Shown piece by piece: positions 1 to 64,000 of a stretch of 64,000 nt of DNA (its first letter is position 1; every line of letters starts with the position of its first letter). A program made the translations under genes and the position numbers. The notes under the pieces are model-generated. The model ran no database searches and was not told where the DNA came from. It saw only the letters and a program-made list of their open reading frames with translations. Source of the stretch: Pseudoalteromonas denitrificans DSM 6059 (GTDB lineage Bacteria; Pseudomonadota; Gammaproteobacteria; Enterobacterales; Alteromonadaceae). Location of the stretch: the NCBI RefSeq assembly GCF_900112265.1, contig NZ_FOLO01000023.1, positions 1-64,000 on the forward strand, given 5' to 3'.

Positions 1-184
1 GTCGAAAGATCTGATCGCTAGGTGGGCAATAAGTTCACTTCTTATCCAGAATTCAGGTTAGTTAACATAAATTGAGATCAAGTAATCATATTTCAGTCTT
101 CTAAGAGTAATAAAACGACTTTAAAGCACACTACTACTCTTAATTGTCATTCATAATTTAACTTTGACATTAAAGGATAATAAT

Positions 185-1060
185 ATGAATACTTTTTATG
201 GTATTAACGCCATTTTCATGTGGGGTGCATTGGCTCTTTTAGGTACTTTAACCATCTCAATTCCCCCGCTTCAGCTTTTATCATTGTGTTTTTTTATATC
301 ATGGACATTAATGTTTATTAAAAGGGCTTTGACTAAAGAGCCGCTTTTAATAAAACCCTGCTTAACGTTCAAACAATGGTTTATCGGTATCGCTGCCCTG
401 TTTAGTTTTCATTTTTGTTATTTTATGGCATTAAAAATAGCACCAGCCATAGAAGTGAGTTTAATCAGCTATCTTTGGCCTATGTTATTGGCGATTTTAG
501 TTTCACCGAACAAAATGAAATTTCAAAGTTTAATAGGTGGGTTTATAGGCTTTATTGGTGTTGGTGTCATAATCATGGGCAATACTAAATTAAGCTTAAA
601 GCAAGAATATATGCCAGGTTATATTTTGGCACTTAGTTGTGCCATTATTTGGACTGGCTATTCTTGGTATTTATCTAAATCAAAAAATAAAGTAGATGAT
701 ATTGGCTGGTTATCTTTAGGTGTCGCACTCTTATCATTTATTGCACATTTGATACTCGAAACCAGTTTGTGGCAATTTAATGCAAAATTATTGTTAGGTA
801 TTATTTTATTAGGTTTAGGCCCTGTAGGCGGCGCATTTTATTTATGGGATTTAAGCCTAAAAAAGGGTAATAAAAGCCTATTAGCCTCTTTAAGTTTTAT
901 GGCACCTTTAATATCCTCATTACTTTTATCTTTATTTGGGATCAGTCAATGGTCTATTAATATTGTTATTGCATTAATTTTCATTATAACAGGTGCACTT
1001 ATTTCAAATAAAATGGATGTTTTGAAACATAAACTAATCAATGCTCGAATTGCAAAATAA
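185..1060 (+). CDS. EamA/DMT-superfamily inner-membrane transporter
   Basis: Ten hydrophobic segments in about 291 residues, arranged as two EamA-like halves, mark this as a drug/metabolite transporter-superfamily permease. The first half runs from the N-terminus to about residue 135 and the second from about 145 to the end, with a short charged tail. The frame could open at a TTG at 164, but the ATG at 185 is preceded by AAAGGA at good spacing and is the better start. Family members export metabolites or amino acids; the substrate cannot be read from the sequence. The gene stands alone, and the next gene converges on it. Confidence 0.85.
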   Translation: MNTFYGINAIFMWGALALLGTLTISIPPLQLLSLCFFISWTLMFIKRALTKEPLLIKPCLTFKQWFIGIAALFSFHFCYFMALKIAPAIEVSLISYLWPMLLAILVSPNKMKFQSLIGGFIGFIGVGVIIMGNTKLSLKQEYMPGYILALSCAIIWTGYSWYLSKSKNKVDDIGWLSLGVALLSFIAHLILETSLWQFNAKLLLGIILLGLGPVGGAFYLWDLSLKKGNKSLLASLSFMAPLISSLLLSLFGISQWSINIVIALIFIITGALISNKMDVLKHKLINARIAK

Positions 1061-1176
1061 AAGCATAATTTTAAGTATGTATGTCCTGTATGTAAAGCGG
1101 GCCTGACTCTTACTTTTTTAAATATGTGATTACCACTTTTTAACTCTAATCACATCAACATATTTTAGTGTGAGGC

Positions 1177-2166
1177 TTAACTCTTTGAGCATTCAAGTAA
1201 TCGGTTTGCTAGGGCTTTAACTTCTAAATGTAATTGATTTGGCTGATATATTTCGAAATTAAATGGCCACAAAGCAAGTTGCCTAGCAAACCAAGATAAA
1301 TCACTACATTCATGATGTAATAAAACACCTTTATCAGTTTGTATTAATAGCCCCATATTTTGATCTATATAAGAATACGCCATTTCTAGATTGGTATGTA
1401 ATAATACTTCAACTGAAAATTCACGCGGGATCTGTGCAATTGCAGTACGTAAATATTCAAGAACATTAAAATCTTTAGGTCGTTTAAAAATACTCGTCAC
1501 TATATTTACTTGATTAATGCGGTCAAGGCGAAATATTCGTATATTTTTTCTTAGTCGACAAAAACCGACTAAGTACCAATATCCTAAATAAAAAGCCAGA
1601 CCATAAGGGTCTATTATTCTGTTTGTACTTTTATCATTGGCAGCATGATATTCAATTTCTACACTGTTTTCTTGTTTTGTTGCTGTACTTAACTCTAATA
1701 AAAAACGATTGTCTTCTTGCTGGGTTGCTCGCGATGAAAATAAATCTAAGCTAATAGTATCCTTAAGTGATTGCACTTTTTGCTTTAATTCATTTGGCAT
1801 AATACGCTGTAACTTCGCTTGCGCAGAAGATACAGCAAGCATATTTTGAACTAAACCTGATTGATTTGCTGCCATCAAACTCACAGCTAAGGCCATTGCT
1901 TCATTTTCATTGAACATCATAGGTTGTAATTTAAAACCAGGCATTAAAGTATACCCGCCATAGCGTCCACGCTCTGTCATAATGGGAATGCCTAACTCTT
2001 CAAGTGCAACAATATAACGACGTAAAGTACGTCTGTCTAATCCAAGGTGCATTGATAATTCTGCACCACTGAGTCGACCATAAGTTTGTAATAATTCTAA
2101 AACAGCCAAAATGCGCGTTGTAGGTTGAGCCATCAAAATACACTTTTTATTTTTAATAGGACGCAT
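1177..2166 (-). CDS. WYL-domain helix-turn-helix transcriptional regulator (YafY family)
   Basis: An N-terminal winged helix of the HTH_11 type (about residues 15-75, with LGLDRRTLRRYI as recognition region and the GRYGGYTL wing) is followed by a linker and a WYL domain (about 140-230, including YGLAFYLGYWYLVGFC and IRIFRLDRI). Such proteins are ligand-responsive DNA-binding regulators, often autoregulatory and acting on a divergent neighbour. The start at 2166 has AGGG upstream; the Met at 2133, where homology begins, is an alternative. It faces the DUF1579-like gene at 2235 across 68 bp containing a candidate operator. Confidence 0.87.
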   Translation of the reverse strand: MRPIKNKKCILMAQPTTRILAVLELLQTYGRLSGAELSMHLGLDRRTLRRYIVALEELGIPIMTERGRYGGYTLMPGFKLQPMMFNENEAMALAVSLMAANQSGLVQNMLAVSSAQAKLQRIMPNELKQKVQSLKDTISLDLFSSRATQQEDNRFLLELSTATKQENSVEIEYHAANDKSTNRIIDPYGLAFYLGYWYLVGFCRLRKNIRIFRLDRINQVNIVTSIFKRPKDFNVLEYLRTAIAQIPREFSVEVLLHTNLEMAYSYIDQNMGLLIQTDKGVLLHHECSDLSWFARQLALWPFNFEIYQPNQLHLEVKALANRLLECSKS

Positions 2167-2174
2167 TATGCCCT

Positions 2175-2195
2175 ATATGAAACATATACTCATAT
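2175..2195. promoter_or_regulatory. candidate operator between the WYL regulator and the DUF1579-like gene
   Basis: ATATGA (2175-2180) and TCATAT (2190-2195) form an inverted repeat with a 9-bp spacer in the 68-bp divergent intergenic region. The position suits autoregulation by the WYL protein and control of the gene at 2235. In such AT-rich DNA a 6-bp arm can arise by chance. Confidence 0.3.
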
Positions 2196-2234
2196 TTAAT
2201 GTTTAACGAAAAGAAACTTTATATAGAGGTATAA

Positions 2235-2717
2235 ATGAACACAAAAAACTTACATTCAGGATCAGATGATTTTAATTTTTTTATCGGCCAGTGGCAGGTA
2301 AAACATAAAAAACGCATACATAGACTAATAGACAGTCAAGAGTGGGAGGAATTTGAAGGGACCTGTATTAGCCAAAAAATACTGGGGGGTTATGGTAATT
2401 TTGATGACAATCTGCTCAATTTACCAGAAGAAACTTATTGTGCTGTGACACTTAGAACTTATAACAAAAAAACAAATATGTGGTCTATTTGGTGGGTCGA
2501 TGGCAGATTTGTAGATCAGCTGGATGAACCTATGAAAGGTCAATTTTCAGATGGCGTCGGTATTTTTTATGCCGATGATATGTTTCAAGGAAAAACAATT
2601 AAAGTACGTTTTATATGGACCTTACCCACACCTGAAACACCCCGCTGGGAACAGGCATTTTCAACAGACTCAGGTAGAACATGGGAAACAAATTGGATTA
2701 TGGATTTTAGTAAATAA
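2235..2717 (+). CDS. DUF1579-like hypothetical protein
   Basis: A soluble protein of 160 residues without signal peptide. The opening DFNFFIGQWQVKHKKR and the later TLRTYNKKTNMWSIWWVDGR are typical of the DUF1579 family, a beta-barrel family of unknown function. GAGG lies just upstream of the ATG. It is divergent from the WYL regulator and probably its target; no catalytic role can be stated. Confidence 0.7.
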   Translation: MNTKNLHSGSDDFNFFIGQWQVKHKKRIHRLIDSQEWEEFEGTCISQKILGGYGNFDDNLLNLPEETYCAVTLRTYNKKTNMWSIWWVDGRFVDQLDEPMKGQFSDGVGIFYADDMFQGKTIKVRFIWTLPTPETPRWEQAFSTDSGRTWETNWIMDFSK

Positions 2718-2790
2718 CGCAATGCTATTTTGAAATAGTGATAAACTGTCATGCTAATAAGTTAGTACGTATTGAACTCTGAGGTAAATG

Positions 2791-2831
2791 GGTTACTTGT
2801 AATATATTACAAAAAACTTATACAAGTAACC
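2791..2831. terminator. hairpin between convergent genes
   Basis: GGTTACTTGTA (2791-2801) pairs perfectly with TACAAGTAACC (2821-2831). A second perfect 16-bp palindrome, TTGTAATATATTACAA (2797-2812), overlaps the left arm and would compete with it. The element lies between the ends of two convergent genes, so it probably terminates or stabilises transcripts, although no strong T-tract follows. Confidence 0.45.
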
Positions 2832-2914
2832 ATTCTCAAATTTGAAACATAAGCTTAATAAAAACAAAACCTGTCAACTTCAATGTAGAAAAGTCAGTTT
2901 TTATTAAGGTTATT

Positions 2915-3802
2915 TCACTTAAAGAAGCTTAATAACCAATTTTGAACTGTTTTAATATCTAAATCTTTCATCCTATCTTTTGTGAAACAAAAATAATAGT
3001 GACTGATAATGCCAATATTTTGATCTGAATTTAATGGAAGTCTAACTAATCGCCCTGAGTCAATATCATCTTTTGACAGAATATCACTACTTAAAGCGAT
3101 TCCCTGACCTTCTATAGCAGCCTGCAAAAGCAAAATTACATGACTAAAATAATGATACACAGGTGGTTTATCAAAAGTTAAGCCTAAGTTATCAAATAGC
3201 TTTTGCCAGTCATTTTGATGATCGCCTTCTAATAATGGATACTTCATTAATGACTCTGCTAAGGGGTTATTTTTTATCTCATCATATATTTGAGGACTAC
3301 AAACAGGAAACCACTCTTCTGTAAGCAAATGATGATATTGATATTGTGTATTTTCTTTTCCTAAGCAAATACCGCAATCAACACCTAATAAATCTAAATC
3401 AATTTCTTCTTCACTTAACATTGAAATACGCAAATCAATTTCAGGATATTTTTTTCTAAATTCAGGTAATCTGGGGATCAACCATTTCATCGCAAATGAA
3501 CCATATACAGCCATGCGGGTCACCCCTGAGGCAGAACCCATTATTTTTGCAGTGGTATTATCTAAACTAATAAACATTCGTTGAATAAATGAAAAATACT
3601 GCCCTCCTTTTTCACTCAAAGACAAATGCTTTCCTTGGCGAATAAAAAGCGACATACCCAAAAATGATTCTAGATTTTTTACCTGATGGCTTACAGCGCT
3701 TTGTGTCACACATAGCTCTTTCGCTGCTAGGCTAAAGCTCATATGCCGGGCTGTCGCTTCAAATGCACGTAAAGGTTTTAATGGTGGTAAATATTTATAC
3801 AT
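2915..3802 (-). CDS. LysR-family transcriptional regulator (GcvA-like)
   Basis: The N-terminal LysR helix-turn-helix (about residues 5-65) contains PLRAFEATARHMSFSLAAK and the AVSHQVKNLE recognition helix. It is followed by a LysR substrate-binding domain with VYGSFAMKWLIPRLPEF, as in GcvA/AmpR-type members. Total length of 295 is normal. It is divergent from the GNAT gene at 3928, which is its likely target. The inducer is unknown. Confidence 0.88.
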   Translation of the reverse strand: MYKYLPPLKPLRAFEATARHMSFSLAAKELCVTQSAVSHQVKNLESFLGMSLFIRQGKHLSLSEKGGQYFSFIQRMFISLDNTTAKIMGSASGVTRMAVYGSFAMKWLIPRLPEFRKKYPEIDLRISMLSEEEIDLDLLGVDCGICLGKENTQYQYHHLLTEEWFPVCSPQIYDEIKNNPLAESLMKYPLLEGDHQNDWQKLFDNLGLTFDKPPVYHYFSHVILLLQAAIEGQGIALSSDILSKDDIDSGRLVRLPLNSDQNIGIISHYYFCFTKDRMKDLDIKTVQNWLLSFFK

Positions 3803-3927
3803 GGCAATTTCATTTTAGATACCTGACTTAATATTAATTTAATTCATAACAAAGCAAATGTATTCATTTATTATTGTTAAATAAAACCGCTATTATTATT
3901 TTAAGTTAAACCTTGTAGGAAAAAAGA

Positions 3928-4461
3928 ATGCAATTTGAAACATCACGCTTAATTATGAGGCTTGTAATAGCAGAAGATGAAAGCGCAAGTTTAAGTCATT
4001 GGCAAGATCCTGATTGGACTAAATACATTTGCACGCCTTTAAATCAAGACCAAGCACTTGGTCGATTTAAAAAAACACTGAAACCTTGGATAAAAGGTAG
4101 CAATGAAAGGTTGGTATTTAGTATCACGTTAAAATCAAATAACACGCTAGCTGGCGAGCTTATGTTCCGTTATATTCCTGAATTATCTGGTATTGCTGAA
4201 ATTGGATATGGTTTATACCAAAACTACCAGGGCCAAGGGTATGCATTTGAAGCAACGCAAGGCTTGATCAAATACGCATTTGAACATTTAGCTGTACATA
4301 AAATAAGTGCTGGCTGCGGCATAAATAATATCGCTTCATATAAACTGATGGAAAAACTCAATATGAAACGTGAAGCGTGTTTAAGGCAACATAAAAAAAT
4401 CAATGATGCGCTTCACGACTTTTATTTTTATAGTATTTTAAAGAGTGAATATCAAAAATAA
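3928..4461 (+). CDS. GNAT-family N-acetyltransferase (RimJ/RimL type)
   Basis: 177 residues with the Acetyltransf_3 layout: an N-terminal ETSRLIMRLV strand, acetyl-CoA-binding region AEIGYGLYQNYQGQGYAFEA (about residues 90-110), and the C-terminal NIASYKLMEKLNMKRE segment. This class uses acetyl-CoA to acetylate protein N-termini or small amines. A clear AGGA precedes the ATG. The substrate is not predictable. Confidence 0.85.
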   Translation: MQFETSRLIMRLVIAEDESASLSHWQDPDWTKYICTPLNQDQALGRFKKTLKPWIKGSNERLVFSITLKSNNTLAGELMFRYIPELSGIAEIGYGLYQNYQGQGYAFEATQGLIKYAFEHLAVHKISAGCGINNIASYKLMEKLNMKREACLRQHKKINDALHDFYFYSILKSEYQK

Positions 4462-4584
4462 TATCACTTTAAATTAAAGGCTTGTTCAATTAAACACTGA
4501 ACTTTTTACGCGTAGTGCACATCTGTTTTTTGAGCAGCAAACTCATGTTTAATAATGTAAAAATTTACCTGGGTTTATTTATGG

Positions 4585-4938
4585 CTAACCAGTTTTTTTA
4601 GCAAGGTTATTAACTTGAATTGTTTGTACTTTATCAACAATGTCAGCCAATTTATCTAATCCGTCAGGTACAAAACCGACAACTTGATACTTATGAATGA
4701 TGTGTGTTTTAGAATCTGATATTTTTTTGAATTGCCATGACATCCCTCCTTGGATCCCCATCATTTGAAGGGGACCTAGTCCCCCTATCATTCTTATCTC
4801 ATTATTTGGATTCATATATGATACTGTCATGTGCATCACTTCTTTATCTTGAAATTTTTCACAAAAACAACCACCCGCTTTTGCTTCTATGGTAAGGTTT
4901 GTTGAATTCCCAAATCAGATATGGTCTTTATGCCACCA
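4585..4938 (-). pseudogene. decayed SRPBCC (START-like) domain gene
   Basis: The open part (from a GTG at 4839) encodes the C-terminal half of an SRPBCC ligand-binding domain: MIGGLGPLQMMGIQGGMSW, then KYQVVGFVPDGLDKLADIVD. Reading upstream in the same frame continues the homology (NLTIEAKAGGCFCEKF) to an in-frame TGA at 4915-4917, beyond which WWHKDHI still matches the family. The far N-terminus is missing or scrambled. A complete member is about 160-190 residues. The 84-residue open stretch could be expressed, but the gene looks inactivated by a nonsense mutation and 5' loss. Confidence 0.7.
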
Positions 4939-5208
4939 CTTGCGCCATTAAAGAATTTGAAGAAAATAAAATTAAAAACATAATTTTCTCATGACTGTGC
5001 CACTCTCTTAACTTTTAAAAAATATTACTGAAACAATAGCATAGTATAATTGGATTTTATCTTCGCAAAATAGCCTTGTTATCGTTCCATATTTGAAATT
5101 ATTGAGACAACACTTTAAACTCCGCCAAAATGACTAAAGTGAAGTTATTTAAGTCGAGACCAATATTATTAAAACTTTCACTCATATTTCAATTTTACGT
5201 TTTTTACA
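4939..5208. other. AT-rich intergenic region
   Basis: This lies between the SRPBCC remnant and the ion channel gene. No further coding sequence, RNA gene or strong palindrome was recognised; the channel promoter is presumably near its right end. Confidence 0.5.
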
Positions 5209-6024
5209 ATGGAAAAATACATGTTAACTCCTTTGCAATTACTATTTAGCCGCCTTGATAATAGTAAATTATTTCAATCATTAATCATTTTTGTCATAGT
5301 GATTTCAGCTTTAAGTGTTGGCGCGCATACCTACGAACTCCCACATTGGTTTGAAAGCACTCTAGCCATGCTAGATACTGCCATTACAGTTTTCTTTTTG
5401 GTTGAAATTATCATACGTTATATTTCCACTAATAACTTTAAACGCTTCTTTTCTCAAGGCTGGAATATCTTTGATGTGATCATCGTATTAGGCAGCTTAA
5501 TACCTCTGGCAGGCTCAACCATATTGATTGCCAGATTATTAAGAGTGTTTCGTGTACTACGCTTGGTCTCTATGATCCCAGAGCTTCGCATGCTAGTAAA
5601 TGCTTTACTTAAAGCAATTCCTAGAATGGGATATATCGCATTATTAATGTTTGTCATTTTTTATATTTATGCAGCCGTTGGTAGTATGTTATTTACCGAT
5701 ATTAATGAAACTTTATGGCGAGATGTTTCAATTGCAATGCTTACACTCTTTCGTATTGCCACATTTGAAGATTGGACCGACATTATGTATGAAACTATGA
5801 CTGTTCACCCTTTAAGCTGGATTTATTATTTAAGCTTCATCTTTTTAACCGCGTTTATATTTTTGAATATGATGGTTGGTGTAGTACTTGAAGTCATGAC
5901 AAAAGAAAGTGCAGACTTTGCGTTAGAACATCAAGATAATGATGAATTACCAGCAACAGTGGGTCAGGTAAATGAGCTTAAACAACAAATAGCAGAACTG
6001 ACTAAACTTGTTTCACAAAAATAA
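5209..6024 (+). CDS. voltage-gated cation channel, single-domain (BacNav-like)
   Basis: A 271-residue, six-segment ion-transport protein. S1-S3 lie at about residues 25-100. S4 carries Arg at 109, 112, 115 and 118, the every-third-residue voltage-sensor pattern. S5, pore and S6 follow (about 140-230), with a hydrophilic C-terminal helix ending in a coiled-coil-like ELKQQIAELTKLVSQ. Such channels work as homotetramers. The selectivity filter is TFEDWTD (185-191); classical bacterial sodium channels have TLESWSM. No Shine-Dalgarno is obvious for 5209; the Met at 5221 is preceded by GGA and may be the start. The gene appears monocistronic. Confidence 0.87.
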   Translation: MEKYMLTPLQLLFSRLDNSKLFQSLIIFVIVISALSVGAHTYELPHWFESTLAMLDTAITVFFLVEIIIRYISTNNFKRFFSQGWNIFDVIIVLGSLIPLAGSTILIARLLRVFRVLRLVSMIPELRMLVNALLKAIPRMGYIALLMFVIFYIYAAVGSMLFTDINETLWRDVSIAMLTLFRIATFEDWTDIMYETMTVHPLSWIYYLSFIFLTAFIFLNMMVGVVLEVMTKESADFALEHQDNDELPATVGQVNELKQQIAELTKLVSQK

Positions 6025-6106
6025 ATTATCAATGTGAGTGAAAGCATAACCCTTAAAAAATTAAGTGGTGATTGATATAACTCACCATAAATGCCCCCTA
6101 TAGGTT

Positions 6107-6132
6107 TGGTAATGGCATTCCTGCCATTACCA
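6107..6132. terminator. hairpin downstream of the channel gene
   Basis: TGGTAATGGCA (6107-6117) and TGCCATTACCA (6122-6132) form a perfect 11-bp stem with a TTCC loop between convergent genes. The position suits a transcript end; no long T-run follows. Confidence 0.5.
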
Positions 6133-6157
6133 CTTATATCACTCGTAGCTGCTCAAT

Positions 6158-6199
6158 ATAAATTGATTAATGCCAACAATAAAGCATTAATCAATTTAT
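6158..6199. terminator. 16-bp hairpin at the 3' end of the HupE/anchor transcript
   Basis: ATAAATTGATTAATGC (6158-6173) pairs perfectly with 6184-6199 across a 10-nt loop. It lies 11 bp beyond the stop codon of the leftward gene ending at 6210, so it is probably a 3'-end stabiliser or terminator, although no U-tract is visible. Confidence 0.5.
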
Positions 6200-6209
6200 T
6201 GAAACGGCT

Positions 6210-6746
6210 TTAACCTTTAATCAAATAATTGCCTTTAATGGTTAAAGTGACTGTTACAGGCTCATCTGTTGTATTTTTCCAATACCACCCATGAGAACCT
6301 GCAAAAGGCGTAGTTAAAGAGCCCTTCATATTATCTGATGTGGTAATTGAAAAACTTTCAAAATAACCTGTGGTATCCCCCTTAGGTTCACCATGAAAAT
6401 CAAAATATAAGGGCTTACCATTTGTTTGCCATTGGTATTCTAAATGTGCATATTTTTCCATTAAGAGCTTATATTCAAGACCTCTATTTGCTGGTATTTC
6501 TATTTCAACTTTATCACTTTTAAGTGCAATGCTGTTTGATTCAGCCTTTTCAATAGCAGATGTTGTGCCGTGGGTTTGTTGAGCAAGTTTGGTTAAACCC
6601 ATTTTATTACCTAAACCCGTAGGGTCAATATTATACTCTGAAGGTAAAATACAGATGATTAAAACTAAACTGGCGATAGTGGCTGCAATCAAACTTGCTT
6701 TAATTAATGTTTTTGTTGAATGTACCGGTATATTAAACGTATTCAT
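6210..6746 (-). CDS. membrane-anchored periplasmic hypothetical protein
   Basis: 178 residues with one N-terminal transmembrane segment (about 17-36, ASLIAATIASLVLIICIL) and a periplasmic domain rich in aromatic residues. Conserved-looking stretches are EYKLLMEKYAHLEYQW, YFDFHGEP and GSHGWYWKN. Proteins of this type are commonly labelled transmembrane anchor protein and sit beside HupE/UreJ permeases, as here (22 bp behind the HupE gene, same strand). I infer that it works with the permease; no biochemical role is known to me. Confidence 0.7.
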   Translation of the reverse strand: MNTFNIPVHSTKTLIKASLIAATIASLVLIICILPSEYNIDPTGLGNKMGLTKLAQQTHGTTSAIEKAESNSIALKSDKVEIEIPANRGLEYKLLMEKYAHLEYQWQTNGKPLYFDFHGEPKGDTTGYFESFSITTSDNMKGSLTTPFAGSHGWYWKNTTDEPVTVTLTIKGNYLIKG

Positions 6747-6768
6747 TTATAATCCTTAAAAATTTTTA

Positions 6769-7467
6769 TTAGCGGTTTATGAAAAAGCCAGTGACTTGTA
6801 GACCAAACAGCATTAACCCACCACTCATAAGGAGAGTATTTGCCATAGTTGAAAATTGCATATAGCTTGAATGTCTGCGCCAAAAACTCATTAAAATAAG
6901 CACAAGCCCCAATGCCATAAACTGACCTACTTCGACACCTACATTAAATGCAATGATATTGGCAACTAAACCTTCATCCGGTAGTTTGAATTCTTGAATT
7001 TTTGTTGCTAAACCAAAACCATGAAATAAGCCAAAAATCATCACAGCCGCTTTTGTATTAGGTTGAAAATCAAAAAGACGTTTAAAACCGCCTAAATTAT
7101 CAAATCCTTTATAAACAATAGATAAAGCAATAATGGCATCAATTAAATATGCATTCACTTGAATATCATTGAGCACACCTAATAACAAAGTGACGCTATG
7201 ACCTAAAGTAAATAAGCTCACATAAAGCACCACATCTTTGGTTCTAAATAGGAAAAAGATCACGCCGACTAAAAATAATAAGTGATCATAACCCGTCACC
7301 ATGTGTTTAGCGCCAATATATATAAAAGGAATAATTGAAACGCCTTGATTAGCCGTTAAAAATTGTTTTGTATTTTCATCTACACCGTGTGCAAATAAGT
7401 TAAATGATGCGAATAAGCCTAATAAAACCAATACACATCGCATTATATTTAAAGACACATTATTCAT
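6769..7467 (-). CDS. HupE/UreJ-family membrane protein
   Basis: A signal-like N-terminus ending ...SFNLFAHG is followed by six or seven membrane segments. Family features are HMVTGYDHLLFLVGV (HxxxGxDHLLF), TLGHSVTLLLG and the late GVEVGQ segment. The family includes putative nickel/cobalt permeases associated with hydrogenase and urease, but many marine members occur without those enzymes, as here. It is in one leftward unit with the anchored protein and behind a His-rich secreted protein, which suggests metal handling; the ion is not determinable. Confidence 0.8.
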   Translation of the reverse strand: MNNVSLNIMRCVLVLLGLFASFNLFAHGVDENTKQFLTANQGVSIIPFIYIGAKHMVTGYDHLLFLVGVIFFLFRTKDVVLYVSLFTLGHSVTLLLGVLNDIQVNAYLIDAIIALSIVYKGFDNLGGFKRLFDFQPNTKAAVMIFGLFHGFGLATKIQEFKLPDEGLVANIIAFNVGVEVGQFMALGLVLILMSFWRRHSSYMQFSTMANTLLMSGGLMLFGLQVTGFFINR

Positions 7468-7569
7468 AATACGCGCCTCTTTTTTTCAAGTTAATTATCA
7501 TATTTTTCTACTGAAATTATATTTATACGTATTTTTGAAATCTGATGTAAGTGTACGATTACCACACGA

Positions 7570-7604
7570 GAATGTTTTCATATAAATATGAAAATCATAC
7601 ATTC
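7570..7604. repeat. inverted repeat upstream of the HupE gene
   Basis: TTTTCATAT (7575-7583) and ATATGAAAA (7586-7594) form a perfect repeat with a 2-nt spacer, flanked by outer arms GAATG (7570-7574) and CATTC (7600-7604). It lies between the His-rich gene and the HupE gene. It could be an operator for the HupE unit or an intercistronic hairpin. Confidence 0.35.
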
Positions 7605-7653
7605 AAAAATGAGTTATTTGATACCTAAAGGTATTAAATTAATAAACTTAAAA

Positions 7654-8094
7654 TCAAACTGTTGGTGGGGGGATTGGGGGGGCGTAACTTAAAGTTTGGT
7701 ACTGTGTAATTAAAACTTCAATATCATCAGACAGAAGTCGATTAGTCGTAAACATGGAGTAAATTGACGAATGAAACACATTATGGGAATGGTTGGCGTG
7801 CTCATGACTTGTAATGTCTTGAGCTACAATATCTTGAGATGTAAATTCAACATCACTATCGTAATTTAAATGCTTATCACCATGCTGATGACCGTGACTA
7901 TGATGATGGTTTATTTGTGTACCTAATGGATGTTCATCATTAGAAAACTGAACTGAGACCACAGCATTTTGTGCAAAAAATTGACATACAAATATCACTA
8001 GCATTAAAACTAATGTTAACTTCGCCAGTATTAACTGTTTTGAAGCATGTATATTTATCAATTTACACCTTTTAAAGATAAAGTCTGAGCTCAT
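7654..8094 (-). CDS. secreted or membrane-anchored histidine-rich protein
   Basis: 146 residues with one hydrophobic N-terminal segment (about residues 22-42). A His cluster, HHHSHGHQHGDKH, lies near residue 65, a second HEHANHSH near 97, and the C-terminus is proline-rich (YAPPIPPP). Such His tracts bind Zn, Ni or Cu, and the layout resembles short DUF2946-like periplasmic proteins. It lies upstream of the HupE-like permease on the same strand with a 186-bp gap. The start has no strong Shine-Dalgarno. A metal-binding role is inferred from composition and context only. Confidence 0.6.
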   Translation of the reverse strand: MSSDFIFKRCKLINIHASKQLILAKLTLVLMLVIFVCQFFAQNAVVSVQFSNDEHPLGTQINHHHSHGHQHGDKHLNYDSDVEFTSQDIVAQDITSHEHANHSHNVFHSSIYSMFTTNRLLSDDIEVLITQYQTLSYAPPIPPPTV

Positions 8095-8129
8095 TAAGAA
8101 TCGAGCATATTAAAACAGAGCCAATTTGT

Positions 8130-8141
8130 AATGTCTACATT
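8130..8141. promoter_or_regulatory. candidate metalloregulator operator
   Basis: AATGTCTACATT is an inverted repeat (AATGT/ACATT, 2-bp spacer) 36 bp upstream of the His-rich gene. Extended, it reads GAAATGT...ACATTAC on the minus strand, reminiscent of Zur-type half-sites. The match is short and only suggestive. Confidence 0.25.
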
Positions 8142-8363
8142 TCTGAGATGTAAAAAGATAAATAAGTTTTAAGTTAAATCGAATTAACCTTGATATGACT
8201 CAGGCTATATTGTTTAAGTTAGGGTATGGCTTTGATTTCTAATTTATGGGTTTAACACAGGATTAACCTCTCGCCATTGCACATAAATATGATGAAGTTA
8301 TTCCAGCATTTTGGCAAAATGATGTTAAAAAATGATATACCAGCTAAATCACCGTTTAATAAA

Positions 8364-8849
8364 TTAAATAAAACTCAAACCATGAACTCCCCCTGCCGCA
8401 CCAAATATCGCTATTAAACTTATAGATAATAAAACAATATGCATTATATGAAGGTATTTAAACGTTTTATCACAGTTAAGCTTTGCCTGCTGGTTAAACC
8501 ATTTATGTGAAAATAAGGGTTCTAAAACAAAGAGTACCACAGTAAAAATGAACCATACCAAGGTCATCAGGTGCATCCACCAAAACTGAAACTCCAAATA
8601 TCGTGACCAAGCATTCATATATTCCAGCATATAGACGCCAGATAGCCCCGTTATTAAAGTGGAAAACTTAGCTTGAAATGAAAAAGCACCTTCGAGCTTT
8701 TCGAATAGTGTCATACGCTCTTGTTTATTAGGTATTTTTTTTAACGATGGCAATAAAACTAAAGTAACAAAGGCAACCCCCCCTATCCATAGGACGATGC
8801 CAATAATATGAAAGACACGGGCTAAAATAAAATAATCAAAACTTTGCAT
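8364..8849 (-). CDS. CopD-like four-helix membrane protein
   Basis: 161 residues with four membrane helices and paired histidines (ARVFHIIGIVLWIGGVAF at the start, YLHIMHIVLL near residue 130), as in CopD/DUF2269-type membrane proteins related to heme- or copper-handling families. AGG lies upstream of the ATG. It is in a run of leftward membrane genes with the HupE and His-rich proteins but separated by about 270 bp, so it probably has its own promoter. Function is inferred only from fold. Confidence 0.65.
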   Translation of the reverse strand: MQSFDYFILARVFHIIGIVLWIGGVAFVTLVLLPSLKKIPNKQERMTLFEKLEGAFSFQAKFSTLITGLSGVYMLEYMNAWSRYLEFQFWWMHLMTLVWFIFTVVLFVLEPLFSHKWFNQQAKLNCDKTFKYLHIMHIVLLSISLIAIFGAAGGVHGLSFI

Positions 8850-9128
8850 TTAAAAGCCTGTTAAATAAATTTTTTCATTATCCATCTTCTGTGTAAACAA
8901 TCTTACTAATATAAAGTAACAACATTTAAGCTAGGTTTTAATGAATGATTTGATTGAAATACTTCTAATACTGCGAGGCAGATGTATATTACATAACATA
9001 TTGAATTATAGTGTATTGATTTAGATCATGCATAAGGACACTCAGCTGCATGCCACAATCAATTAATCAGGTTTAGAAATTTTTTGTACATATTTTTAAA
9101 GGAAAATATAACTTACTTGAGTTGATAA

Positions 9129-9332
9129 TTATTCCTTAGAATTGCTTAACTTATAAAAAAAGATAGATAACAAGGTCGGAATTATAAAATAAAGCCTTTC
9201 TAAACCATCAAATTTAAACACAGACTCTGTTGTTGGTGCTCCAAATTCGCCATACACTAGAATTTGTATCGCACCTAGTAAAGCAAATACAGCTGCTCCT
9301 TTTAAAATCCACCTATCCCGTGGTTCTAACAT
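9129..9332 (-). CDS. small two-helix membrane protein
   Basis: 67 residues with two hydrophobic segments (about 9-27 and 47-62) separated by a short polar loop. A good GAGG precedes the ATG. I do not recognise a family. The hairpin at 9353-9387 lies just upstream. Confidence 0.55.
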   Translation of the reverse strand: MLEPRDRWILKGAAVFALLGAIQILVYGEFGAPTTESVFKFDGLERLYFIIPTLLSIFFYKLSNSKE

Positions 9333-9352
9333 TACTTTTTCCTCTTAATTTA

Positions 9353-9387
9353 AGTTAGCACTCAACTTTATTTGGTGAGTGCTAACT
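9353..9387. terminator. 12-bp hairpin with CIRCE-like arms
   Basis: AGTTAGCACTCA (9353-9364) pairs with TGAGTGCTAACT (9376-9387) around an 11-nt loop. Its core is exactly the CIRCE arm pair TTAGCACTC/GAGTGCTAA, but the spacer between those arms is 13 nt instead of the canonical 9. It lies between the end of the large lipoprotein gene and the start of the small membrane gene, so terminator is the plainest reading. Confidence 0.5.
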
Positions 9388-9409
9388 CGTTAGTCACACA
9401 TATCTCATA

Positions 9410-12400
9410 TTATTCTATTTTTTGTTGCTGTTCCTGTAAAATATTAGGTCTTATTGCATCTGATTTCTTAGCTTCCATCAATGAAGTTACAGATACATCA
9501 AAACTATATAATTTACTCACACCTGGAGTCAAATCAGTTCCAGAAGTAGATGAGCCAGAGAGATTACTTACACCTGTAAAATCAATACTATAAGTGCCAA
9601 CAGAGTCAGGTGCTTCAACACCAATTAAAACAGCAGTATGACTCCCTTCACTTAGAGTCGGTCTATAAGTATTACAGTAGTTCGAGTTCGTCGCATTCAT
9701 AGTGCCTAAGTATTTACCATCTACATATAGCGCAAATGCATCATCTTTCAAGTTACCACTGTCACAAACCGTTATTTCTATTTTGGCCTGAAGTACTTCA
9801 TATTGTAATGGTCCAGCCCAGTCCGACCAAACACCATCATTTTGCACTCTTGCCAAAACATCATATGTTCCAGCATCTAATCCATCTGGAATTATAATTT
9901 TCAAAGTATCAGTCGAAACAGCTGTCACTAACGTAACCTTACCACCAACCATTACTTCATTCATATTGATTGCAGAGCTAAACCCAGCACCATATATTGT
10001 TACCTCTTCATCATTACCACCTTTGTCAGGTGAAAGAGATGTCAACTCTAAGTTTTGTACAACCTCTATCGCATCTTTTAAGTTTGATTTAGCTGTATCT
10101 TCATCTGTTGGGTGATGCACTTCTACTGATAAAGGGCCCTCTAGTGTTTCTGAAAAAAACCACGCTGGTACATCAACGGCCATGCTCTCACCATCTTGGC
10201 TTATTGTACTTGCCTTGCCTTTATATACACTGCCATTAGCTGATGTAAATGTAATTTCAGGCTCTAGATAATAATCAAATGGCCAAATTCCGCGCTTAAT
10301 TTTACTAAAACCTTCACCTTCCAATACAAAAGTATGCGCAACTTGATTTGATTTCACCTTAGTTGGTGCCACACTTTCAACCTGCAATGGAAAACTGACT
10401 TCAAAATGCAACACTTGATCTGTCGTTAAGACATCTTTCACTGCTTTTCCTGCATTAAGGCCATTGTTTACATGTCCGGCAACTTCAAAAGCGAGTGCGA
10501 CTTGCCCAATACCTGGAACAAACTTGGCACCTATTTTAGCTGCAACTTTTTTCAAGATCTCCTCACCTATATTTTTACCAAAACGTTTCGCTAATGCTGT
10601 TGTAATAGGTCCAGGGGGGGCACTTGCAAAGTCTCCCCATATAAAATTAAGCAAATCTTTCATTGCCCCTGTTGCATCACCTGACAATACTTTAGTTGTA
10701 ACGGTATCAACTAAAGCTGGCGCTGCAGAAACAATGATATTCGTCATAGTACTTGCGTCGATTACTGAGAGATACTCCCCAATTACAGGCCAAATAACAC
10801 GCTCAATCCAAGTTCTAAAAAATAACTTTCTCCAGACACTAATCGGTGCAGCAACGTGAGGAGAAAGTTCTTTATCTATACCTGCTGTAATGACTTCAAC
10901 AGTTGCATTTTTACCACCTGGATGTGAAAATTCCGACGTCGATGCCCAAAAAAGTAAACCTAAACCTTGTGGCCCAGCCATTCCATTCAAACCTGTTATA
11001 TGTTTTTGTAAAACTTGACCATCTGTAGTTGTAATTTTAACGGAAAGATATAACTGAGTATCATTCTCCAAGTTAACATTACCCGTGCCACTGCGTTCAT
11101 ATACACTGATGTCATCAGCTTCGGTGGGGACAACCGTCGCTGCCATTTCTTCCAGTTCTACATTCCTGTTAAAAATGTTAGTCGAACTTGTATTTGTAGC
11201 GACCCAATTTGCAGTTGCTAGTAAAGCGGCTTTATTTATTTCAACTAAATTTGTATCAGTGAAATTAAGTGCATAAGGATCCGCAACTAGAGCCTTTTCT
11301 AATGCCTCAGCTAAAGAAATAACTTCAGGCAATCCTGCGATTGAGGTTTTTGCAGATACTTGCTGTGACTCATTCACTAATTGATTGATACCGATACCAT
11401 CCCATATCAGTGCTAAAGCAGTTGTTGCTGCAGATAGTTCAACTTGACTCTCTCCTGCTAGGGTAACGGCCGATAAATACGGTGCATATTTCGGGTTTTC
11501 AACTGTACTGTCTGATGTTTGGATTATAGCAACTATTGTTTGGTTGCCTTGACTCGAAATATCTAAGTTAAAATTACCTTGCGCGTCAGGTAATACAGCT
11601 TCCATAAATCCTATATCAACATCTGACATAGTGACATTGTTCGCAGGGAGATTCACAGACCCACTGATTGTACGCTGTACGCTCAACCATATGGCATTAG
11701 ACTCTCCATTAATAGAAGACACATTAACAAAACCACTCTTTGCTGATGTCGGTAATGTAAAAGTTAATTCAGCAGCACTACCAAAACTATTATCTATAGT
11801 TAAACTAGCTCCTGCTAACTGAACCGTGATGTTGGTATTTAAACCTGTACCACCTAAGGTGACTATTTTTGATGTATTATCGTAGCCCGCACTTGTAAGA
11901 ACGGCTGTATTCATCACTAAAGATTGTATTGCTTTACTATCAGAGCGGGTATCACCTAATGCCAAATAAAACTCAATTGTGCCGCTAACTATATTTTGTG
12001 GACATTCAAAAGTGGCAATATTATCGTTAATTGATACTGGATGTACCGCATTCGATGCATCAACACTTTGGAATACTCCCCATAAACTGGTGGTCACTGA
12101 TGGTAAATGAATACCTGTTACACTCAATAAGTCACCACTTCGACAAACATTTTCAAGTTCCAAATTAGTATTAACGATAGAAATGATACCAATCTGTTCA
12201 GCTAATGGTATTTGTATGTCACCCGCTTCATCCTGACCTAAGGGGTTATTCATTAACTCATTAGATTCATCTGTATCTGCTAAGCCATCAGCATCATTAT
12301 CTAAATCTATAAAATCTGGAATATTATCATTATCTGTATCCAAAGGTGTAAACGGCATTTCACCTATTTCATCTTTATCAAGAACACCATTACCATCACT

Positions 12401-14299
12401 ATCTAAATCCATAAAATTAAGAATACTGTCTTGGTCAACATCATTTAATATCGCAATTTTACTGTCATCAAGTTCGGGATAATCACTTTTTTGTATATAT
12501 TCAATAGAGTCCGGAATGGAATCACCATCTGTATCTGTATCCCACCAAATAGGTAGACCATCTTGGTCACTATCATTGAGTGCTTGCCAGTTTTCTTTAA
12601 TTAAATTCAACTCAATCAAATCTGATATTGAATCTCCATCACTATCAGAGCTAAGATGATTCAAATCTAGCGCCTTTTCTAACTGATCATTTATACCATC
12701 TCTATCAGAATCGGATTGAACTGTTAAATCATAAGACCAATCATCACCACTTTTCCCGCTACTATCTGCAACGATCAGATAATAATCACCATCGTTGGGA
12801 ATTAATGCGATGCTCATTTTTTTGTTTTTACCATCAAAAAAAGTCTGCTCAATTGTTGGCACTCTTTCGCCCGAAGCGGTCACTAAATTCATACTGGCTT
12901 TAAGATCACCTTTCACTTCATTTAACAAAATACTATAAACACCTGCTTTAAGTGCAATCTTAAAATAATCCAAATCAGGTGATTGTGCATTTGAGCGTAT
13001 ATATCCTGATATTTTGATAGGAACAACACCTACATTTTCAGAAACTGAAATACCATCATTTTGATTAAATATATTCTCAGTTTCTTTTTGCTCCGAGTAA
13101 TTAACCATAGTCACTTTTGTATTGTCTAGCGGGAAATCATCCAAAATATCAACAACACCATCACCATCTTCATCTAAGTTGTAATAATTGCCAGTACCAT
13201 CAAGATCATTATCTAAATGTGCTGCCTTATTATCTGGAAATAAATCTTCAGTATTATTAAAACCATCTCCATCTCTATCTGAATCATCAGTATCAGGTAA
13301 GCCATCAGCATCACTATCTGAAATCATTGTGATAATCGTTTTATCAGATACAACACTATTTTGACCATTATCAACTGTCAATTCGAGTTCATAATCACCA
13401 ATGACATCAGCTATAAAACCTGTAATTGGATTTTCAGCCGAAGTAAAGCGATACGTTGCATTCGCCGGCATATTGCTAACACTCCATTGAAAATTTAATC
13501 CTGAACTGGCTGATCCATCAATAAATATATTAGCAACTCCATTGGCAACATCATTAGATGTAGCACCTCGTCTATCTAGGCCTGCATTCGCTATTGGTTC
13601 TGGATTTTGAGATAAAACAGTAATAATCACATTATCTTTTGAGACACCTAAATCGTTATCCGTTACGGTTACTTCAAATTCAAAATTGGTTGAACTTGCA
13701 ACATCAGGGGCAATAAAACTGGCTGAAACTTGGTCATGATTTGTCAATGTAATAGTGGGTGTACCATTATCAACCTGAGACCATATAAAACTTGAAATAG
13801 TACCATCAGGGTCTGAACTCAAAGACGCATCTAAAGTAACACTTTTAAACTCATTGATGCTTGCATCTGGTCCAGCGTTTGCTATTGGGAGTTGATTGAT
13901 ATTTTTAACATTAACATTAATCGTATCATTTGCAGTTGCACCTCCATTATCCGTAACCATGAGATTAAATATAAGAGTTTGATCTGTAGTTACGTTAGGA
14001 GCCGTAAAGCTAGCACTACTCAGACCAGCATCAGTCAATACAACAGCATCTCCCGAAGTTTGTGTCCAACTAAAGCTTGCTATACTGCCATCTGCATCTG
14101 TACCTAAACCATTTAAAGTGACAAGGATATTTTCATCCACATTTTGATCGTCACCTGCGTTTGCTGTAGGTGATTGATTGGGAGTTGGAGTTGGAGTTTC
14201 TTCACTATTACTGCTTCCACCTCCACCACAAGCACTTAGTAGAATAATAAAAATCAGATAGAACCACTTTAGAGTTAACAATTTCATTTTTAGTCTCAC
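9410..14299 (-). CDS. giant surface lipoprotein with Ig-like/PKD, calcium-binding and IPT domains
   Basis: 1,629 residues. A lipobox (LLSACGGGG, near residue 24) marks a lipoprotein. Three PKD/REJ-like domains (about 41-132, 133-229, 230-323) begin with PxANAGxD motifs. Two blocks of thrombospondin-type-3 aspartate repeats (DSDADGLPDTDDSDRDGDGF near 327, and about 525-690) would bind Ca2+ and flank a PPC-like domain (about 400-525). An IPT/TIG-like segment, a long mixed region with a helical patch (about 1180-1330) and further IPT-like beta domains follow. An adhesin-like or envelope role is inferred. It follows the kinase gene on the same strand after 59 bp and may be in its transcript. Confidence 0.8.
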   Translation of the reverse strand: MRLKMKLLTLKWFYLIFIILLSACGGGGSSNSEETPTPTPNQSPTANAGDDQNVDENILVTLNGLGTDADGSIASFSWTQTSGDAVVLTDAGLSSASFTAPNVTTDQTLIFNLMVTDNGGATANDTINVNVKNINQLPIANAGPDASINEFKSVTLDASLSSDPDGTISSFIWSQVDNGTPTITLTNHDQVSASFIAPDVASSTNFEFEVTVTDNDLGVSKDNVIITVLSQNPEPIANAGLDRRGATSNDVANGVANIFIDGSASSGLNFQWSVSNMPANATYRFTSAENPITGFIADVIGDYELELTVDNGQNSVVSDKTIITMISDSDADGLPDTDDSDRDGDGFNNTEDLFPDNKAAHLDNDLDGTGNYYNLDEDGDGVVDILDDFPLDNTKVTMVNYSEQKETENIFNQNDGISVSENVGVVPIKISGYIRSNAQSPDLDYFKIALKAGVYSILLNEVKGDLKASMNLVTASGERVPTIEQTFFDGKNKKMSIALIPNDGDYYLIVADSSGKSGDDWSYDLTVQSDSDRDGINDQLEKALDLNHLSSDSDGDSISDLIELNLIKENWQALNDSDQDGLPIWWDTDTDGDSIPDSIEYIQKSDYPELDDSKIAILNDVDQDSILNFMDLDSDGNGVLDKDEIGEMPFTPLDTDNDNIPDFIDLDNDADGLADTDESNELMNNPLGQDEAGDIQIPLAEQIGIISIVNTNLELENVCRSGDLLSVTGIHLPSVTTSLWGVFQSVDASNAVHPVSINDNIATFECPQNIVSGTIEFYLALGDTRSDSKAIQSLVMNTAVLTSAGYDNTSKIVTLGGTGLNTNITVQLAGASLTIDNSFGSAAELTFTLPTSAKSGFVNVSSINGESNAIWLSVQRTISGSVNLPANNVTMSDVDIGFMEAVLPDAQGNFNLDISSQGNQTIVAIIQTSDSTVENPKYAPYLSAVTLAGESQVELSAATTALALIWDGIGINQLVNESQQVSAKTSIAGLPEVISLAEALEKALVADPYALNFTDTNLVEINKAALLATANWVATNTSSTNIFNRNVELEEMAATVVPTEADDISVYERSGTGNVNLENDTQLYLSVKITTTDGQVLQKHITGLNGMAGPQGLGLLFWASTSEFSHPGGKNATVEVITAGIDKELSPHVAAPISVWRKLFFRTWIERVIWPVIGEYLSVIDASTMTNIIVSAAPALVDTVTTKVLSGDATGAMKDLLNFIWGDFASAPPGPITTALAKRFGKNIGEEILKKVAAKIGAKFVPGIGQVALAFEVAGHVNNGLNAGKAVKDVLTTDQVLHFEVSFPLQVESVAPTKVKSNQVAHTFVLEGEGFSKIKRGIWPFDYYLEPEITFTSANGSVYKGKASTISQDGESMAVDVPAWFFSETLEGPLSVEVHHPTDEDTAKSNLKDAIEVVQNLELTSLSPDKGGNDEEVTIYGAGFSSAINMNEVMVGGKVTLVTAVSTDTLKIIIPDGLDAGTYDVLARVQNDGVWSDWAGPLQYEVLQAKIEITVCDSGNLKDDAFALYVDGKYLGTMNATNSNYCNTYRPTLSEGSHTAVLIGVEAPDSVGTYSIDFTGVSNLSGSSTSGTDLTPGVSKLYSFDVSVTSLMEAKKSDAIRPNILQEQQQKIE

Positions 14300-14358
14300 A
14301 AGATAAAAAGTCCACCAAAAACATAGTTTACATTTTAAGTAATTTCCATCGGACCTGC

Positions 14359-15645
14359 TTAAAACTCAATGGTAACCTTTAAGCCCTCATTTTGTGACTC
14401 AATCTGCAAAGTCAATTTATGGTGTTCGCACAAACGTTTAACGATAGACAAACCCAGTCCAAATCCTTGACTATTTTCACCTTTAACCAAAGGCTCTAAC
14501 ACCGAGTCTTGAATACTATTTTCAATACCATCACCTGAATTAAAAACAGATAATGCATTGTGTTCAAAACAAACGATCACTTTTCCTTCAGTCGTATAAG
14601 AAAATGCATTACTAATCAGATTAGCAATTAAAATTTGCACTATGCCCAATTGTGAATTGACACTCTCATTTGCACTAATATTTACCTCAACTTCAACGGG
14701 TTTATCATTTAATAAATATGCATGCTGTACGATGGCTTTTTCAACCAAAGGTAAAATTTTAATAACACAAGACGTTACATTCGTATGCTCTTCTCTTGCC
14801 AAAGATAATAAAGTATTAACCGTTTGCTCCATTTGCAAACTTGCCCGACTGATACGTTTTACTACCACTTGTGATTCAGTTTCAGTTAAATTACCCGTCT
14901 CTAATAATTCAGTTGCATTTTTAATGATTGCAATAGGGGTCCTTAATTCATGACTGGCATCTCGAGTGAAATGCTGTTCTCTCAATACAAAATTATTTAT
15001 TCTCACCATTGAATTTTCAAGTGTATTTGCAAGAATACCTATCTCATTATTAGGGTAATGATGAGCAAAACTTTTAGGTAAATCCTGAGGTGATGCATCT
15101 TGAACTAAATTAACTAGCTTAGTGAGAGGTTGTACTAAATGACGTGATAACCGGTAACCAATAAAACAGGCTATTAACGTTAATATTAAAGTAGATACTA
15201 ATAATAACTTAATAATGATACTACGCAGCGGTCTCACAACTAATTGCTGACTCACCTCGGCGAGTAAAAATATTTCCGATTGAGTAAGCGTTTTTTGCAC
15301 CTGAATTTTTTGCATATGATAATGTAAGCCATTTTCGCCATAAAACTCCCGTTCATTTGGTGATTGACGATATGCTTTTTTAACCACTTCAGGAAAAGTA
15401 TCAATGTTAAAGTGTAAAACCATATTGTCTTTTCGAGGTTTTGCCCACTGATGCGTTTTATCAAAATGTTCTTTAAGATATCTCACCTCATTTTTCACTG
15501 CTTTTTCAATAACACTATCTTCCAAGGTATATAAAAATATAAAGTTATAAAAGCTAAATACCACAGATAATAATACCGAAAATGCACAAAATTGAATCAT
15601 AATGCGACGGGCTAAACTATAAGGTTTATGAAATTTAAGCGTCAT
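14359..15645 (-). CDS. sensor histidine kinase
   Basis: 428 residues: a membrane helix at about 17-38, a periplasmic sensor region to about 138, a second helix at about 142-163, a HAMP domain, the HisKA domain with DASHELRTP (phospho-acceptor His232), and a HATPase_c domain with an N-box (NLISNAFSY) and G-boxes (GDGIEN, GFGLGLSIV). It would autophosphorylate and pass phosphate to the response regulator encoded by the preceding gene, whose 3' end it overlaps by 11 bp. Together they form a two-component system in the same leftward run as an ABC exporter. Confidence 0.92.
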   Translation of the reverse strand: MTLKFHKPYSLARRIMIQFCAFSVLLSVVFSFYNFIFLYTLEDSVIEKAVKNEVRYLKEHFDKTHQWAKPRKDNMVLHFNIDTFPEVVKKAYRQSPNEREFYGENGLHYHMQKIQVQKTLTQSEIFLLAEVSQQLVVRPLRSIIIKLLLVSTLILTLIACFIGYRLSRHLVQPLTKLVNLVQDASPQDLPKSFAHHYPNNEIGILANTLENSMVRINNFVLREQHFTRDASHELRTPIAIIKNATELLETGNLTETESQVVVKRISRASLQMEQTVNTLLSLAREEHTNVTSCVIKILPLVEKAIVQHAYLLNDKPVEVEVNISANESVNSQLGIVQILIANLISNAFSYTTEGKVIVCFEHNALSVFNSGDGIENSIQDSVLEPLVKGENSQGFGLGLSIVKRLCEHHKLTLQIESQNEGLKVTIEF

Positions 15646-16333
15646 TTTTATGCTCTAACAAAGTAAAACCCACACCATGTACCGTTTTTAAAACGGGCAG
15701 TAAAAAGGGCTTATCTATTACTTGTCGTAATTGATAAATATGTGAGCGTAATGCATCAGACTCTGTAGGGTCATCTCCCCATAAATGCTGACACAGTTCA
15801 GAACGTGTCACAACTTGTGGGTAAGATTGTGCTAAGTAAAGCAAAATATCAAAATTCATCGCATTTAGATTGACTGCAATACCATTACGTTGCACTTGTT
15901 TTGTTTGTCTATCTATCACTAATGAGCCTATGCAAATTTTATTATCTTTTTGTAATAAATGGCGTCTTGATAGTGCTAAACACCTGACTTCCATTTCTTC
16001 TAATGCAAAGGGTTTTGTTAAATAATCATCTGTACCGACCATAAAGCCTTTTACTTTATCATCTAATGTATCTCTAGCGGTCAACATGAGTACGGGTATA
16101 TATTTTGTCGCTTTTTCCCTGAGACTTTCACATACCTGTAAACCACTCATTTTTGGCATCATGATATCTAAAATCACCACATCAAATGGGTTTTCTAAGG
16201 CAAGTTTCAGCCCTTGTTTTCCATCACTGGCATAATCTGTAACATGGCCTTTAGATTCCAAATATTGGATCATATTTTGTGCAATATCACTTTGATCTTC
16301 TACAATTAAAATATTTAACCCTTTAGACTTCAT
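15635..16333 (-). CDS. OmpR-family response regulator
   Basis: 232 residues. The receiver domain has the acidic pocket (VEDQSD, residues 11-16) and phospho-acceptor Asp56 in VILDIMMPKMSG. Lys107-type and switch regions are present (MLTARD, LTKPF). A C-terminal winged helix (about 130-228) contains RSHIYQLRQVID and HGVGFTL. It overlaps the kinase gene by 11 bp and lies 13 bp after the permease gene, so it is co-transcribed with both. The likely targets are the ABC/lipoprotein unit and possibly the divergent precursor gene at 19756. Confidence 0.92.
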   Translation of the reverse strand: MKSKGLNILIVEDQSDIAQNMIQYLESKGHVTDYASDGKQGLKLALENPFDVVILDIMMPKMSGLQVCESLREKATKYIPVLMLTARDTLDDKVKGFMVGTDDYLTKPFALEEMEVRCLALSRRHLLQKDNKICIGSLVIDRQTKQVQRNGIAVNLNAMNFDILLYLAQSYPQVVTRSELCQHLWGDDPTESDALRSHIYQLRQVIDKPFLLPVLKTVHGVGFTLLEHKNDA

Positions 16334-16346
16334 ATTACCTTCACCC

Positions 16347-18824
16347 TCATGCTAATAGCCTTTTAATCGAAACATTTAAGTTATTTTTATTATTCATTAA
16401 ACCTGCAATACAGACTATAAACACAGTACTCAATAATGTTGAAATAATCCAAATTATATCAGGAGTATAAGTCAACGAAAATTGAGACTTATATATTAAA
16501 ACACCGGCAATCCAAGTTCCAAACACAGCGCCGCTGCTTGCAATAATGCCTGTTATACACCATTCAAATACACTTAACTTTAGACACATTAACTTTGACT
16601 GACCAAAGCTCAGTAATAAACCATTTTTTATTTTTTCATCTGCTTCATACCCTTGTACTGATGCTGCTATAACCAAAAGTGCAAACAAAATAATCATAAT
16701 ACTAAATACACTTACTAATTTTATAATCATCGTTAAAGTTTGATCAAACCTATGTGTGATTTCTTTCACCGATGTAAGCCTTAAAGCAGGATACTGCTGC
16801 CAAAGGGATGATAAACCCGACCAAGCTTCATCAGTTAATTCCATACTGCCCATATAAAGCGTATTTGCTTCTATATGTTCTCTTGCTGTAGAAGGAATTT
16901 GGAACCAAAAAGTCATTGTTCCTTTACCTGCCTTAAACTCATGACTGGCTGTTATTGTAAATTGATATGATTGATTTAAAATAATAAAGCGCAGTGTATC
17001 GCCTAAATTTAAATTCATATCAGTCATTATCTCTTCTTCTACTGAAATTTGATGCCAGTTTGTTGGCTTGCTTTGCCACCACTTTCCTGAAATTAACTGA
17101 TTATTTTTCGGTATTTTGTTTGTCCAATGAAGTCTGACCGGTTTTTGCAAGGTTGCCATACTGTCGCTTGGTTTATCAGAGTGTTCAGCTAAACTTTTCC
17201 CATTAACTTTTACTAATTGACTATACGTAAAAGGCTTTAACTGTTTAATAACACTGTTTGATTTTTCTGACCAAACTTTTAACGCATTTATATGCGATTT
17301 TTGTGCTTGTGATATGATTAAATTACCATCGTGGGTACGCATGTACTTACTCATAGTTTGACCTAAGTCTTTCATCAAACTTAAAGTAAATAGCAAAAGG
17401 GTGGCACATAAACCGACACCTAAAATTTGCATTGTTTTACTTAAGAGCCTTTGCTTCATCATAAAAAAACTAAAAGGGATCAAACCCGTTGCACCTTGAG
17501 TCACCTTTTGAGCAACTGTCAGTACTAACCAAGTTAACCCCATTAATAAAAAAACTGTCAGTGCTAAACTTCCTAAAATAAGACCCGTTAATAGTGCATT
17601 ATCAGAATATACTATGGTTAATAAACCTATGCTAATAACAGAAAAAGCGATGCGATAAATAACGTTCCTTTGGTCTAATTTTTGTCTTATCAGTCCAGCA
17701 ACCGATACCTGATATATTTCCACCCATTGCGGTATTTGAAATGTAAGCAACAATAAAAATAGCACAGCTAAAGTTTTCAAAACAGGCAGTAATTGCCAAT
17801 TTGCTGCTAATCCCTCAAAGGTTTGTTGCATTTGTTCAATCGCAAAAAATTGCAATACGTATGAAAGTAAAATAGCGGGCAACAATAATAAAATAAAACT
17901 TATTAGCCACTGAATAAAACTCATATAAATACTTGAAAATTGACTTAGTCCCATGCTCATACAAACAGCAATAAAGCGCTTTTGATTAAGCAGTTGCCTG
18001 CGCCCAGCCTGATCTATTGCAATTGCAGCCATTAAAAACAGCAAAACTGATGCTAATCCAATAAAATTTTCAACACGTTGCCAGAACGACGCTAATGGAT
18101 GATTACCCTTTTTATGCATGGACTTTGCAGCAGGTAAAGTGCTTTTTACCCAAGATAATAATCCTGTTATTTGTTGCTCGTTTGCATTGAGTAAATAACG
18201 ATATTTGGTTTTATTTTTTTCTATTTGTATCCTAGCAAGGTCTATTTGGTTGATCATTGCACGCATTGCAACACTATGCCCTTCCATAATACGGTCCGGT
18301 TCATGGTGAATGATACGTTTAACAATGAAAGTTTGACCACCCAATATAAGGGATTGTCCGATATCTAAATTTAAACTTTTATACAATCTTAAATCTACCC
18401 AAAGCTCTCCTTGTTGTGGCCCAAATGCTGTTGTTTCTCCATTAATAGATAATTCAGTGGATGTTTTTAAACTGCCTTGAATTGGATAAAATTCATCAAC
18501 CACTTTTAGCTGTACTTTTTGCCATAACGTTTTGTTTGTTAGTGTAATATTGATCAATCTACTCACTGACATGGTATCAGATTGGCTGTGTAAAAATTTC
18601 TTATGCGAAGCGCTGATAGGTTCATATTGGCTGATCACCATGTCTGCGCCTAATAACTGCTGTAAATTAGTATCTAAATAATGTTTGATTGACGATGTTG
18701 TCATGCTTAAAGTCAGCAAAAAAAGTACTAATAAAAATTGTGTCCAACGTAATAACCGACTATCTGCACTATGATATTGCTGACAAAACTGCTGCCATGC
18801 TAATTTAATGATTGCCAAGTTCAT
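16347..18824 (-). CDS. FtsX-like ABC transporter permease
   Basis: 825 residues with a first membrane helix near residue 27, a large periplasmic (MacB_PCD-like) domain, four or so helices around 250-430, a second periplasmic domain, and a final FtsX block (about 690-815). This double-FtsX architecture resembles YbbP/LolC-E type mechanotransmission permeases, which move lipoproteins or peptides rather than small solutes across the membrane. The start overlaps the ATPase stop by 4 bp (ATGA), so the two are translationally coupled partners. No membrane fusion protein or TolC is encoded beside it. Confidence 0.85.
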   Translation of the reverse strand: MNLAIIKLAWQQFCQQYHSADSRLLRWTQFLLVLFLLTLSMTTSSIKHYLDTNLQQLLGADMVISQYEPISASHKKFLHSQSDTMSVSRLINITLTNKTLWQKVQLKVVDEFYPIQGSLKTSTELSINGETTAFGPQQGELWVDLRLYKSLNLDIGQSLILGGQTFIVKRIIHHEPDRIMEGHSVAMRAMINQIDLARIQIEKNKTKYRYLLNANEQQITGLLSWVKSTLPAAKSMHKKGNHPLASFWQRVENFIGLASVLLFLMAAIAIDQAGRRQLLNQKRFIAVCMSMGLSQFSSIYMSFIQWLISFILLLLPAILLSYVLQFFAIEQMQQTFEGLAANWQLLPVLKTLAVLFLLLLTFQIPQWVEIYQVSVAGLIRQKLDQRNVIYRIAFSVISIGLLTIVYSDNALLTGLILGSLALTVFLLMGLTWLVLTVAQKVTQGATGLIPFSFFMMKQRLLSKTMQILGVGLCATLLLFTLSLMKDLGQTMSKYMRTHDGNLIISQAQKSHINALKVWSEKSNSVIKQLKPFTYSQLVKVNGKSLAEHSDKPSDSMATLQKPVRLHWTNKIPKNNQLISGKWWQSKPTNWHQISVEEEIMTDMNLNLGDTLRFIILNQSYQFTITASHEFKAGKGTMTFWFQIPSTAREHIEANTLYMGSMELTDEAWSGLSSLWQQYPALRLTSVKEITHRFDQTLTMIIKLVSVFSIMIILFALLVIAASVQGYEADEKIKNGLLLSFGQSKLMCLKLSVFEWCITGIIASSGAVFGTWIAGVLIYKSQFSLTYTPDIIWIISTLLSTVFIVCIAGLMNNKNNLNVSIKRLLA

Positions 18825-19513
18825 ACCACACTCCCTTGTTTCAAATTATGCTGAACATTCACCTTATTAATTTTTCCATGGGACATTTCATAACAAAAAT
18901 CTGCACGGTCACATACATCTTTACTATGTGTTACAACTACAAAACCCGTTTTATTTATCTTAGCGCACGAAAACATTAAATCGGCTATTTCCTTAGCCGT
19001 TTGCGTATCTAGGTTTCCTGTTGGTTCATCTGCAAAAACAAAACTGGGTTGTGTTACAAAGGCACGTGCTATCGCAACTCTTTGTTGTTCCCCCCCACTG
19101 AGTTCATTGGGTTTATGCTTAGACCTATATTCTAAACCAACTTGTTTTAGCCAAAATAAAGCTTTCTCTATCGCATGTTTATCCCCTTTCAATTTTAGGG
19201 GTAAAGCAATATTGTTTAGCGCATCAAGTTCAGGTAATAAATGAAATTGTTGAAATACAAACCCTGAGCACTGTCTTAGCGCTAATTCAGTTTTAATACA
19301 GTCTCTATCTGTAAACGTCATTTTGCCTGAAACTGGTTTTTCAAGCCCAGCTAATATTAACAATAAGCTCGATTTACCCACACCAGATGGTCCCATAATG
19401 GCATGAGAATGATGAGCACTTATTTTCAAATTGAGTTTATTAAATAAGCTAATAGTTTGATTATTAATTTTAAAGTGATGAGAAACATCATCAAGCATAA
19501 TGATTTGAGACAT
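18821..19513 (-). CDS. ABC transporter ATPase (LolD/MacB-type)
   Basis: 230 residues with Walker A GPSGVGKSS (about 41-49), Q-loop (FVFQQFHLLPEL), signature LSGGEQQRVAIARA, Walker B FVFADEPTG and the H-loop VVTHS. The sequence is of the LolD/YbbA/MacB-N class that energises FtsX-like permeases, matching the adjacent permease. It is the first gene of the leftward unit ATPase-permease-regulator-kinase and is divergent from the RiPP precursor at 19756. Confidence 0.92.
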   Translation of the reverse strand: MSQIIMLDDVSHHFKINNQTISLFNKLNLKISAHHSHAIMGPSGVGKSSLLLILAGLEKPVSGKMTFTDRDCIKTELALRQCSGFVFQQFHLLPELDALNNIALPLKLKGDKHAIEKALFWLKQVGLEYRSKHKPNELSGGEQQRVAIARAFVTQPSFVFADEPTGNLDTQTAKEIADLMFSCAKINKTGFVVVTHSKDVCDRADFCYEMSHGKINKVNVQHNLKQGSVV

Positions 19514-19680
19514 ATAAATATTCCGTGAGTACTGAGCTTGTCACTACTATAAATAGTGATATGTGAAATAAAGGTGAAAAAGCACAGAACGGCAGAATTA
19601 ATTAAAAAATATTGAAATAACACAAAGGAAATAAATAGTTACATTTTAATAAAGTACATATCTTTATTTTATACAAAAAA

Positions 19681-19702
19681 GGTACTAACTTAATTTAGTA
19701 CC
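19681..19702. promoter_or_regulatory. palindrome between the ABC operon and the RiPP precursor
   Basis: GGTACTAA (19681-19688) and TTAGTACC (19695-19702) form a perfect 8-bp inverted repeat with a 6-nt loop, 54 bp before the precursor ATG. An A6 run lies on the left flank and TATTTT on the right, so it could fold as a bidirectional terminator. Its place in a divergent promoter region also fits an operator for the nearby response regulator. Confidence 0.4.
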
Positions 19703-19755
19703 TATTTTAAGGTATATAAATTAATTAAAACAAAAATCAAAATTAGGATATAAAA

Positions 19756-19923
19756 ATGAAACTTAAATTAAATAAAAAAAAGCTTAAAAATCTATCTAAA
19801 GATCAAAAATCACTACCTGCAGATATGACGCCACAAGTAGCAGGCGGGGGGCCAATTACAGACGAGCCAATATGTGGTATGAGTGGTGGTGGTTGGTGGT
19901 GTACAAGAACGATTTGTTTATAA
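19756..19923 (+). CDS. RiPP precursor peptide, class I lanthipeptide-type leader
   Basis: A 55-residue peptide. Its Lys/Leu/Asn-rich start (MKLKLNKKKLKNLSKDQKS) and the MTPQVAGGG segment near residue 24 match the leader family annotated in marine gammaproteobacteria and Bacteroidota as class I lanthipeptide or GG-type precursor. The C-terminal core after the Gly run has three Cys (CGM, WWCT, TICL), several Ser/Thr and a GGGWW patch. AGGA lies upstream of the ATG. No dehydratase, cyclase or radical-SAM gene was found in the window, so modification enzymes would have to act in trans. The divergent ABC exporter and two-component system are possible partners. Confidence 0.75.
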   Translation: MKLKLNKKKLKNLSKDQKSLPADMTPQVAGGGPITDEPICGMSGGGWWCTRTICL

Positions 19924-19941
19924 ATTAAATTTTTAACCATT

Positions 19942-19971
19942 AAGATCTCCTTGCATCACTAAAGAGATCTT
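19942..19971 (+). terminator. hairpin after the RiPP precursor gene
   Basis: AAGATCTC (19942-19949) pairs with GAGATCTT (19964-19971) 18 bp after the stop codon of the precursor, followed by a short T/A-rich stretch. Such a site would leave the precursor as a short monocistronic mRNA. Confidence 0.5.
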
Positions 19972-20327
19972 TATATTAAGTAAAATTAACCTATCTATTT
20001 AACAACACACGATAACCCTCTTTTTTGAATCTATTTCAGCCTATTAATTATTTTTAGTTAACATCTTATTTGCATTTTTTATTGAATCACTTTATCTTTT
20101 GTACCCAATAAGTGTAATTAAAATGTAAAAATAACTGAGTATATTATTCTAACTTTAAATCACATGTTCAATTTAAAAAACAGTGACTTCTATAACTTGA
20201 ACCGACTTTTCTTGTAATAGAAAACCTGTTTTAGATGAAATAAGAAGTCAAATTATCAAGCAAGTATTTAAACTAACCATGATCAGAGTGATAGCCAGTT
20301 AGCTCTTTAATCCAAATAAGAATAAAA
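19972..20327. other. AT-rich intergenic region
   Basis: Nothing coding was found here. I looked specifically for a second precursor peptide and found only very short reading frames (for example 17 codons at about 20165). The promoter of the cytochrome-type operon starting at 20328 must lie in its right part. Confidence 0.5.
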
Positions 20328-21872
20328 ATGAAAACAGACTCACAGCGCTATAACTTTATGATTTTTCACTTTTTAGCAATAGCATGTATTTTTACTAGTA
20401 TACTGACTGGATTGCGAATAAGGCTTGTATGGGATCCCAGTTTTATTTGGTTATCACCACTATTACCCCAAGGAGAGATGCACTGGGTTCATATATATTC
20501 AGGTGTGGTTTTCACAGCCCTTGGGTTAAATTTTTTATGTAATAAAAATAAGAATACCAATGGATCTCACAGCCTATACCATCTTTGGGTTAAAAGGTTT
20601 GGTTATATGGCTATTATTTCTGCACTGACAACAGGTTGGCTTAAATACTTTCAAACACCTATCACTTACCTACCCCACGCTCATTTTATTGCTTGTCTAG
20701 CGATTGTGGTTTTTATTTTTTTACACTCTTATATCTACATATTGCAGTTAGGGATCAAGCTTTATCCCATAATTATGCCCTTACACATTTTAAAAAAAGT
20801 AAAAGTAACCCGTTACCTTATGGTTTTTATTTCATTTTGCTTAGTATTTTTTATGTTTGAAAAAACACTCAATACGCGCACCTTAGTAGTAAATAAAATT
20901 AATTTCCAACAATTTATTGATATTGATGGCGAAGAAAATGAAAGTTTTTGGCATCAGATAAAACCTGTAAAAATATTTACAACTGGTGGTGCCAATTTTA
21001 TTAATGGCAGCACTGAAGTGTCAGTAAAAGCAGTTGCAAACCCAGAAGAAGTTTATTTTTTATTTCAATGGCAAGACCCAAGCCAAAGCCTAACCCATAT
21101 GCCTTTACTTAAAAAAAATGGAAAGTGGTCAATACAACAAAATGGATTTTATCAATTTGATGAGCAAGTTCATTATGAAGATAAATTTGCCGTACTAGTT
21201 TCTAATAGTTGCCAATATGGCGGTGATGGTACAGCTAAACTTGGACCCAAACCATTAACTGATAAACCCCGTAATTTCCATAACAAAGGTTATCACGCAA
21301 GTACGGATAACAAAATTCGCGATCTTTGGCATTGGAAAGCGGTTCGCACCAATAATATGTTTTTAGCCGATGACAACCACATTGGCATCGCCAAAAAAGT
21401 ACGTACGGCCCAACGACGTTATAGCGCAGGTTATACGCCAGATGGTAAGGAAAGTGGTGCGTATGTCATGAACTGGGACTGGTATCAAAAGCAAAACATC
21501 ACTCCCAAACGTCTACCAATAGCATCAAGTTTATTAAACTTGAATCCCAAAACGGATAAAGCTTGGATCTTGCCTTGGTTTGAAAGCAAACCCTACGATA
21601 AGTCAAAAGATACATTTAAAGATGGCACTTTATTACCTTCTGTATTGTATCGTTCTAATCGATTTGAAGGTGATAGGGCTGATATCAGAGCCCGTGGAAA
21701 ATGGCACAAAGGTGTTTGGACTTTAGAGCTTGCTCGAAAACGTAATACTGGCTCTAAACATGATATCAAACTCAAAAATGATGTGTGTTTATGGACCTCT
21801 GCATTTGATCACGCTCAAATTGCCCATACCCGGCATGAAAGGCCACTTAAACTGAAATTTGCTTCCCTATGA
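20328..21872 (+). CDS. cytochrome b561-like membrane domain fused to ethylbenzene-dehydrogenase-type heme-binding domain
   Basis: 514 residues. The first about 185 form a membrane cytochrome b with helices and histidines suited to heme ligation (HFLAIACIF, MHWVHIYSG, HAHFIACLA, FLHSYIY). Residues from about 200 to 510 form a periplasmic EB_dh-type domain (family of the heme-binding gamma subunit of DMSO-reductase-type enzymes), with VYFLFQWQDP near its start and GVWTLELARK near its end. This suggests electron transfer between quinones and a periplasmic partner. No molybdenum enzyme is encoded nearby. It overlaps the next gene by 4 bp (ATGA), so they form an operon. Confidence 0.75.
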   Translation: MKTDSQRYNFMIFHFLAIACIFTSILTGLRIRLVWDPSFIWLSPLLPQGEMHWVHIYSGVVFTALGLNFLCNKNKNTNGSHSLYHLWVKRFGYMAIISALTTGWLKYFQTPITYLPHAHFIACLAIVVFIFLHSYIYILQLGIKLYPIIMPLHILKKVKVTRYLMVFISFCLVFFMFEKTLNTRTLVVNKINFQQFIDIDGEENESFWHQIKPVKIFTTGGANFINGSTEVSVKAVANPEEVYFLFQWQDPSQSLTHMPLLKKNGKWSIQQNGFYQFDEQVHYEDKFAVLVSNSCQYGGDGTAKLGPKPLTDKPRNFHNKGYHASTDNKIRDLWHWKAVRTNNMFLADDNHIGIAKKVRTAQRRYSAGYTPDGKESGAYVMNWDWYQKQNITPKRLPIASSLLNLNPKTDKAWILPWFESKPYDKSKDTFKDGTLLPSVLYRSNRFEGDRADIRARGKWHKGVWTLELARKRNTGSKHDIKLKNDVCLWTSAFDHAQIAHTRHERPLKLKFASL

Positions 21873-22504
21873 AAATACGTATTTTAATAAGCTTCATTAT
21901 TTTTCTTTTTATAACTGCAGTTTTGTTTGCATCAAAACTAACACCTAAAAAAAATGAGGTTACCAATAATCGTTTTATAAAAGTAGACAGATATGGAATA
22001 ACACTTACTTCCTGGCAAGGACCTTGGGCATGTATTTTTGATCAAAAACAGCAACTTTTATGGGAAGTAAAAACTGATAATGAATCCATTCATGACGGTT
22101 ATTGGACCTACTCTTGGTTTAATGGTGTGACAGGAATTGAGAATTCTGGTGATTGTTATTTTGAAAAAGAGCGCTGCGATACACTAGATTTGATCACTAA
22201 AACCAATCAAGAAAAGCTGTGTGGTTTCACCGGATGGCGATTGCCTACTGAAGCCGAATTGAGAAATTTAATCGTCGAAAATGACCGCCCTGGTGAAAAT
22301 AAAATTGCCAATGATTATTTTATTCAAATCAAAAAAGGTGATTACTGGAGTGGGACATACTCTAAACCTTTAAAACGATTTAATGGCCATATCACACAAG
22401 GCGCAGCAGCAATTGATTTCAGTAAACAACAACAAAAGGTTTTACCTTATCAAAACGCTGCATTTGTTATTTTAGTAAATAGTCATGTACCAAAATCACT
22501 CTAA
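21869..22504 (+). CDS. DUF1566 (Lcl C-terminal-like) exported protein
   Basis: 211 residues with an N-terminal membrane/signal helix (about 3-21). One DUF1566 domain includes WACIFDQKQQLLWEVK, GYWTYSWFN, a CGFTGWRLPTEAELRNLI signature near residue 140 and DYWSGTYS. This C-type-lectin-like fold is common in exported proteins of unknown role. Four cysteines could form disulfides. It is translationally coupled to the heme-protein gene, so the two probably act together in the periplasm. Confidence 0.75.
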   Translation: MKIRILISFIIFLFITAVLFASKLTPKKNEVTNNRFIKVDRYGITLTSWQGPWACIFDQKQQLLWEVKTDNESIHDGYWTYSWFNGVTGIENSGDCYFEKERCDTLDLITKTNQEKLCGFTGWRLPTEAELRNLIVENDRPGENKIANDYFIQIKKGDYWSGTYSKPLKRFNGHITQGAAAIDFSKQQQKVLPYQNAAFVILVNSHVPKSL

Positions 22505-22550
22505 CCTTTGCGCTTTGCGTGATATACACAAAAATATAATAGGAACTTTT

Positions 22551-24521
22551 ATGAAAATGATTTATAAGGGCATACTTGGCTTAGCGATGGCATCCGCTTC
22601 AACTTGGGTTATTGCAGACTCTAAACAACACAGATTAATTTGGGATGCATCACCAAGCTCTCAGGCAACCATAGGTTTTACACCAACAGGAAGTAATAAC
22701 CACCATATAAAGTATGGATTTACAACCGATGAACAAGGTTGGAGTACAAAAAATATCACTGCGGAGCATACATTTTCAGGTTCATTAACAAGTCAATTTA
22801 TTAAACTTAATAACTTACCTGCTAATAGCCCTGTATATTATAGGATATGTGATGATGCAGGGTGTGGGACACGTTTATGGTTTAAAACTGCGCCAACAGA
22901 TAATAGTTCATTTATTGCAATAGCCGGTGGAGATACACGAACAGGATGGACAACAAGACGTGAAGGCAATAAATTAGTGGCTAAAATTCGTCCATTATTT
23001 ATTATGCATGGAGGCGATTATACCAATGCCAACAGTGCCTCAGAAATGAGTCGTTATTTAGACGACTGGCAACTGACTTTTTCGGACGATCTTATAAACT
23101 CAATCAACTATAAAAGAATTTATCCTTTTATAGCAACACATGGTAATCATGAAGACGGCAACTATAAAACATTATGTGAAGTCTTTGGCATTGATTATGA
23201 TAACAATAATACCTGTAATGCCCATGATAGTTATGGTGCATTTGATATATCTCCACTCCTAAGAGTTTATACACTTAATAGTCAATTTAAAAATAGTGGC
23301 TGGTCTAGTTATGCTACGGCTATGAATAACTGGTTAAAACAAGATCTTATAAATCAAGGTAATTCGGTTAAATGGCGTTTTGCTCAATATCACAAACCTA
23401 TGTACCCCCATTATTCTGGCAAGTCAGACAATACCGAATTATTTTCATGGTGGGCGCAAAATTTCTACGATTACGGTATGAATTTAGTGGTAGAGTCAGA
23501 TACGCATATCAATAAAATGACACAAGCACTCAAACCTTCTGGCAGTAATTATAATACAACAACCACAGGCGGCACGGTTTTTGTGGGTGAAGGAAGCTGG
23601 GGTGCACCTGCGCGTTCAGCCAACAACCCTAAGTCTTGGACGATAGATTTAGCGAGTATTCAACAATTTAAAGTGATTGAAGTTTCAAATGACACTATAA
23701 ACGTAAAAACGGCACAATTTAATGCAAGTGCAGACGCTTTAACCTATGAACAGCGTAAAAATAACCCTGTGATCTTACCTAATAATATTAATTGGTGGGT
23801 AGCAAGCACAATAGGAGAAACACTTTCATTAAAACAGTCATCAACGGGTAAAAGCATTATCGATTTTGGTGATGGTCCAATCGACCCTCCTGGAAACAAT
23901 GTGCTAGAAAACGCTGTACCACTCAAAAACTTAAAGGCAAATAAAGATCAAGAACTCGTTTTCACACTGCAAGTACCACAAGGTGTTAGTAGCTTAACAT
24001 TTGAAATAAATGGAGGATCGGGTGATGCTGATTTATATGTAAAACATGCTCAAAAACCCAGCTCAAATAGCTATGACTGTCGCCCATTCAAAGATGGTAA
24101 CTCTGAGTCATGTAATATCAATACGATACAAGTTGGCACCTATTATATTGTACTCAAAGCCTATAAAACATTTGAAGGTCTCACTTTAACAGGTACTTTC
24201 ACCCTAAATGGTGGTGATACTTCTGGAGGAGATACAATTAATAATATTTCAGTTAACAAAGATGATTGGTATTTTACAAGTTTTGATTTACCCGTCGGTG
24301 TGAGTAAACTTGATGTCGGTATTTCAGGGGGGACTGGAGATGCTGATTTATATTTACAAAAAACATATAAGCCAACATCGAACAGCTATGTATGTCGGCC
24401 TTTTAAAGAAGGTAACATAGAAAGCTGCACTGTTACTCATCCAACAGCGACAACTTGGCATATTGGCATTAAAGCCTATGAAAATTTTAGTGGTCTTAAC
24501 TTAACCTACCAATATGAATAA
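22551..24521 (+). CDS. secreted purple-acid-phosphatase-like metallophosphoesterase with two PPC domains
   Basis: About 656 residues with a signal peptide (MKMIYKGILGLAMASASTWV) whose cleavage is near ADSK. An Fn3-like N-domain (about 20-115) is followed by a metallophosphatase core with GGDTR, HGGDY, THGNHE and QYHKP motifs. The usual GHxH is replaced by SDTH (in VVESDTHINKM). Two PPC domains follow, each with DADLY and SYxCRPFK(D/E)G. The ATG at 22551 has AGGA upstream; the frame is open to 22485 but that start would overlap the previous gene and lack a site. A phosphoesterase role outside the cell is inferred from the family. Confidence 0.82.
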   Translation: MKMIYKGILGLAMASASTWVIADSKQHRLIWDASPSSQATIGFTPTGSNNHHIKYGFTTDEQGWSTKNITAEHTFSGSLTSQFIKLNNLPANSPVYYRICDDAGCGTRLWFKTAPTDNSSFIAIAGGDTRTGWTTRREGNKLVAKIRPLFIMHGGDYTNANSASEMSRYLDDWQLTFSDDLINSINYKRIYPFIATHGNHEDGNYKTLCEVFGIDYDNNNTCNAHDSYGAFDISPLLRVYTLNSQFKNSGWSSYATAMNNWLKQDLINQGNSVKWRFAQYHKPMYPHYSGKSDNTELFSWWAQNFYDYGMNLVVESDTHINKMTQALKPSGSNYNTTTTGGTVFVGEGSWGAPARSANNPKSWTIDLASIQQFKVIEVSNDTINVKTAQFNASADALTYEQRKNNPVILPNNINWWVASTIGETLSLKQSSTGKSIIDFGDGPIDPPGNNVLENAVPLKNLKANKDQELVFTLQVPQGVSSLTFEINGGSGDADLYVKHAQKPSSNSYDCRPFKDGNSESCNINTIQVGTYYIVLKAYKTFEGLTLTGTFTLNGGDTSGGDTINNISVNKDDWYFTSFDLPVGVSKLDVGISGGTGDADLYLQKTYKPTSNSYVCRPFKEGNIESCTVTHPTATTWHIGIKAYENFSGLNLTYQYE

Positions 24522-24631
24522 GGTTTAGTGTGTATTAGGTTGTTGGTTTTTATGAATGCCTTTTAAAAATGAGTCTATGGCAAAATGCATTTTAATGCTC
24601 AACAACCTTTATCAAAAATTTGACTGCTAAA

Positions 24632-25720
24632 TTAATTTTCAGATTTTGCCTGACTTGTTATATTGACAACACGCTCAACCAGCTTTTTACCTGTATGTTC
24701 ATTGCCATAACCAATGATTTTATATTGTGTTCTCCAAAGTGGTTTTACTGCAGAAATCCATTTGGGTTTATCTTCTACCTCCATTATTTCCATGTTATTT
24801 TCTTTTAAAATATTTAAAAAATGCTGTGTATTTTCATGAGACCAACGCCACTGAAATTTTGATGCTTCTTCACCGGATTTTTCTACTATTTTTTGCATTT
24901 TTACAGGAAGGTTTTGAAAAAATGTTTCATTAATTAAAATAGGACCCACCCACAAAAATGGACCATTTTTAGTGATATATTTTTGATTAGCTAACCAAAA
25001 TTTTGAATCAACAATAACAGAATACGGATTTTCTTGCCCTTGAACTCTTTTACTTTTTAATGCTAAAAAAGTTTTATTCCAAGAAAGAGGCACTACCTTA
25101 GCGCCAAACACACGATATGTTTCTACCATTAAATGATTAATAGGTGTTCGAATGGCTAAACCTTGAATGTCTTCTATTTTATTTATCGGTTTTATTGCAT
25201 TTGTAAGATGACGGTACCCGCCAATTAACCAACCTAACGCTCTTATATTATGCTTTTTAATTAAAACTTTATTTACTTGATGAGTCATTAACTCACTATT
25301 AAATAACCTTTGTGCTGCATATTTGTCTTCAAAAATATAAGGTAGCATCAAAAACTCTAGGATTTTAGCTTTAAAAGATACATTTCCTGCAGCAACAGCT
25401 GTTACATGAACTTTTTTATGAACGCCACTATTACCTGACATTAACATGGTAACATTTACTTCCTCTCCCATGATTTCAGGAGTTAAGTTACTGCCTCTAA
25501 AATGGACCTCCCCCACAAGCGCGCCTTCAGAGTACAGTTCAATCAATTGCGTGAATTTTTTGAGTGCAACCACATGTAAGGAGCCTTCAGGGTTATCAGT
25601 ACTGCAAATAATTTTTAGCGGTTTTGAATAATTAAAATGGGAAAAGAGTAAACAGACAATGAATAATGAGTCACAAAAGCGTAATTTCAAATGAATGGAG
25701 TAGCACCACGCATGTGCCAC
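24632..25720 (-). CDS. TRAP transporter DctP-type solute-binding protein, orphan
   Basis: About 350 residues with a signal-like hydrophobic N-terminus (CDSLFIVCLLFSHF). The DctP fold is indicated by GLAIRTPINHLMVETYRVFGAKVVPLSW near the middle and VQGQENPYSVI, where family members contact carboxylated ligands. No DctQ or DctM subunits are nearby. The start is unclear. GTG at 25720 touches a GGGGAG sequence too closely. A TTG at 25690 gives a cleaner signal peptide. The well-spaced ATG at 25713 is out of frame and encodes only eight residues. Confidence 0.8.
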   Translation of the reverse strand: MAHAWCYSIHLKLRFCDSLFIVCLLFSHFNYSKPLKIICSTDNPEGSLHVVALKKFTQLIELYSEGALVGEVHFRGSNLTPEIMGEEVNVTMLMSGNSGVHKKVHVTAVAAGNVSFKAKILEFLMLPYIFEDKYAAQRLFNSELMTHQVNKVLIKKHNIRALGWLIGGYRHLTNAIKPINKIEDIQGLAIRTPINHLMVETYRVFGAKVVPLSWNKTFLALKSKRVQGQENPYSVIVDSKFWLANQKYITKNGPFLWVGPILINETFFQNLPVKMQKIVEKSGEEASKFQWRWSHENTQHFLNILKENNMEIMEVEDKPKWISAVKPLWRTQYKIIGYGNEHTGKKLVERVVNITSQAKSEN

Positions 25721-25783
25721 CTCCCCGAAATAATAAAGCCTATTAATATTTTAGTTAATGAAAGATGAATTTCAAATAATGCC

Positions 25784-26491
25784 TTATTTTTTTGTTTTAA
25801 AGGTTCCGGGTTTAATCGCATTCGCTAAAGATTTATATAAAAAAAACCAAAAAAGAGCCAAGCCTAAAAATATACTAAAATCATTTTCAGTTTTTAATTT
25901 TATAACTTGCTGTTTTAAATAAGCATACGATAGATGCATTGTTTCATCAGTCATAAGTTGAAAAATCACGCCTTCACTTTGCCAAAGAGTAACTTCATTG
26001 CCCAGGGCTAATGTTTTAGCTAATTTCTGACATTTATTACCATCAATATTTAATGCTGAAAAAACCCCAACTTTTAAATCATAATAGAAATATTCTATAT
26101 CTGTTTCAGTATCCTCAACTGTTTCAACTAAACATTCAACCTGATTGATAGTTGTTGTATAAACTTCTAAATCATCAAATGAAGTCACTGTATGTCTTGA
26201 TATAAAGTTTAAAAATACACCTAGATTAACCACAACAAAAAAAACTATAAATGCTTTTCTAGCCCACATTTTATTGCCCGATGAAAAGGATAAAATAAAC
26301 TCTTTGTCATTGCTGCTTTCATTTTCATCTGTGGCGCATTGTTTCAAAAATTGTTGATACTCCCCATTTGATTTGCGATATGCAATTTCTTCACAAAGAA
26401 GCTGATAACGTTCTGGGTAAGTTTTTTTATCAATATTTTGTTCGACATCTAATAACTCTGAAATGCTGTACTTTGTATAATCTAAATTCAC
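25784..26491 (-). CDS. hypothetical two-helix membrane protein
   Basis: 235 residues. A cytosolic N-terminus (KYSISELLDVEQNIDKKTYPERYQLLCEEI) of a type recurrent in uncharacterised gammaproteobacterial membrane proteins is followed by a membrane helix near 78-97. An extracytoplasmic domain with three Cys and a second helix near 205-225 come next. Function unknown. It is 12 bp downstream of the next gene on the same strand, so they are a probable operon. Confidence 0.65.
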   Translation of the reverse strand: MNLDYTKYSISELLDVEQNIDKKTYPERYQLLCEEIAYRKSNGEYQQFLKQCATDENESSNDKEFILSFSSGNKMWARKAFIVFFVVVNLGVFLNFISRHTVTSFDDLEVYTTTINQVECLVETVEDTETDIEYFYYDLKVGVFSALNIDGNKCQKLAKTLALGNEVTLWQSEGVIFQLMTDETMHLSYAYLKQQVIKLKTENDFSIFLGLALFWFFLYKSLANAIKPGTFKTKK

Positions 26492-26503
26492 TTTTATTCT
26501 CTT

Positions 26504-26947
26504 TTATGCCTGAGTGTTTGTTTTTTTATTTCTGCGCGCTAAATAAAACAAATGTAAATACCACACAATACTCAAGGTACCAATGATACTTACCTGAAGA
26601 TAACTGCCTTTACTTGCATAATAATCCCCCTCTTTTGTAATAAAAATTGTCGTTTTTTTCCCTTTGTACAGCAGCTTTTTATTACTTTTCATTGAAGAAC
26701 ATGTGGAAATATCTCCAGGTTCAAAATCTCTGATCTCTATTATATTTTCAGTTTCAATGACCTTCACTTCTAACTCAAACCAACACCCATCACTGTCCTT
26801 ACCAAATGATGAATGTATAACTTGTGCTTTAAGAGGAGTTGCATCTGAAGTTTGATACACCTCATAAAATTGAAATGGTGTCATCAGTAAAAAGAAAAAA
26901 CCAAAAAAGGTAAAGATTAAATAAACGATGCTTTTAAATTTTTCCAT
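26504..26947 (-). CDS. DUF3592-like hypothetical membrane protein
   Basis: 147 residues with membrane helices near 8-26 and 115-138 and a small beta-rich domain between them, the layout of DUF3592-type proteins. Two cysteines (DGCWFELEVKV, DISTCSSM) may pair. It is co-directional and 12 bp from the following gene, which also has two helices around an exported domain. No function is known. Confidence 0.6.
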   Translation of the reverse strand: MEKFKSIVYLIFTFFGFFFLLMTPFQFYEVYQTSDATPLKAQVIHSSFGKDSDGCWFELEVKVIETENIIEIRDFEPGDISTCSSMKSNKKLLYKGKKTTIFITKEGDYYASKGSYLQVSIIGTLSIVWYLHLFYLARRNKKTNTQA

Positions 26948-27149
26948 TAAGTGTCTAATCCTATAAAAAAGGTACTCAAGCTATGTTCTATCAAAACAAC
27001 CCGTACCGAAAGTATTTCTAACGCCAATCAAATGATGCATTTCGAAATAATTTGAGTCTAGATTACCTCAATTTAATTCTATTTTCTCTTCTAACTTGTC
27101 GCTGCTTTAAAAAGACTTTATAGTCATAAAAAAACAACAAGTATTTGAT

Positions 27150-28061
27150 TTGAATAAAAAACGATTCACTATTATTTTATTAGTTATTCTTGTAGGCTTT
27201 TTAATTTTAAAAGCACCTCCAGCTACATTATTGTCAAAAGGTGAATTTGTTGCCTATCGCGGTGGTGGTCAAAACATAAATTACGCGCAAATGAAAAATA
27301 CAAGCTGCGGCTCTGAAAACCTAATACCATCAAATAATAAGTATATTGAAAATACCCTGCCCGCAATTAAACAATCTATAGACGCAGGCTTTGATATTAT
27401 CCATTTAAATGTTCATTACACTCGGGATAATCACTTTGCTGTTTTTCATGACGCGACAGTTGACTGTGCCACGAATAGCAAAGGAAAAGTTGCCAAAATG
27501 ACGCTGTCACAGTTACAACTGTTAGATGTCGGGTTTAATGCGACGTTTGATGATGGTAAAAATTTCCCTTTTCGTAATAAAGGATATCGAATTCCTTCTC
27601 TTAAAGAGGTTTTTAATATATATCCTAAGCAAGAATTTTGGCTTAACCTAAAAAATCCAAACAAATATTCGATACCTGCACTTAATCAGTTAGTGAAATC
27701 AAGTGACACACTACATAAAAACAAACTCCTTTTTATAGGCAATACGCTTATGATTGATACATATAAAAAAATCAATCCCGAAGCAAAAGTTCTTAGTTTT
27801 AGATCGAATAAACAATGCTTTATCGACTATATCTTGTATGGATGGAGTCACTTTTTTCCTGACTCTTGTAAAAACACCCATATTTTTGTACCTCCCGAAA
27901 AAGGTAAATATATCTGGGGGTGGCCGGCACAATTTGCAGCTATTGCACAACAAAATGGCAGTAAGGTATATGCTTGGACTAAACATAATAAGCATAAAAA
28001 ACAGTATAATTACACAAACCAAGGCATAGGCTTAGTGACTGGAGATATTGCCAACTTTTAA
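27150..28061 (+). CDS. GDPD-like TIM-barrel protein with degenerate active site
   Basis: 303 residues with an N-terminal membrane helix (about 5-21). The glycerophosphodiester phosphodiesterase layout is clear (AYRGGG, ENTLPAIKQSIDAGFDII, TRDNHFAVFHD, IPSLKEVF). Compared with active enzymes, the first His of HRG is Tyr36, and the metal-binding E-x-D is H85-L-N87. Only His100-Asp101 of the HD motif remains. It may be a lipid-related binding protein or an enzyme of altered chemistry. The start is a TTG without a strong ribosome site. Confidence 0.7.
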   Translation: MNKKRFTIILLVILVGFLILKAPPATLLSKGEFVAYRGGGQNINYAQMKNTSCGSENLIPSNNKYIENTLPAIKQSIDAGFDIIHLNVHYTRDNHFAVFHDATVDCATNSKGKVAKMTLSQLQLLDVGFNATFDDGKNFPFRNKGYRIPSLKEVFNIYPKQEFWLNLKNPNKYSIPALNQLVKSSDTLHKNKLLFIGNTLMIDTYKKINPEAKVLSFRSNKQCFIDYILYGWSHFFPDSCKNTHIFVPPEKGKYIWGWPAQFAAIAQQNGSKVYAWTKHNKHKKQYNYTNQGIGLVTGDIANF

Positions 28062-28085
28062 TACTTTTCATTCAAGGAAGATAAA

Positions 28086-28772
28086 ATGTTAAACAAAATC
28101 TCACATAATATCTGGACGGTCGAAGGTGAAGCAGTTTCCTTTTATGGTATGCCCTACACCACCAGGATGACGGTTATTCGCCTGAAAAACAATGCTTTAT
28201 GGCTACACTCTCCCTTAGCTATTTCAGAGGAATTAATACAAGAACTTAAAAATTTAGGCGAAGTAAAGTTTCTTATTTCCCCAAATAAATTACATCATTT
28301 ATTTTTACCAGATTGGATCAAACAGTACCCTAATGCACTCACATTTTCATCGCCCGGATTAAAAGAAAAAAGAACTGATATACAATTTAATAAAGCACTT
28401 CAAATGACTGCAGATCCATTATGGGAAGAAGAAATAGATCAAACCATATTTAAAGGTAGTTCTGCCATGCAAGAAGTTATTTTTTTACATAAAAGTTCAA
28501 AAACTTTAATTTTAACCGACCTCATTGAAAATTTTAAACCTGATACATTCAATTGGTGGCAAAAGCCTATTGCTAAATTCTCAGGTATTGTATCTCCTCA
28601 TGGAAAAACACCATTAGATTGGCGTATGTCATTTATATTTGGTAAGAAAGCAGCTAAAAAATCTTTTGAAACTATGTTGCAGTGGCAGCCTGAACACATT
28701 ATTATTTCTCACGGAAAGTGCATTATTGGTAACGGCACTGAATTTTTAAAGTCCTCATTTTCATGGGTATAA
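28086..28772 (+). CDS. DUF4336-family protein (metallo-beta-lactamase-fold-like)
   Basis: 228 residues with the DUF4336 pattern: MPYTTRMTVIRL, LWLHSPLAI, SPNKLHHLFLPDWI, and a late HIIISHGKCI. The family resembles a metallo-beta-lactamase fold without the full HxHxDH site, and its function is unknown. AAGGAAG precedes the ATG. It lies 24 bp after the GDPD-like gene and 10 bp before the VOC gene, so the three may be one operon. Confidence 0.8.
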   Translation: MLNKISHNIWTVEGEAVSFYGMPYTTRMTVIRLKNNALWLHSPLAISEELIQELKNLGEVKFLISPNKLHHLFLPDWIKQYPNALTFSSPGLKEKRTDIQFNKALQMTADPLWEEEIDQTIFKGSSAMQEVIFLHKSSKTLILTDLIENFKPDTFNWWQKPIAKFSGIVSPHGKTPLDWRMSFIFGKKAAKKSFETMLQWQPEHIIISHGKCIIGNGTEFLKSSFSWV

Positions 28773-28782
28773 GGATATAGAT

Positions 28783-29127
28783 ATGCATCACAAAATAAAT
28801 TATTTAGAGATCCCCGTTAAGAATATAAATGAAACCAAAGATTTTTTTAGTAAGGTTTTTTCATGGACGTTTATAGATTATGGCGATGAATATTGCAGCA
28901 TTAGTAATAGTGGTATTGATGCTGGTTTTTATAAGTCTGATTTAACTATGACGCAAAATACTGGCAGTGCTTTAATTGTGCTTTATAGTAAAACGCTTGA
29001 AAAAACTCAGGCTAAGATCACAGAGCATGGCGGTGAAATTACCAAAGCGATTTTTTCATTTCCAGGGGGTCGGCGCTTTCACTTTACAGATATAAATAAT
29101 AACGAATATGCAGTATGGTCTCAGTAA
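28783..29127 (+). CDS. VOC-family (glyoxalase-like) protein
   Basis: 114 residues forming one vicinal-oxygen-chelate unit: KINYLEIPVKNINETKDFFSKVF at the start, ALIVLYSKTLEKTQAKITEHGGEI, and the closing GGRRFHFTDINNNEYAVWSQ. Members are dioxygenase-, isomerase- or binding-type proteins; the metal ligands are not all obvious here. AAGGA precedes the ATG. It ends 7 bp from a convergent gene. Confidence 0.82.
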   Translation: MHHKINYLEIPVKNINETKDFFSKVFSWTFIDYGDEYCSISNSGIDAGFYKSDLTMTQNTGSALIVLYSKTLEKTQAKITEHGGEITKAIFSFPGGRRFHFTDINNNEYAVWSQ

Positions 29128-29134
29128 CGCATTA

Positions 29135-29578
29135 TCAAACATGTGAATAAACCATAGTCATTTCATACTCTGATATCATTTTAATTTTAAAACCAAGTCT
29201 AAGATATAAATTTTTAGCTGGATTTGATTTTAAAACGCTTAAACAGACGCTTTGGTTATTTTTTTGTGCAGCTGTGATGATATTTGTCAGTAATGTCTTT
29301 CCAAGACCAAACCCCTGATATTCAGGAGAGATTTGTATTTGCACTATGTGCCACTTTGATTGTGATAAATAATACTTTAACAAGCCAATCGGTTTATTGT
29401 TATCACAAACAATTTTTGCATGCTCAAAACAATATTTTATTCGCATTAAATGCGACTGTTCATCGACTGGCTTGGCCGATTTTTTTAAATATGCATCCAT
29501 AGTCTGAGATCTTAATTTTATTAAAAAAGGGATATCCGATTCTTTTGCCCTTTTTAAACATATTTGAAAATCACGCAT
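29135..29578 (-). CDS. GNAT-family N-acetyltransferase
   Basis: 147 residues with the Acetyltransf_1 signature QIQISPEYQGFGLGKTLL (acetyl-CoA pyrophosphate-binding loop near residue 95) and LRLGFKI near the C-terminus. The start overlaps the stop of the hydrolase gene by 8 bp (ATGCGTGA), so the two are translationally coupled. The substrate is unknown. Confidence 0.82.
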   Translation of the reverse strand: MRDFQICLKRAKESDIPFLIKLRSQTMDAYLKKSAKPVDEQSHLMRIKYCFEHAKIVCDNNKPIGLLKYYLSQSKWHIVQIQISPEYQGFGLGKTLLTNIITAAQKNNQSVCLSVLKSNPAKNLYLRLGFKIKMISEYEMTMVYSHV

Positions 29579-30269
29579 CTTTAACCCAGTTTGCTAAATA
29601 ACATTTTAATTTATGAGCTTGTTCTAAAGGTAACATATGTCCAGAACCTGCTTGTACAATGAGCGAACTATTTCTATTTCTTTCACTATGCTCTGCAAGC
29701 CAAGCTTTATTAACCAAAGAGTCAAATTCACTATAATAAAATACAATTTTTTTACCCGTTTCAATTAATTTCTGTGATAAGTCTTGTCGTTCAGTTGTTG
29801 CTAATATCTGTGATTTAAAAACAACTTCACCAAGTTGAGAGTCCATTTCAATGATTGTATTTACAACATCCTCATTAGGTGAGTCTGAATTTACCATACC
29901 AATCGCTCTTTTTTTACTTATGCCGCTATAGCCATATTGCTTTATCCATTTGATAACCGTAGCTCTGTGTTTCAATTCATTTGAATTAAGTGCACATGGG
30001 GAGTTTGAAATAATAAAGAGTTTCTTTACTTTATCTGGATACTTAGCAGCAAAATAACTTGCTAGATATCCCCCTAAAGAAAACCCAACAATAAAAGCCG
30101 GTTGCTCAGGTAAAGCAATATGTAAATTCTCGACTATTTCATCAAGGTTCTGCCCTGTTGGGATCGCAATAAAGTTTAAATTAAATTCATCATGTACGCT
30201 ATCAACTAATTTATGCCAAAGCTGCTGCGTACACATGGTACCTGGTAATAAATATATCTCTTTTTTCAT
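29571..30269 (-). CDS. alpha/beta-hydrolase
   Basis: 232 residues with the nucleophile elbow GFSLGGY (Ser near residue 84), the acid Asp in YYSEFDSLV, and a late GSGHMLPLE supplying the catalytic His. The N-terminal LLPGTMCTQQLW is an oxyanion-type loop of esterase/MenH-like hydrolases. It is coupled to the GNAT gene. The ester or thioester substrate is not predictable. Confidence 0.83.
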   Translation of the reverse strand: MKKEIYLLPGTMCTQQLWHKLVDSVHDEFNLNFIAIPTGQNLDEIVENLHIALPEQPAFIVGFSLGGYLASYFAAKYPDKVKKLFIISNSPCALNSNELKHRATVIKWIKQYGYSGISKKRAIGMVNSDSPNEDVVNTIIEMDSQLGEVVFKSQILATTERQDLSQKLIETGKKIVFYYSEFDSLVNKAWLAEHSERNRNSSLIVQAGSGHMLPLEQAHKLKCYLANWVKDA

Positions 30270-30433
30270 GTGTTTAACGCCAATTTAAAATGATGAGTGA
30301 GCCAAAATATTTCATATATTTGTTGTTTTACCAAGCAAAAATCAACTTAAAGTTGAAATTATTTATGCATATGGGTTATCAACCATTTAAGTCTATAATC
30401 TAAAATACCTTTAAAACTTAGACATACCAACTC

Positions 30434-33400
30434 ATGTTTAATTGGTTTTATATTTTTTTGATCTTATTTTTAGTAAACATGAATGTTTTTGCCAATGAAA
30501 AGGATATTTTTAACTTAGGTCAACCCATATTTAAATCTATTGGCGATAAAAAAGAGATCCCATACGGAATAGTGACTGCGATAACACAAGATCATCAAGG
30601 GTTTTTATGGATTGGTACGCAACATGGTTTAATCCGATATGATGGCTATCAGTTTCATAAATTTAGTTATTCAGTCAAAGATAAAAATTCAATTTCTGGT
30701 GATTATATTAGTGCGCTATTTGTCGCTTCTGATGGAAAAATCTGGATAGGTACCACCTCTGATGGTATTTCGGTTTACAACCCCTCCACAGATACGTTCC
30801 AAAATTACAAAAATTCAAAAAACGATAGCAATAGCCTAAGTAACAATCATATAAATACAATCATTGCAGATAAAGATAATACTATATGGGTAGGCACGAA
30901 TCATGGACTCAATGCATTTCATTTAAACTCAGACAAAATAAGCCATTTTTATCATCTCAAAGATACAGCGAACAGCTTAAATGATAATCGAATTACGGCA
31001 TTACATTTAGATTCTAGTAATGCCATATGGGTTGGCACTGGCAATGGCTTAAATAAAATAGAATACAAACCTCATAACAAAAGTTTTAACGTATCAGTCA
31101 TACCTCAGCTGCAAACAAAACTAAAAGGGACTCTAATAGATGAAATTTTTCAATCTACTGATAATAAAATTTGGTTAGGCACAAAAACAAAAGGTGCCTT
31201 TTGGTTTAACCAAAACTATGCGTTAACACAAATAAAAGCAAATACTAAAAACTTAGACTTTTTATTAAACTCTTGGATTTTATCCATCATACAAGCCAAT
31301 GAAAATGAAATCTGGCTTGGTAGTTATTCTCACGGAATTATCGTCATTAGCACTGATTCAGGAAAAGTAATTAGACACATAACACATGATAAAAATAATC
31401 CAGGGTCAATTAGCTTAAATGAAATCAGTGCTTTTCATATCGACAAGTCAGGTTTAATTTGGATAGGAACTTGGGGGGGCAGTTTAAATATGCTTAATCC
31501 TATCAATAAAGCATTTAAAACAATTACCCATAGCTTAATTAATAAAAATATCATTTCTTATCCAAATATTAGTACCATGCTTGAGTTAAATTCAGGGTTA
31601 ATATGGGTAGGTACCCGAGGCAATGGCATAGATATAATAGATCCAAAGAGAGGTCTTATTAATAAAATTCGCCCCTATAGCAATGAAAAAAAAGTATTTT
31701 TTGATGGCGTGATCATGTCGATGGCGCAAGAAACTGACGGCACCATATGGATAGGAACCCGCCAAACTGGATTATTTAAGTATCTACCAAAAACACATAG
31801 TCTAAAACGTTATACAACAGAGAGTGGCTTAATTGATAATAATATTCGTAAAATAATGCCAACAAAAACAGGAAAACTCTGGCTAGCAACTTCCGCAGGT
31901 ATTAATCGCTTTAACCCCGCAACTGAGCGTTTTGAAACTTTTACCACACAAAGTGAACCTAACAAACAGATCCAAGATGTATTTAATTCATTAGCCCAGC
32001 AAAAAGATGGCACAATATGGGCGGGCTCTCACGGAGGTCTATACGTTCTACTTCCAGGCAATAAACACTTCATTCATATCACTCATGATGATAAAAACAA
32101 CCACTCTATTTCACACAATAATATTCCAGGACTGCTTGTTGATAGTAAAAATCAAGTATGGGTCGATACACGATATGGTTTAAATAAATTAAAAAAATGG
32201 CAAGGTAAATCAAGTGTTTTTGAGTCTATTAATACTTATATGGGCCGCACAGGCTTATATTTTGGCGGCAACCTATTAGAAGATAACCAAGGTCGTATTT
32301 GGACTCAATGGTTTATGGTCAACCCCAAAGATTGGCAATTACAAAAATCACCAATCTCTTCAGAGTCTGCTTTAGGCACACCTTGGTTAGGTTCATTTAT
32401 GAAAACTCGCTTAGGGACTTTAGTTTATGGTGGAACTAAAGGGTTATTATTAATAAAACCTGAGCAATACCAAAAATGGGCGTATCAGCCTCCTTTACGT
32501 GTCAGTAACTTGAAAGTGAATGGTAAAAATATACCGTCAGAGAACATAAAAGCTTTATCATTAGCCCCTCATACAAAAAGCTTATATATTGAATTTTCTT
32601 CTTTGGATTTCTCTAATCCACACAACATTGAATACAGTTATAAATTAGAGGGATATGATACAGATTGGAGTTTTACAGATTCAGACCATCGTACGCTCAA
32701 CTATACCAATTTAGACCCTGGAAAATACACTTTACATATTCGTGGTACAAATAAAAACGGTATTTGGAGCCCCAATGAATTTAGTATGACAATTAATCAA
32801 CAGCCCGCATGGTTTCAAACAACATGGTTCAAAATGGTGGCTTGGACTCTATTTTTATTACTTATATACGCCATTGTAAAATTAAGGATCCAGAGATTAA
32901 AAGCACAAAAGACTGTACTTGAGCAAAGAGTACAGCAAAAAACAGCTGATATTTTATTACTGAGTGACATAGGTAAAGAGCTTACATCAAGACATAATTT
33001 TGAAGATGTTTTGACACAAGTTTATGAAAAAATTAATAAAGTGCTTGATGCAAATGTATTACTACTGGGTATTTTACAAAAAGATAAAAATACAGTGCAT
33101 GCATCTTTAATCATTGAGAATAATATTAGAGTAAAACCAATTAATTTTGATTTAACAGATAATAATTACCCTGCGGCCTGGTGCATAAACAATAAAAAAG
33201 AATTAATTATTTCAACCCCTTCAGATATTAAAAAATATTTTCAGAATCAAATAGGCATCCCAAAATCAGGAAAAGAGATGAAGACAATTGTTTATCTCCC
33301 CCTTATTATTCGTAATAAACTAATGGGTTGCTTAAGTATTCAAAGTTTAAAAACCAATGCATATTCTGATGAACAAATTAGCATGATACGCACACTTGCA

Positions 33401-34186
33401 AGTTATACCGCAATTTCAACTGCGAATACGTTAGGTTATCAAAAACTTGTTTTAGCAAATAAAAAACTAAAATCAGCCCATAAAGAGCTTAAAAATGTGT
33501 GTCAGGATTTAGAAGCTATCAGTCTCACAGACCAACTGACAGGGGCACATAACAGGCGTTTTTTAAATAAATTCATTGGTCAAGAGTTGGCCAAAGTACA
33601 AAGAGACCATTATAAAAAGCCTGATAAATCACAAAGTGGTTTTGGCTTTATCTTAATTGATTTAGATCATTTCAAATATATTAATGATACTTTTGGACAT
33701 GATGCAGGCGACAAAGTACTTATCCAAGTTGTTAAAGTGATTACACAAACATGCCGAGACTTTGATTGGGTAATACGCTGGGGAGGTGAAGAGTTTTTAG
33801 TAGTGAGTCGATTTATCCAAAGAGCGCAAATGGGCGTTTTAGCTGAAAGGATCAGAGCCAATATTGAAGCCTATGAATTTGATTTAGGTGAAGGAAGAAC
33901 AATCCACAGAACATGTTCAATGGGCATAGCAGGTTTCCCATTTATTACAAAGCAAGTGAAAGCCCTCATTTGGGAGCAAACATTACAACTAGCAGATCTT
34001 GCCTTATACGCCGTTAAAAATAATGGCAGGAACGGTTGGATCAGCTTGTTCGAAAACCATATTGAAGATGTTGATGAGTTTTATAGCGAAGCTGTAAACC
34101 ACTTAGATCATCTTATAGAAAAAGGTGACATCTCATTTGAAACATCTTTAGATAAGTCTAAAATCGTCTTTAATACGCCTCCGTGA
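30434..34186 (+). CDS. two-component-style beta-propeller sensor with GAF and GGDEF domains (diguanylate cyclase)
   Basis: 1,250 residues: a signal peptide (ending near VFANE), about fourteen propeller repeats of the Reg_prop type (IWIGT, LWIGT, IWVGT with following GLN/GI turns) to about 690, a Y_Y_Y beta-sandwich (about 710-785), one membrane helix near 800-815, a short coiled coil, a GAF domain (about 840-1010) and a C-terminal GGDEF domain. The active motif GGEEF is at 1117-1121. An inhibitory-site RDFD lies five residues before it, so the cyclase should be active and product-inhibited. It would turn a periplasmic signal into c-di-GMP. Confidence 0.9.
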   Translation: MFNWFYIFLILFLVNMNVFANEKDIFNLGQPIFKSIGDKKEIPYGIVTAITQDHQGFLWIGTQHGLIRYDGYQFHKFSYSVKDKNSISGDYISALFVASDGKIWIGTTSDGISVYNPSTDTFQNYKNSKNDSNSLSNNHINTIIADKDNTIWVGTNHGLNAFHLNSDKISHFYHLKDTANSLNDNRITALHLDSSNAIWVGTGNGLNKIEYKPHNKSFNVSVIPQLQTKLKGTLIDEIFQSTDNKIWLGTKTKGAFWFNQNYALTQIKANTKNLDFLLNSWILSIIQANENEIWLGSYSHGIIVISTDSGKVIRHITHDKNNPGSISLNEISAFHIDKSGLIWIGTWGGSLNMLNPINKAFKTITHSLINKNIISYPNISTMLELNSGLIWVGTRGNGIDIIDPKRGLINKIRPYSNEKKVFFDGVIMSMAQETDGTIWIGTRQTGLFKYLPKTHSLKRYTTESGLIDNNIRKIMPTKTGKLWLATSAGINRFNPATERFETFTTQSEPNKQIQDVFNSLAQQKDGTIWAGSHGGLYVLLPGNKHFIHITHDDKNNHSISHNNIPGLLVDSKNQVWVDTRYGLNKLKKWQGKSSVFESINTYMGRTGLYFGGNLLEDNQGRIWTQWFMVNPKDWQLQKSPISSESALGTPWLGSFMKTRLGTLVYGGTKGLLLIKPEQYQKWAYQPPLRVSNLKVNGKNIPSENIKALSLAPHTKSLYIEFSSLDFSNPHNIEYSYKLEGYDTDWSFTDSDHRTLNYTNLDPGKYTLHIRGTNKNGIWSPNEFSMTINQQPAWFQTTWFKMVAWTLFLLLIYAIVKLRIQRLKAQKTVLEQRVQQKTADILLLSDIGKELTSRHNFEDVLTQVYEKINKVLDANVLLLGILQKDKNTVHASLIIENNIRVKPINFDLTDNNYPAAWCINNKKELIISTPSDIKKYFQNQIGIPKSGKEMKTIVYLPLIIRNKLMGCLSIQSLKTNAYSDEQISMIRTLASYTAISTANTLGYQKLVLANKKLKSAHKELKNVCQDLEAISLTDQLTGAHNRRFLNKFIGQELAKVQRDHYKKPDKSQSGFGFILIDLDHFKYINDTFGHDAGDKVLIQVVKVITQTCRDFDWVIRWGGEEFLVVSRFIQRAQMGVLAERIRANIEAYEFDLGEGRTIHRTCSMGIAGFPFITKQVKALIWEQTLQLADLALYAVKNNGRNGWISLFENHIEDVDEFYSEAVNHLDHLIEKGDISFETSLDKSKIVFNTPP

Positions 34187-34259
34187 CATGTGATAAAGTT
34201 TAAGCGTGTATTAAACAATACCCCTTATTCCTCTACGGCTTAAAATTACATAAAATTTA

Positions 34260-35533
34260 TTAATACAAACTGTAGACAATTAAACTATCACCCTTACCCG
34301 TAGTCACTAACAAGTGTTGACCATCTGGTGAAACATAAACTGAGGCGGCGCCGTTAAGCTCATTGGCTTTTGTTATTCCTTCACTTTTAAAAACTGAAAT
34401 AATTTTCAGTGTGCCATCATTGCGCTTTGCCAAGGTCACGACTGCATTATCTGACTCTGAGGCCACAAATACACGCTTCCCATCAGGAGAAGTTGTAACA
34501 TGCCCTGCACCCCTAGCCCTGTCACATTATTATCAGAATTGCTGATGGATTGCATATATAAGTATTTACCTTGATCATTTTTAGCAAATACAACAATTGC
34601 GTTCCCGCCTGAGCACGCTGCATATAAATAGTTATCATCCGGCGACATGGCTAAGCCTTGAGGCGATACCATATTTTTGACCCCATCTTTTCCATTGATA
34701 AGTGTCTGACTATGTTCTAAAGCACCATTTTCATCTCGATTAAAAATCGTGATTGCATTTTCATTAAATCCTGCAACGATTACTTGAGAATTGTTCGAAG
34801 TAATTGTGACATTAACTGCGCCCGCTAGCCCATACACAGTATTATCACTATCTCGAATTAACTGGTTAAAAAGGACATTTCCGTTTTCAGTCATATCAAA
34901 AATAGAAACTGCGTTGCTCGCTACACTTGCTATAAATAGCTGACTATTGTCTGAGGTGATAGCGATATCGTAAGCACCAAGAAGCCCAAGTTTATCTTTT
35001 TCCTTCACAGACTCTTTATCACTAAAAACCTGCTCATAAGGTAAACCATCTCTTATAGCGTGTATAAATTGATAAATACCTTGTTTATCTTGTTCAAATA
35101 TTACGAGCGCACTGTCATAAAAACTCACGACATAAGCACGGCGTCCATCTGATGATAAGATCAGTGATGTCGCACCATTTAACCCATCAATTTTTGAATT
35201 GTTTATAAATACCTTATTAAAGGTGAGCTTAAAATCTGAATCCACATTAAAAATAGCCAGCGCGTTATCATCTGCACTGGTAACTAGTAGCTGCCTGCCA
35301 TCGGGAGTCAGTTCCACAACTCTCGCACCTCCTAACCCGTCTACTCCCAACTTATTATCTTCAATAACTTGTTTTTCTCGCATCAACTCTTGCGTCAAAT
35401 ACAGTCTATGAGTAGACACACAACCAGATAAAACACTAACAATCAGAATTAGTAATCCATATTTTTTAATGAGAAAAAGTGATGCCAAACAATCGTTTTT
35501 CCAATACCAGAATTGACTTAACATAATGACCAA
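34260..35533 (-). pseudogene. beta-propeller lipoprotein gene with a single-base frameshift
   Basis: Two overlapping frames (34436-35533 and 34260-34466) together make one seven-bladed propeller of the lactonase/YVTN type: a lipobox LSGCVS near residue 38 and repeated LTPDGRQLLV, LSSDGRRAYV, SPDDNYLYAA blades. In the first frame homology stops at TGLG; it resumes as a blade end (SPDGKRVFVASESDNAV) after adding one base in a C4 run at 34510-34513 (G4 on the coding strand, G5 expected). Either a disrupted gene, a phase-variable tract or a sequencing error. Confidence 0.75.
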
Positions 35534-35644
35534 CCTTATTAAAATAGCCTTGATGATTGGAGTACAAAGATTTCTTGAACGAAGCCTGTATTAGCTTAAT
35601 ATGTTGAATAAGGATAATATGTGTTTGAACTAAAAGTAAAAATT

Positions 35645-36421
35645 TTAAGTGTGTTTAATTAACAAACCTTGAGATAACCAAACATTTATATAGTTAATTA
35701 GCAAAGGAGCAATAGTCTCTGGTTTATGTGCTTTTGTTAAGCTTTGGCACAGTGCACTAAAATTTTTTTTCTCTTTAATTAAATTCAACAATATAAATTC
35801 TTCTTGATCTATAGAGCGGTATTCAGTTCTTTTATCCGGAGTACGCCAAATAAGCCAATGCCTTATTTTATTAGTGTTTGCGCTAGGCGGTGTTTTATCA
35901 TTTTTGAGTGCTTGAAAAGACTCAACTGCCGATGTTTCAAAGCTGATTAAATGCACACTTGGGTGCAAATTTAAAACCAATAAAGGCCAATCAGTTTCTT
36001 TTAAGCTCTCTAATATTTGTGAGGTTAACGTCTCAGCTTCTTTTGCATCAAAGGCTTTTAATAATAAACGTTCAAAAAATGCAATATCTGCCAAAATAAC
36101 ATGTTGCTTAAAAGGAGGGGTTTTTGATAAAAACACAGGTAAATTATCGCCATACTCTCGCAATGACGTATTTTGTGAAGGATAACACTTTAAATACCCA
36201 GCAACCATTTTATCAAATAACGTATCCCCTAAGTACTTTCCCAATTGTTCGTGATCTTGTTCTAGCACTCCCGTTAATCGTATTGTGTATGCATTTTGGT
36301 AAATAGATAAACGCTCACTTGCTTTGAGCTCACCTTGTTTTGCAATGTGCTTAATAAGATCATTCGGCTTATTTTGTAATAAATCCATGAACTGTTGTTG
36401 GATGTTCGCTAAATTAGCCAT
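35645..36421 (-). CDS. bufC: DUF2063 partner protein of the DUF692 RiPP enzyme (BufC-like)
   Basis: About 258 residues. The N-terminal DUF2063 domain contains RLSIYQNAYTIRLTGVLEQDH, the C-terminal half has a second helical domain, and LREYGDNLPVFL lies between. The family is the RiPP-recognition partner of MNIO (DUF692) enzymes, as in MbnC and BufC. The Met at 36421 (ATGGCTAA overlapping the bufB stop) is preferred over an upstream one at 36475. It is last in the operon and translationally coupled to bufB. Confidence 0.83.
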   Translation of the reverse strand: MANLANIQQQFMDLLQNKPNDLIKHIAKQGELKASERLSIYQNAYTIRLTGVLEQDHEQLGKYLGDTLFDKMVAGYLKCYPSQNTSLREYGDNLPVFLSKTPPFKQHVILADIAFFERLLLKAFDAKEAETLTSQILESLKETDWPLLVLNLHPSVHLISFETSAVESFQALKNDKTPPSANTNKIRHWLIWRTPDKRTEYRSIDQEEFILLNLIKEKKNFSALCQSLTKAHKPETIAPLLINYINVWLSQGLLIKHT

Positions 36422-37259
36422 GCTTAATATTACCTTGTTCATTAAACCAAATATCTCCAACCAAGCTTTTTGCATAACTTAATTCGTTTAACAAACTACT
36501 GAGAGGCGGTATATTACCATCGCGTTCGATCATCGTACTGGTAGGCCCAAGCGAAGTTGCATATTGACGAAATAAGTCCCAAACTGGATTTGGTACATCT
36601 TCATCATGGGTATCTATTACATGGGTACCAAAGTCCTGATGCCCTGCTAAATGTATCTGCGCTATGCTTGTGTGTGGAATTGCATTTAAATATTCCATAG
36701 GATCAAAATCGTGGTTTCTAGCACTGACATAAACATTATTAACATCCATTAAAAATTTACAGCCCGTGCTTTTTGATAATTCAGCCAAAAAAATCCATTC
36801 CGGCATTTGTGACTCTTTATAAGTAAGATAGCTTGAAACATTTTCAAAAATCATTTCTCTGCCTAAGTACTCTTGAACTTGCGTTATTCTAGCGCTTAAA
36901 TGTGTAAGGGCTTCTTGTGTATATGGCATAGGTAATAAATCGTGACTGTTGATGCCACCGACAGATGTGAAACATAAATGATCTGATATCCATTTAGGCT
37001 CTACTTTATGTGCTAACTGTTTTAACTTATCAAGATATTGTAAATTTAGTGGCTCAACACTGCCTATCGACATTGACACACCATGCATTACTATGGGGTA
37101 ATCAGCCCTTATTTTTTCTAAGTAATACCATGGCTTACCACCTTCAACCATGTAGTTTTCTGAGATAATTTCAAACCAATCAATATCAGGTTTTGTTGTT
37201 ATAATTTCTTCAAAATGTGAACTTCTTAAACCTAAACCGAAACCTAAAAATGGATGCAT
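36414..37259 (-). CDS. bufB: DUF692 multinuclear non-heme iron oxidative enzyme (BufB-like, MNIO)
   Basis: 281 residues forming a TIM barrel of the MbnB/BufB family. Signature segments are LGFGLGLRSSHFEEI, DWFEIISENYM, YPIVMHGVSMSIGS, PKWISDHLCF, MIFENVSSYL, FLMDVNNVYVSARN and IHLAGHQDF; their His, Asp, Glu and Asn residues ligate iron in characterised relatives. These enzymes oxidise cysteines of precursor peptides to heterocycles. It follows the precursor gene after a strong hairpin and has AAGG before the ATG. Confidence 0.9.
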   Translation of the reverse strand: MHPFLGFGLGLRSSHFEEIITTKPDIDWFEIISENYMVEGGKPWYYLEKIRADYPIVMHGVSMSIGSVEPLNLQYLDKLKQLAHKVEPKWISDHLCFTSVGGINSHDLLPMPYTQEALTHLSARITQVQEYLGREMIFENVSSYLTYKESQMPEWIFLAELSKSTGCKFLMDVNNVYVSARNHDFDPMEYLNAIPHTSIAQIHLAGHQDFGTHVIDTHDEDVPNPVWDLFRQYATSLGPTSTMIERDGNIPPLSSLLNELSYAKSLVGDIWFNEQGNIKHG

Positions 37260-37281
37260 AATGCCTTCTTTTTAAACTTAC

Positions 37282-37316
37282 AACTATCAGTCAAAAAATA
37301 AAACTGACTGATAGTT
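37282..37316 (-). terminator. intercistronic hairpin between precursor and enzyme genes
   Basis: AACTATCAGTCA (37282-37293) pairs perfectly with TGACTGATAGTT (37305-37316) around an 11-nt loop. It lies in the 79-bp gap between bufA-like and bufB-like genes. No T-tract follows in the leftward direction, so it may be a partial terminator or an mRNA-stabilising element that gives more precursor than enzyme. Confidence 0.55.
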
Positions 37317-37338
37317 TAATGTCATTTAGCAATAAATA

Positions 37339-37791
37339 TTAACTATCTACTGAACCACCAATATCCCCACACGCTTTAGCAGGCATAGAAACAAACCCTG
37401 TTCCTTTACATGAAGCATGGCCTCCACAAGCATTATTAGCTGTTTTACAATCATTATGACCGCCACAGATATTTACATCATTGCAATGTACCAGCTCTGT
37501 TTTTGCAATTTCACCTACCCATTTGTCAGCCACTCTTCCACCGACATCACCGCACGCTTTTGCAGGCATAGCAACAAAACCAGTACCTTTACACGATGCT
37601 TTACCACCACAGGCATTATTAGCTGTTTTACAATCATTATGACCACCACATACATTCACATCATAGCAATGCACTAAGTCTGTAGTTCCACCTGTTGTTG
37701 CAACAGCAGTTGTTGACGTTGTATCTGTGCTACTACAACCCACTAAACCTGCAACCATTGCTGCCATTGCAACACCTGTAAATGCTTTCAT
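37339..37791 (-). CDS. bufA: bufferin-like RiPP precursor lipoprotein with two tandem Cys-rich cores
   Basis: 150 residues. The signal ends in a lipobox, AGLVGC (Cys19). After a Thr/Ser-rich linker come two near-identical units of about 47 residues (39-85 and 100-146), each with six Cys in the order HC-x5-C-x5-C-x6-C-x5-C-x12-C and ending KAC-GD-x-GG. Single-unit relatives are the DUF2282-type BufA precursors modified by DUF692 enzymes and used in copper binding. AGAGGA precedes the ATG. It is first in an operon with bufB-like and bufC-like genes. The lipobox, if real, would keep the modified protein on a membrane. Confidence 0.8.
   Translation of the reverse strand: MKAFTGVAMAAMVAGLVGCSSTDTTSTTAVATTGGTTDLVHCYDVNVCGGHNDCKTANNACGGKASCKGTGFVAMPAKACGDVGGRVADKWVGEIAKTELVHCNDVNICGGHNDCKTANNACGGHASCKGTGFVSMPAKACGDIGGSVDS
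37354..37494 (-). repeat. second internal repeat of the bufferin precursor
   Basis: Encodes residues 100-146, a copy of residues 39-85 with few substitutions (Y43 to N104, V47 to I108, K64 to H125, A74 to S135, V83 to I144). Confidence 0.8.
37537..37677 (-). repeat. first internal repeat of the bufferin precursor
   Basis: Encodes residues 39-85 with six cysteines. The two units repeat every 61 residues and are joined by a 14-residue linker containing a Trp. Confidence 0.8.
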
Positions 37792-38246
37792 TGTAAATTC
37801 CTCTTATATATTTGATTTATACCCTCCCTGTTTAAGAAATATCTTAAATAGCTTGGTTATATTTAGCTGCTTAAGCACGCTAAAAACTAAGACCTAAGCT
37901 TTGGGAATTAACTTTCAGATTAGTCGTAAATTCACTAGATTTAAATTTCAATAACAAAAAAAGTACAAAAAATCGGAATTTAGCACTTCATTATATGTTT
38001 AAAACGAACCATTTTTTATTGCGATAATAGCCAATGTATTTTTATTCATTTTTTGCTGAGATATTCTCAATTTATATCCCATTATTTGTAGTGTTTTTTA
38101 TAAATAAAAATTTAAATATCAATTTAGTAGCATGAGAAAGCTGGTTTTTAAAAATTCTGATATTTATTCTAAATAATGAATTACCTCTTGCCTCACATTA
38201 TGATACGATTTTTCTCCTGATCTCTTTTTAACTTAAGCAAAGAAAC
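37792..38246. other. divergent intergenic region, bufferin operon and aminotransferase
   Basis: 455 bp of strongly AT-rich DNA holding two divergent promoters. No coding sequence, RNA gene or clear operator was recognised. Confidence 0.5.
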
Positions 38247-39446
38247 ATGAAAATCGCAGTGCCTCAAATTGATACTCTAGATCATATTTTACCTGAAGAA
38301 CCTCTTTTGATGATGGGCGCTGGACCAGTTCCTATTCCTCAAGCCGTTGCAAATGCAAATGGGATAGTGATCAATCATTTAGGCGAAACCATGGGGAAAA
38401 TAATCCATCAAGTAAAATCAATGGCGGGTTACATATTTCAAACCGACTCTCCTTGGATTGTGGGTGTTGCTGGCCCAGGCTCTGCAGCAATGGAAATGGC
38501 GGTAGCCAATTTAGTATGGAAAAATACAAAAGTTTTAAGTATCTGTAATGGTTTTTTTTCTAATCGCTTGGCTCAAATGGCACAAAGAGCTGGTGCAGAG
38601 GTTGAACAGGTTTCAATTGTCGAAGGCCAAAGTGCAAACCCAGTTGAAATTAGAAAACTTTTAGAAGAATTAACCCCTGAAGTCATCACAATTGTACAAG
38701 GTGAAACATCAAATACCACCTATAACCACCAGTTAGCAGAAATTGGCAAACTCGCTAAAGAATTTAACTGTTATCTCATTGTAGATGCGGTATGTACCCT
38801 CAGTACTATGCCATTAAAAATGGATGAGTGGCATATAGATGCGGTGATCACAGGAGGCCAAAAAGGCCTAAGTTCAATTCCTGGTGTGTCTTTAGTTGCA
38901 TTTTCAGATAGAGCCTGGCAACGCATTAGCAACCGAGTGATTCAAATTCCACAGTGGACCTTAGATGCCATGCTTGCCTCTAACTTTTGGCATCAAGACT
39001 CTTATCATTATACAGCCCCCGTTTCTGGGCTATTAGCACTTCATGAAGCAATGCGACTTATTTGTAATGAAACATTAGAAAAAAGGTTTAAAAGACATTT
39101 AACCTGCTCAACAGCACTACAAAGTGCAATTGAAAGTTTAGGATTAGACTTATATATAGATGGTAAAAACAGACTCAACTCGGTCATCGGGATCCGTTTA
39201 CCAGAACAACTAGAGTCGAAAATAGTATGCGAGCATATATCAAAAAATTATCGTGTTGAAATAGCCGGTTCTTTTGGACCCCCTATCGTACGTATAGGTC
39301 AAATGGGTGAACAGTGTCGCGAACATAACCTGTTCAGAACCATACATGCTTTTGGTTCTACTTTTAAAGATTTAGGCATAAAAGTAGATGTACCTGCAGG
39401 CATGGCGCAGCTAGAAAACATGCTACAGAGACAAAAATTTTGTTAA
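38247..39446 (+). CDS. class V PLP-dependent aminotransferase (alanine-glyoxylate aminotransferase-like)
   Basis: 399 residues with the class V fold: GPGSAAMEMAVANLV, NGFFSNRLAQMAQRAG, QGETSNTTYN, LIVDAVCTLSTMP (PLP-pyridine Asp180) and GGQKGLSSIPG with Lys206 as the Schiff-base lysine. This group converts alanine, serine or phosphonate-type amines with glyoxylate or pyruvate acceptors. It is monocistronic and convergent with a GDPD gene. The exact substrate pair is not determinable. Confidence 0.85.
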   Translation: MKIAVPQIDTLDHILPEEPLLMMGAGPVPIPQAVANANGIVINHLGETMGKIIHQVKSMAGYIFQTDSPWIVGVAGPGSAAMEMAVANLVWKNTKVLSICNGFFSNRLAQMAQRAGAEVEQVSIVEGQSANPVEIRKLLEELTPEVITIVQGETSNTTYNHQLAEIGKLAKEFNCYLIVDAVCTLSTMPLKMDEWHIDAVITGGQKGLSSIPGVSLVAFSDRAWQRISNRVIQIPQWTLDAMLASNFWHQDSYHYTAPVSGLLALHEAMRLICNETLEKRFKRHLTCSTALQSAIESLGLDLYIDGKNRLNSVIGIRLPEQLESKIVCEHISKNYRVEIAGSFGPPIVRIGQMGEQCREHNLFRTIHAFGSTFKDLGIKVDVPAGMAQLENMLQRQKFC

Positions 39447-39462
39447 TTGTCACTTGATTTTG

Positions 39463-39503
39463 AACGGTCTTAAATCGATTAACAATCGTGTTTTAAGACC
39501 GTT
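39463..39503. terminator. two-tier hairpin between convergent genes
   Basis: AACGGTCTTAAA (39463-39474) pairs with TTTAAGACCGTT (39492-39503), and CGATT/AATCG (39476-39480/39484-39488) forms an inner stem. It sits 17 bp after the aminotransferase stop. There is no strong T-tract, but the length and place suit a transcript end. Confidence 0.5.
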
Positions 39504-39551
39504 AGGTACATTTAAAACGTGCAGTTCTCGAAAAATCTAGGCAATCAAGTT

Positions 39552-40892
39552 TTACAGAATGCTTGCAGGTAAATTCATACAACTTGCATAATAACTTACT
39601 GTGCCCGGCCAGTCTGCAAACACTCCTGATACACCGACTTGTTTTGCCAAAACATCAAGTATTACGAGTTGATCGCCATTATTATTGATCAGTTCTTTAA
39701 CTGACTGATAATACCAACCACCACCACTGTCAAGTGGACCTGAACGTTCAAGTGTCCAGGTAATAATATCTAAGCCAGCAGCTTTGGCTTGCTTGGCATA
39801 TTCAGAAGGCACAATTTTGTTATCACTGTCTATTGTTATCAACATCCACATTGGGGGAGCGATAATTTTAATATTATGTGCTGTTAGCTCTTCCATAGAG
39901 GGTTGCCAGCTACTTGGGTCTGTATGGTCAAAATCACTGTCATCATAACGACCATCTAAATATACAGCCTGATCAGCAAATTCAGGGGCATTATTAACCC
40001 AATATTTGATGTCTTCAAAGTTAAAAGATTGCGGATAAACATGCTCTGGTTTAATACCTTGGGCAATATATTCATCTAACATTTTTTGTGCGTAATCATG
40101 CTGGCTCATTCCATTAAAAGGCATTTCAACACTCGGGGACTTAAGCTCAGGCGTCATTTTCACCCCTAATTGCTTAAATAAGGTGATACTTTGTGCGTGT
40201 GTCATCAAAGTCCCTTTATTAGCATACAAATCTGTGCGCCAGTCGGCTGTGCCTTTTAAATATTGCGCTATTGTGGTTGCATTGCTATCGGATGCATCCA
40301 TTTTTCCTGTTAATTGTTTGAATTCAGCCAAAGTAATATCACTAGTACAACACTTTGCACTTGCACTGATCCCCGCAGCCTGATCGGCCGGGCTAAAAGG
40401 AATTGAACATTTATCTGCTAACTCAGGAATGGCTAAAATATTAGTGGTTGTATGTAAGTCGCATTGAGAATGGCGACAAACAAGCGCTTTATCTTTGGTG
40501 AAAGTAACATCACACTCTAAAATACCAGCGCCCATACGTGCTGCTGCAACATAAGATTCTTTTGTATGCTCAGGAAACTGCATAGGCGCACCACGGTGGC
40601 CTATCGAAAAATCAGTTTTATAAAATGGTCCTTCACTACACTGCTGTAGCTTATGTTTAAGCTCACTATTATCCATATCTTCAATCAGTGAGTATGGACG
40701 AGGGCCTACCTGTATATCAGGGCCAGTACCAACAGGCACTGTAACAATGACTGGAATTTCTATTTTTTCATTTACTATTTCTTCAACTATTACTGTCTTT
40801 TCAACTTCGACTATTTGAGTATTGTCATCATCACAACCATTTAAATTGATTAATGAGACACAGATCATAGCTAATTTAAAACGCGGTTTCAT
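39552..40892 (-). CDS. glycerophosphodiester phosphodiesterase lipoprotein
   Basis: 446 residues with a short lipoprotein signal (INLNGC). The GDPD barrel keeps its catalytic set: [14 protein letters not shown] (HRG), [11 protein letters not shown] (ExD) and CRHSQC (second His). Additional inserts rich in Cys ([19 protein letters not shown]) suggest disulfides. It would hydrolyse glycerophosphodiesters to glycerol 3-phosphate outside the inner membrane. GGAAG precedes the ATG. No glp transporter is adjacent. Confidence 0.88.
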
Positions 40893-41148
40893 ATACTTCC
40901 ATTTTATTTATTATAATTAAAAACAGGAGTACAGTAAAAGTAAGATATGACACTAAGTCGTTATTAATATGACAATTTAATTAAATACGAGGTGGAGTCA
41001 ACTGAATGAAAAATAAAGAATACGATGACAATTAAATTTTGAGCATTGCAATGACAAATCGACCCTATTTATAGTTCAAAAATCCAATTACTTTTATTAT
41101 TGACCCCCTTGTTCTGTGGATGATTGTCATTAGGTATGCATTTAAAAT

Positions 41149-41886
41149 TTATTTTGTATAAAAATCATCTATTATTCTTTGATAACTCCCATCACTTTTC
41201 ATTTGTTTTAATATTTTATTGAATGCTTTAATCGTTGCTTTGCGCTTGCGCTTTTTTGAAAATCCTAAATAAGATAAGTTTTTTTGAATAATAGCCAGCT
41301 GTTTTATCTCGCCTATCCTTCCCATTTTTTTTAATTCGAAGCGCACGACATGTCGCTCTTCAACCATAATATCAAATCTTTTTGCAAGTAACTTTTTAAT
41401 ATTTTGACTTGTTTTTGTAGCCACACTTATTTCGATAATGCCTTTTTCTAATAGATGCTCAAATTGCGGACCTGAATTGTAGCCCCTCACTCTGCCAAAT
41501 TGATAAGGGCTTAAGCTACTCAAGTCTCCATTCCATTGAATAGGTGAGTTCTTTAGAACAAACAACGTGGTATCTTCTGATGTATACGCATCCGAGTAAT
41601 CTGTAAACTTCAATCGATTCACACTTTTAAAAAAAGGAAAGAGGCCATCAGCAGTTCCATCTTTAATCATCTTAACTGCCCTTGCCCATGGAACTAAGTG
41701 AATTTCAATTGGTACATTCATACGTTTGAAGATTTCTTCAATAAGATCAACATTGAACCCTTTAATTCTTTCATTTTCTTCATAAACGTAAGGAGGAAAT
41801 TCAGTAGAGACAAGATAAATAAACTGACCCAAAGCCGTAGAACTAAATACCAATAAAACAAATCCAAATAAAAATGTTATTTTCAT
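41149..41886 (-). CDS. periplasmic amino-acid-type substrate-binding protein (SBP_bac_3), orphan
   Basis: About 245 residues with a signal peptide (MKITFLFGFVLLVFSSTALG). The SBP_bac_3 fold is visible: YLVSTEFPPYVYEENERIKGFNVDLIEEIFKRM, PWARAVKMIKDGTADGLFPFF, and a C-terminal IIDDFYTK. ATG at 41886 with AAGGTGA upstream is chosen over one 60 bases earlier. No permease or ATPase of this type is adjacent. It may feed a distant transporter or a sensor. Confidence 0.83.
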   Translation of the reverse strand: MKITFLFGFVLLVFSSTALGQFIYLVSTEFPPYVYEENERIKGFNVDLIEEIFKRMNVPIEIHLVPWARAVKMIKDGTADGLFPFFKSVNRLKFTDYSDAYTSEDTTLFVLKNSPIQWNGDLSSLSPYQFGRVRGYNSGPQFEHLLEKGIIEISVATKTSQNIKKLLAKRFDIMVEERHVVRFELKKMGRIGEIKQLAIIQKNLSYLGFSKKRKRKATIKAFNKILKQMKSDGSYQRIIDDFYTK

Positions 41887-42595
41887 AACTTTCACCTTTA
41901 GCTTTATCTTTATTAGTTTTGATTCAGCTATAAGTATAGGAGACACAAATTAGCTTATTAGCATGAAGCTTTATTTATTATCATTGCATAATCTTTCTAG
42001 TTAATCGTAATAACATTTCCATTATGCTAAGTTTGATACCGTAAAGTGTGTTATGAAGTTTTAGATTGTTTTTACACTGCCAGACTTTAATATTGATTAT
42101 GTGCACTCTTATTTCTTTCATTACCAATAGAAGTGCACGTTATGCACTTATTTGTATCCTCACTTTTACATTCAATAGTTTATTTTAATTTTAAAACAAT
42201 GTATTAGCAAAGCTCACAGATTGTAAATCAATACCATTTCCTTACCTTACATCGAATCTAATTAAAGGTATTTAAGCGTCCTTTCTAGCTCATAAAAATA
42301 AATGTCAGATGCGATTGCATAATAACATTGATGGGATGAGGTTTTGATTCTATAAATGATGGGCAATATGCAAACGGTTACAACCTATGAAAAAATGGTG
42401 TTTAAGGCTAAAAAACAAAATCACCTAAAATTAGCGCGTTTTAAAAACTGACTTGAACTGCTAAGAATAGGATGTAAATAAAATGTCTGCAGTTATACAC
42501 ATAGGTTTAAATTTTAAGACTGAGTCATATATGAACCACACATGTGTAAGATTAACTTCTAAACGTTTTTAATGAGATCCTGTAATTAATTTTAT
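41887..42595. other. long AT-rich intergenic region
   Basis: About 700 bp without a recognised gene. The only candidate is a 29-codon frame at 42483-42572, preceded by AGGA and followed 23 bp later by a strong hairpin. It has no recognisable homology and is left as a low-confidence possibility. Confidence 0.45.
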
Positions 42596-42621
42596 AAAAA
42601 GGCCAAATGAATGGCCTTTTT
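42596..42621 (-). terminator. rho-independent terminator of the MacAB-like operon
   Basis: AAAAAGGCCA (42596-42605) pairs with TGGCCTTTTT (42612-42621). Reading leftward it lies 20 bp after the last permease gene and ends in a T run; it also works rightward, so it may be bidirectional. Confidence 0.75.
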
Positions 42622-42641
42622 ATGTTTTTACTTTTCTGTAA

Positions 42642-43847
42642 TTACATTTCTCTTGTCGCGATTGCAGGTGATATATTTGCCGCTTTATATGCGGGATAAA
42701 GTACCGACAAAAGACTAATGATATATATCGAAAGTACACCAAACCCCAAATAATAAAATGGTAGCCTAGGTAAAGAAAAGTTATCTACCAATACAAGGTT
42801 GAGTGCGATACAACTTATCATACCCAATAGTATTCCGATTGTGCTAACTAAAATATTTTCTGTCAAAAAGTATTGAATAATTTGTAGTTTACTCGCTCCC
42901 AGAGCACGCCTTGTTCCAATTTGTTTTTTACGCGCATTTATTGAATAACTTGCTTGACCTATAATCCCAAAAGCTGTGATCAACGACAGTGTAATGATAA
43001 GTGATTTTAATATGCTAACGGTACCTTGTTCAGTGCTTAGGGCATTATCACGAACTTCACCTAGCGTTTCTATTTTATTTATCATACGTCCTGGAGTTTT
43101 CAGCAGTAAAGCTTCAACCTGAGATATTGCAATATCTTTTTGACCTTTTTTTGCGCGTACAAGGTACTTCATTTCTTCAGTGATCAAGACACTTGGTACA
43201 AATATACTGAACTCAACATTACGCCAGAAATACCAGGGAGACTGCATCTTATCAACAATTCCTTTGACCCTGACCCTAGTATCACCTACGTACAATAATT
43301 TAGAAACAGCCTGACGCCAATCATCTTTATACAAAAACTCAGCAAATGCCTTTGTGATGATAATAGAGTCAGGCCATTTTATACTATCTGATTTAACATA
43401 AAGTACATCTTGTTCTGTAAAATCTTCACCAATCAAAATTTCCATATCAAGCGTATCCACAACGGCATTATCCGTATAGTACTTTGCCGTATAGTCACCA
43501 GTTTCTTCCTTTTCGTCAGTATACAAATCTTGATACTTCCCCATTCCTATTAATGGAATAGTATTAATTGGAGCAGCACTTGTGACTGTATTCAAAGACC
43601 TTATTTGTGCCATATCAGATTTAATCTGATTCTCATTTTGCATGTCTTTATCTTGAGCATAAATGCTGACATAAAACGAGTTTTCTTGATCTGCACCTGT
43701 TGGAATATCTAACAGTTTTGTTTTATCACTAATAATATATGTGGCATTCACAATCACAGTAAACGTAATCACTATCTGTAAAATGAGCAGGAAAGGACCT
43801 GTCATTTGTTTTTTTAAAACTTTCAATATAAGAGGTATATCACGCAT
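42642..43847 (-). CDS. FtsX/MacB-type ABC permease subunit 2
   Basis: 401 residues: one N-terminal helix (about 18-37), a MacB_PCD periplasmic domain, and a C-terminal three-helix FtsX block with the conserved ARKKQIGTRRALGASKLQI. It is the last gene of a four-gene leftward operon (fusion protein, ATPase, two permeases). It differs enough from the neighbouring permease that the pair probably forms a heterodimer. Confidence 0.88.
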   Translation of the reverse strand: MRDIPLILKVLKKQMTGPFLLILQIVITFTVIVNATYIISDKTKLLDIPTGADQENSFYVSIYAQDKDMQNENQIKSDMAQIRSLNTVTSAAPINTIPLIGMGKYQDLYTDEKEETGDYTAKYYTDNAVVDTLDMEILIGEDFTEQDVLYVKSDSIKWPDSIIITKAFAEFLYKDDWRQAVSKLLYVGDTRVRVKGIVDKMQSPWYFWRNVEFSIFVPSVLITEEMKYLVRAKKGQKDIAISQVEALLLKTPGRMINKIETLGEVRDNALSTEQGTVSILKSLIITLSLITAFGIIGQASYSINARKKQIGTRRALGASKLQIIQYFLTENILVSTIGILLGMISCIALNLVLVDNFSLPRLPFYYLGFGVLSIYIISLLSVLYPAYKAANISPAIATREM

Positions 43848-43856
43848 AATCTTTCC

Positions 43857-45182
43857 TTACTTTTGTCTTAACTGCATACAGGCAGATGTACGACTCACTT
43901 TGATTGTTGGATAAATACCTGCTATTAGAGTGGCAAGAATGGATAGTAATAAACCTGATAATAAAAGCTCAATATTAAGCGTCATAACTTGATCATTTAA
44001 CTTAGTATAAATATGCTTGAAATATTCAAGTGATATAAAAGTCAATAACATGCCTAATACACCCCCACATAAACCTATGCATAAAGATTCGATGAGATAT
44101 TGATAAAAAATCGATTGTTTAGAGGCCCCCAAAGCCCGTCTAAGTGCAACTTCAGAAGACTTTCCTGTAAATTTAGCGAGCATCAATCCAACAGTATTAA
44201 ACAAACAAACACATAAGAATAAAATTGCTAACCACATCAAAATCTGTGTATCTTTATTTGTAACATTTTGATATTTAAACCAAGTTTTAATTGATGTTAG
44301 GCGATTATCAAGTGGTCTAGGGAAGCGTCCCAAAGCTTTTTGATCAGAGACATAATTATCGATAAATTGTTGGTACTGTTCTTTTTCTGCTTTATCTTTA
44401 AATTCAGCCCAAAATAAAATCCACATGCATTCTGACTGTAACAAACTTTCATAAGTATCACTGGCTTTATCTTTTTGACAGTAATATATAGACTTACCTT
44501 CGTTAAACCATCCAAGTGAAATTTGAGTACTGAAAGGAAAATACAAATCTTCGGGTTCAGCAAACATAAAAACATTTGTTGCATATAGTTTAGGTAAAAA
44601 AGTACGTTTTTTTGTTACCCCTATAATAGTAAAAACTTCGCCACCATAAATAAGCGTTTTACCGACTGAGTTTGCGCCAGAAAAAAACTTATTATTGGTT
44701 TTTTCACTTATTACTACCAAATTAGCACTATTTTTATCATCCTCTTTACTCCATGCCTGACCATATAAAAAAGGCACGTCAAACAAAGCGAAAAAATCAT
44801 GAGATACTGATTTCGCCTGCGCCATAAATGTTTTTTTCTCTCCATCAATTGAGGTCGACTCCAATGGCATATCCATTTGGGCAATAGGAGAGTGTTTAAA
44901 CTTTTCACCTAAAGAAAGTAAATTATTAGCATCAATATAAGTCAAATGAAAAGGCGTTATATCAGGCTCTCTCCAAGATTTTTCTATCGACCAATTATCA
45001 AGTTGTACAGCAAATAAGTTATTTTCTTTATGGGGTAAAGGGTTCTTACTAGACAAGTAATTAACTGTAATTGTTGTCATTGAGGCCGCAACGCCTATTG
45101 CTAATGCAAATACCATTAAAAAAACCAAAATAGGAGATTTTCGCATGCTTATTAAGGCAAGTTTTAAATAATAATTAAACAT
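43857..45182 (-). CDS. FtsX/MacB-type ABC permease subunit 1
   Basis: 441 residues with the same plan as its neighbour: N-terminal helix (PILVFLMVFALAIGVAASM), periplasmic MacB_PCD domain, then three helices and the KSSEVALRRALGASKQSI motif. It lies 6 bp after the ATPase gene and 9 bp before the second permease. MacAB-like pumps of this type export peptides, siderophores or macrolides. Confidence 0.88.
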   Translation of the reverse strand: MFNYYLKLALISMRKSPILVFLMVFALAIGVAASMTTITVNYLSSKNPLPHKENNLFAVQLDNWSIEKSWREPDITPFHLTYIDANNLLSLGEKFKHSPIAQMDMPLESTSIDGEKKTFMAQAKSVSHDFFALFDVPFLYGQAWSKEDDKNSANLVVISEKTNNKFFSGANSVGKTLIYGGEVFTIIGVTKKRTFLPKLYATNVFMFAEPEDLYFPFSTQISLGWFNEGKSIYYCQKDKASDTYESLLQSECMWILFWAEFKDKAEKEQYQQFIDNYVSDQKALGRFPRPLDNRLTSIKTWFKYQNVTNKDTQILMWLAILFLCVCLFNTVGLMLAKFTGKSSEVALRRALGASKQSIFYQYLIESLCIGLCGGVLGMLLTFISLEYFKHIYTKLNDQVMTLNIELLLSGLLLSILATLIAGIYPTIKVSRTSACMQLRQK

Positions 45183-45188
45183 ATAAAC

Positions 45189-45878
45189 CTACGCTATTGC
45201 TTGTTGTAATGGTGTACTTTCGCTTAAGTATCCATCTGAAATATGTACAATCCGCCCAGCTTGTTGTGCCTGTTCATCATTATGAGTCACCATAACAATC
45301 GTGGTACCAGCTTTATTTATGTCATGCAATAAAGCCATTACGCCATCCGCCATTTTTGAGTCAAGATTACCTGTGGGTTCATCCGCCAAGATAATTGAAG
45401 GGCTGCCAGCCAAAGCGCGTGCAATGGCAACTCTTTGTTGTTGTCCACCCGATAATTGCGGTGGGAAATGTTTATGGCGACCAGCTAACCCAACTTGTTC
45501 AAGTGCATTTTCAATTCTTGCTTTACGCTCTTTTGATGAAAAATGCCTATACCTCAAAGGGACATCTACATTATCATAAACATTTAATTCAGGAATAAGG
45601 TTAAAGCTTTGAAATACAAAACCTATTTTTTCATTTCGGATCCGAGAACTTTCTTTATCATTAAGATTAGCAACCTGAACCCCATCAATTTCATATTGAC
45701 CAAAACTAGGTTGCTCCAGCATACCAGTCATATTTAAAAAGGTTGTCTTACCTGAGCCTGAAGGGCCTACAACGGCTACAAAATCACCTTGTTTAATTTC
45801 CAGTTCAAAGGAATGCAGGGCCTGAGTTTTTACATTTCCTACGATAAAGTGCTTTGAAATACCTGACATTTTTAACAT
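45189..45878 (-). CDS. ABC transporter ATPase (MacB-N/LolD type)
   Basis: About 229 residues with GPSGSGKTTFLN (Walker A), FVFQSFNLIPEL (Q-loop), LSGGQQQRVAIARA (signature), IILADEPTGNLDS (Walker B) and VTHN (H-loop). The frame opens at 45959, but that would bury 65 bp in the fusion-protein gene; the Met at 45878 fits the family start. It powers the two FtsX-like permeases downstream. Confidence 0.92.
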   Translation of the reverse strand: MLKMSGISKHFIVGNVKTQALHSFELEIKQGDFVAVVGPSGSGKTTFLNMTGMLEQPSFGQYEIDGVQVANLNDKESSRIRNEKIGFVFQSFNLIPELNVYDNVDVPLRYRHFSSKERKARIENALEQVGLAGRHKHFPPQLSGGQQQRVAIARALAGSPSIILADEPTGNLDSKMADGVMALLHDINKAGTTIVMVTHNDEQAQQAGRIVHISDGYLSESTPLQQAIA

Positions 45879-45894
45879 TATTTCGCTCCTTGAT

Positions 45895-47172
45895 TTATTG
45901 GGTGATCGCAACCTGTTGTGCGTTATTAAAGGGTGCAAGCTGAGAGACAACCACTTCATCGCCTGATTTTAAGCCTGAAATGATTTCAACTTTGGAAAGG
46001 CTCTTAGCACCTATCTTTATTTTTGTTTTATATGCAACTTCATCTTTTATCAGGTAAGCTTCTCTACCACCATTACCGTCGATAAATGCACCTCTAGGTA
46101 AATAGAATACGTCATTAATTTCTTCAAATAATATACGTGTCGTTAAACGCTGATTCTGCCTTAATCCCATGGGTAATTTATCTGAAAAACGAATGCGCCC
46201 TTCTACTTTATTATTAATTACTTCAGGGGCAATACCGACGAGTTCACCTGTAATATTTTTGCCATTGTGAATAATTTCAGTTTTCATGCCTAATGCCAAA
46301 TCATCAGCATAAGACTCTGGTATTGATGCAACAAGCTCAAAGTTCTCCAGCTCAATGACATTCATAATTGCCTGATGTTTATTCACTGCAGATTTTTGTT
46401 CAATAAAACGAGTGCCTATCATGCCAGTCACTGGAGAAGTAATATTTAGTGCCTTAACCTGACGTTTTAAGTTTTTTACTTTTAAGGCCTGATTAATAAC
46501 TTCATGATCGCTCGATTGTACTTCAAACTCTAAACTTTCAAGAGCCAAAGCAGACTCTTTAATTGCATGTTTATATTCCAATTGTGCATTTTGCAAATCA
46601 TCCTTGGCTTTTTGAAAATCAATATCACTGATCAAAGATTTTGATTCAGCTTCATCAGAGCGTTTCATTTCTCTTTTTGCAGCATTTAGTTTAACTAAAG
46701 CCTGATCAGCTAATTTTTCAGCCTCTAATACACTGCGTTTTGCTTGTATTTTTTGTCTAGCTAATTGCGTTTTATATTTAGATAATCTGGTTTGTGCTTG
46801 CTCATATAAATTTTCAAGCTCTGGACTGTGAATTTTTGCGATAACTTGGCTTTTATTGACTTTATCTCCTGGAGAAACCATAAAGGTAACCACACCTTGA
46901 GAGGGGCTATAAAGCTTTGGTTTTACACCAGCAACAACCCTTGCTTGGACAGAGAAATCTCGGGTAAATGAGCCAAACTTGACTTTTGCTGTTTGAATAC
47001 GTGTTTGTGAAACCGTATGTTCACTTAACATCCATTTACTAAAAGCAGGCAAAGATAAGCTGGTAATAATAATGATTAATAACACTAATATAAAATAAAC
47101 AATTCGTGTTTTTAATGAGGAGTTAGTCTCTATAATAGAGTCTTGCGCCCCGGTCCCCTGAATGGCAGACAT
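45895..47172 (-). CDS. HlyD/RND-type periplasmic membrane fusion protein
   Basis: 425 residues: N-terminal membrane helix (about 26-46), a split lipoyl/biotinyl domain (SPSQGVVTFMVSPGDKVNKSQVIAKI near 87 and ITSPVTGMIGTRFIEQKSAVNKHQ), a long alpha-helical hairpin between them (about 120-235), then beta-barrel and membrane-proximal domains. It would link the ABC permeases to an outer-membrane channel. No TolC-like gene is in the window, so an unlinked one must be used. Confidence 0.88.
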   Translation of the reverse strand: MSAIQGTGAQDSIIETNSSLKTRIVYFILVLLIIIITSLSLPAFSKWMLSEHTVSQTRIQTAKVKFGSFTRDFSVQARVVAGVKPKLYSPSQGVVTFMVSPGDKVNKSQVIAKIHSPELENLYEQAQTRLSKYKTQLARQKIQAKRSVLEAEKLADQALVKLNAAKREMKRSDEAESKSLISDIDFQKAKDDLQNAQLEYKHAIKESALALESLEFEVQSSDHEVINQALKVKNLKRQVKALNITSPVTGMIGTRFIEQKSAVNKHQAIMNVIELENFELVASIPESYADDLALGMKTEIIHNGKNITGELVGIAPEVINNKVEGRIRFSDKLPMGLRQNQRLTTRILFEEINDVFYLPRGAFIDGNGGREAYLIKDEVAYKTKIKIGAKSLSKVEIISGLKSGDEVVVSQLAPFNNAQQVAITQ

Positions 47173-47305
47173 GCTGAAATTTCCGTAATATTAGAGTATT
47201 AAGATTAAGTCTAACAAAAAGGTACACAGATGTAACATAGTTTATTTATAATATTTACATTACGGTTAACTTAAATACAAAGTGTATTATTATTACCCAT
47301 TACTA

Positions 47306-48211
47306 CTACATAATGACATTTTTCTTCTCAAAGTAAGACTTCAAATAATCAAGTAAAAGTCTTAATTTTTTTGACCTGGCTGTACCTGGTGGGAAAACAC
47401 CATAAATTTGGATATCCTTCAGAGTATAATCCTCAAGAACTTGCTCTAAAGAACCTGATTTTATTTTTGGCCATGCATCATAAATTGGAATGCGCCCTAA
47501 ACCATGTCCTCCTTCAATAAATGCGGTACGTGCAGCAGCATTATTTGTACTAATGCTTCCCTTTATTTGCACAGTAAAAGATCGGTTTCCTTTATTTAAC
47601 TCCAATACACCTGATGTCAACTTATAAATGACCCAATCATGCTTATCTAAATCTAAAGGAGTGATTGGGCGCCCCTGTTTTTTTAAATACTCAGGTGCTC
47701 CACATAAGCATGTTGGTAATACAGAAAGTTTAGTGGCTTGTAAACCTGAGTCAGGTAAAGGTGCGCCCCTTATAGCTAAATCAATCCCTTCTTTCATAAT
47801 ATTGACAACTTCATCAGTAAGTATTACATCTAGCTCTATTTTTGGGTAAATGCGCTTAAATTCATTCAGTGCTGGCACAATTGTTTGCAAACCCACATTA
47901 ACTGGACAAGTAATTTTAAGTAAGCCTATGGGTTCTTTTTTTAAATTTTCTATCTGTCGATTTGCTGCAGAAGCTTGTTCAGCTATGATATGACATCGCT
48001 GATAATATGTTTTACCTGCCTCAGTGAGTGAAATACTACGCGTAGAACGATTTAATAACTTAACATCTAAATGCGATTCTAGCTTTTTTAAATGGTAACT
48101 CACCACCGCCCGCGATAAGCCTATATGGTTTGCGGCAGCGCTTAGACTCCCCTGCTCCACAACTTGAGCAAAAACCACCATGCTTTTTAATTGTTCGAAT
48201 GAAATATCCAT
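47306..48211 (-). CDS. LysR-family transcriptional regulator
   Basis: 301 residues with the LysR HTH (FEQLKSMVVFAQVVEQGSLSA, AVVSYHLKKLESHL, LLNRSTRSISLTEAG) and an AaeR/DhcR-type substrate-binding domain (VDLAIRGAPLPDSGLQATKL-like segment). It is divergent from the DJ-1/PfpI and oxidoreductase genes at 48362 and 49064 across 150 bp, its likely targets. Confidence 0.9.
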   Translation of the reverse strand: MDISFEQLKSMVVFAQVVEQGSLSAAANHIGLSRAVVSYHLKKLESHLDVKLLNRSTRSISLTEAGKTYYQRCHIIAEQASAANRQIENLKKEPIGLLKITCPVNVGLQTIVPALNEFKRIYPKIELDVILTDEVVNIMKEGIDLAIRGAPLPDSGLQATKLSVLPTCLCGAPEYLKKQGRPITPLDLDKHDWVIYKLTSGVLELNKGNRSFTVQIKGSISTNNAAARTAFIEGGHGLGRIPIYDAWPKIKSGSLEQVLEDYTLKDIQIYGVFPPGTARSKKLRLLLDYLKSYFEKKNVIM

Positions 48212-48361
48212 AATACTCGCATATGTCTTAAATTTAATGAACCCAATTGTATCAATTTATTAAACAATGTAGTTTAATTTATCTGCATTGTTAGATGTAA
48301 CCACTAATAATATACTCATTTCATACTTTAAAAGGTCATACAAACTTACAGGTAATTAAAA

Positions 48362-49054
48362 ATGACGATATCAAAAAGAATATTAATGGTTCTAACATCA
48401 CATTCAAAGCTAGGTAATACGGGCAAAAAAACAGGTTTTTGGGTAGAGGAATTTGCAGCCCCTTATTATGAATTCATTGATGCTGGTTTTAGTGTGACAT
48501 TAGTAACACCAAAAGGTGGACAAGCGCCTATTGATCCAACAAGTGAGTTAACTGATTTTCAAACCGATGCTACAAAACGATTTAATATCGATGAAATCGC
48601 GCAAGACTTGATTTCAAATACCTGTATTTTATCTGATATAAATTCAGATGATTTTGATGGTGTTTTTTATCCTGGCGGTCATGGACCATTATGGGATTTA
48701 ACAAACAATAGCCAATCGATTGGCTTAATAGAATCATTTCTAAATGCAAATAAACCTATTGCAGCCGTATGTCATGCGACAGCTGCGTTTTTAAATGCAA
48801 AAGAAAAATCAGGTGAATTCGTTGTTAAAAACAAAGCAATTACGGGTTTTAGTAATACTGAAGAAGAAGCCGTACAATTAACAAACGTGGTGCCATTCTT
48901 ACTTGAAGATGAGCTTATTAAACGTGGTAGTGATTATCAAAAAATCTCTGATTGGCATGCTTTTGCGATACAAGATGGCTTAGTGATCACAGGACAAAAT
49001 CCTGCAAGCTCATCTATCGCAGCGCAAAAATTATTAGCTCACATAACTAAGTAA
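48362..49054 (+). CDS. DJ-1/PfpI-family protein (class I glutamine-amidotransferase-like, Hsp31-type)
   Basis: 230 residues with the flavodoxin-like fold: YYEFIDAGFSVTLVTPKGG, FDGVFYPGGHGPLWDL and AAVCHATAAFLNA, where the Cys (near residue 139) sits in the nucleophile elbow and a His follows. Relatives act as glyoxalase III or holding chaperones. AGGT precedes the ATG. It is 9 bp ahead of the oxidoreductase gene, so they are co-transcribed; both fit defence against reactive carbonyls. Confidence 0.87.
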   Translation: MTISKRILMVLTSHSKLGNTGKKTGFWVEEFAAPYYEFIDAGFSVTLVTPKGGQAPIDPTSELTDFQTDATKRFNIDEIAQDLISNTCILSDINSDDFDGVFYPGGHGPLWDLTNNSQSIGLIESFLNANKPIAAVCHATAAFLNAKEKSGEFVVKNKAITGFSNTEEEAVQLTNVVPFLLEDELIKRGSDYQKISDWHAFAIQDGLVITGQNPASSSIAAQKLLAHITK

Positions 49055-49063
49055 GATACTCAG

Positions 49064-50116
49064 ATGAATATATCAAAACAAACAAAAAATAATAATCGCA
49101 GTATCACATTAGATTCTCGTCCGTTTGGTGCACCAAATACAGATAACTTCCTGATAAAAAATCAGAAACCACCAAGTCCTTTGCAAGGTCAAGTTCTATT
49201 ACGTAGTGTGTATTTGTCACTGGATCCCTATATGCGTGGCCGCATGAACGATACGAAGTCTTATGCTGAACCTATTGCTTTAGGTGAAACTATGGTTGGT
49301 GCAACAGTTTGCCGCATTGAGATATCACTCAACGATAATTTTCAAGAAGGTGATTGGGTCTTAGCATTTTCTGGATGGCAAGATTATGCACTATCTGATG
49401 GTAAAGACTTACTTAAAATTCCTCCTAATTTAGCTAACCCATCTTTTGCACTCGGTGTTCTTGGCATGCCTGGATTAACTGCCTATATGGGGTTGTTAGA
49501 CATAGGTCAACCAAAGACAGGTGAAACAGTCGTTGTTGCAGCTGCAACAGGTGCCGTAGGTAGCCTAGTAGGGCAAATCGCAAAATTAAAAGGCTGTACT
49601 GTGATAGGAATAGCAGGCAGTGAGGAAAAATGCGCTTATGCTGTTGATCAACTCGGTTTTGATCATTGTTTAAATCATAAGTCAGATAATTTAGCGCAAC
49701 AATTAGAACAAGTTTGTACAAAGGGCATTGATGTCTACTTTGAAAACGTAGGAGGCAGAGTCTTTGATGTAGTGATGCCTTTATTAAATCCTTGTGCTCG
49801 TATTCCATTATGTGGTCTCATTTCACAATATAATGCAACTGAATTGCCAGAAGGACCTGATCGCATGTCCTTATTAATGGGGAGTATATTAATCAAACGC
49901 ATTAAAATGCAAGGATTTATCGTTTTTGATGACTATAGTCATAGATATAATGAATTCAGCCAAGCAATGACACTTTGGTTAAGTGAAAGTAAGATAAAGT
50001 ATCGTGAACACCTTATTGAAGGTTTAGATAATACAGTTGATGCTTTTATCGGATTATTAGAAGGTAAGAACTTTGGTAAATTAGTTGTACGCTTAGGACC
50101 TGATGATTTAATCTAG
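49064..50116 (+). CDS. zinc-independent NADP-dependent medium-chain oxidoreductase (CurA/leukotriene-B4-reductase type)
   Basis: 350 residues: an N-terminal GroES-like barrel with YLSLDPYMRGRMND, and a Rossmann domain with VVAAATGAVGSLVGQIAKLKG as nucleotide loop and GIDVYFENVGGRVFD. This class reduces activated C=C bonds of enones using NADPH. It is downstream of the DJ-1-type gene and under the divergent LysR. Confidence 0.9.
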   Translation: MNISKQTKNNNRSITLDSRPFGAPNTDNFLIKNQKPPSPLQGQVLLRSVYLSLDPYMRGRMNDTKSYAEPIALGETMVGATVCRIEISLNDNFQEGDWVLAFSGWQDYALSDGKDLLKIPPNLANPSFALGVLGMPGLTAYMGLLDIGQPKTGETVVVAAATGAVGSLVGQIAKLKGCTVIGIAGSEEKCAYAVDQLGFDHCLNHKSDNLAQQLEQVCTKGIDVYFENVGGRVFDVVMPLLNPCARIPLCGLISQYNATELPEGPDRMSLLMGSILIKRIKMQGFIVFDDYSHRYNEFSQAMTLWLSESKIKYREHLIEGLDNTVDAFIGLLEGKNFGKLVVRLGPDDLI

Positions 50117-50688
50117 CCCTCTTTATCATTCGAAATAGATACAGCTCTTAATCTCTACGGGAACCTTTGAATGTGGGATCAATGATATTCCACATTTATA
50201 TCTTGAATTTTTGATTGTAAATACACAACTAAATGCTGTTTTAATACACCCACCAGATATTACTGCCCCCCTAAAAAATTATTTATATATTCACTAATTT
50301 ATAATTATCTATTTTTATCCAAAGCCAGAAATTGGATAGCTTTTAAATTCCCTGCCTATTTTATATTTATAAAATAGTTATCAAGTTACTATGAACTCAT
50401 TGTATTTATGAGTAAAAACTTCATATTTATCTTTTGAAGTCATGCTAAAACCCACTTATCAACCTAAATGTATTACATTGTTTATTAAAGGAAATAGTTC
50501 ATTTCAATAAAATTTCAACTAAATACAAAGTAATTTTCAAGACGATATATGTCGCGCAAAGTAGATTAATTATATTGATTTGAAATGACCGCAACTATGG
50601 TCTTTCTCTGATGAACTTGAACTGCAAATGAGTATAAATTTTATATTTCCCATGCAGTCATTAAAAATAAAAAAATGAGGTATTACTT
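50117..50688. other. AT-rich intergenic region with a perfect palindrome
   Basis: About 570 bp without a gene. AATGTGG/CCACATT (50170-50176/50190-50196) may terminate the preceding operon. CTATTTTATA and TATAAAATAG (50356-50365/50368-50377) form a perfect 10-bp inverted repeat with a TT spacer, a possible operator. Nothing else was recognised. Confidence 0.45.
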
Positions 50689-52242
50689 TTGATCCAGTAT
50701 AAAAATAAACGACTTAAAAAATGTGCAGTTGCAATGGCAATTTCTTTTTCCTCATTCACTATGGCAGCTGATTATAGTGATTTTGCTGTAATGCCAACGG
50801 CCTTTAATGATGCTTTAAATTTTGATGAAAATGGTAATTTATATATAGCGCATACCGGTAACTTTGGCGATGCGATTGGCACAACAGTGCGTAAAATTGA
50901 TTCATTTGGTGAAATAACAGATGTTGTCGGCGGCCTCAATGCAACGCTCGGCCACGATTTTGATTCAAAAGGAAATATGTATATCGCCAGCTATATCAGT
51001 GGAGAATTAGTTAAAGTAGCACCTTACGGTATGAAGACTGTGCTCTTAACTTTAGACCCTGGATATGTCAACGGAGTTTTAATAAACGCACAAGATGAAA
51101 TTTTTGTCACTAGCTATAATGGAAATGTAATTTATAAAGTCAAAAATGCCAATGAAAATGAAATTTGGCTAGAAGATGAAAGGTTTAACGGTCCCGTCGG
51201 TATCGTCATGGATGAAGCTGGAGATATGTATGTAGGTAATTACAATGACGGTAAAGTATTTAAAATTACAAATGATAAAACAATCACTCAATTAGCCGAT
51301 ATTCCAGATGATGGTTTTGGTTATATCACTTATTCAAACGGTATGGTATATGCCTCTGGCTGGATGGGGAAAAAGCTCTATAAAATCCCAACATCTGATG
51401 CCGACTATGAAATTATTGAAGGTTCAGAGGAAGCGGGTTTTAAGTTTCCCAATGGCATAGCCGCAAGTAAAGATGGGTCAAAATTATTTGTATCAGACTT
51501 CTACACAGATAAGATAACTTTAGTTGAAAATTTTTCTACTGCTCCGAAAACACAAAACGATAGCGCAATCGCTGAGCAAAACTCTGAAGTGGCAATAAAT
51601 ATTTTATCCAATGATAATTCAATGAATGAACAACTTGATCTGAGTTCTATTTCAATTACCGCTTCACCAAAAAATGGCACTACAATTGTAAACAGTGCAG
51701 ATGGCACAATAACTTATGTTCCTAACGTGGAATATATTGGCGTGGATTCCTTTACGTATATCGTCAGTAACAACAATGGTGAAAAATCCAACCAAGCAGA
51801 AGTGTCAATTAATGTGATAGAACCCATTATATTACCTCAAGCTCAAGATGATGAAGCGAATGTCCAACAAGACTCTGAAGTTTTGATAAATATTTTATCA
51901 AATGATAATAATGATGGCGTCATACTTGATATGTCATCGGTTAATATTATAACCAAAGCCCAAAATGGCATCGTTACAATAAATAATGACACAGGTGAAA
52001 TAACCTATAAACCTGACACAGGATTCAGTGGTACAGACTCTTTTATATACACGATTAAAAATACAAATGGTGATGTATCAAATGAAGCAAATGTAGCCAT
52101 AACCGTTTCAGCTAAACAAGCAGCTAAAACAACAACATCTTCATCAAAAAGCAGTGGTTCTTTGGGAGCATTTCTTTTACTTGGCTTGATATTAATTCCA
52201 AGCAGAAGATACCTTAAAAAATTAAGTTCTATGATTTCATAA
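50689..52242 (+). CDS. secreted NHL-repeat protein with two cadherin-like domains and a C-terminal sorting signal
   Basis: 517 residues. A signal peptide (residues 1-26, ending FTMAA) is followed by a six-bladed SMP-30/NHL-type propeller (about 27-285; GNLYIAHTGN, GDMYVGNYND). Two Ig-like cadherin tandem domains follow (about 290-470; SEVAINILSNDN and SEVLINILSNDN). A Ser/Lys-rich linker, SGSLGAFLLLGLILI and a short basic tail resemble a GlyGly-CTERM signal. The start is TTG with GAGG eight bases upstream. Confidence 0.8.
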   Translation: MIQYKNKRLKKCAVAMAISFSSFTMAADYSDFAVMPTAFNDALNFDENGNLYIAHTGNFGDAIGTTVRKIDSFGEITDVVGGLNATLGHDFDSKGNMYIASYISGELVKVAPYGMKTVLLTLDPGYVNGVLINAQDEIFVTSYNGNVIYKVKNANENEIWLEDERFNGPVGIVMDEAGDMYVGNYNDGKVFKITNDKTITQLADIPDDGFGYITYSNGMVYASGWMGKKLYKIPTSDADYEIIEGSEEAGFKFPNGIAASKDGSKLFVSDFYTDKITLVENFSTAPKTQNDSAIAEQNSEVAINILSNDNSMNEQLDLSSISITASPKNGTTIVNSADGTITYVPNVEYIGVDSFTYIVSNNNGEKSNQAEVSINVIEPIILPQAQDDEANVQQDSEVLINILSNDNNDGVILDMSSVNIITKAQNGIVTINNDTGEITYKPDTGFSGTDSFIYTIKNTNGDVSNEANVAITVSAKQAAKTTTSSSKSSGSLGAFLLLGLILIPSRRYLKKLSSMIS

Positions 52243-52262
52243 ACATAAAAAGTTTAGTAATA

Positions 52263-52299
52263 AGGCGTTTTAGATATTCACCATAATTCAAAAACGCCT
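52263..52299. terminator. weak hairpin downstream of the NHL gene
   Basis: AGGCGTTTT (52263-52271) pairs with AAAACGCCT (52291-52299) around a 19-nt loop, 21 bp after the stop codon. The T-tract is poor. Confidence 0.4.
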
Positions 52300-52424
52300 A
52301 ACATTTTCAATGCTAAAAAGAACTCACTCATATCAACAGGGCTAGTCTCCTATGGCAAAAATATCACTCCTTTTTATTTACAGCAAAAATAAAAGCAAGG
52401 CTTAATGTAATTAAAATTTCATTA

Positions 52425-52628
52425 ATGCGGCTATTCAAAAAAGACGCAGCGAGATATACACAAGAATGTCACGACTATCCATATGAATCGACTCATTGTT
52501 TAAAGTGCCTTTTTAATGGTCAAGTTACCTCATTGGTTTCTCACTTTGCTAATAATGACAAATTAAGTAAAAATGAAATTGAAGAGCTTAAGTCGTTAAT
52601 CAATAAAGTGGATAATGCTGCTAAATGA
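52425..52628 (+). CDS. small protein resembling the C-terminus of BlaI/MecI-type repressors
   Basis: 67 residues. The second half, FNGQVTSLVSHFANNDKLS followed by KNEIEELKSLINKV, closely resembles the C-terminal dimerisation helices of BlaI/MecI/CopY repressors. The winged-helix DNA-binding domain is absent, and upstream sequence in frame does not restore it. The start has no ribosome binding site. It may be a remnant or a free-standing small protein with four Cys/His-rich positions (CHDYPYESTHCLKC). Confidence 0.4.
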   Translation: MRLFKKDAARYTQECHDYPYESTHCLKCLFNGQVTSLVSHFANNDKLSKNEIEELKSLINKVDNAAK

Positions 52629-52855
52629 AGCCTAAATTGTACAGAGTCCTATTGAATTGAAGCTAATAATCTTATTAACTTGTCATGCTCGTCTCATTTT
52701 ATTATCAAAAATCATTCTGCTAGTTACTTGGAATGTGCTGGTGATATAAATTAGGGTCTCTATCTTTGATTGACTTAATAACATCCTAGTTGATATTAAA
52801 AGCATGTTAAACCTTTTAACAGGTTCAAATGAACGGGGAAATAATCTATAAAAAA

Positions 52856-52876
52856 GGGGTTATTTAAAATAACCCC
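52856..52876 (-). terminator. rho-independent terminator of the FMN-reductase gene
   Basis: GGGGTTAT/ATAACCCC (52856-52863/52869-52876) followed leftward by a T6 run, 17 bp after the stop codon of the reductase gene. Classical form. Confidence 0.75.
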
Positions 52877-52892
52877 CCTAAGGGTTTAAAAT

Positions 52893-53414
52893 TTATAAAA
52901 GTGATATTGCTGTTGTCAATTTGTCTACCAGTTCAGAGTTTGTTAATTTGCCTTGTTCAACATCAAAATTATCAAAAAAACTAGGAACAGATAAACTCGC
53001 TTTTACATCTGCTGCAAAGTAAGGCGCAGAACCTGAAGCTGCAGCTAATACGCTTGAAGCTCCGCCTGGACCAGGAGAGGTCGCTAGCATTAACATAGGT
53101 TTATTTTGGAATACTTTCATATCGATGCGTGATGTCCAATCAAACAAATTTTTATATGCGGCCGTATATGAACCATTATGTTCTGCGAAAGAAATGATGA
53201 TTGCATCTGCTTCACCTAGTTTTTTAAAGAATGCTTTTGCCTGCTCGGGTTGACCTAACTCTTTCTCACGATCTTCACTGAAAATTGGCATTTCATAATC
53301 GTTTATATCTAAAACTTCAACTTCTGAATTATCCACTAAATTAGCGGCATAAGTTGCTAACTGCTTATTAATTGAACTTTTACTATTGCTTGCTGCGAAT
53401 GCTAATACTTTCAT
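52893..53414 (-). CDS. NADPH-dependent FMN reductase-type flavoprotein
   Basis: 173 residues with the flavodoxin-like NADPH_dep_FMN_red fold: AFAASNSKSSINKQLA phosphate loop, EVLDINDYEMPIFSEDRE, SFAEHNGSYTAAYKNLFDW and ATSPGPGGASSVLAA. Such proteins reduce quinones, FMN or chromate with NAD(P)H. GAGGG precedes the ATG. It is divergent from a LysR gene at 53556. Confidence 0.87.
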   Translation of the reverse strand: MKVLAFAASNSKSSINKQLATYAANLVDNSEVEVLDINDYEMPIFSEDREKELGQPEQAKAFFKKLGEADAIIISFAEHNGSYTAAYKNLFDWTSRIDMKVFQNKPMLMLATSPGPGGASSVLAAASGSAPYFAADVKASLSVPSFFDNFDVEQGKLTNSELVDKLTTAISLL

Positions 53415-53555
53415 GATAAACCCTCAATATGTGTATTTTAGTTAACGATTAAATCAGTTTTAAAAATAAAGTGACTTAAGTACGTTTCAATGATTACACT
53501 ATACATTCATTCCAAATAAATATTAATATAGTAAATGTAAAAGGATTATTTCCAA

Positions 53556-54458
53556 ATGACACTTAATACTAAGTTATTTGATGGCGTAGTTGTTTTCAAC
53601 CAAGTTGTAGAAAGTGGCGGCTTCTCAGCAGCAGCTAATGTATCAGGCCACTCAACTTCTTATATCAGTAAAGAAATAAATAAATTAGAAGCGAGACTCG
53701 GTGTCAGGTTATTAAATAGAACGACACGCTCAATTAGCTTAACGCCTGAAGGAAAAGAGTTTAATATTCAATGCCAGCAACTTATTTTAGATGCGCAACA
53801 AGCGCAAGGCATACTTAATCAAAGCCATATTTTACCTAAAGGCATACTTAAAATAAGCTGCCCTATCGGTTTTGGCTCCGCTTATTTAAAACCAGTATTA
53901 GCTGAATACTTAAACCGCTATCCAGATGTAACCTTAGATTTAGATTTTAGTGACCGACATGTAGATGTGATACAAGATGGTTATGATTTAGTCATACGCG
54001 CAACAACAAACTTGACTGACTCTAGCCTTATATGCAAAAAATTAAAAACCTTTAAGGCTTATACTGTTACTTCATTTGATTATATTAAACGATTTGGAAA
54101 ACCAACAAAACCTGAAGAGCTCACAAATCATCAATGCATGTGTTATGCAAATCATAAGATTCCAACACGCTGGTCATATAAAAGTTTAACTGGAGAAACT
54201 ATTTCAGTTGATGTGCCACAAACAATTTTGTCCAACAATGCAGAGATGCAACTGGCTATGGTAATCGCTGGCAATGGCATTTGTAGATTACCTGAGTTTT
54301 ACATGCAAAAAGAGCTAGCAGAAAATAAATTAGAAATTTTATTTCAAGAGTACGAAAGCCAATTAGTAGAGGTATATGCTTTATATCCAAGTCGTAAGCA
54401 TTTATCACCTAAGGTAAGATGCTTAATTGATTTACTCATGGAAATAATCCCCCAGTAA
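53556..54458 (+). CDS. LysR-family transcriptional regulator
   Basis: 300 residues: LysR HTH (VVFNQVVESGGFSAAAN, STSYISKEINKLEARLG, LLNRTTRSISLTPEG) and a substrate-binding domain of the DhcR/AaeR type. Divergent from the flavoprotein gene at 52893, the expected target. A strong terminator follows at 54542. Confidence 0.9.
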   Translation: MTLNTKLFDGVVVFNQVVESGGFSAAANVSGHSTSYISKEINKLEARLGVRLLNRTTRSISLTPEGKEFNIQCQQLILDAQQAQGILNQSHILPKGILKISCPIGFGSAYLKPVLAEYLNRYPDVTLDLDFSDRHVDVIQDGYDLVIRATTNLTDSSLICKKLKTFKAYTVTSFDYIKRFGKPTKPEELTNHQCMCYANHKIPTRWSYKSLTGETISVDVPQTILSNNAEMQLAMVIAGNGICRLPEFYMQKELAENKLEILFQEYESQLVEVYALYPSRKHLSPKVRCLIDLLMEIIPQ

Positions 54459-54541
54459 AATTAGTTTTAAAAATAATGAACTTTAATAAAAATGCAGACT
54501 CCTATTTAATAAGTTAGTTGATTTCCCCTAGAGTAATATTC

Positions 54542-54570
54542 AGCGCGTTTATATCAACGCGCTTTTTTTT
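54542..54570 (+). terminator. rho-independent terminator
   Basis: AGCGCGTT (54542-54549) pairs with AACGCGCT (54556-54563) followed by T7. It lies about 84 bp after the LysR gene. Confidence 0.85.
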
Positions 54571-54721
54571 GTCTGAAATTCATATTTTTTGATCAATCAA
54601 ATACCTTAATAAAGTATACCTATTTATATTAAAAAATAACTAATATCCATCATAATTTATGGGTTTTATAGAACATTCAACTAAACTTAAAGTTTCAACG
54701 AGACATTCATATTGAGTGCAT

Positions 54722-55675
54722 ATGAAAAAGTCATTTTTAATTTTAATGTTACTGGCAAATAGTAATTTATGCCTTTCCACATCGGTCATAAATACAGATG
54801 TTCCCATAAAAATCATTCTAAATAACTGGTCTTCACAACTCGTTGTATCTCATATTGTTGGTACTTTATTTAAAAAATCAGGCTTTACGGTTGAATATGT
54901 ATACTATCCAACAGATGGCCAATGGTATATTTTAAAACATAATATTGCCCATGTTCAGGTCGAAGTATGGGAAGGCACTATGGCAGATAAATACCAGCAA
55001 TTAATCTCGAAAAATAAACTTATTAATGCTGGTGATTATAAGGTCATCACCAGAGAAGACTGGTGGTACCCTAAATATGTAGAAAAACTTTGCCCAGGCT
55101 TACCAGATTGGCGTGCTTTAAAGAAATGCACAGGTATTTTCTCCAGAAAAGAGCAGTTAACGAAAGGCATTTATTTTGGCGGTCCTTGGGAAAAACCAGA
55201 TAAGGCCAGAGTCCGCGCATTAGGCCTCAACTTTAAAGTCATAAATACCAATACTGCAGATCAACTTTGGTTTGAGCTAGAAAAAGCATATAAACATAAA
55301 AAACCAATTATACTTTTTAACTGGACACCAAATTGGGTTGGCTCTGTATATCAAGGCCAGTTTGTTGACTTTCCAGAGCATCATATAGAATGTGAAACAC
55401 AACCTAGCTGGGGTATTAACCCTAATTATTTATATGATTGTGGTAATCCCAGAGCTGGTTGGCTCAAAAAAGTATCTTCCACAGATCTTCCTAAAAAATG
55501 GCCTTGTGCATTTAAAATATTAAATAATATGAACTTTAATAATTCAGAACTCGAGTCTATCGCGGCTTTAGTGGATGTGAAAAAGATGTCACCAAAAAAA
55601 GCAGCCGATCATTGGATCAATAACAATCAAACCAAATGGCACTCTTGGCTATGTGATCTTAAATCTAACCCATAA
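54722..55675 (+). CDS. OpuAC-type (glycine betaine/choline-like) substrate-binding protein, orphan
   Basis: 317 residues with a signal peptide (MKKSFLILMLLANSNLCLS). OpuAC features include IILNNWSSQLVVSHIVGTLF, VQVEVWEGTMAD and FNWTPNWVGSVYQG; the tryptophans fit an aromatic box for quaternary amines. The ATG at 54722 is preferred to a GTG six bases upstream. No OpuAA/OpuAB partner is adjacent. The next genes are unrelated. Confidence 0.83.
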   Translation: MKKSFLILMLLANSNLCLSTSVINTDVPIKIILNNWSSQLVVSHIVGTLFKKSGFTVEYVYYPTDGQWYILKHNIAHVQVEVWEGTMADKYQQLISKNKLINAGDYKVITREDWWYPKYVEKLCPGLPDWRALKKCTGIFSRKEQLTKGIYFGGPWEKPDKARVRALGLNFKVINTNTADQLWFELEKAYKHKKPIILFNWTPNWVGSVYQGQFVDFPEHHIECETQPSWGINPNYLYDCGNPRAGWLKKVSSTDLPKKWPCAFKILNNMNFNNSELESIAALVDVKKMSPKKAADHWINNNQTKWHSWLCDLKSNP

Positions 55676-55764
55676 ATATACTTTTATTATTTATTTCATT
55701 AATTTATACCTTAATTATTTATAAATTCTTTAATAATAATCACTTGCACCACAACAACATAAAA

Positions 55765-55801
55765 CATACACTTTATATATGTTTTATATATAATGTGTAT
55801 G
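55765..55801. promoter_or_regulatory. 16-bp palindromic operator upstream of the ParD-like gene
   Basis: CATACACTTTATATAT (55765-55780) is the reverse complement, with one mismatch, of ATATATAATGTGTATG (55786-55801), with a GTTTT spacer. The right arm contains TATAAT (55789-55794), a consensus -10. A start point about seven bases after it would put the mRNA end at, or within a few bases of, the ATG at 55804. The design suits autorepression of the following gene pair. Confidence 0.65.
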
Positions 55802-55803
55802 CT

Positions 55804-56007
55804 ATGGGTATCGTTAAAATATCAGATGAACTACATGACGAAATTCGAAAATCAAGTCAGGTAATGACGCGTTCAATCAATTCACAGGCTGAATTTTGGA
55901 TTAAAATAGGCATGCTGTCAGAATTCAATCCAACGTTAACATTTAATGAAATCATTCAGGATCAACTAAAAAAAGAAAGCGTTACCGTAGAGGTTGTTAA
56001 TGAGTGA
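55804..56007 (+). CDS. ParD-like antitoxin-family protein
   Basis: 67 residues from the ATG at 55804; the frame is open to a TTG at 55744, but that would span the palindrome. MGIVKISDELHDEIRKSSQVMTRSINSQAE has the ribbon-helix-helix look of ParD-like proteins, and the remainder is helical. It overlaps the following methionine aminopeptidase by 8 bp, so the two are translationally coupled. It probably binds the palindrome just upstream. Confidence 0.78.
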   Translation: MGIVKISDELHDEIRKSSQVMTRSINSQAEFWIKIGMLSEFNPTLTFNEIIQDQLKKESVTVEVVNE

Positions 56008-56776
56008 GGTAATAATAAAAACAGATCAAGAAATTGAGTTAATGAGAGAGTCAGGTCAATTATTATCTCAGGTATTTTCTATGCTAGATGACTTTATCAC
56101 CTTAGGCATCTCAACCATGCAGATTAATAATAAGGTTGAGGATTTTATTATTAATAATTTAAATGCACGTCCCGCAAGTAAAGGTCAGTATGGTTATCAA
56201 TACGCATTAAATACTTCTGTGAATGATGTCGTTTGCCATGGTATTCCAAAAGAATCTCAAACTTTAAAATGTACTGATATTATAAATGTAGACATTACCC
56301 TTGAAAAAAATGGTTATATAACAGACTCAAGTAAAATGTATATGTTTGATAAGGTCACGCCTCAGGCAAAAAAATTAGTTAATGTCACTTACGCAGCTAT
56401 GTGCAAAGGCATTAAAGAAGTAAAGCCTGGTGCAACTTTAGGGGACATAGGACATGCCATTGAAAAATATGCCAATATGGCAGGTTTTACTATTGTAAAG
56501 GAATATTGTGGTCATGGCATAGGTACCCAAATGCATGAAGAACCACAAGTATTACATTATGGTAAAAAAAATACGGGTCTCAAGCTAAAGCCAGGCATGA
56601 TATTCACCATTGAACCTATGATCAATCAAGGTAAGTCTAAAATAAAAACCAAAAAAGATGGTTGGACTGTCGTCACAAAAGACAAACAATTATCCGCACA
56701 ATGGGAGCATACAATTTTAGTAACAGATACTGCTTTTGAAGTATTAACTTTAAGGCCGGATGAAAAAATCATTTAA
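56000..56776 (+). CDS. map: type I methionine aminopeptidase
   Basis: 258 residues in the pita-bread fold with all metal ligands visible: NVDITLEKNGYITDSSKMY (two Asp), GHGIGTQMHEEP (His and the substrate-binding His), IFTIEPMIN (Glu) and QWEHTILVT (Glu). CHGIPKES supplies the substrate His. The enzyme removes initiator Met. Coupled behind the ParD-like gene instead of in a housekeeping setting (rpsB or rpmJ), so it is probably an accessory copy. Confidence 0.9.
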   Translation: MSEVIIKTDQEIELMRESGQLLSQVFSMLDDFITLGISTMQINNKVEDFIINNLNARPASKGQYGYQYALNTSVNDVVCHGIPKESQTLKCTDIINVDITLEKNGYITDSSKMYMFDKVTPQAKKLVNVTYAAMCKGIKEVKPGATLGDIGHAIEKYANMAGFTIVKEYCGHGIGTQMHEEPQVLHYGKKNTGLKLKPGMIFTIEPMINQGKSKIKTKKDGWTVVTKDKQLSAQWEHTILVTDTAFEVLTLRPDEKII

Positions 56777-56811
56777 ATAAGGTAAGGTTCTGCAAAAAGG
56801 ATAAATAAAAA

Positions 56812-57174
56812 ATGATTGAACTTAGCTGCCATTGCGCCAAAATAAAAATAACAGTGCCAGATACTACTGACACTGTTACTAGCTGTAATTGTTCTATTTG
56901 CAGTCGATATGCTAGCTTATGGGCATATTTTAACCCTAAAGATATAAATGTTATTGCTAATAAAGAAGATTTAGGCGCATATTGTTATGGTGATAAAACC
57001 ATCATATTTTATCATTGTAAAAACTGTGCTTGTATTACGCACTATATGCCGACAGATCGTGGAAATAAGCACAGGATGGCCGTTAATTTTCGCTTAACAA
57101 CACCTGAAACTTTAAATACAGTTAAGGTTAGATATTTTGACGGTGCTGACTCATGGCAATTTATTAATGAGTAA
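56812..57174 (+). CDS. GFA/CENP-V-domain protein
   Basis: 120 residues with the GFA zinc-binding pattern: SCHCAKIKI, SCNCSICSRY and CKNCACITHY, giving seven or so Cys ligands. The family includes glutathione-dependent formaldehyde-activating enzymes, but most members are uncharacterised. AAGGA precedes the ATG, 35 bp after the aminopeptidase gene. Confidence 0.85.
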   Translation: MIELSCHCAKIKITVPDTTDTVTSCNCSICSRYASLWAYFNPKDINVIANKEDLGAYCYGDKTIIFYHCKNCACITHYMPTDRGNKHRMAVNFRLTTPETLNTVKVRYFDGADSWQFINE

Positions 57175-57221
57175 CTTCTGAGAATAAGGAATATCTTCTA
57201 TAATTAAATGTACGGCCTTTT

Positions 57222-58079
57222 ATGAGTGAGATACCATTGAAGTTATTATTTAACTTTATTTTCTTCATTTTTATTGGCTTTAGTATAGAATCGCTCAGTA
57301 ATACTATCACTTGGCAAGTTAATCATGCACCGCCAGTGACAATTCTTAAAGGTGAATATAAAGACCAAGGGTTTTTAGATAAGATTCTAGAACTTATAAT
57401 AAGTGAATTACCACAATACAGACACGAGATTATAGTGAGTTCAATGGCTCGCTCTATTTTTGACCTTAAAAAACAGAAAAATGTTTGTTTGCCTGCACTT
57501 TTTGCCACTGATGAGCGCAAACGTTATATGACTTTTTCAAAATCATCCATAGCGCACCCTAGTCATAGAATCATTTTTAACAATAACAAAATACTGCCAT
57601 TTGAAAAAACAATCGCTTTAGATGACTTACTTAGCCAAGAAGATTATACTTTAGGCCTTGATAAAGGGCGCTCTTTTGGTAATAAAATTGATGCCATCAT
57701 CAATAAGTACAGTAGCCAAACAAATATACACTTACAAAGTTCAGACTCTCCTAATCAGCTACTACAAATGGTTAAAATTGGTCGTATCGATTACACAATT
57801 GCGTATCCATTTAAAGTTTCTTATTACAATAAATATAATCATTTAAATAAAAATAACTTCAAACAGTATAAAATGTTGGACGCAAGTCAGTATGTTATCG
57901 GTCGAGTGGCTTGCCCAAAAAACCCTTGGGGGGAAAAAGTGATTGCTGATATAGATGTTGTTTTAAAAAACATAAAATCTAGCCCACTATACTTTAAAAA
58001 GATGGGTTCATGGTGGGAAAACGAGGCCAATTCCCCTGAATTTATTAAATTTTATACAGAAGTATTTTTAAAAAATTAA
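57222..58079 (+). CDS. periplasmic substrate-binding protein (SBP_bac_3-like), orphan
   Basis: 285 residues with an N-terminal hydrophobic segment (about 8-22). The SBP_bac_3-like layout includes TWQVNHAPPVTILKGEYKDQGFLDKIL, AVFATDERKRYMTFSKSS-type central sequence, and LGLDKGRSFG. It is a divergent member of the group of orphan extracellular solute-binding proteins. No transporter partner is adjacent. Confidence 0.72.
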   Translation: MSEIPLKLLFNFIFFIFIGFSIESLSNTITWQVNHAPPVTILKGEYKDQGFLDKILELIISELPQYRHEIIVSSMARSIFDLKKQKNVCLPALFATDERKRYMTFSKSSIAHPSHRIIFNNNKILPFEKTIALDDLLSQEDYTLGLDKGRSFGNKIDAIINKYSSQTNIHLQSSDSPNQLLQMVKIGRIDYTIAYPFKVSYYNKYNHLNKNNFKQYKMLDASQYVIGRVACPKNPWGEKVIADIDVVLKNIKSSPLYFKKMGSWWENEANSPEFIKFYTEVFLKN

Positions 58080-58203
58080 GCCAAGTCTCACTCTCTTTCT
58101 ACAAATCGCTAAAGCTCTTTCACATTCTTCCTTATTGGTTGCACGTTTTTTACACATTTAATTGTCAGTATTGTTCAAAAGCAAGCAAATAAGAGCAAAA
58201 TAA

Positions 58204-59580
58204 ATGAAAATCCAAAATATATTTACAAAAAATGTAATCACGTTATTTATTTCAACTGCATTAATAGCATGTGGCTCTTCTAATTCAGGTGATGACTCAA
58301 CCTCGGTTGATACCCCTGTTACTACTAACACTCCCCCCATTGCCAATGCAGGGGGAAATCAAACCGTTATACTAAATGAAATAGTAAATTTGTCAGCGTC
58401 TGCAAGCTCAGATAGTGATAGTGATGCATTAACATATTCATGGTCAATTCAATCAGCTCCCACTAACAGCAACGCTGCTTTAAACAACAATACAAATGAA
58501 ACAACCTCTTTTACAGCTGACATTGAAGGCAGTTACACCATAACCCTTATTGTAAATGATGGTACGATAGACAGCATACAAGTAATTGTCATCATTACAG
58601 CAACTGAACAAGTGTCATCAAGAACTGATATTACTGATATAGCACTTACCAGCCAGGCGGGATCATGTGCTGACTACGTAGGTGAATATGCATCAAATGT
58701 ATCAGATATTAAAAGAAACATGACATTTAATGGCAGTATTCATATCACTGTCAATGGGTCTAAATGTAGCTTAAGCGTCAATGAGATTCCAAATCATGAC
58801 TTTAATGACCAAAGCGCTTCTTTTGCTACAAATGTATCTTCACAATCAGGTAGCTACCAAGTTGATGTCACACCACAAATGGAAAATGATGTTACAGAGG
58901 TTACCTTAGGCACTCGTAATGCTATTTTTTTGAACGGAGTCATGGTCGATTTACTCGCAGCCGCATGTTACGACGTAGGGAATGAACCATTAGGACAAGA
59001 AAAAGTAGGCTGTGGTCCAGACCAAATAAATAATCCATGGCGCTATGATCCTATGTCTAACTTAAATAGTTTTGGTACAGATCAACATAATGCCCATACA
59101 CAACCTGATGGTACTTACCACTATCATGGCAATCCATTGGCTCTTTTTGATACAGAATGTGAGTCAAACGCTCAAGAATCTCCTGTCATTGGTTTTGCCG
59201 CAGACGGTTACCCTATTTTTGGGCCTTGTATTAATGTTAATGGGGCTGTCAGAGAAGCAAACTCAAGTTTTACTTTGAAATCAGGCACGCGACAAAGTAT
59301 TAATGGATACACTACGCCTGTTTCAGGCACTGGTGATATTAATAGTAATACTTATGATGGTCAATTTAGAGGCGATTATGAATATACTGCCGGGGCTGGT
59401 GATTTAGATGAATGTAATGGCATGACTGTAAACGGTCAATATGGTTACTACATCACCAATGCATTTCCCTGGGTTTTAAATTGTTTTAAAGGCACACCTG
59501 ATGCAAGTTTCACCGCAACAGGTCCTGCTTTACAAAACCTGATGCACAGCCATGATGATGAGCAAATGCATATACATTAA
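58204..59580 (+). CDS. YHYH-domain lipoprotein with N-terminal PKD-like domain
   Basis: 458 residues: a lipoprotein signal (ALIACGSS), a PKD-like domain (about 44-132; PPIANAGGNQTVILNEIVNLSA), and a C-terminal YHYH domain with TQPDGTYHYHGNPLAL and VIGFAADGYPIFGPC. A His-rich end (HSHDDEQMHIH) may bind metal. Function of the YHYH family is unknown. AAGAG precedes the ATG, and a terminator follows. Confidence 0.83.
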   Translation: MKIQNIFTKNVITLFISTALIACGSSNSGDDSTSVDTPVTTNTPPIANAGGNQTVILNEIVNLSASASSDSDSDALTYSWSIQSAPTNSNAALNNNTNETTSFTADIEGSYTITLIVNDGTIDSIQVIVIITATEQVSSRTDITDIALTSQAGSCADYVGEYASNVSDIKRNMTFNGSIHITVNGSKCSLSVNEIPNHDFNDQSASFATNVSSQSGSYQVDVTPQMENDVTEVTLGTRNAIFLNGVMVDLLAAACYDVGNEPLGQEKVGCGPDQINNPWRYDPMSNLNSFGTDQHNAHTQPDGTYHYHGNPLALFDTECESNAQESPVIGFAADGYPIFGPCINVNGAVREANSSFTLKSGTRQSINGYTTPVSGTGDINSNTYDGQFRGDYEYTAGAGDLDECNGMTVNGQYGYYITNAFPWVLNCFKGTPDASFTATGPALQNLMHSHDDEQMHIH

Positions 59581-59591
59581 TTTAAACCGAT

Positions 59592-59615
59592 AAAGCCAAC
59601 AAATATGTTGGCTTT
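59592..59615 (+). terminator. rho-independent terminator
   Basis: AAAGCCAACA (59592-59601) pairs with TGTTGGCTTT (59606-59615) with an AATA loop and continuing T-run, 11 bp after the YHYH gene. Confidence 0.85.
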
Positions 59616-59660
59616 TTACATTAACAGCATTTGCTTAAAGACGATTATACTTTAAATAAC

Positions 59661-60578
59661 TCAACACACATCAAGAGCATGCTTCTCTTTAAACTCGCTT
59701 TTTAATTTATCTACAAAACGCCTTAATACCAAAGGTAATTGTTGTTGGTACGAATGAATGGCATATACGTTTCTTTGTTCACCTTCAAATTCAGGCAAAA
59801 CACGTACTAATAATCCAGAATCAAGTTCATTTTTTACAAATATAGAAGGCACTAAACCTATTCCAACACCACATTTAATACTATTAATTGCACTGGTCGT
59901 TGTATTTACTTTTAAAAGTTTATTGCTTTCAAACTGTATCGATTTACCTAAATTATTATTGAGCATGCACTGCTTCTGCCAAGGTAAAGTCACCAGGTTA
60001 TAATCAGATAAATTGTTAGGCTGAAATACTCCTATTTTAGCAATATATTGGGGAGACCCCACCAAAATACTGTCTAGCACGCCGATTAAAATAGCATTAT
60101 AATTGCTGTCTTTTTGGGGGCCCACAGAAATAGCCATATCCAATTTGTTTTCTAAAATATCTAATCTTTCATCTGTAAATATAAGTTCAGGTATTAGCTT
60201 TGGATATTCAATGCATAAGTCTGCAATTATGGGGGTGACTAAACTTGTTTCAAACGCATGTGGGGCTGTGATCCCGATCCGTCCAGAAGGTGCATTATGA
60301 TGAGACGCAACTTCTGCTATGGTCGTAGACAGCAAATCAACAAGTTGATCACTGCGTTTTGCAAGTAGTTGCCCAGCAGCTGTAAGAATAAGCGTCCGTG
60401 TACTGCGATTTAGCAACCTTACTTCAAGTGCTGACTCCAGCTGTGTTATATATTGACTCACAGCCGACTTTGTATGCCCTAAAGCGTCAGCTGCAAGCGT
60501 AAATGAGCCTTTCTTTACCACTTCATCAAATACCAGCATTTGATAGGATAACTTCTTTCGTTCACTTTTTATGAACAT
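59661..60578 (-). CDS. LysR-family transcriptional regulator
   Basis: About 305 residues: LysR HTH (MLVFDEVVKKGSFTLAADALGH, KSAVSQYITQLES, LLNRSTRTLILTAAG) and an effector-binding domain. The frame opens at 60656, but the extra 26 residues are hydrophobic and overlap the divergent gene; the Met at 60578 fits the family. Divergent from the fusion gene at 60656, its likely target. Confidence 0.87.
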   Translation of the reverse strand: MFIKSERKKLSYQMLVFDEVVKKGSFTLAADALGHTKSAVSQYITQLESALEVRLLNRSTRTLILTAAGQLLAKRSDQLVDLLSTTIAEVASHHNAPSGRIGITAPHAFETSLVTPIIADLCIEYPKLIPELIFTDERLDILENKLDMAISVGPQKDSNYNAILIGVLDSILVGSPQYIAKIGVFQPNNLSDYNLVTLPWQKQCMLNNNLGKSIQFESNKLLKVNTTTSAINSIKCGVGIGLVPSIFVKNELDSGLLVRVLPEFEGEQRNVYAIHSYQQQLPLVLRRFVDKLKSEFKEKHALDVC

Positions 60579-60655
60579 ATATTTCAAATTTAAGCTAATT
60601 ATCATCAATTGAAATAACAATATACTGACTGTTATCAAATAACAAGGAATACACA

Positions 60656-61603
60656 ATGAATCAATTAATCATAAAAAACGTAATGAAAGCAAGCCAACAA
60701 TGGATTGCCAGCTTTAACCAAGGAGATGTTCAGGCATGTATCAAACGCTATTCAAAAAATGCAACCATGCAGGTACACCCTTTTGGACAATTTAATTGCG
60801 TACAAGAAATATCTGATTTCTGGTTATCATTTGCAACAAAAAAACCAAGTGATTTGATTTATCGAAATGTTGAGATAAAAGTACTTAACGATAAACAGGC
60901 TGTTTTATCAGCAAATTGGTCAATGAACATTGCCAGTGGTTTTATCAGTAAAGAATTATGGACATTAGCTGATAATGGTCAGTGGTATTTAGAACAAGAC
61001 GACTTCACTGTGTTAAAACAACTTGAAACCCCCTTAAAATCAGAACAAAGAACAGCATTAGTGCTTGTTGATTTACAAAATGACTATTTTGAAAGTGGGC
61101 GTTTTGAACTTGAAAACATCAACTCTGCTGCCAATAAAGCAAAATTACTATTAGAAAACTTTAGAGAGCAAGCATTGCCTGTTATTCACATTCAGCATAT
61201 TTTCAAAGATAGCAAAGCAGCATTTTTTACGCCTAACAGCCCTGGTATAGAAATTCATAGCAGTGTTAAGCCACTTAAAAATGAAGTGGTGATTGTAAAA
61301 CATCAAATCGATAGCTTTATTAATACACCCTTTGAACAAAGCTTAATTGAATTAGGGATACAAAAGCTCATTATTGTAGGTGCCATGGCACAAGCATGTG
61401 TTCAAACAATTTGTCGTTCGGCGACCAACAAAGGCTATGAATGTGAAGTAATTGAAGATGCAATAGCAGCACCTAAGCTAACTTATAATGAACATCAGTT
61501 TACCGGTGATGAAATTGTTGCTGCAAACCTTTTATCATTGTCTTTTGGTGGTGCCACAATTAATACCAGTGAAACATATTTAAAAGGCACAATTAACTTT
61601 TAG
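60656..61603 (+). CDS. SnoaL-like domain fused to isochorismatase-type cysteine hydrolase
   Basis: 315 residues. The first about 120 form a SnoaL/NTF2-like ketosteroid-isomerase fold (ASQQWIASFNQGDVQACIKRY). The rest is a cysteine hydrolase with the triad Asp139 (ALVLVDLQNDYF), Lys215 (VVIVKHQIDSF) and Cys248 (GAMAQACVQT). The family hydrolyses amides, ureides or isochorismate. AAGGA precedes the ATG. Transcribed divergently from a LysR gene. Confidence 0.85.
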   Translation: MNQLIIKNVMKASQQWIASFNQGDVQACIKRYSKNATMQVHPFGQFNCVQEISDFWLSFATKKPSDLIYRNVEIKVLNDKQAVLSANWSMNIASGFISKELWTLADNGQWYLEQDDFTVLKQLETPLKSEQRTALVLVDLQNDYFESGRFELENINSAANKAKLLLENFREQALPVIHIQHIFKDSKAAFFTPNSPGIEIHSSVKPLKNEVVIVKHQIDSFINTPFEQSLIELGIQKLIIVGAMAQACVQTICRSATNKGYECEVIEDAIAAPKLTYNEHQFTGDEIVAANLLSLSFGGATINTSETYLKGTINF

Positions 61604-61624
61604 AGCATAAAATCGGTGCGTATA

Positions 61625-61646
61625 AAAGGCAAGCACGCTTGCCTTT
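61625..61646. terminator. bidirectional terminator
   Basis: AAAGGCAAGC (61625-61634) pairs with GCTTGCCTTT (61637-61646), between the convergent fusion gene and TonB-receptor gene. T runs are present on both sides but short. Confidence 0.6.
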
Positions 61647-61763
61647 ATGGGCAAAAAGGGAGATATATCTAAATTATCTTCCCTACTTTATGAACTGCTA
61701 TGGTTATATTCTGGGGATTAATATAGGACATAGCAATGACATAAGGTTATTTAAGGTACTAAG

Positions 61764-64000
61764 TCAGAATCGAATGCTTGCTCCAACAAAATAACGAGCA
61801 CCAAACTCATCTACCTGTGAAGTAAAGCCAGACTCAGGTCTTTTGATCACAAGTGCCTCATTTAAGATGTTCACCGCTTCCACTGAGACATCAATATTAT
61901 CGGTAGCATGCCAGACAAACGAAGCATCCAGTTGTTGGTAAGATTGCGCGATAGCATCCGTGCCTTCTTGCCATTCATCTCGCACATTAAAAGCAAGACG
62001 CGTGCTAAATATTTCATTTTCATAATAACCGGAAATATTAGCTGAGTTTTTTGATACCTTATCTAGCATTTCTTCTTTGCCAGCGGGGCTTATCACTGAG
62101 CTATCTGTATAGGTATAGTTCACTTGCAATCCAAAACCGTTATCAAAGGCTTGCTGGTATTGTAATTCAACACCAGTTACTTCTGCAGTACTCACATTTC
62201 TGTAACGCGTGACTAAACAGTTCTCACCACAGCCAGAAAAAGCTTCTCTTGCGTCGGTCTGATAAATGTAATCACTGATATTTTTGTGAAATACAGTACC
62301 ACCAATGAGTGAACTTGCATTAAAATACCATTCTAAGCCAACATCATATTGATCTGACTTATAAGGTTTAACATCCGGGTTACCAACCGTTGCAGTTTTT
62401 AACTCTGATTGTACACTGGCTGCCATTTTAACCTGATCATAATCAGGTCGTGATACTGTTGAGCCTGCAGCAAAACGAAATAACAAATCATCCTTTAAAT
62501 CTGCCACTAAATTAACACTTGGCAAAATATTAGCGTAACTTTCAGTTTGCTGTGCCGGTCCACCATCAGCCGTACCTTTAGATAATACATTAGTATCAAC
62601 CACTCTGAGGCCAATATTGCCTCTAAAGGCATCTCCACTAAAAGTACCTTTAACATAAGCGGCTGTAATTTCTTCCTCAATAGAAAAAGCCTCACTAACA
62701 ACCTTACTCTGCTTATTTGCTAAGGCGTAGTCCCAGAGACTTTTATCCATAATCGCAAAAGAGGTCAAGCTACCGCTGCGACCTTCTTTACTATGTAACC
62801 CAGATACATGGCCGCCATTAAAGTCAGCCAGCGTTAAACCTTCACTCATGGCATTTATTAACAATGGACCTGTGTTGTTACCACCATCAAATAAATCCTT
62901 TTGAGCCGAGAACATCTGTTCTTGATATTTAACACCAGTTTCAAGCATCGTAAATATGCCTAAGTCTAAATCAAAAGACAGATCAGCCTGATAATAATTA
63001 ATTTCATTATCACGTACATTATTCAAAAGGCTAAATTCATTATACAGCTGCAATTGACTGTGATCATTGACATAAGTTGGATCTGTTGGGATCAGCTCCA
63101 AAGGTCCTGCAATATCAAAGGTAACACCTGTTTTGCTTTTATCTTTGAGATTACCCCACCAGGTACTGGTTTGCATACCACGAGACTTAGCCGTCGATTG
63201 CCCAACAACAGTATGTAACTCCCAAGTATCACCCGCATAGTCAACAGTAAAGTTAACAACATCCATTTCCATTTTTGGTGTGCGTAACATTGTATTATTA
63301 AAAAGAGGTACGTGATTTGCATCATTCAACTTAGGTATTGATGTAGCCCGAGTTGTGACGCCTTTATCATTGACAATTGACTTTTCACCGTCATAAACAC
63401 CATTTAGAGCCGGTATTGCATATAAAGCAGTATTAATATGATTGTTATCGAGTACAAACTTATTGTAATCTAGGGAAAAATCCAATTGTTCTGTTGCCAC
63501 ATATTGCAGGGTTATCTGGCTACTGTCACGCTGACGCGCTTCATCAAATAAAATTGACGACATTGCACCTGGTGCGATTGGAATGTTACCTAAAGTATCA
63601 GCATCCTTTGGCCCAGCAGGGCCAAATGTACGCAATGTTTCGCGTACCACTCTTTGTTTTTCAACTGAATGCGCAACTAAGACACCAAAATTTTCATTGT
63701 CATTTTTCCAGCTATATAAACCCGATATACTTGGAGACCATTCCTTGGCAAGTTCACTATAGCCATTTTCAGCAGAGGCAAAAATGGTATTAGCTGCCAT
63801 ATCTAGTGGTTTACGCGTTTTTAAATTTACCGTCCCCCCCATAGCACCTTCATTAATATCAGCTTCTACCGACTTATACACATCTAAACCTGACACTTGC
63901 TCTGCAGACAGCATTTCGAAATTAAAGCTGCGGTTAAATTTCGCAAGATCAAACCAGCCGACACTGGCTACATTTTGACCATTCAATAATACCAAACTAT
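61764..64000 (-). CDS. TonB-dependent receptor, 5' end beyond the window
   Basis: The 3' about 745 codons of a TonB-dependent outer-membrane receptor. The visible part begins inside the plug (VLLNGQNVASVGWFDLAKFN, then GAMGGTVNLKTRKPLD) and runs through the beta-barrel to the terminal aromatic strand YFVGASIRF. It resembles the TonB-Xanth-Caul group used for carbohydrate-type or other large ligands. The frame stays open through the right edge, so the TTG at 63995 is not a true start. The ligand is unknown. Confidence 0.88.
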   Translation of the reverse strand, partial: SLVLLNGQNVASVGWFDLAKFNRSFNFEMLSAEQVSGLDVYKSVEADINEGAMGGTVNLKTRKPLDMAANTIFASAENGYSELAKEWSPSISGLYSWKNDNENFGVLVAHSVEKQRVVRETLRTFGPAGPKDADTLGNIPIAPGAMSSILFDEARQRDSSQITLQYVATEQLDFSLDYNKFVLDNNHINTALYAIPALNGVYDGEKSIVNDKGVTTRATSIPKLNDANHVPLFNNTMLRTPKMEMDVVNFTVDYAGDTWELHTVVGQSTAKSRGMQTSTWWGNLKDKSKTGVTFDIAGPLELIPTDPTYVNDHSQLQLYNEFSLLNNVRDNEINYYQADLSFDLDLGIFTMLETGVKYQEQMFSAQKDLFDGGNNTGPLLINAMSEGLTLADFNGGHVSGLHSKEGRSGSLTSFAIMDKSLWDYALANKQSKVVSEAFSIEEEITAAYVKGTFSGDAFRGNIGLRVVDTNVLSKGTADGGPAQQTESYANILPSVNLVADLKDDLLFRFAAGSTVSRPDYDQVKMAASVQSELKTATVGNPDVKPYKSDQYDVGLEWYFNASSLIGGTVFHKNISDYIYQTDAREAFSGCGENCLVTRYRNVSTAEVTGVELQYQQAFDNGFGLQVNYTYTDSSVISPAGKEEMLDKVSKNSANISGYYENEIFSTRLAFNVRDEWQEGTDAIAQSYQQLDASFVWHATDNIDVSVEAVNILNEALVIKRPESGFTSQVDEFGARYFVGASIRF

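Follow-up and report, generated by a model that had tools for sequence, protein, structure and literature searches.

The precursor gene and its neighbours

The window analysed here is the whole stretch of 64,000 nucleotides corresponding to C47:1-64000 in a genome of 6.09 Mb and 130 contigs (G000). On its forward strand, a precursor gene of the class I lanthipeptide type occupies 19756..19923, with an ATG start and 55 codons followed by a stop. It is one of 44 paralogues that share a leader. The leader, MKLKLNKKKLKNLSKDQKSLPADMTPQVAGG (19756..19848, forward strand), comprises 31 residues and ends in MTPQVAGG; it is supported by two alignments, one of 41 of the 44 precursors (A1) and one of 19 leaders (A2). 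The core peptide that follows, GPITDEPICGMSGGGWWCTRTICL (19849..19920, forward strand), contains three cysteines, Cys40, Cys49, and Cys54. Each of them is preceded at a distance of 2-6 residues by Ser or Thr, and the predicted pairs are Thr35-Cys40, Ser43-Cys49, and Thr50 or Thr52-Cys54. The peptide thus has the layout of a LanA precursor, namely an N-terminal leader and then a core with Cys and Ser/Thr. Inverted AGGTAC...GTACCT half-sites lie 5' of the gene (19680..19703, without strand), and an imperfect terminator-like hairpin, read by eye as AAGATCTC ... GAGATCTT, lies 3' of the stop codon (19942..19971, forward strand).

Neither Pfam nor NCBIfam models matched the peptide, and no Rfam element was found at the locus at the gathering threshold. 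Searches of the 107 other genus genomes returned no full-length relative of the core; 12 of them gave matches with E <= 1e-9, and these depend on the leader and extend no further than residue 51. Spread by phage or plasmid was considered and rejected, as no relatives were found in viral contigs (queried with the window peptide) or among PLSDB plasmids (queried with the consensus leader). The open reading frame is real far beyond chance, because copies of its leader are present at 44 sites distributed over 28 contigs. The original prediction of a 55-residue RiPP precursor with a three-Cys core is therefore borne out, and its description as an orphan was wrong.

Facing the precursor is a unit composed of an ATPase, an FtsX-type permease, a response regulator, a kinase, and a 1629-aa lipoprotein-like reading frame. 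These parts are as originally described, with the FtsX match of the permease just under the Pfam cut-off; the permease also resembles YbbP, far below the cut-off of the YbbP model. It had been suggested that the peptide and this unit form a local system for export and sensing, an idea drawn from their divergent placement. In the related genome G017, which contains an orthologue of the window permease with 66% identity, a syntenic block of kinase, regulator, permease, and ATPase (61-79% identity) likewise faces an EB_dh gene, but the precursor is absent and the gap measures 327 bp instead of the 814 bp in the window. Among 30 permease loci fetched, the leader occurs within a 1.5-kb flank at the window's own locus and at none of the other 29. 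Permease orthologues with 42-47% identity are also present in four genomes outside the 52 that contain the leader (G016, G065, G005, and G050). More broadly, permease matches at E <= 1e-20 occur in 108 of 108 genus genomes, mostly as a distant paralogue of about 21% identity, whereas the leader is found in 52. A conserved association of the precursor with a sensing ABC/two-component module was thus not seen, and the unit looks unrelated to the precursor. The proposed link was to be given up if homologous precursors sat beside unrelated genes and the unit occurred independently; both were found, and a joint export and sensing system is extremely improbable. A dedicated exporter, composed of a C39-peptidase ABC transporter and HlyD, is encoded in the LanB/LanC operon described below.

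Beyond the precursor, positions 20328-24521 of the window encode an EB_dh-domain protein, an Lcl_C protein, and a PPC-tailed metallophosphatase, and their order beside the ABC/two-component unit is kept in G017. The giant lipoprotein had no match in the 19-kb stretch of G017.

Paralogous precursors and their cores

Searching the genome for further copies of the leader, as had been proposed with the original prediction, gave 44 precursors on 28 contigs (45 rows, the last of which, with E = 1.63, falls outside the leader). When the fetched loci were scanned with an HMM, 44 distinct proteins were recovered; a decayed copy scoring 16.5 bits was also detected and excluded. The reading frame is intact in 42 of the 44 precursors, with ATG in 39, GTG in two, and TTG in one as start codons. 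The remaining two are frame-shifted within the leader (L038 at about 3945 and L030 at about 782); as both shifts sit in A-rich runs, they are possibly sequencing errors. Precursors occur in close pairs or small groups, such as C47:64640 and C47:64849, C75:21924 and C75:22297, and C87:18557 and C87:18772. The first of these pairs lies only 640-971 bases past the end of the window.

The paralogues share the leader MKLKLNKKKLKNLSKD..LPADMTPQVAGG. Across the 43 paralogues whose leader is complete (the copy in L030 was omitted), pS was 0.667 and pN 0.214, a ratio of 0.32, and the leader is under purifying selection across these genes. Its synonymous sites are near saturation, so that most precursors are not recent copies. 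Nisin-type class I leaders carry an FNLD box, which is absent from the consensus of this leader. NCBI has other class I leader models besides the FNLD type, and one of them, NF038158 (class I lanthipeptide leader L1b), matched 12 of the 41 members scanned weakly at E <= 1 (best E 0.027), the window peptide itself being unmatched.

The neighbourhoods of the homologous precursors, whose comparison had also been proposed, consist of varied genes. No neighbour family recurs in three or more of the fetched loci of this genome, save general classes such as kinases and ABC transporters and loci that overlap. No same-strand gene of at least 100 aa lies within 60 bp of any of the 41 precursors that are flanked on both sides by such a gene in the fetched stretch, as judged from mechanical reading frames.

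At least two classes of upstream sequence can be distinguished: one contains AGGTAC, and the other contains CTGTCTTAAAAT and then a TTACTATATTA-like sequence. Of the 44 precursors, 16 have AGGTAC upstream on one strand or the other, vs 1.2 expected in Markov-shuffled upstream regions; this motif ranked first among 6-mers in an open scan and was picked after the results had been inspected. A 16-nt pattern, AGGTACANNNTGTTAC, was derived visually from sequences upstream of the precursors themselves; its three exact matches in the genome are all upstream of precursors, as are two of the seven matches with one mismatch. With two mismatches the total of 109 is close to the 104 of a reversed-pattern control. 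A single operator for all precursors was rejected, because the pattern is non-specific in this looser form.

Cys, Ser, and Thr are abundant in the cores, which range from 12 to 48 aa in length and are mostly unrelated to one another, as only four of 903 core pairs outscore the best shuffled pair. Together the 44 cores contain 127 Cys (11.4%), and one core has none; Cys and Ser/Thr are both present in 42 of 43 cores. To evaluate the arrangement of these residues, Cys positions were fixed and all other residues were shuffled 1000 times, which controls for Cys near the C-terminus. Ser or Thr was found 2-6 residues upstream of 116 of the 127 Cys, compared with 85.7 +/- 4.3 in the shuffled cores (z 7.0), and none of the 1000 shuffles reached 116. 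Five other residue classes upstream of Cys gave z values of -1.5 to 0.8, and Ser/Thr downstream of Cys gave 77 vs 67.2 expected (z 2.2). The cores of relatives, some of which are homologous to each other (36 were found, and one without a core was dropped), behave alike: Ser/Thr lies upstream of 75 of 86 Cys vs 51.9 +/- 3.9 expected (z 5.9) and downstream of 48 vs 43.0 (z 1.3). When both sets were pooled, Ser/Thr peaked at -5 (z 4.6), -3 (z 4.2), and +2 (z 3.6; 55 vs 35) relative to Cys, and the excess at +2 indicates that the pattern is not purely one-directional. Such a pattern would be expected from selection for thioether rings in which Ser/Thr mostly precedes Cys.

Individual cores also appear to matter, since 15 pairs of like cores from three close species have a pN/pS of 0.28; three of these pairs, with 53% identity, are paralogues. 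Among related cores, LTTSRAYCYNTGLCSDTLYC (L023) and VTTSRSWCWTTGLCTDTKLC (L171, L173, and L178) resemble each other across species in the placement of Ser, Thr, and Cys. A shared locus for these cores was rejected, as their flanks show no similarity in about 3 kb. Like cores between dissimilar flanks hint that precursor genes move between sites.

One alternative is that only the precursor or precursors adjoining the LanB/LanC operon are real substrates, and that the dispersed genes, including that of the window, are decaying duplicates. The two frame-shifted leaders and a further decayed copy beside lanC are what it would predict, and in G368, a genome from another genus, lanC is closely preceded, within 600 bp, by two copies of the leader. 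Decay does not sit well with the 42 frames left intact from a standard start codon, the constraint on the leader (pN/pS 0.32), the Ser/Thr-Cys pattern found throughout the cores, or the conservation of cores between close species, and we consider it very improbable. The decayed copy itself is located at about 13275-13493 of L122, between lanC and the intact precursor.

Genes for probable modification and export

Whole-genome Pfam searches, the second genome-wide check that had been proposed, gave a single match each for the LanB C-terminal domain and for LanC, both on contig C27 and outside the window, which agrees with the earlier statement that the 64 kb contain neither. The two genes adjoin each other and belong to the sole LanC-LanB-HlyD-PCAT operon of the genome (C27:67089-75077). 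By Pfam matches, it consists of a C39-peptidase ABC transporter (PCAT, C27:67089-69218), HlyD (C27:69289-70533), LanB (C27:70610-73891), and LanC of 406 aa (C27:73857-75077). An intact sibling of the window gene adjoins the operon divergently at C27:75763-75939. A LanB dehydratase and a LanC cyclase, as expected of a LanA system, are thus encoded in the genome. Location of the precursor beside these enzymes, which is usual and not essential, applies to this sibling and not to the window gene, which lies on C47. Modification enzymes acting in trans, as originally suggested, are therefore probable.

LanB is a glutamyl-tRNA-dependent dehydratase. By sequence, the closest solved relative of the LanB found here is 9g04, a thiopeptide-type protein, followed by NisB and 5ehk; its only NCBIfam match, above the cut-off, is TIGR03891, a C-terminal domain model that is named thiopeptide-type. 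LanC is closest in sequence to 8byk and NisC among solved structures, and its alignment displays the WCYG and CHG motifs, which we take to be the zinc ligands. The PCAT matches ABC transporters of bacteriocins, including 4ry2 and 6v9z. Among nine named leader loci, L077 and L080 have LanC, LanB, and HlyD adjoining, and beside the leader in L075 are genes for a C39-peptidase ABC transporter and for HlyD. No such genes were seen among those scanned within about 6 kb of the other six.

Past the PCAT end of the operon, a CRISPR-like array occupies 3780-4888 of L122 (about 65.8-66.9 kb of C27). It has a 28-nt repeat, a period of 60 nt, and 17 copies of the repeat-spacer-repeat unit, and may resemble arrays of type I-F. 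Elsewhere, a second peptidase-type ABC transporter with an HlyD-like gene is located on C91 (L123 5948-12945). Next to it are two small peptides that have double-glycine motifs and leaders of a different kind. One of the 44 precursors is about 1.2 kb away, and the locus is possibly a separate RiPP or bacteriocin system.

The distribution of the leader closely follows that of LanB. At E <= 0.01 the leader was detected in 52 of 196 relatives, all of them in the genus of the window, which is probably Pseudoalteromonas, judging from named leader matches in Pseudoalteromonas, Thalassomonas, and Colwellia. LanB is present in 51 of 108 genus genomes, every one of which also has the leader; 56 have neither, and the sole leader-positive genome without LanB (G072) has one marginal leader match (E = 0.0024). 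The association gives a Fisher P of 2.5e-30, uncorrected for phylogeny and shared ancestry. Among the 52 leader-positive genomes, LanC exceeds the cut-off in 50 and is absent from G072 and from G032, which has LanB. Ten or more leader copies occur in 36 of the 52, and at least 41 copies occur in nine genomes. Three species have 63, 62, and 50 precursors, each in a genome with one LanB; LanB is matched twice at full length in G089 and in G038. Across 394 genomes drawn from the order, five contain the leader (E <= 1e-4), two of which belong to the genus, own genome included. LanB was found in the same five and in G485, where the match is a 339-aa frame. In each of the three positives from other genera, the leader occurs once or twice. 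Together with the lanthionine-like Ser/Thr-Cys pattern of the cores, this co-occurrence upholds the original assignment of the gene to the class I lanthipeptide type.

The peptides might instead be exported by the PCAT unmodified or with disulfide bonds, in the manner of bacteriocins or defensins, while LanB and LanC act on other substrates. Both the Cys-rich cores and the double-glycine leader, which fits a PCAT alone, are compatible with such a route. Disulfide bonding, however, would not predict an excess of Ser/Thr upstream of Cys in both core sets with only a weak one downstream, and the almost perfect co-occurrence of LanB and leader is a further argument against this possibility, which we regard as very improbable.

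We consider it very likely, from sequence comparison, that the window gene belongs, with about 43 other precursor genes, to a class I lanthipeptide system whose enzymes act in trans. In such a system, the common leader would be recognised by one LanB and one LanC, and these enzymes would form (methyl)lanthionine rings from the Ser/Thr and Cys residues of highly dissimilar cores. The PCAT exporter and its HlyD partner would then cut after the double glycine and secrete the cyclic core. We infer that the LanB and LanC of C27 would modify the window precursor and the other dispersed precursors; ring topology and export are likewise predicted. The cores are putative secreted signals or antimicrobials. 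As a single enzyme set is accompanied by dozens of precursors, it could yield dozens of cyclic peptides. For the genus as a whole, it seems likely that about half of the species use one LanB/LanC/PCAT set in trans on up to about 60 precursors per genome, with many cores conserved between close species and an upstream regulatory element shared by part of the precursors.

Relation to known lanthipeptide systems

Lanthipeptide synthesis from many substrates is known above all from the class II LanM enzymes of picocyanobacteria, and the functions of the products are described as still unknown (PMC10783134). In the prochlorosins (ProcA/ProcM) of Prochlorococcus and Synechococcus, one promiscuous synthetase serves many precursors, 29 in the first case, and many of them are encoded far from the enzyme (PMC12328550, PMC7268733, as far as these texts are accessible). 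The system described here resembles the prochlorosins in its many dispersed precursors, single enzyme set, and hypervariable cores, with 44 precursors to one LanB, a ratio that reflects gene content alone. It differs from them in using separate LanB and LanC enzymes (class I) instead of LanM (class II), in its 31-aa lysine-rich leader instead of one of the Nif11 type, and in its occurrence in gammaproteobacteria instead of cyanobacteria. A LanM was not found in the LANC_like search, in which the 406-aa LanC is the sole match of the genome, and Pfam scans of 41 members matched no Nif11 family. The best reading of the gene content is that this system is a class I counterpart of the prochlorosin strategy, which would work alike without being a member of that group.

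Class I lanthipeptides have been reported from Pseudoalteromonas, namely pseudorosins A-C (PsfB) of P. flavipulchra (PMC12819058) and PciA of P. citrea (PMC9993889). According to the available text, PciA was modified in E. coli with no tRNA supplied (PMC9993889). These systems very probably share with ours the genus and, going by the accessible parts of both reports, the same kind of LanB/LanC enzymes; few products are described in those parts, and a set of precursors dispersed over the genome is not mentioned there (PMC12819058, PMC9993889). Our literature search, which covered few subscription papers, found no report of a dispersed library of class I precursors. Thus, class I lanthipeptides of Pseudoalteromonas were already known, and what appears to be new is a trans-acting class I system with many precursors, the chemistry of which is predicted.

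If confirmed, this would be, in the literature searched, the first case of class I enzymes as promiscuous as that of the prochlorosins, and it would point to a potentially very tolerant LanB/LanC pair. The occurrence of such a class I library in half of a marine genus (51 of 108 species genomes) would provide an independent case in which to ask what purpose such libraries serve. Genome mining restricted to the surroundings of LanC genes, as in PMC7268733, where, in the part available, precursors were sought only near the LanC gene, would miss most dispersed precursors.

Several class I precursors per genome are also known from other marine gammaproteobacteria. Viridisin and thalassomonasin of Thalassomonas are class I lanthipeptides with three and two precursors, respectively, which, in the accessible text, lie within one gene cluster (PMC11433236), unlike the dispersed precursors found here. 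The leader of the present family is also found in Thalassomonas sp. RHCl1, where it occurs at least eight times on four contigs, which indicates that dispersal is not confined to the genus of the window.
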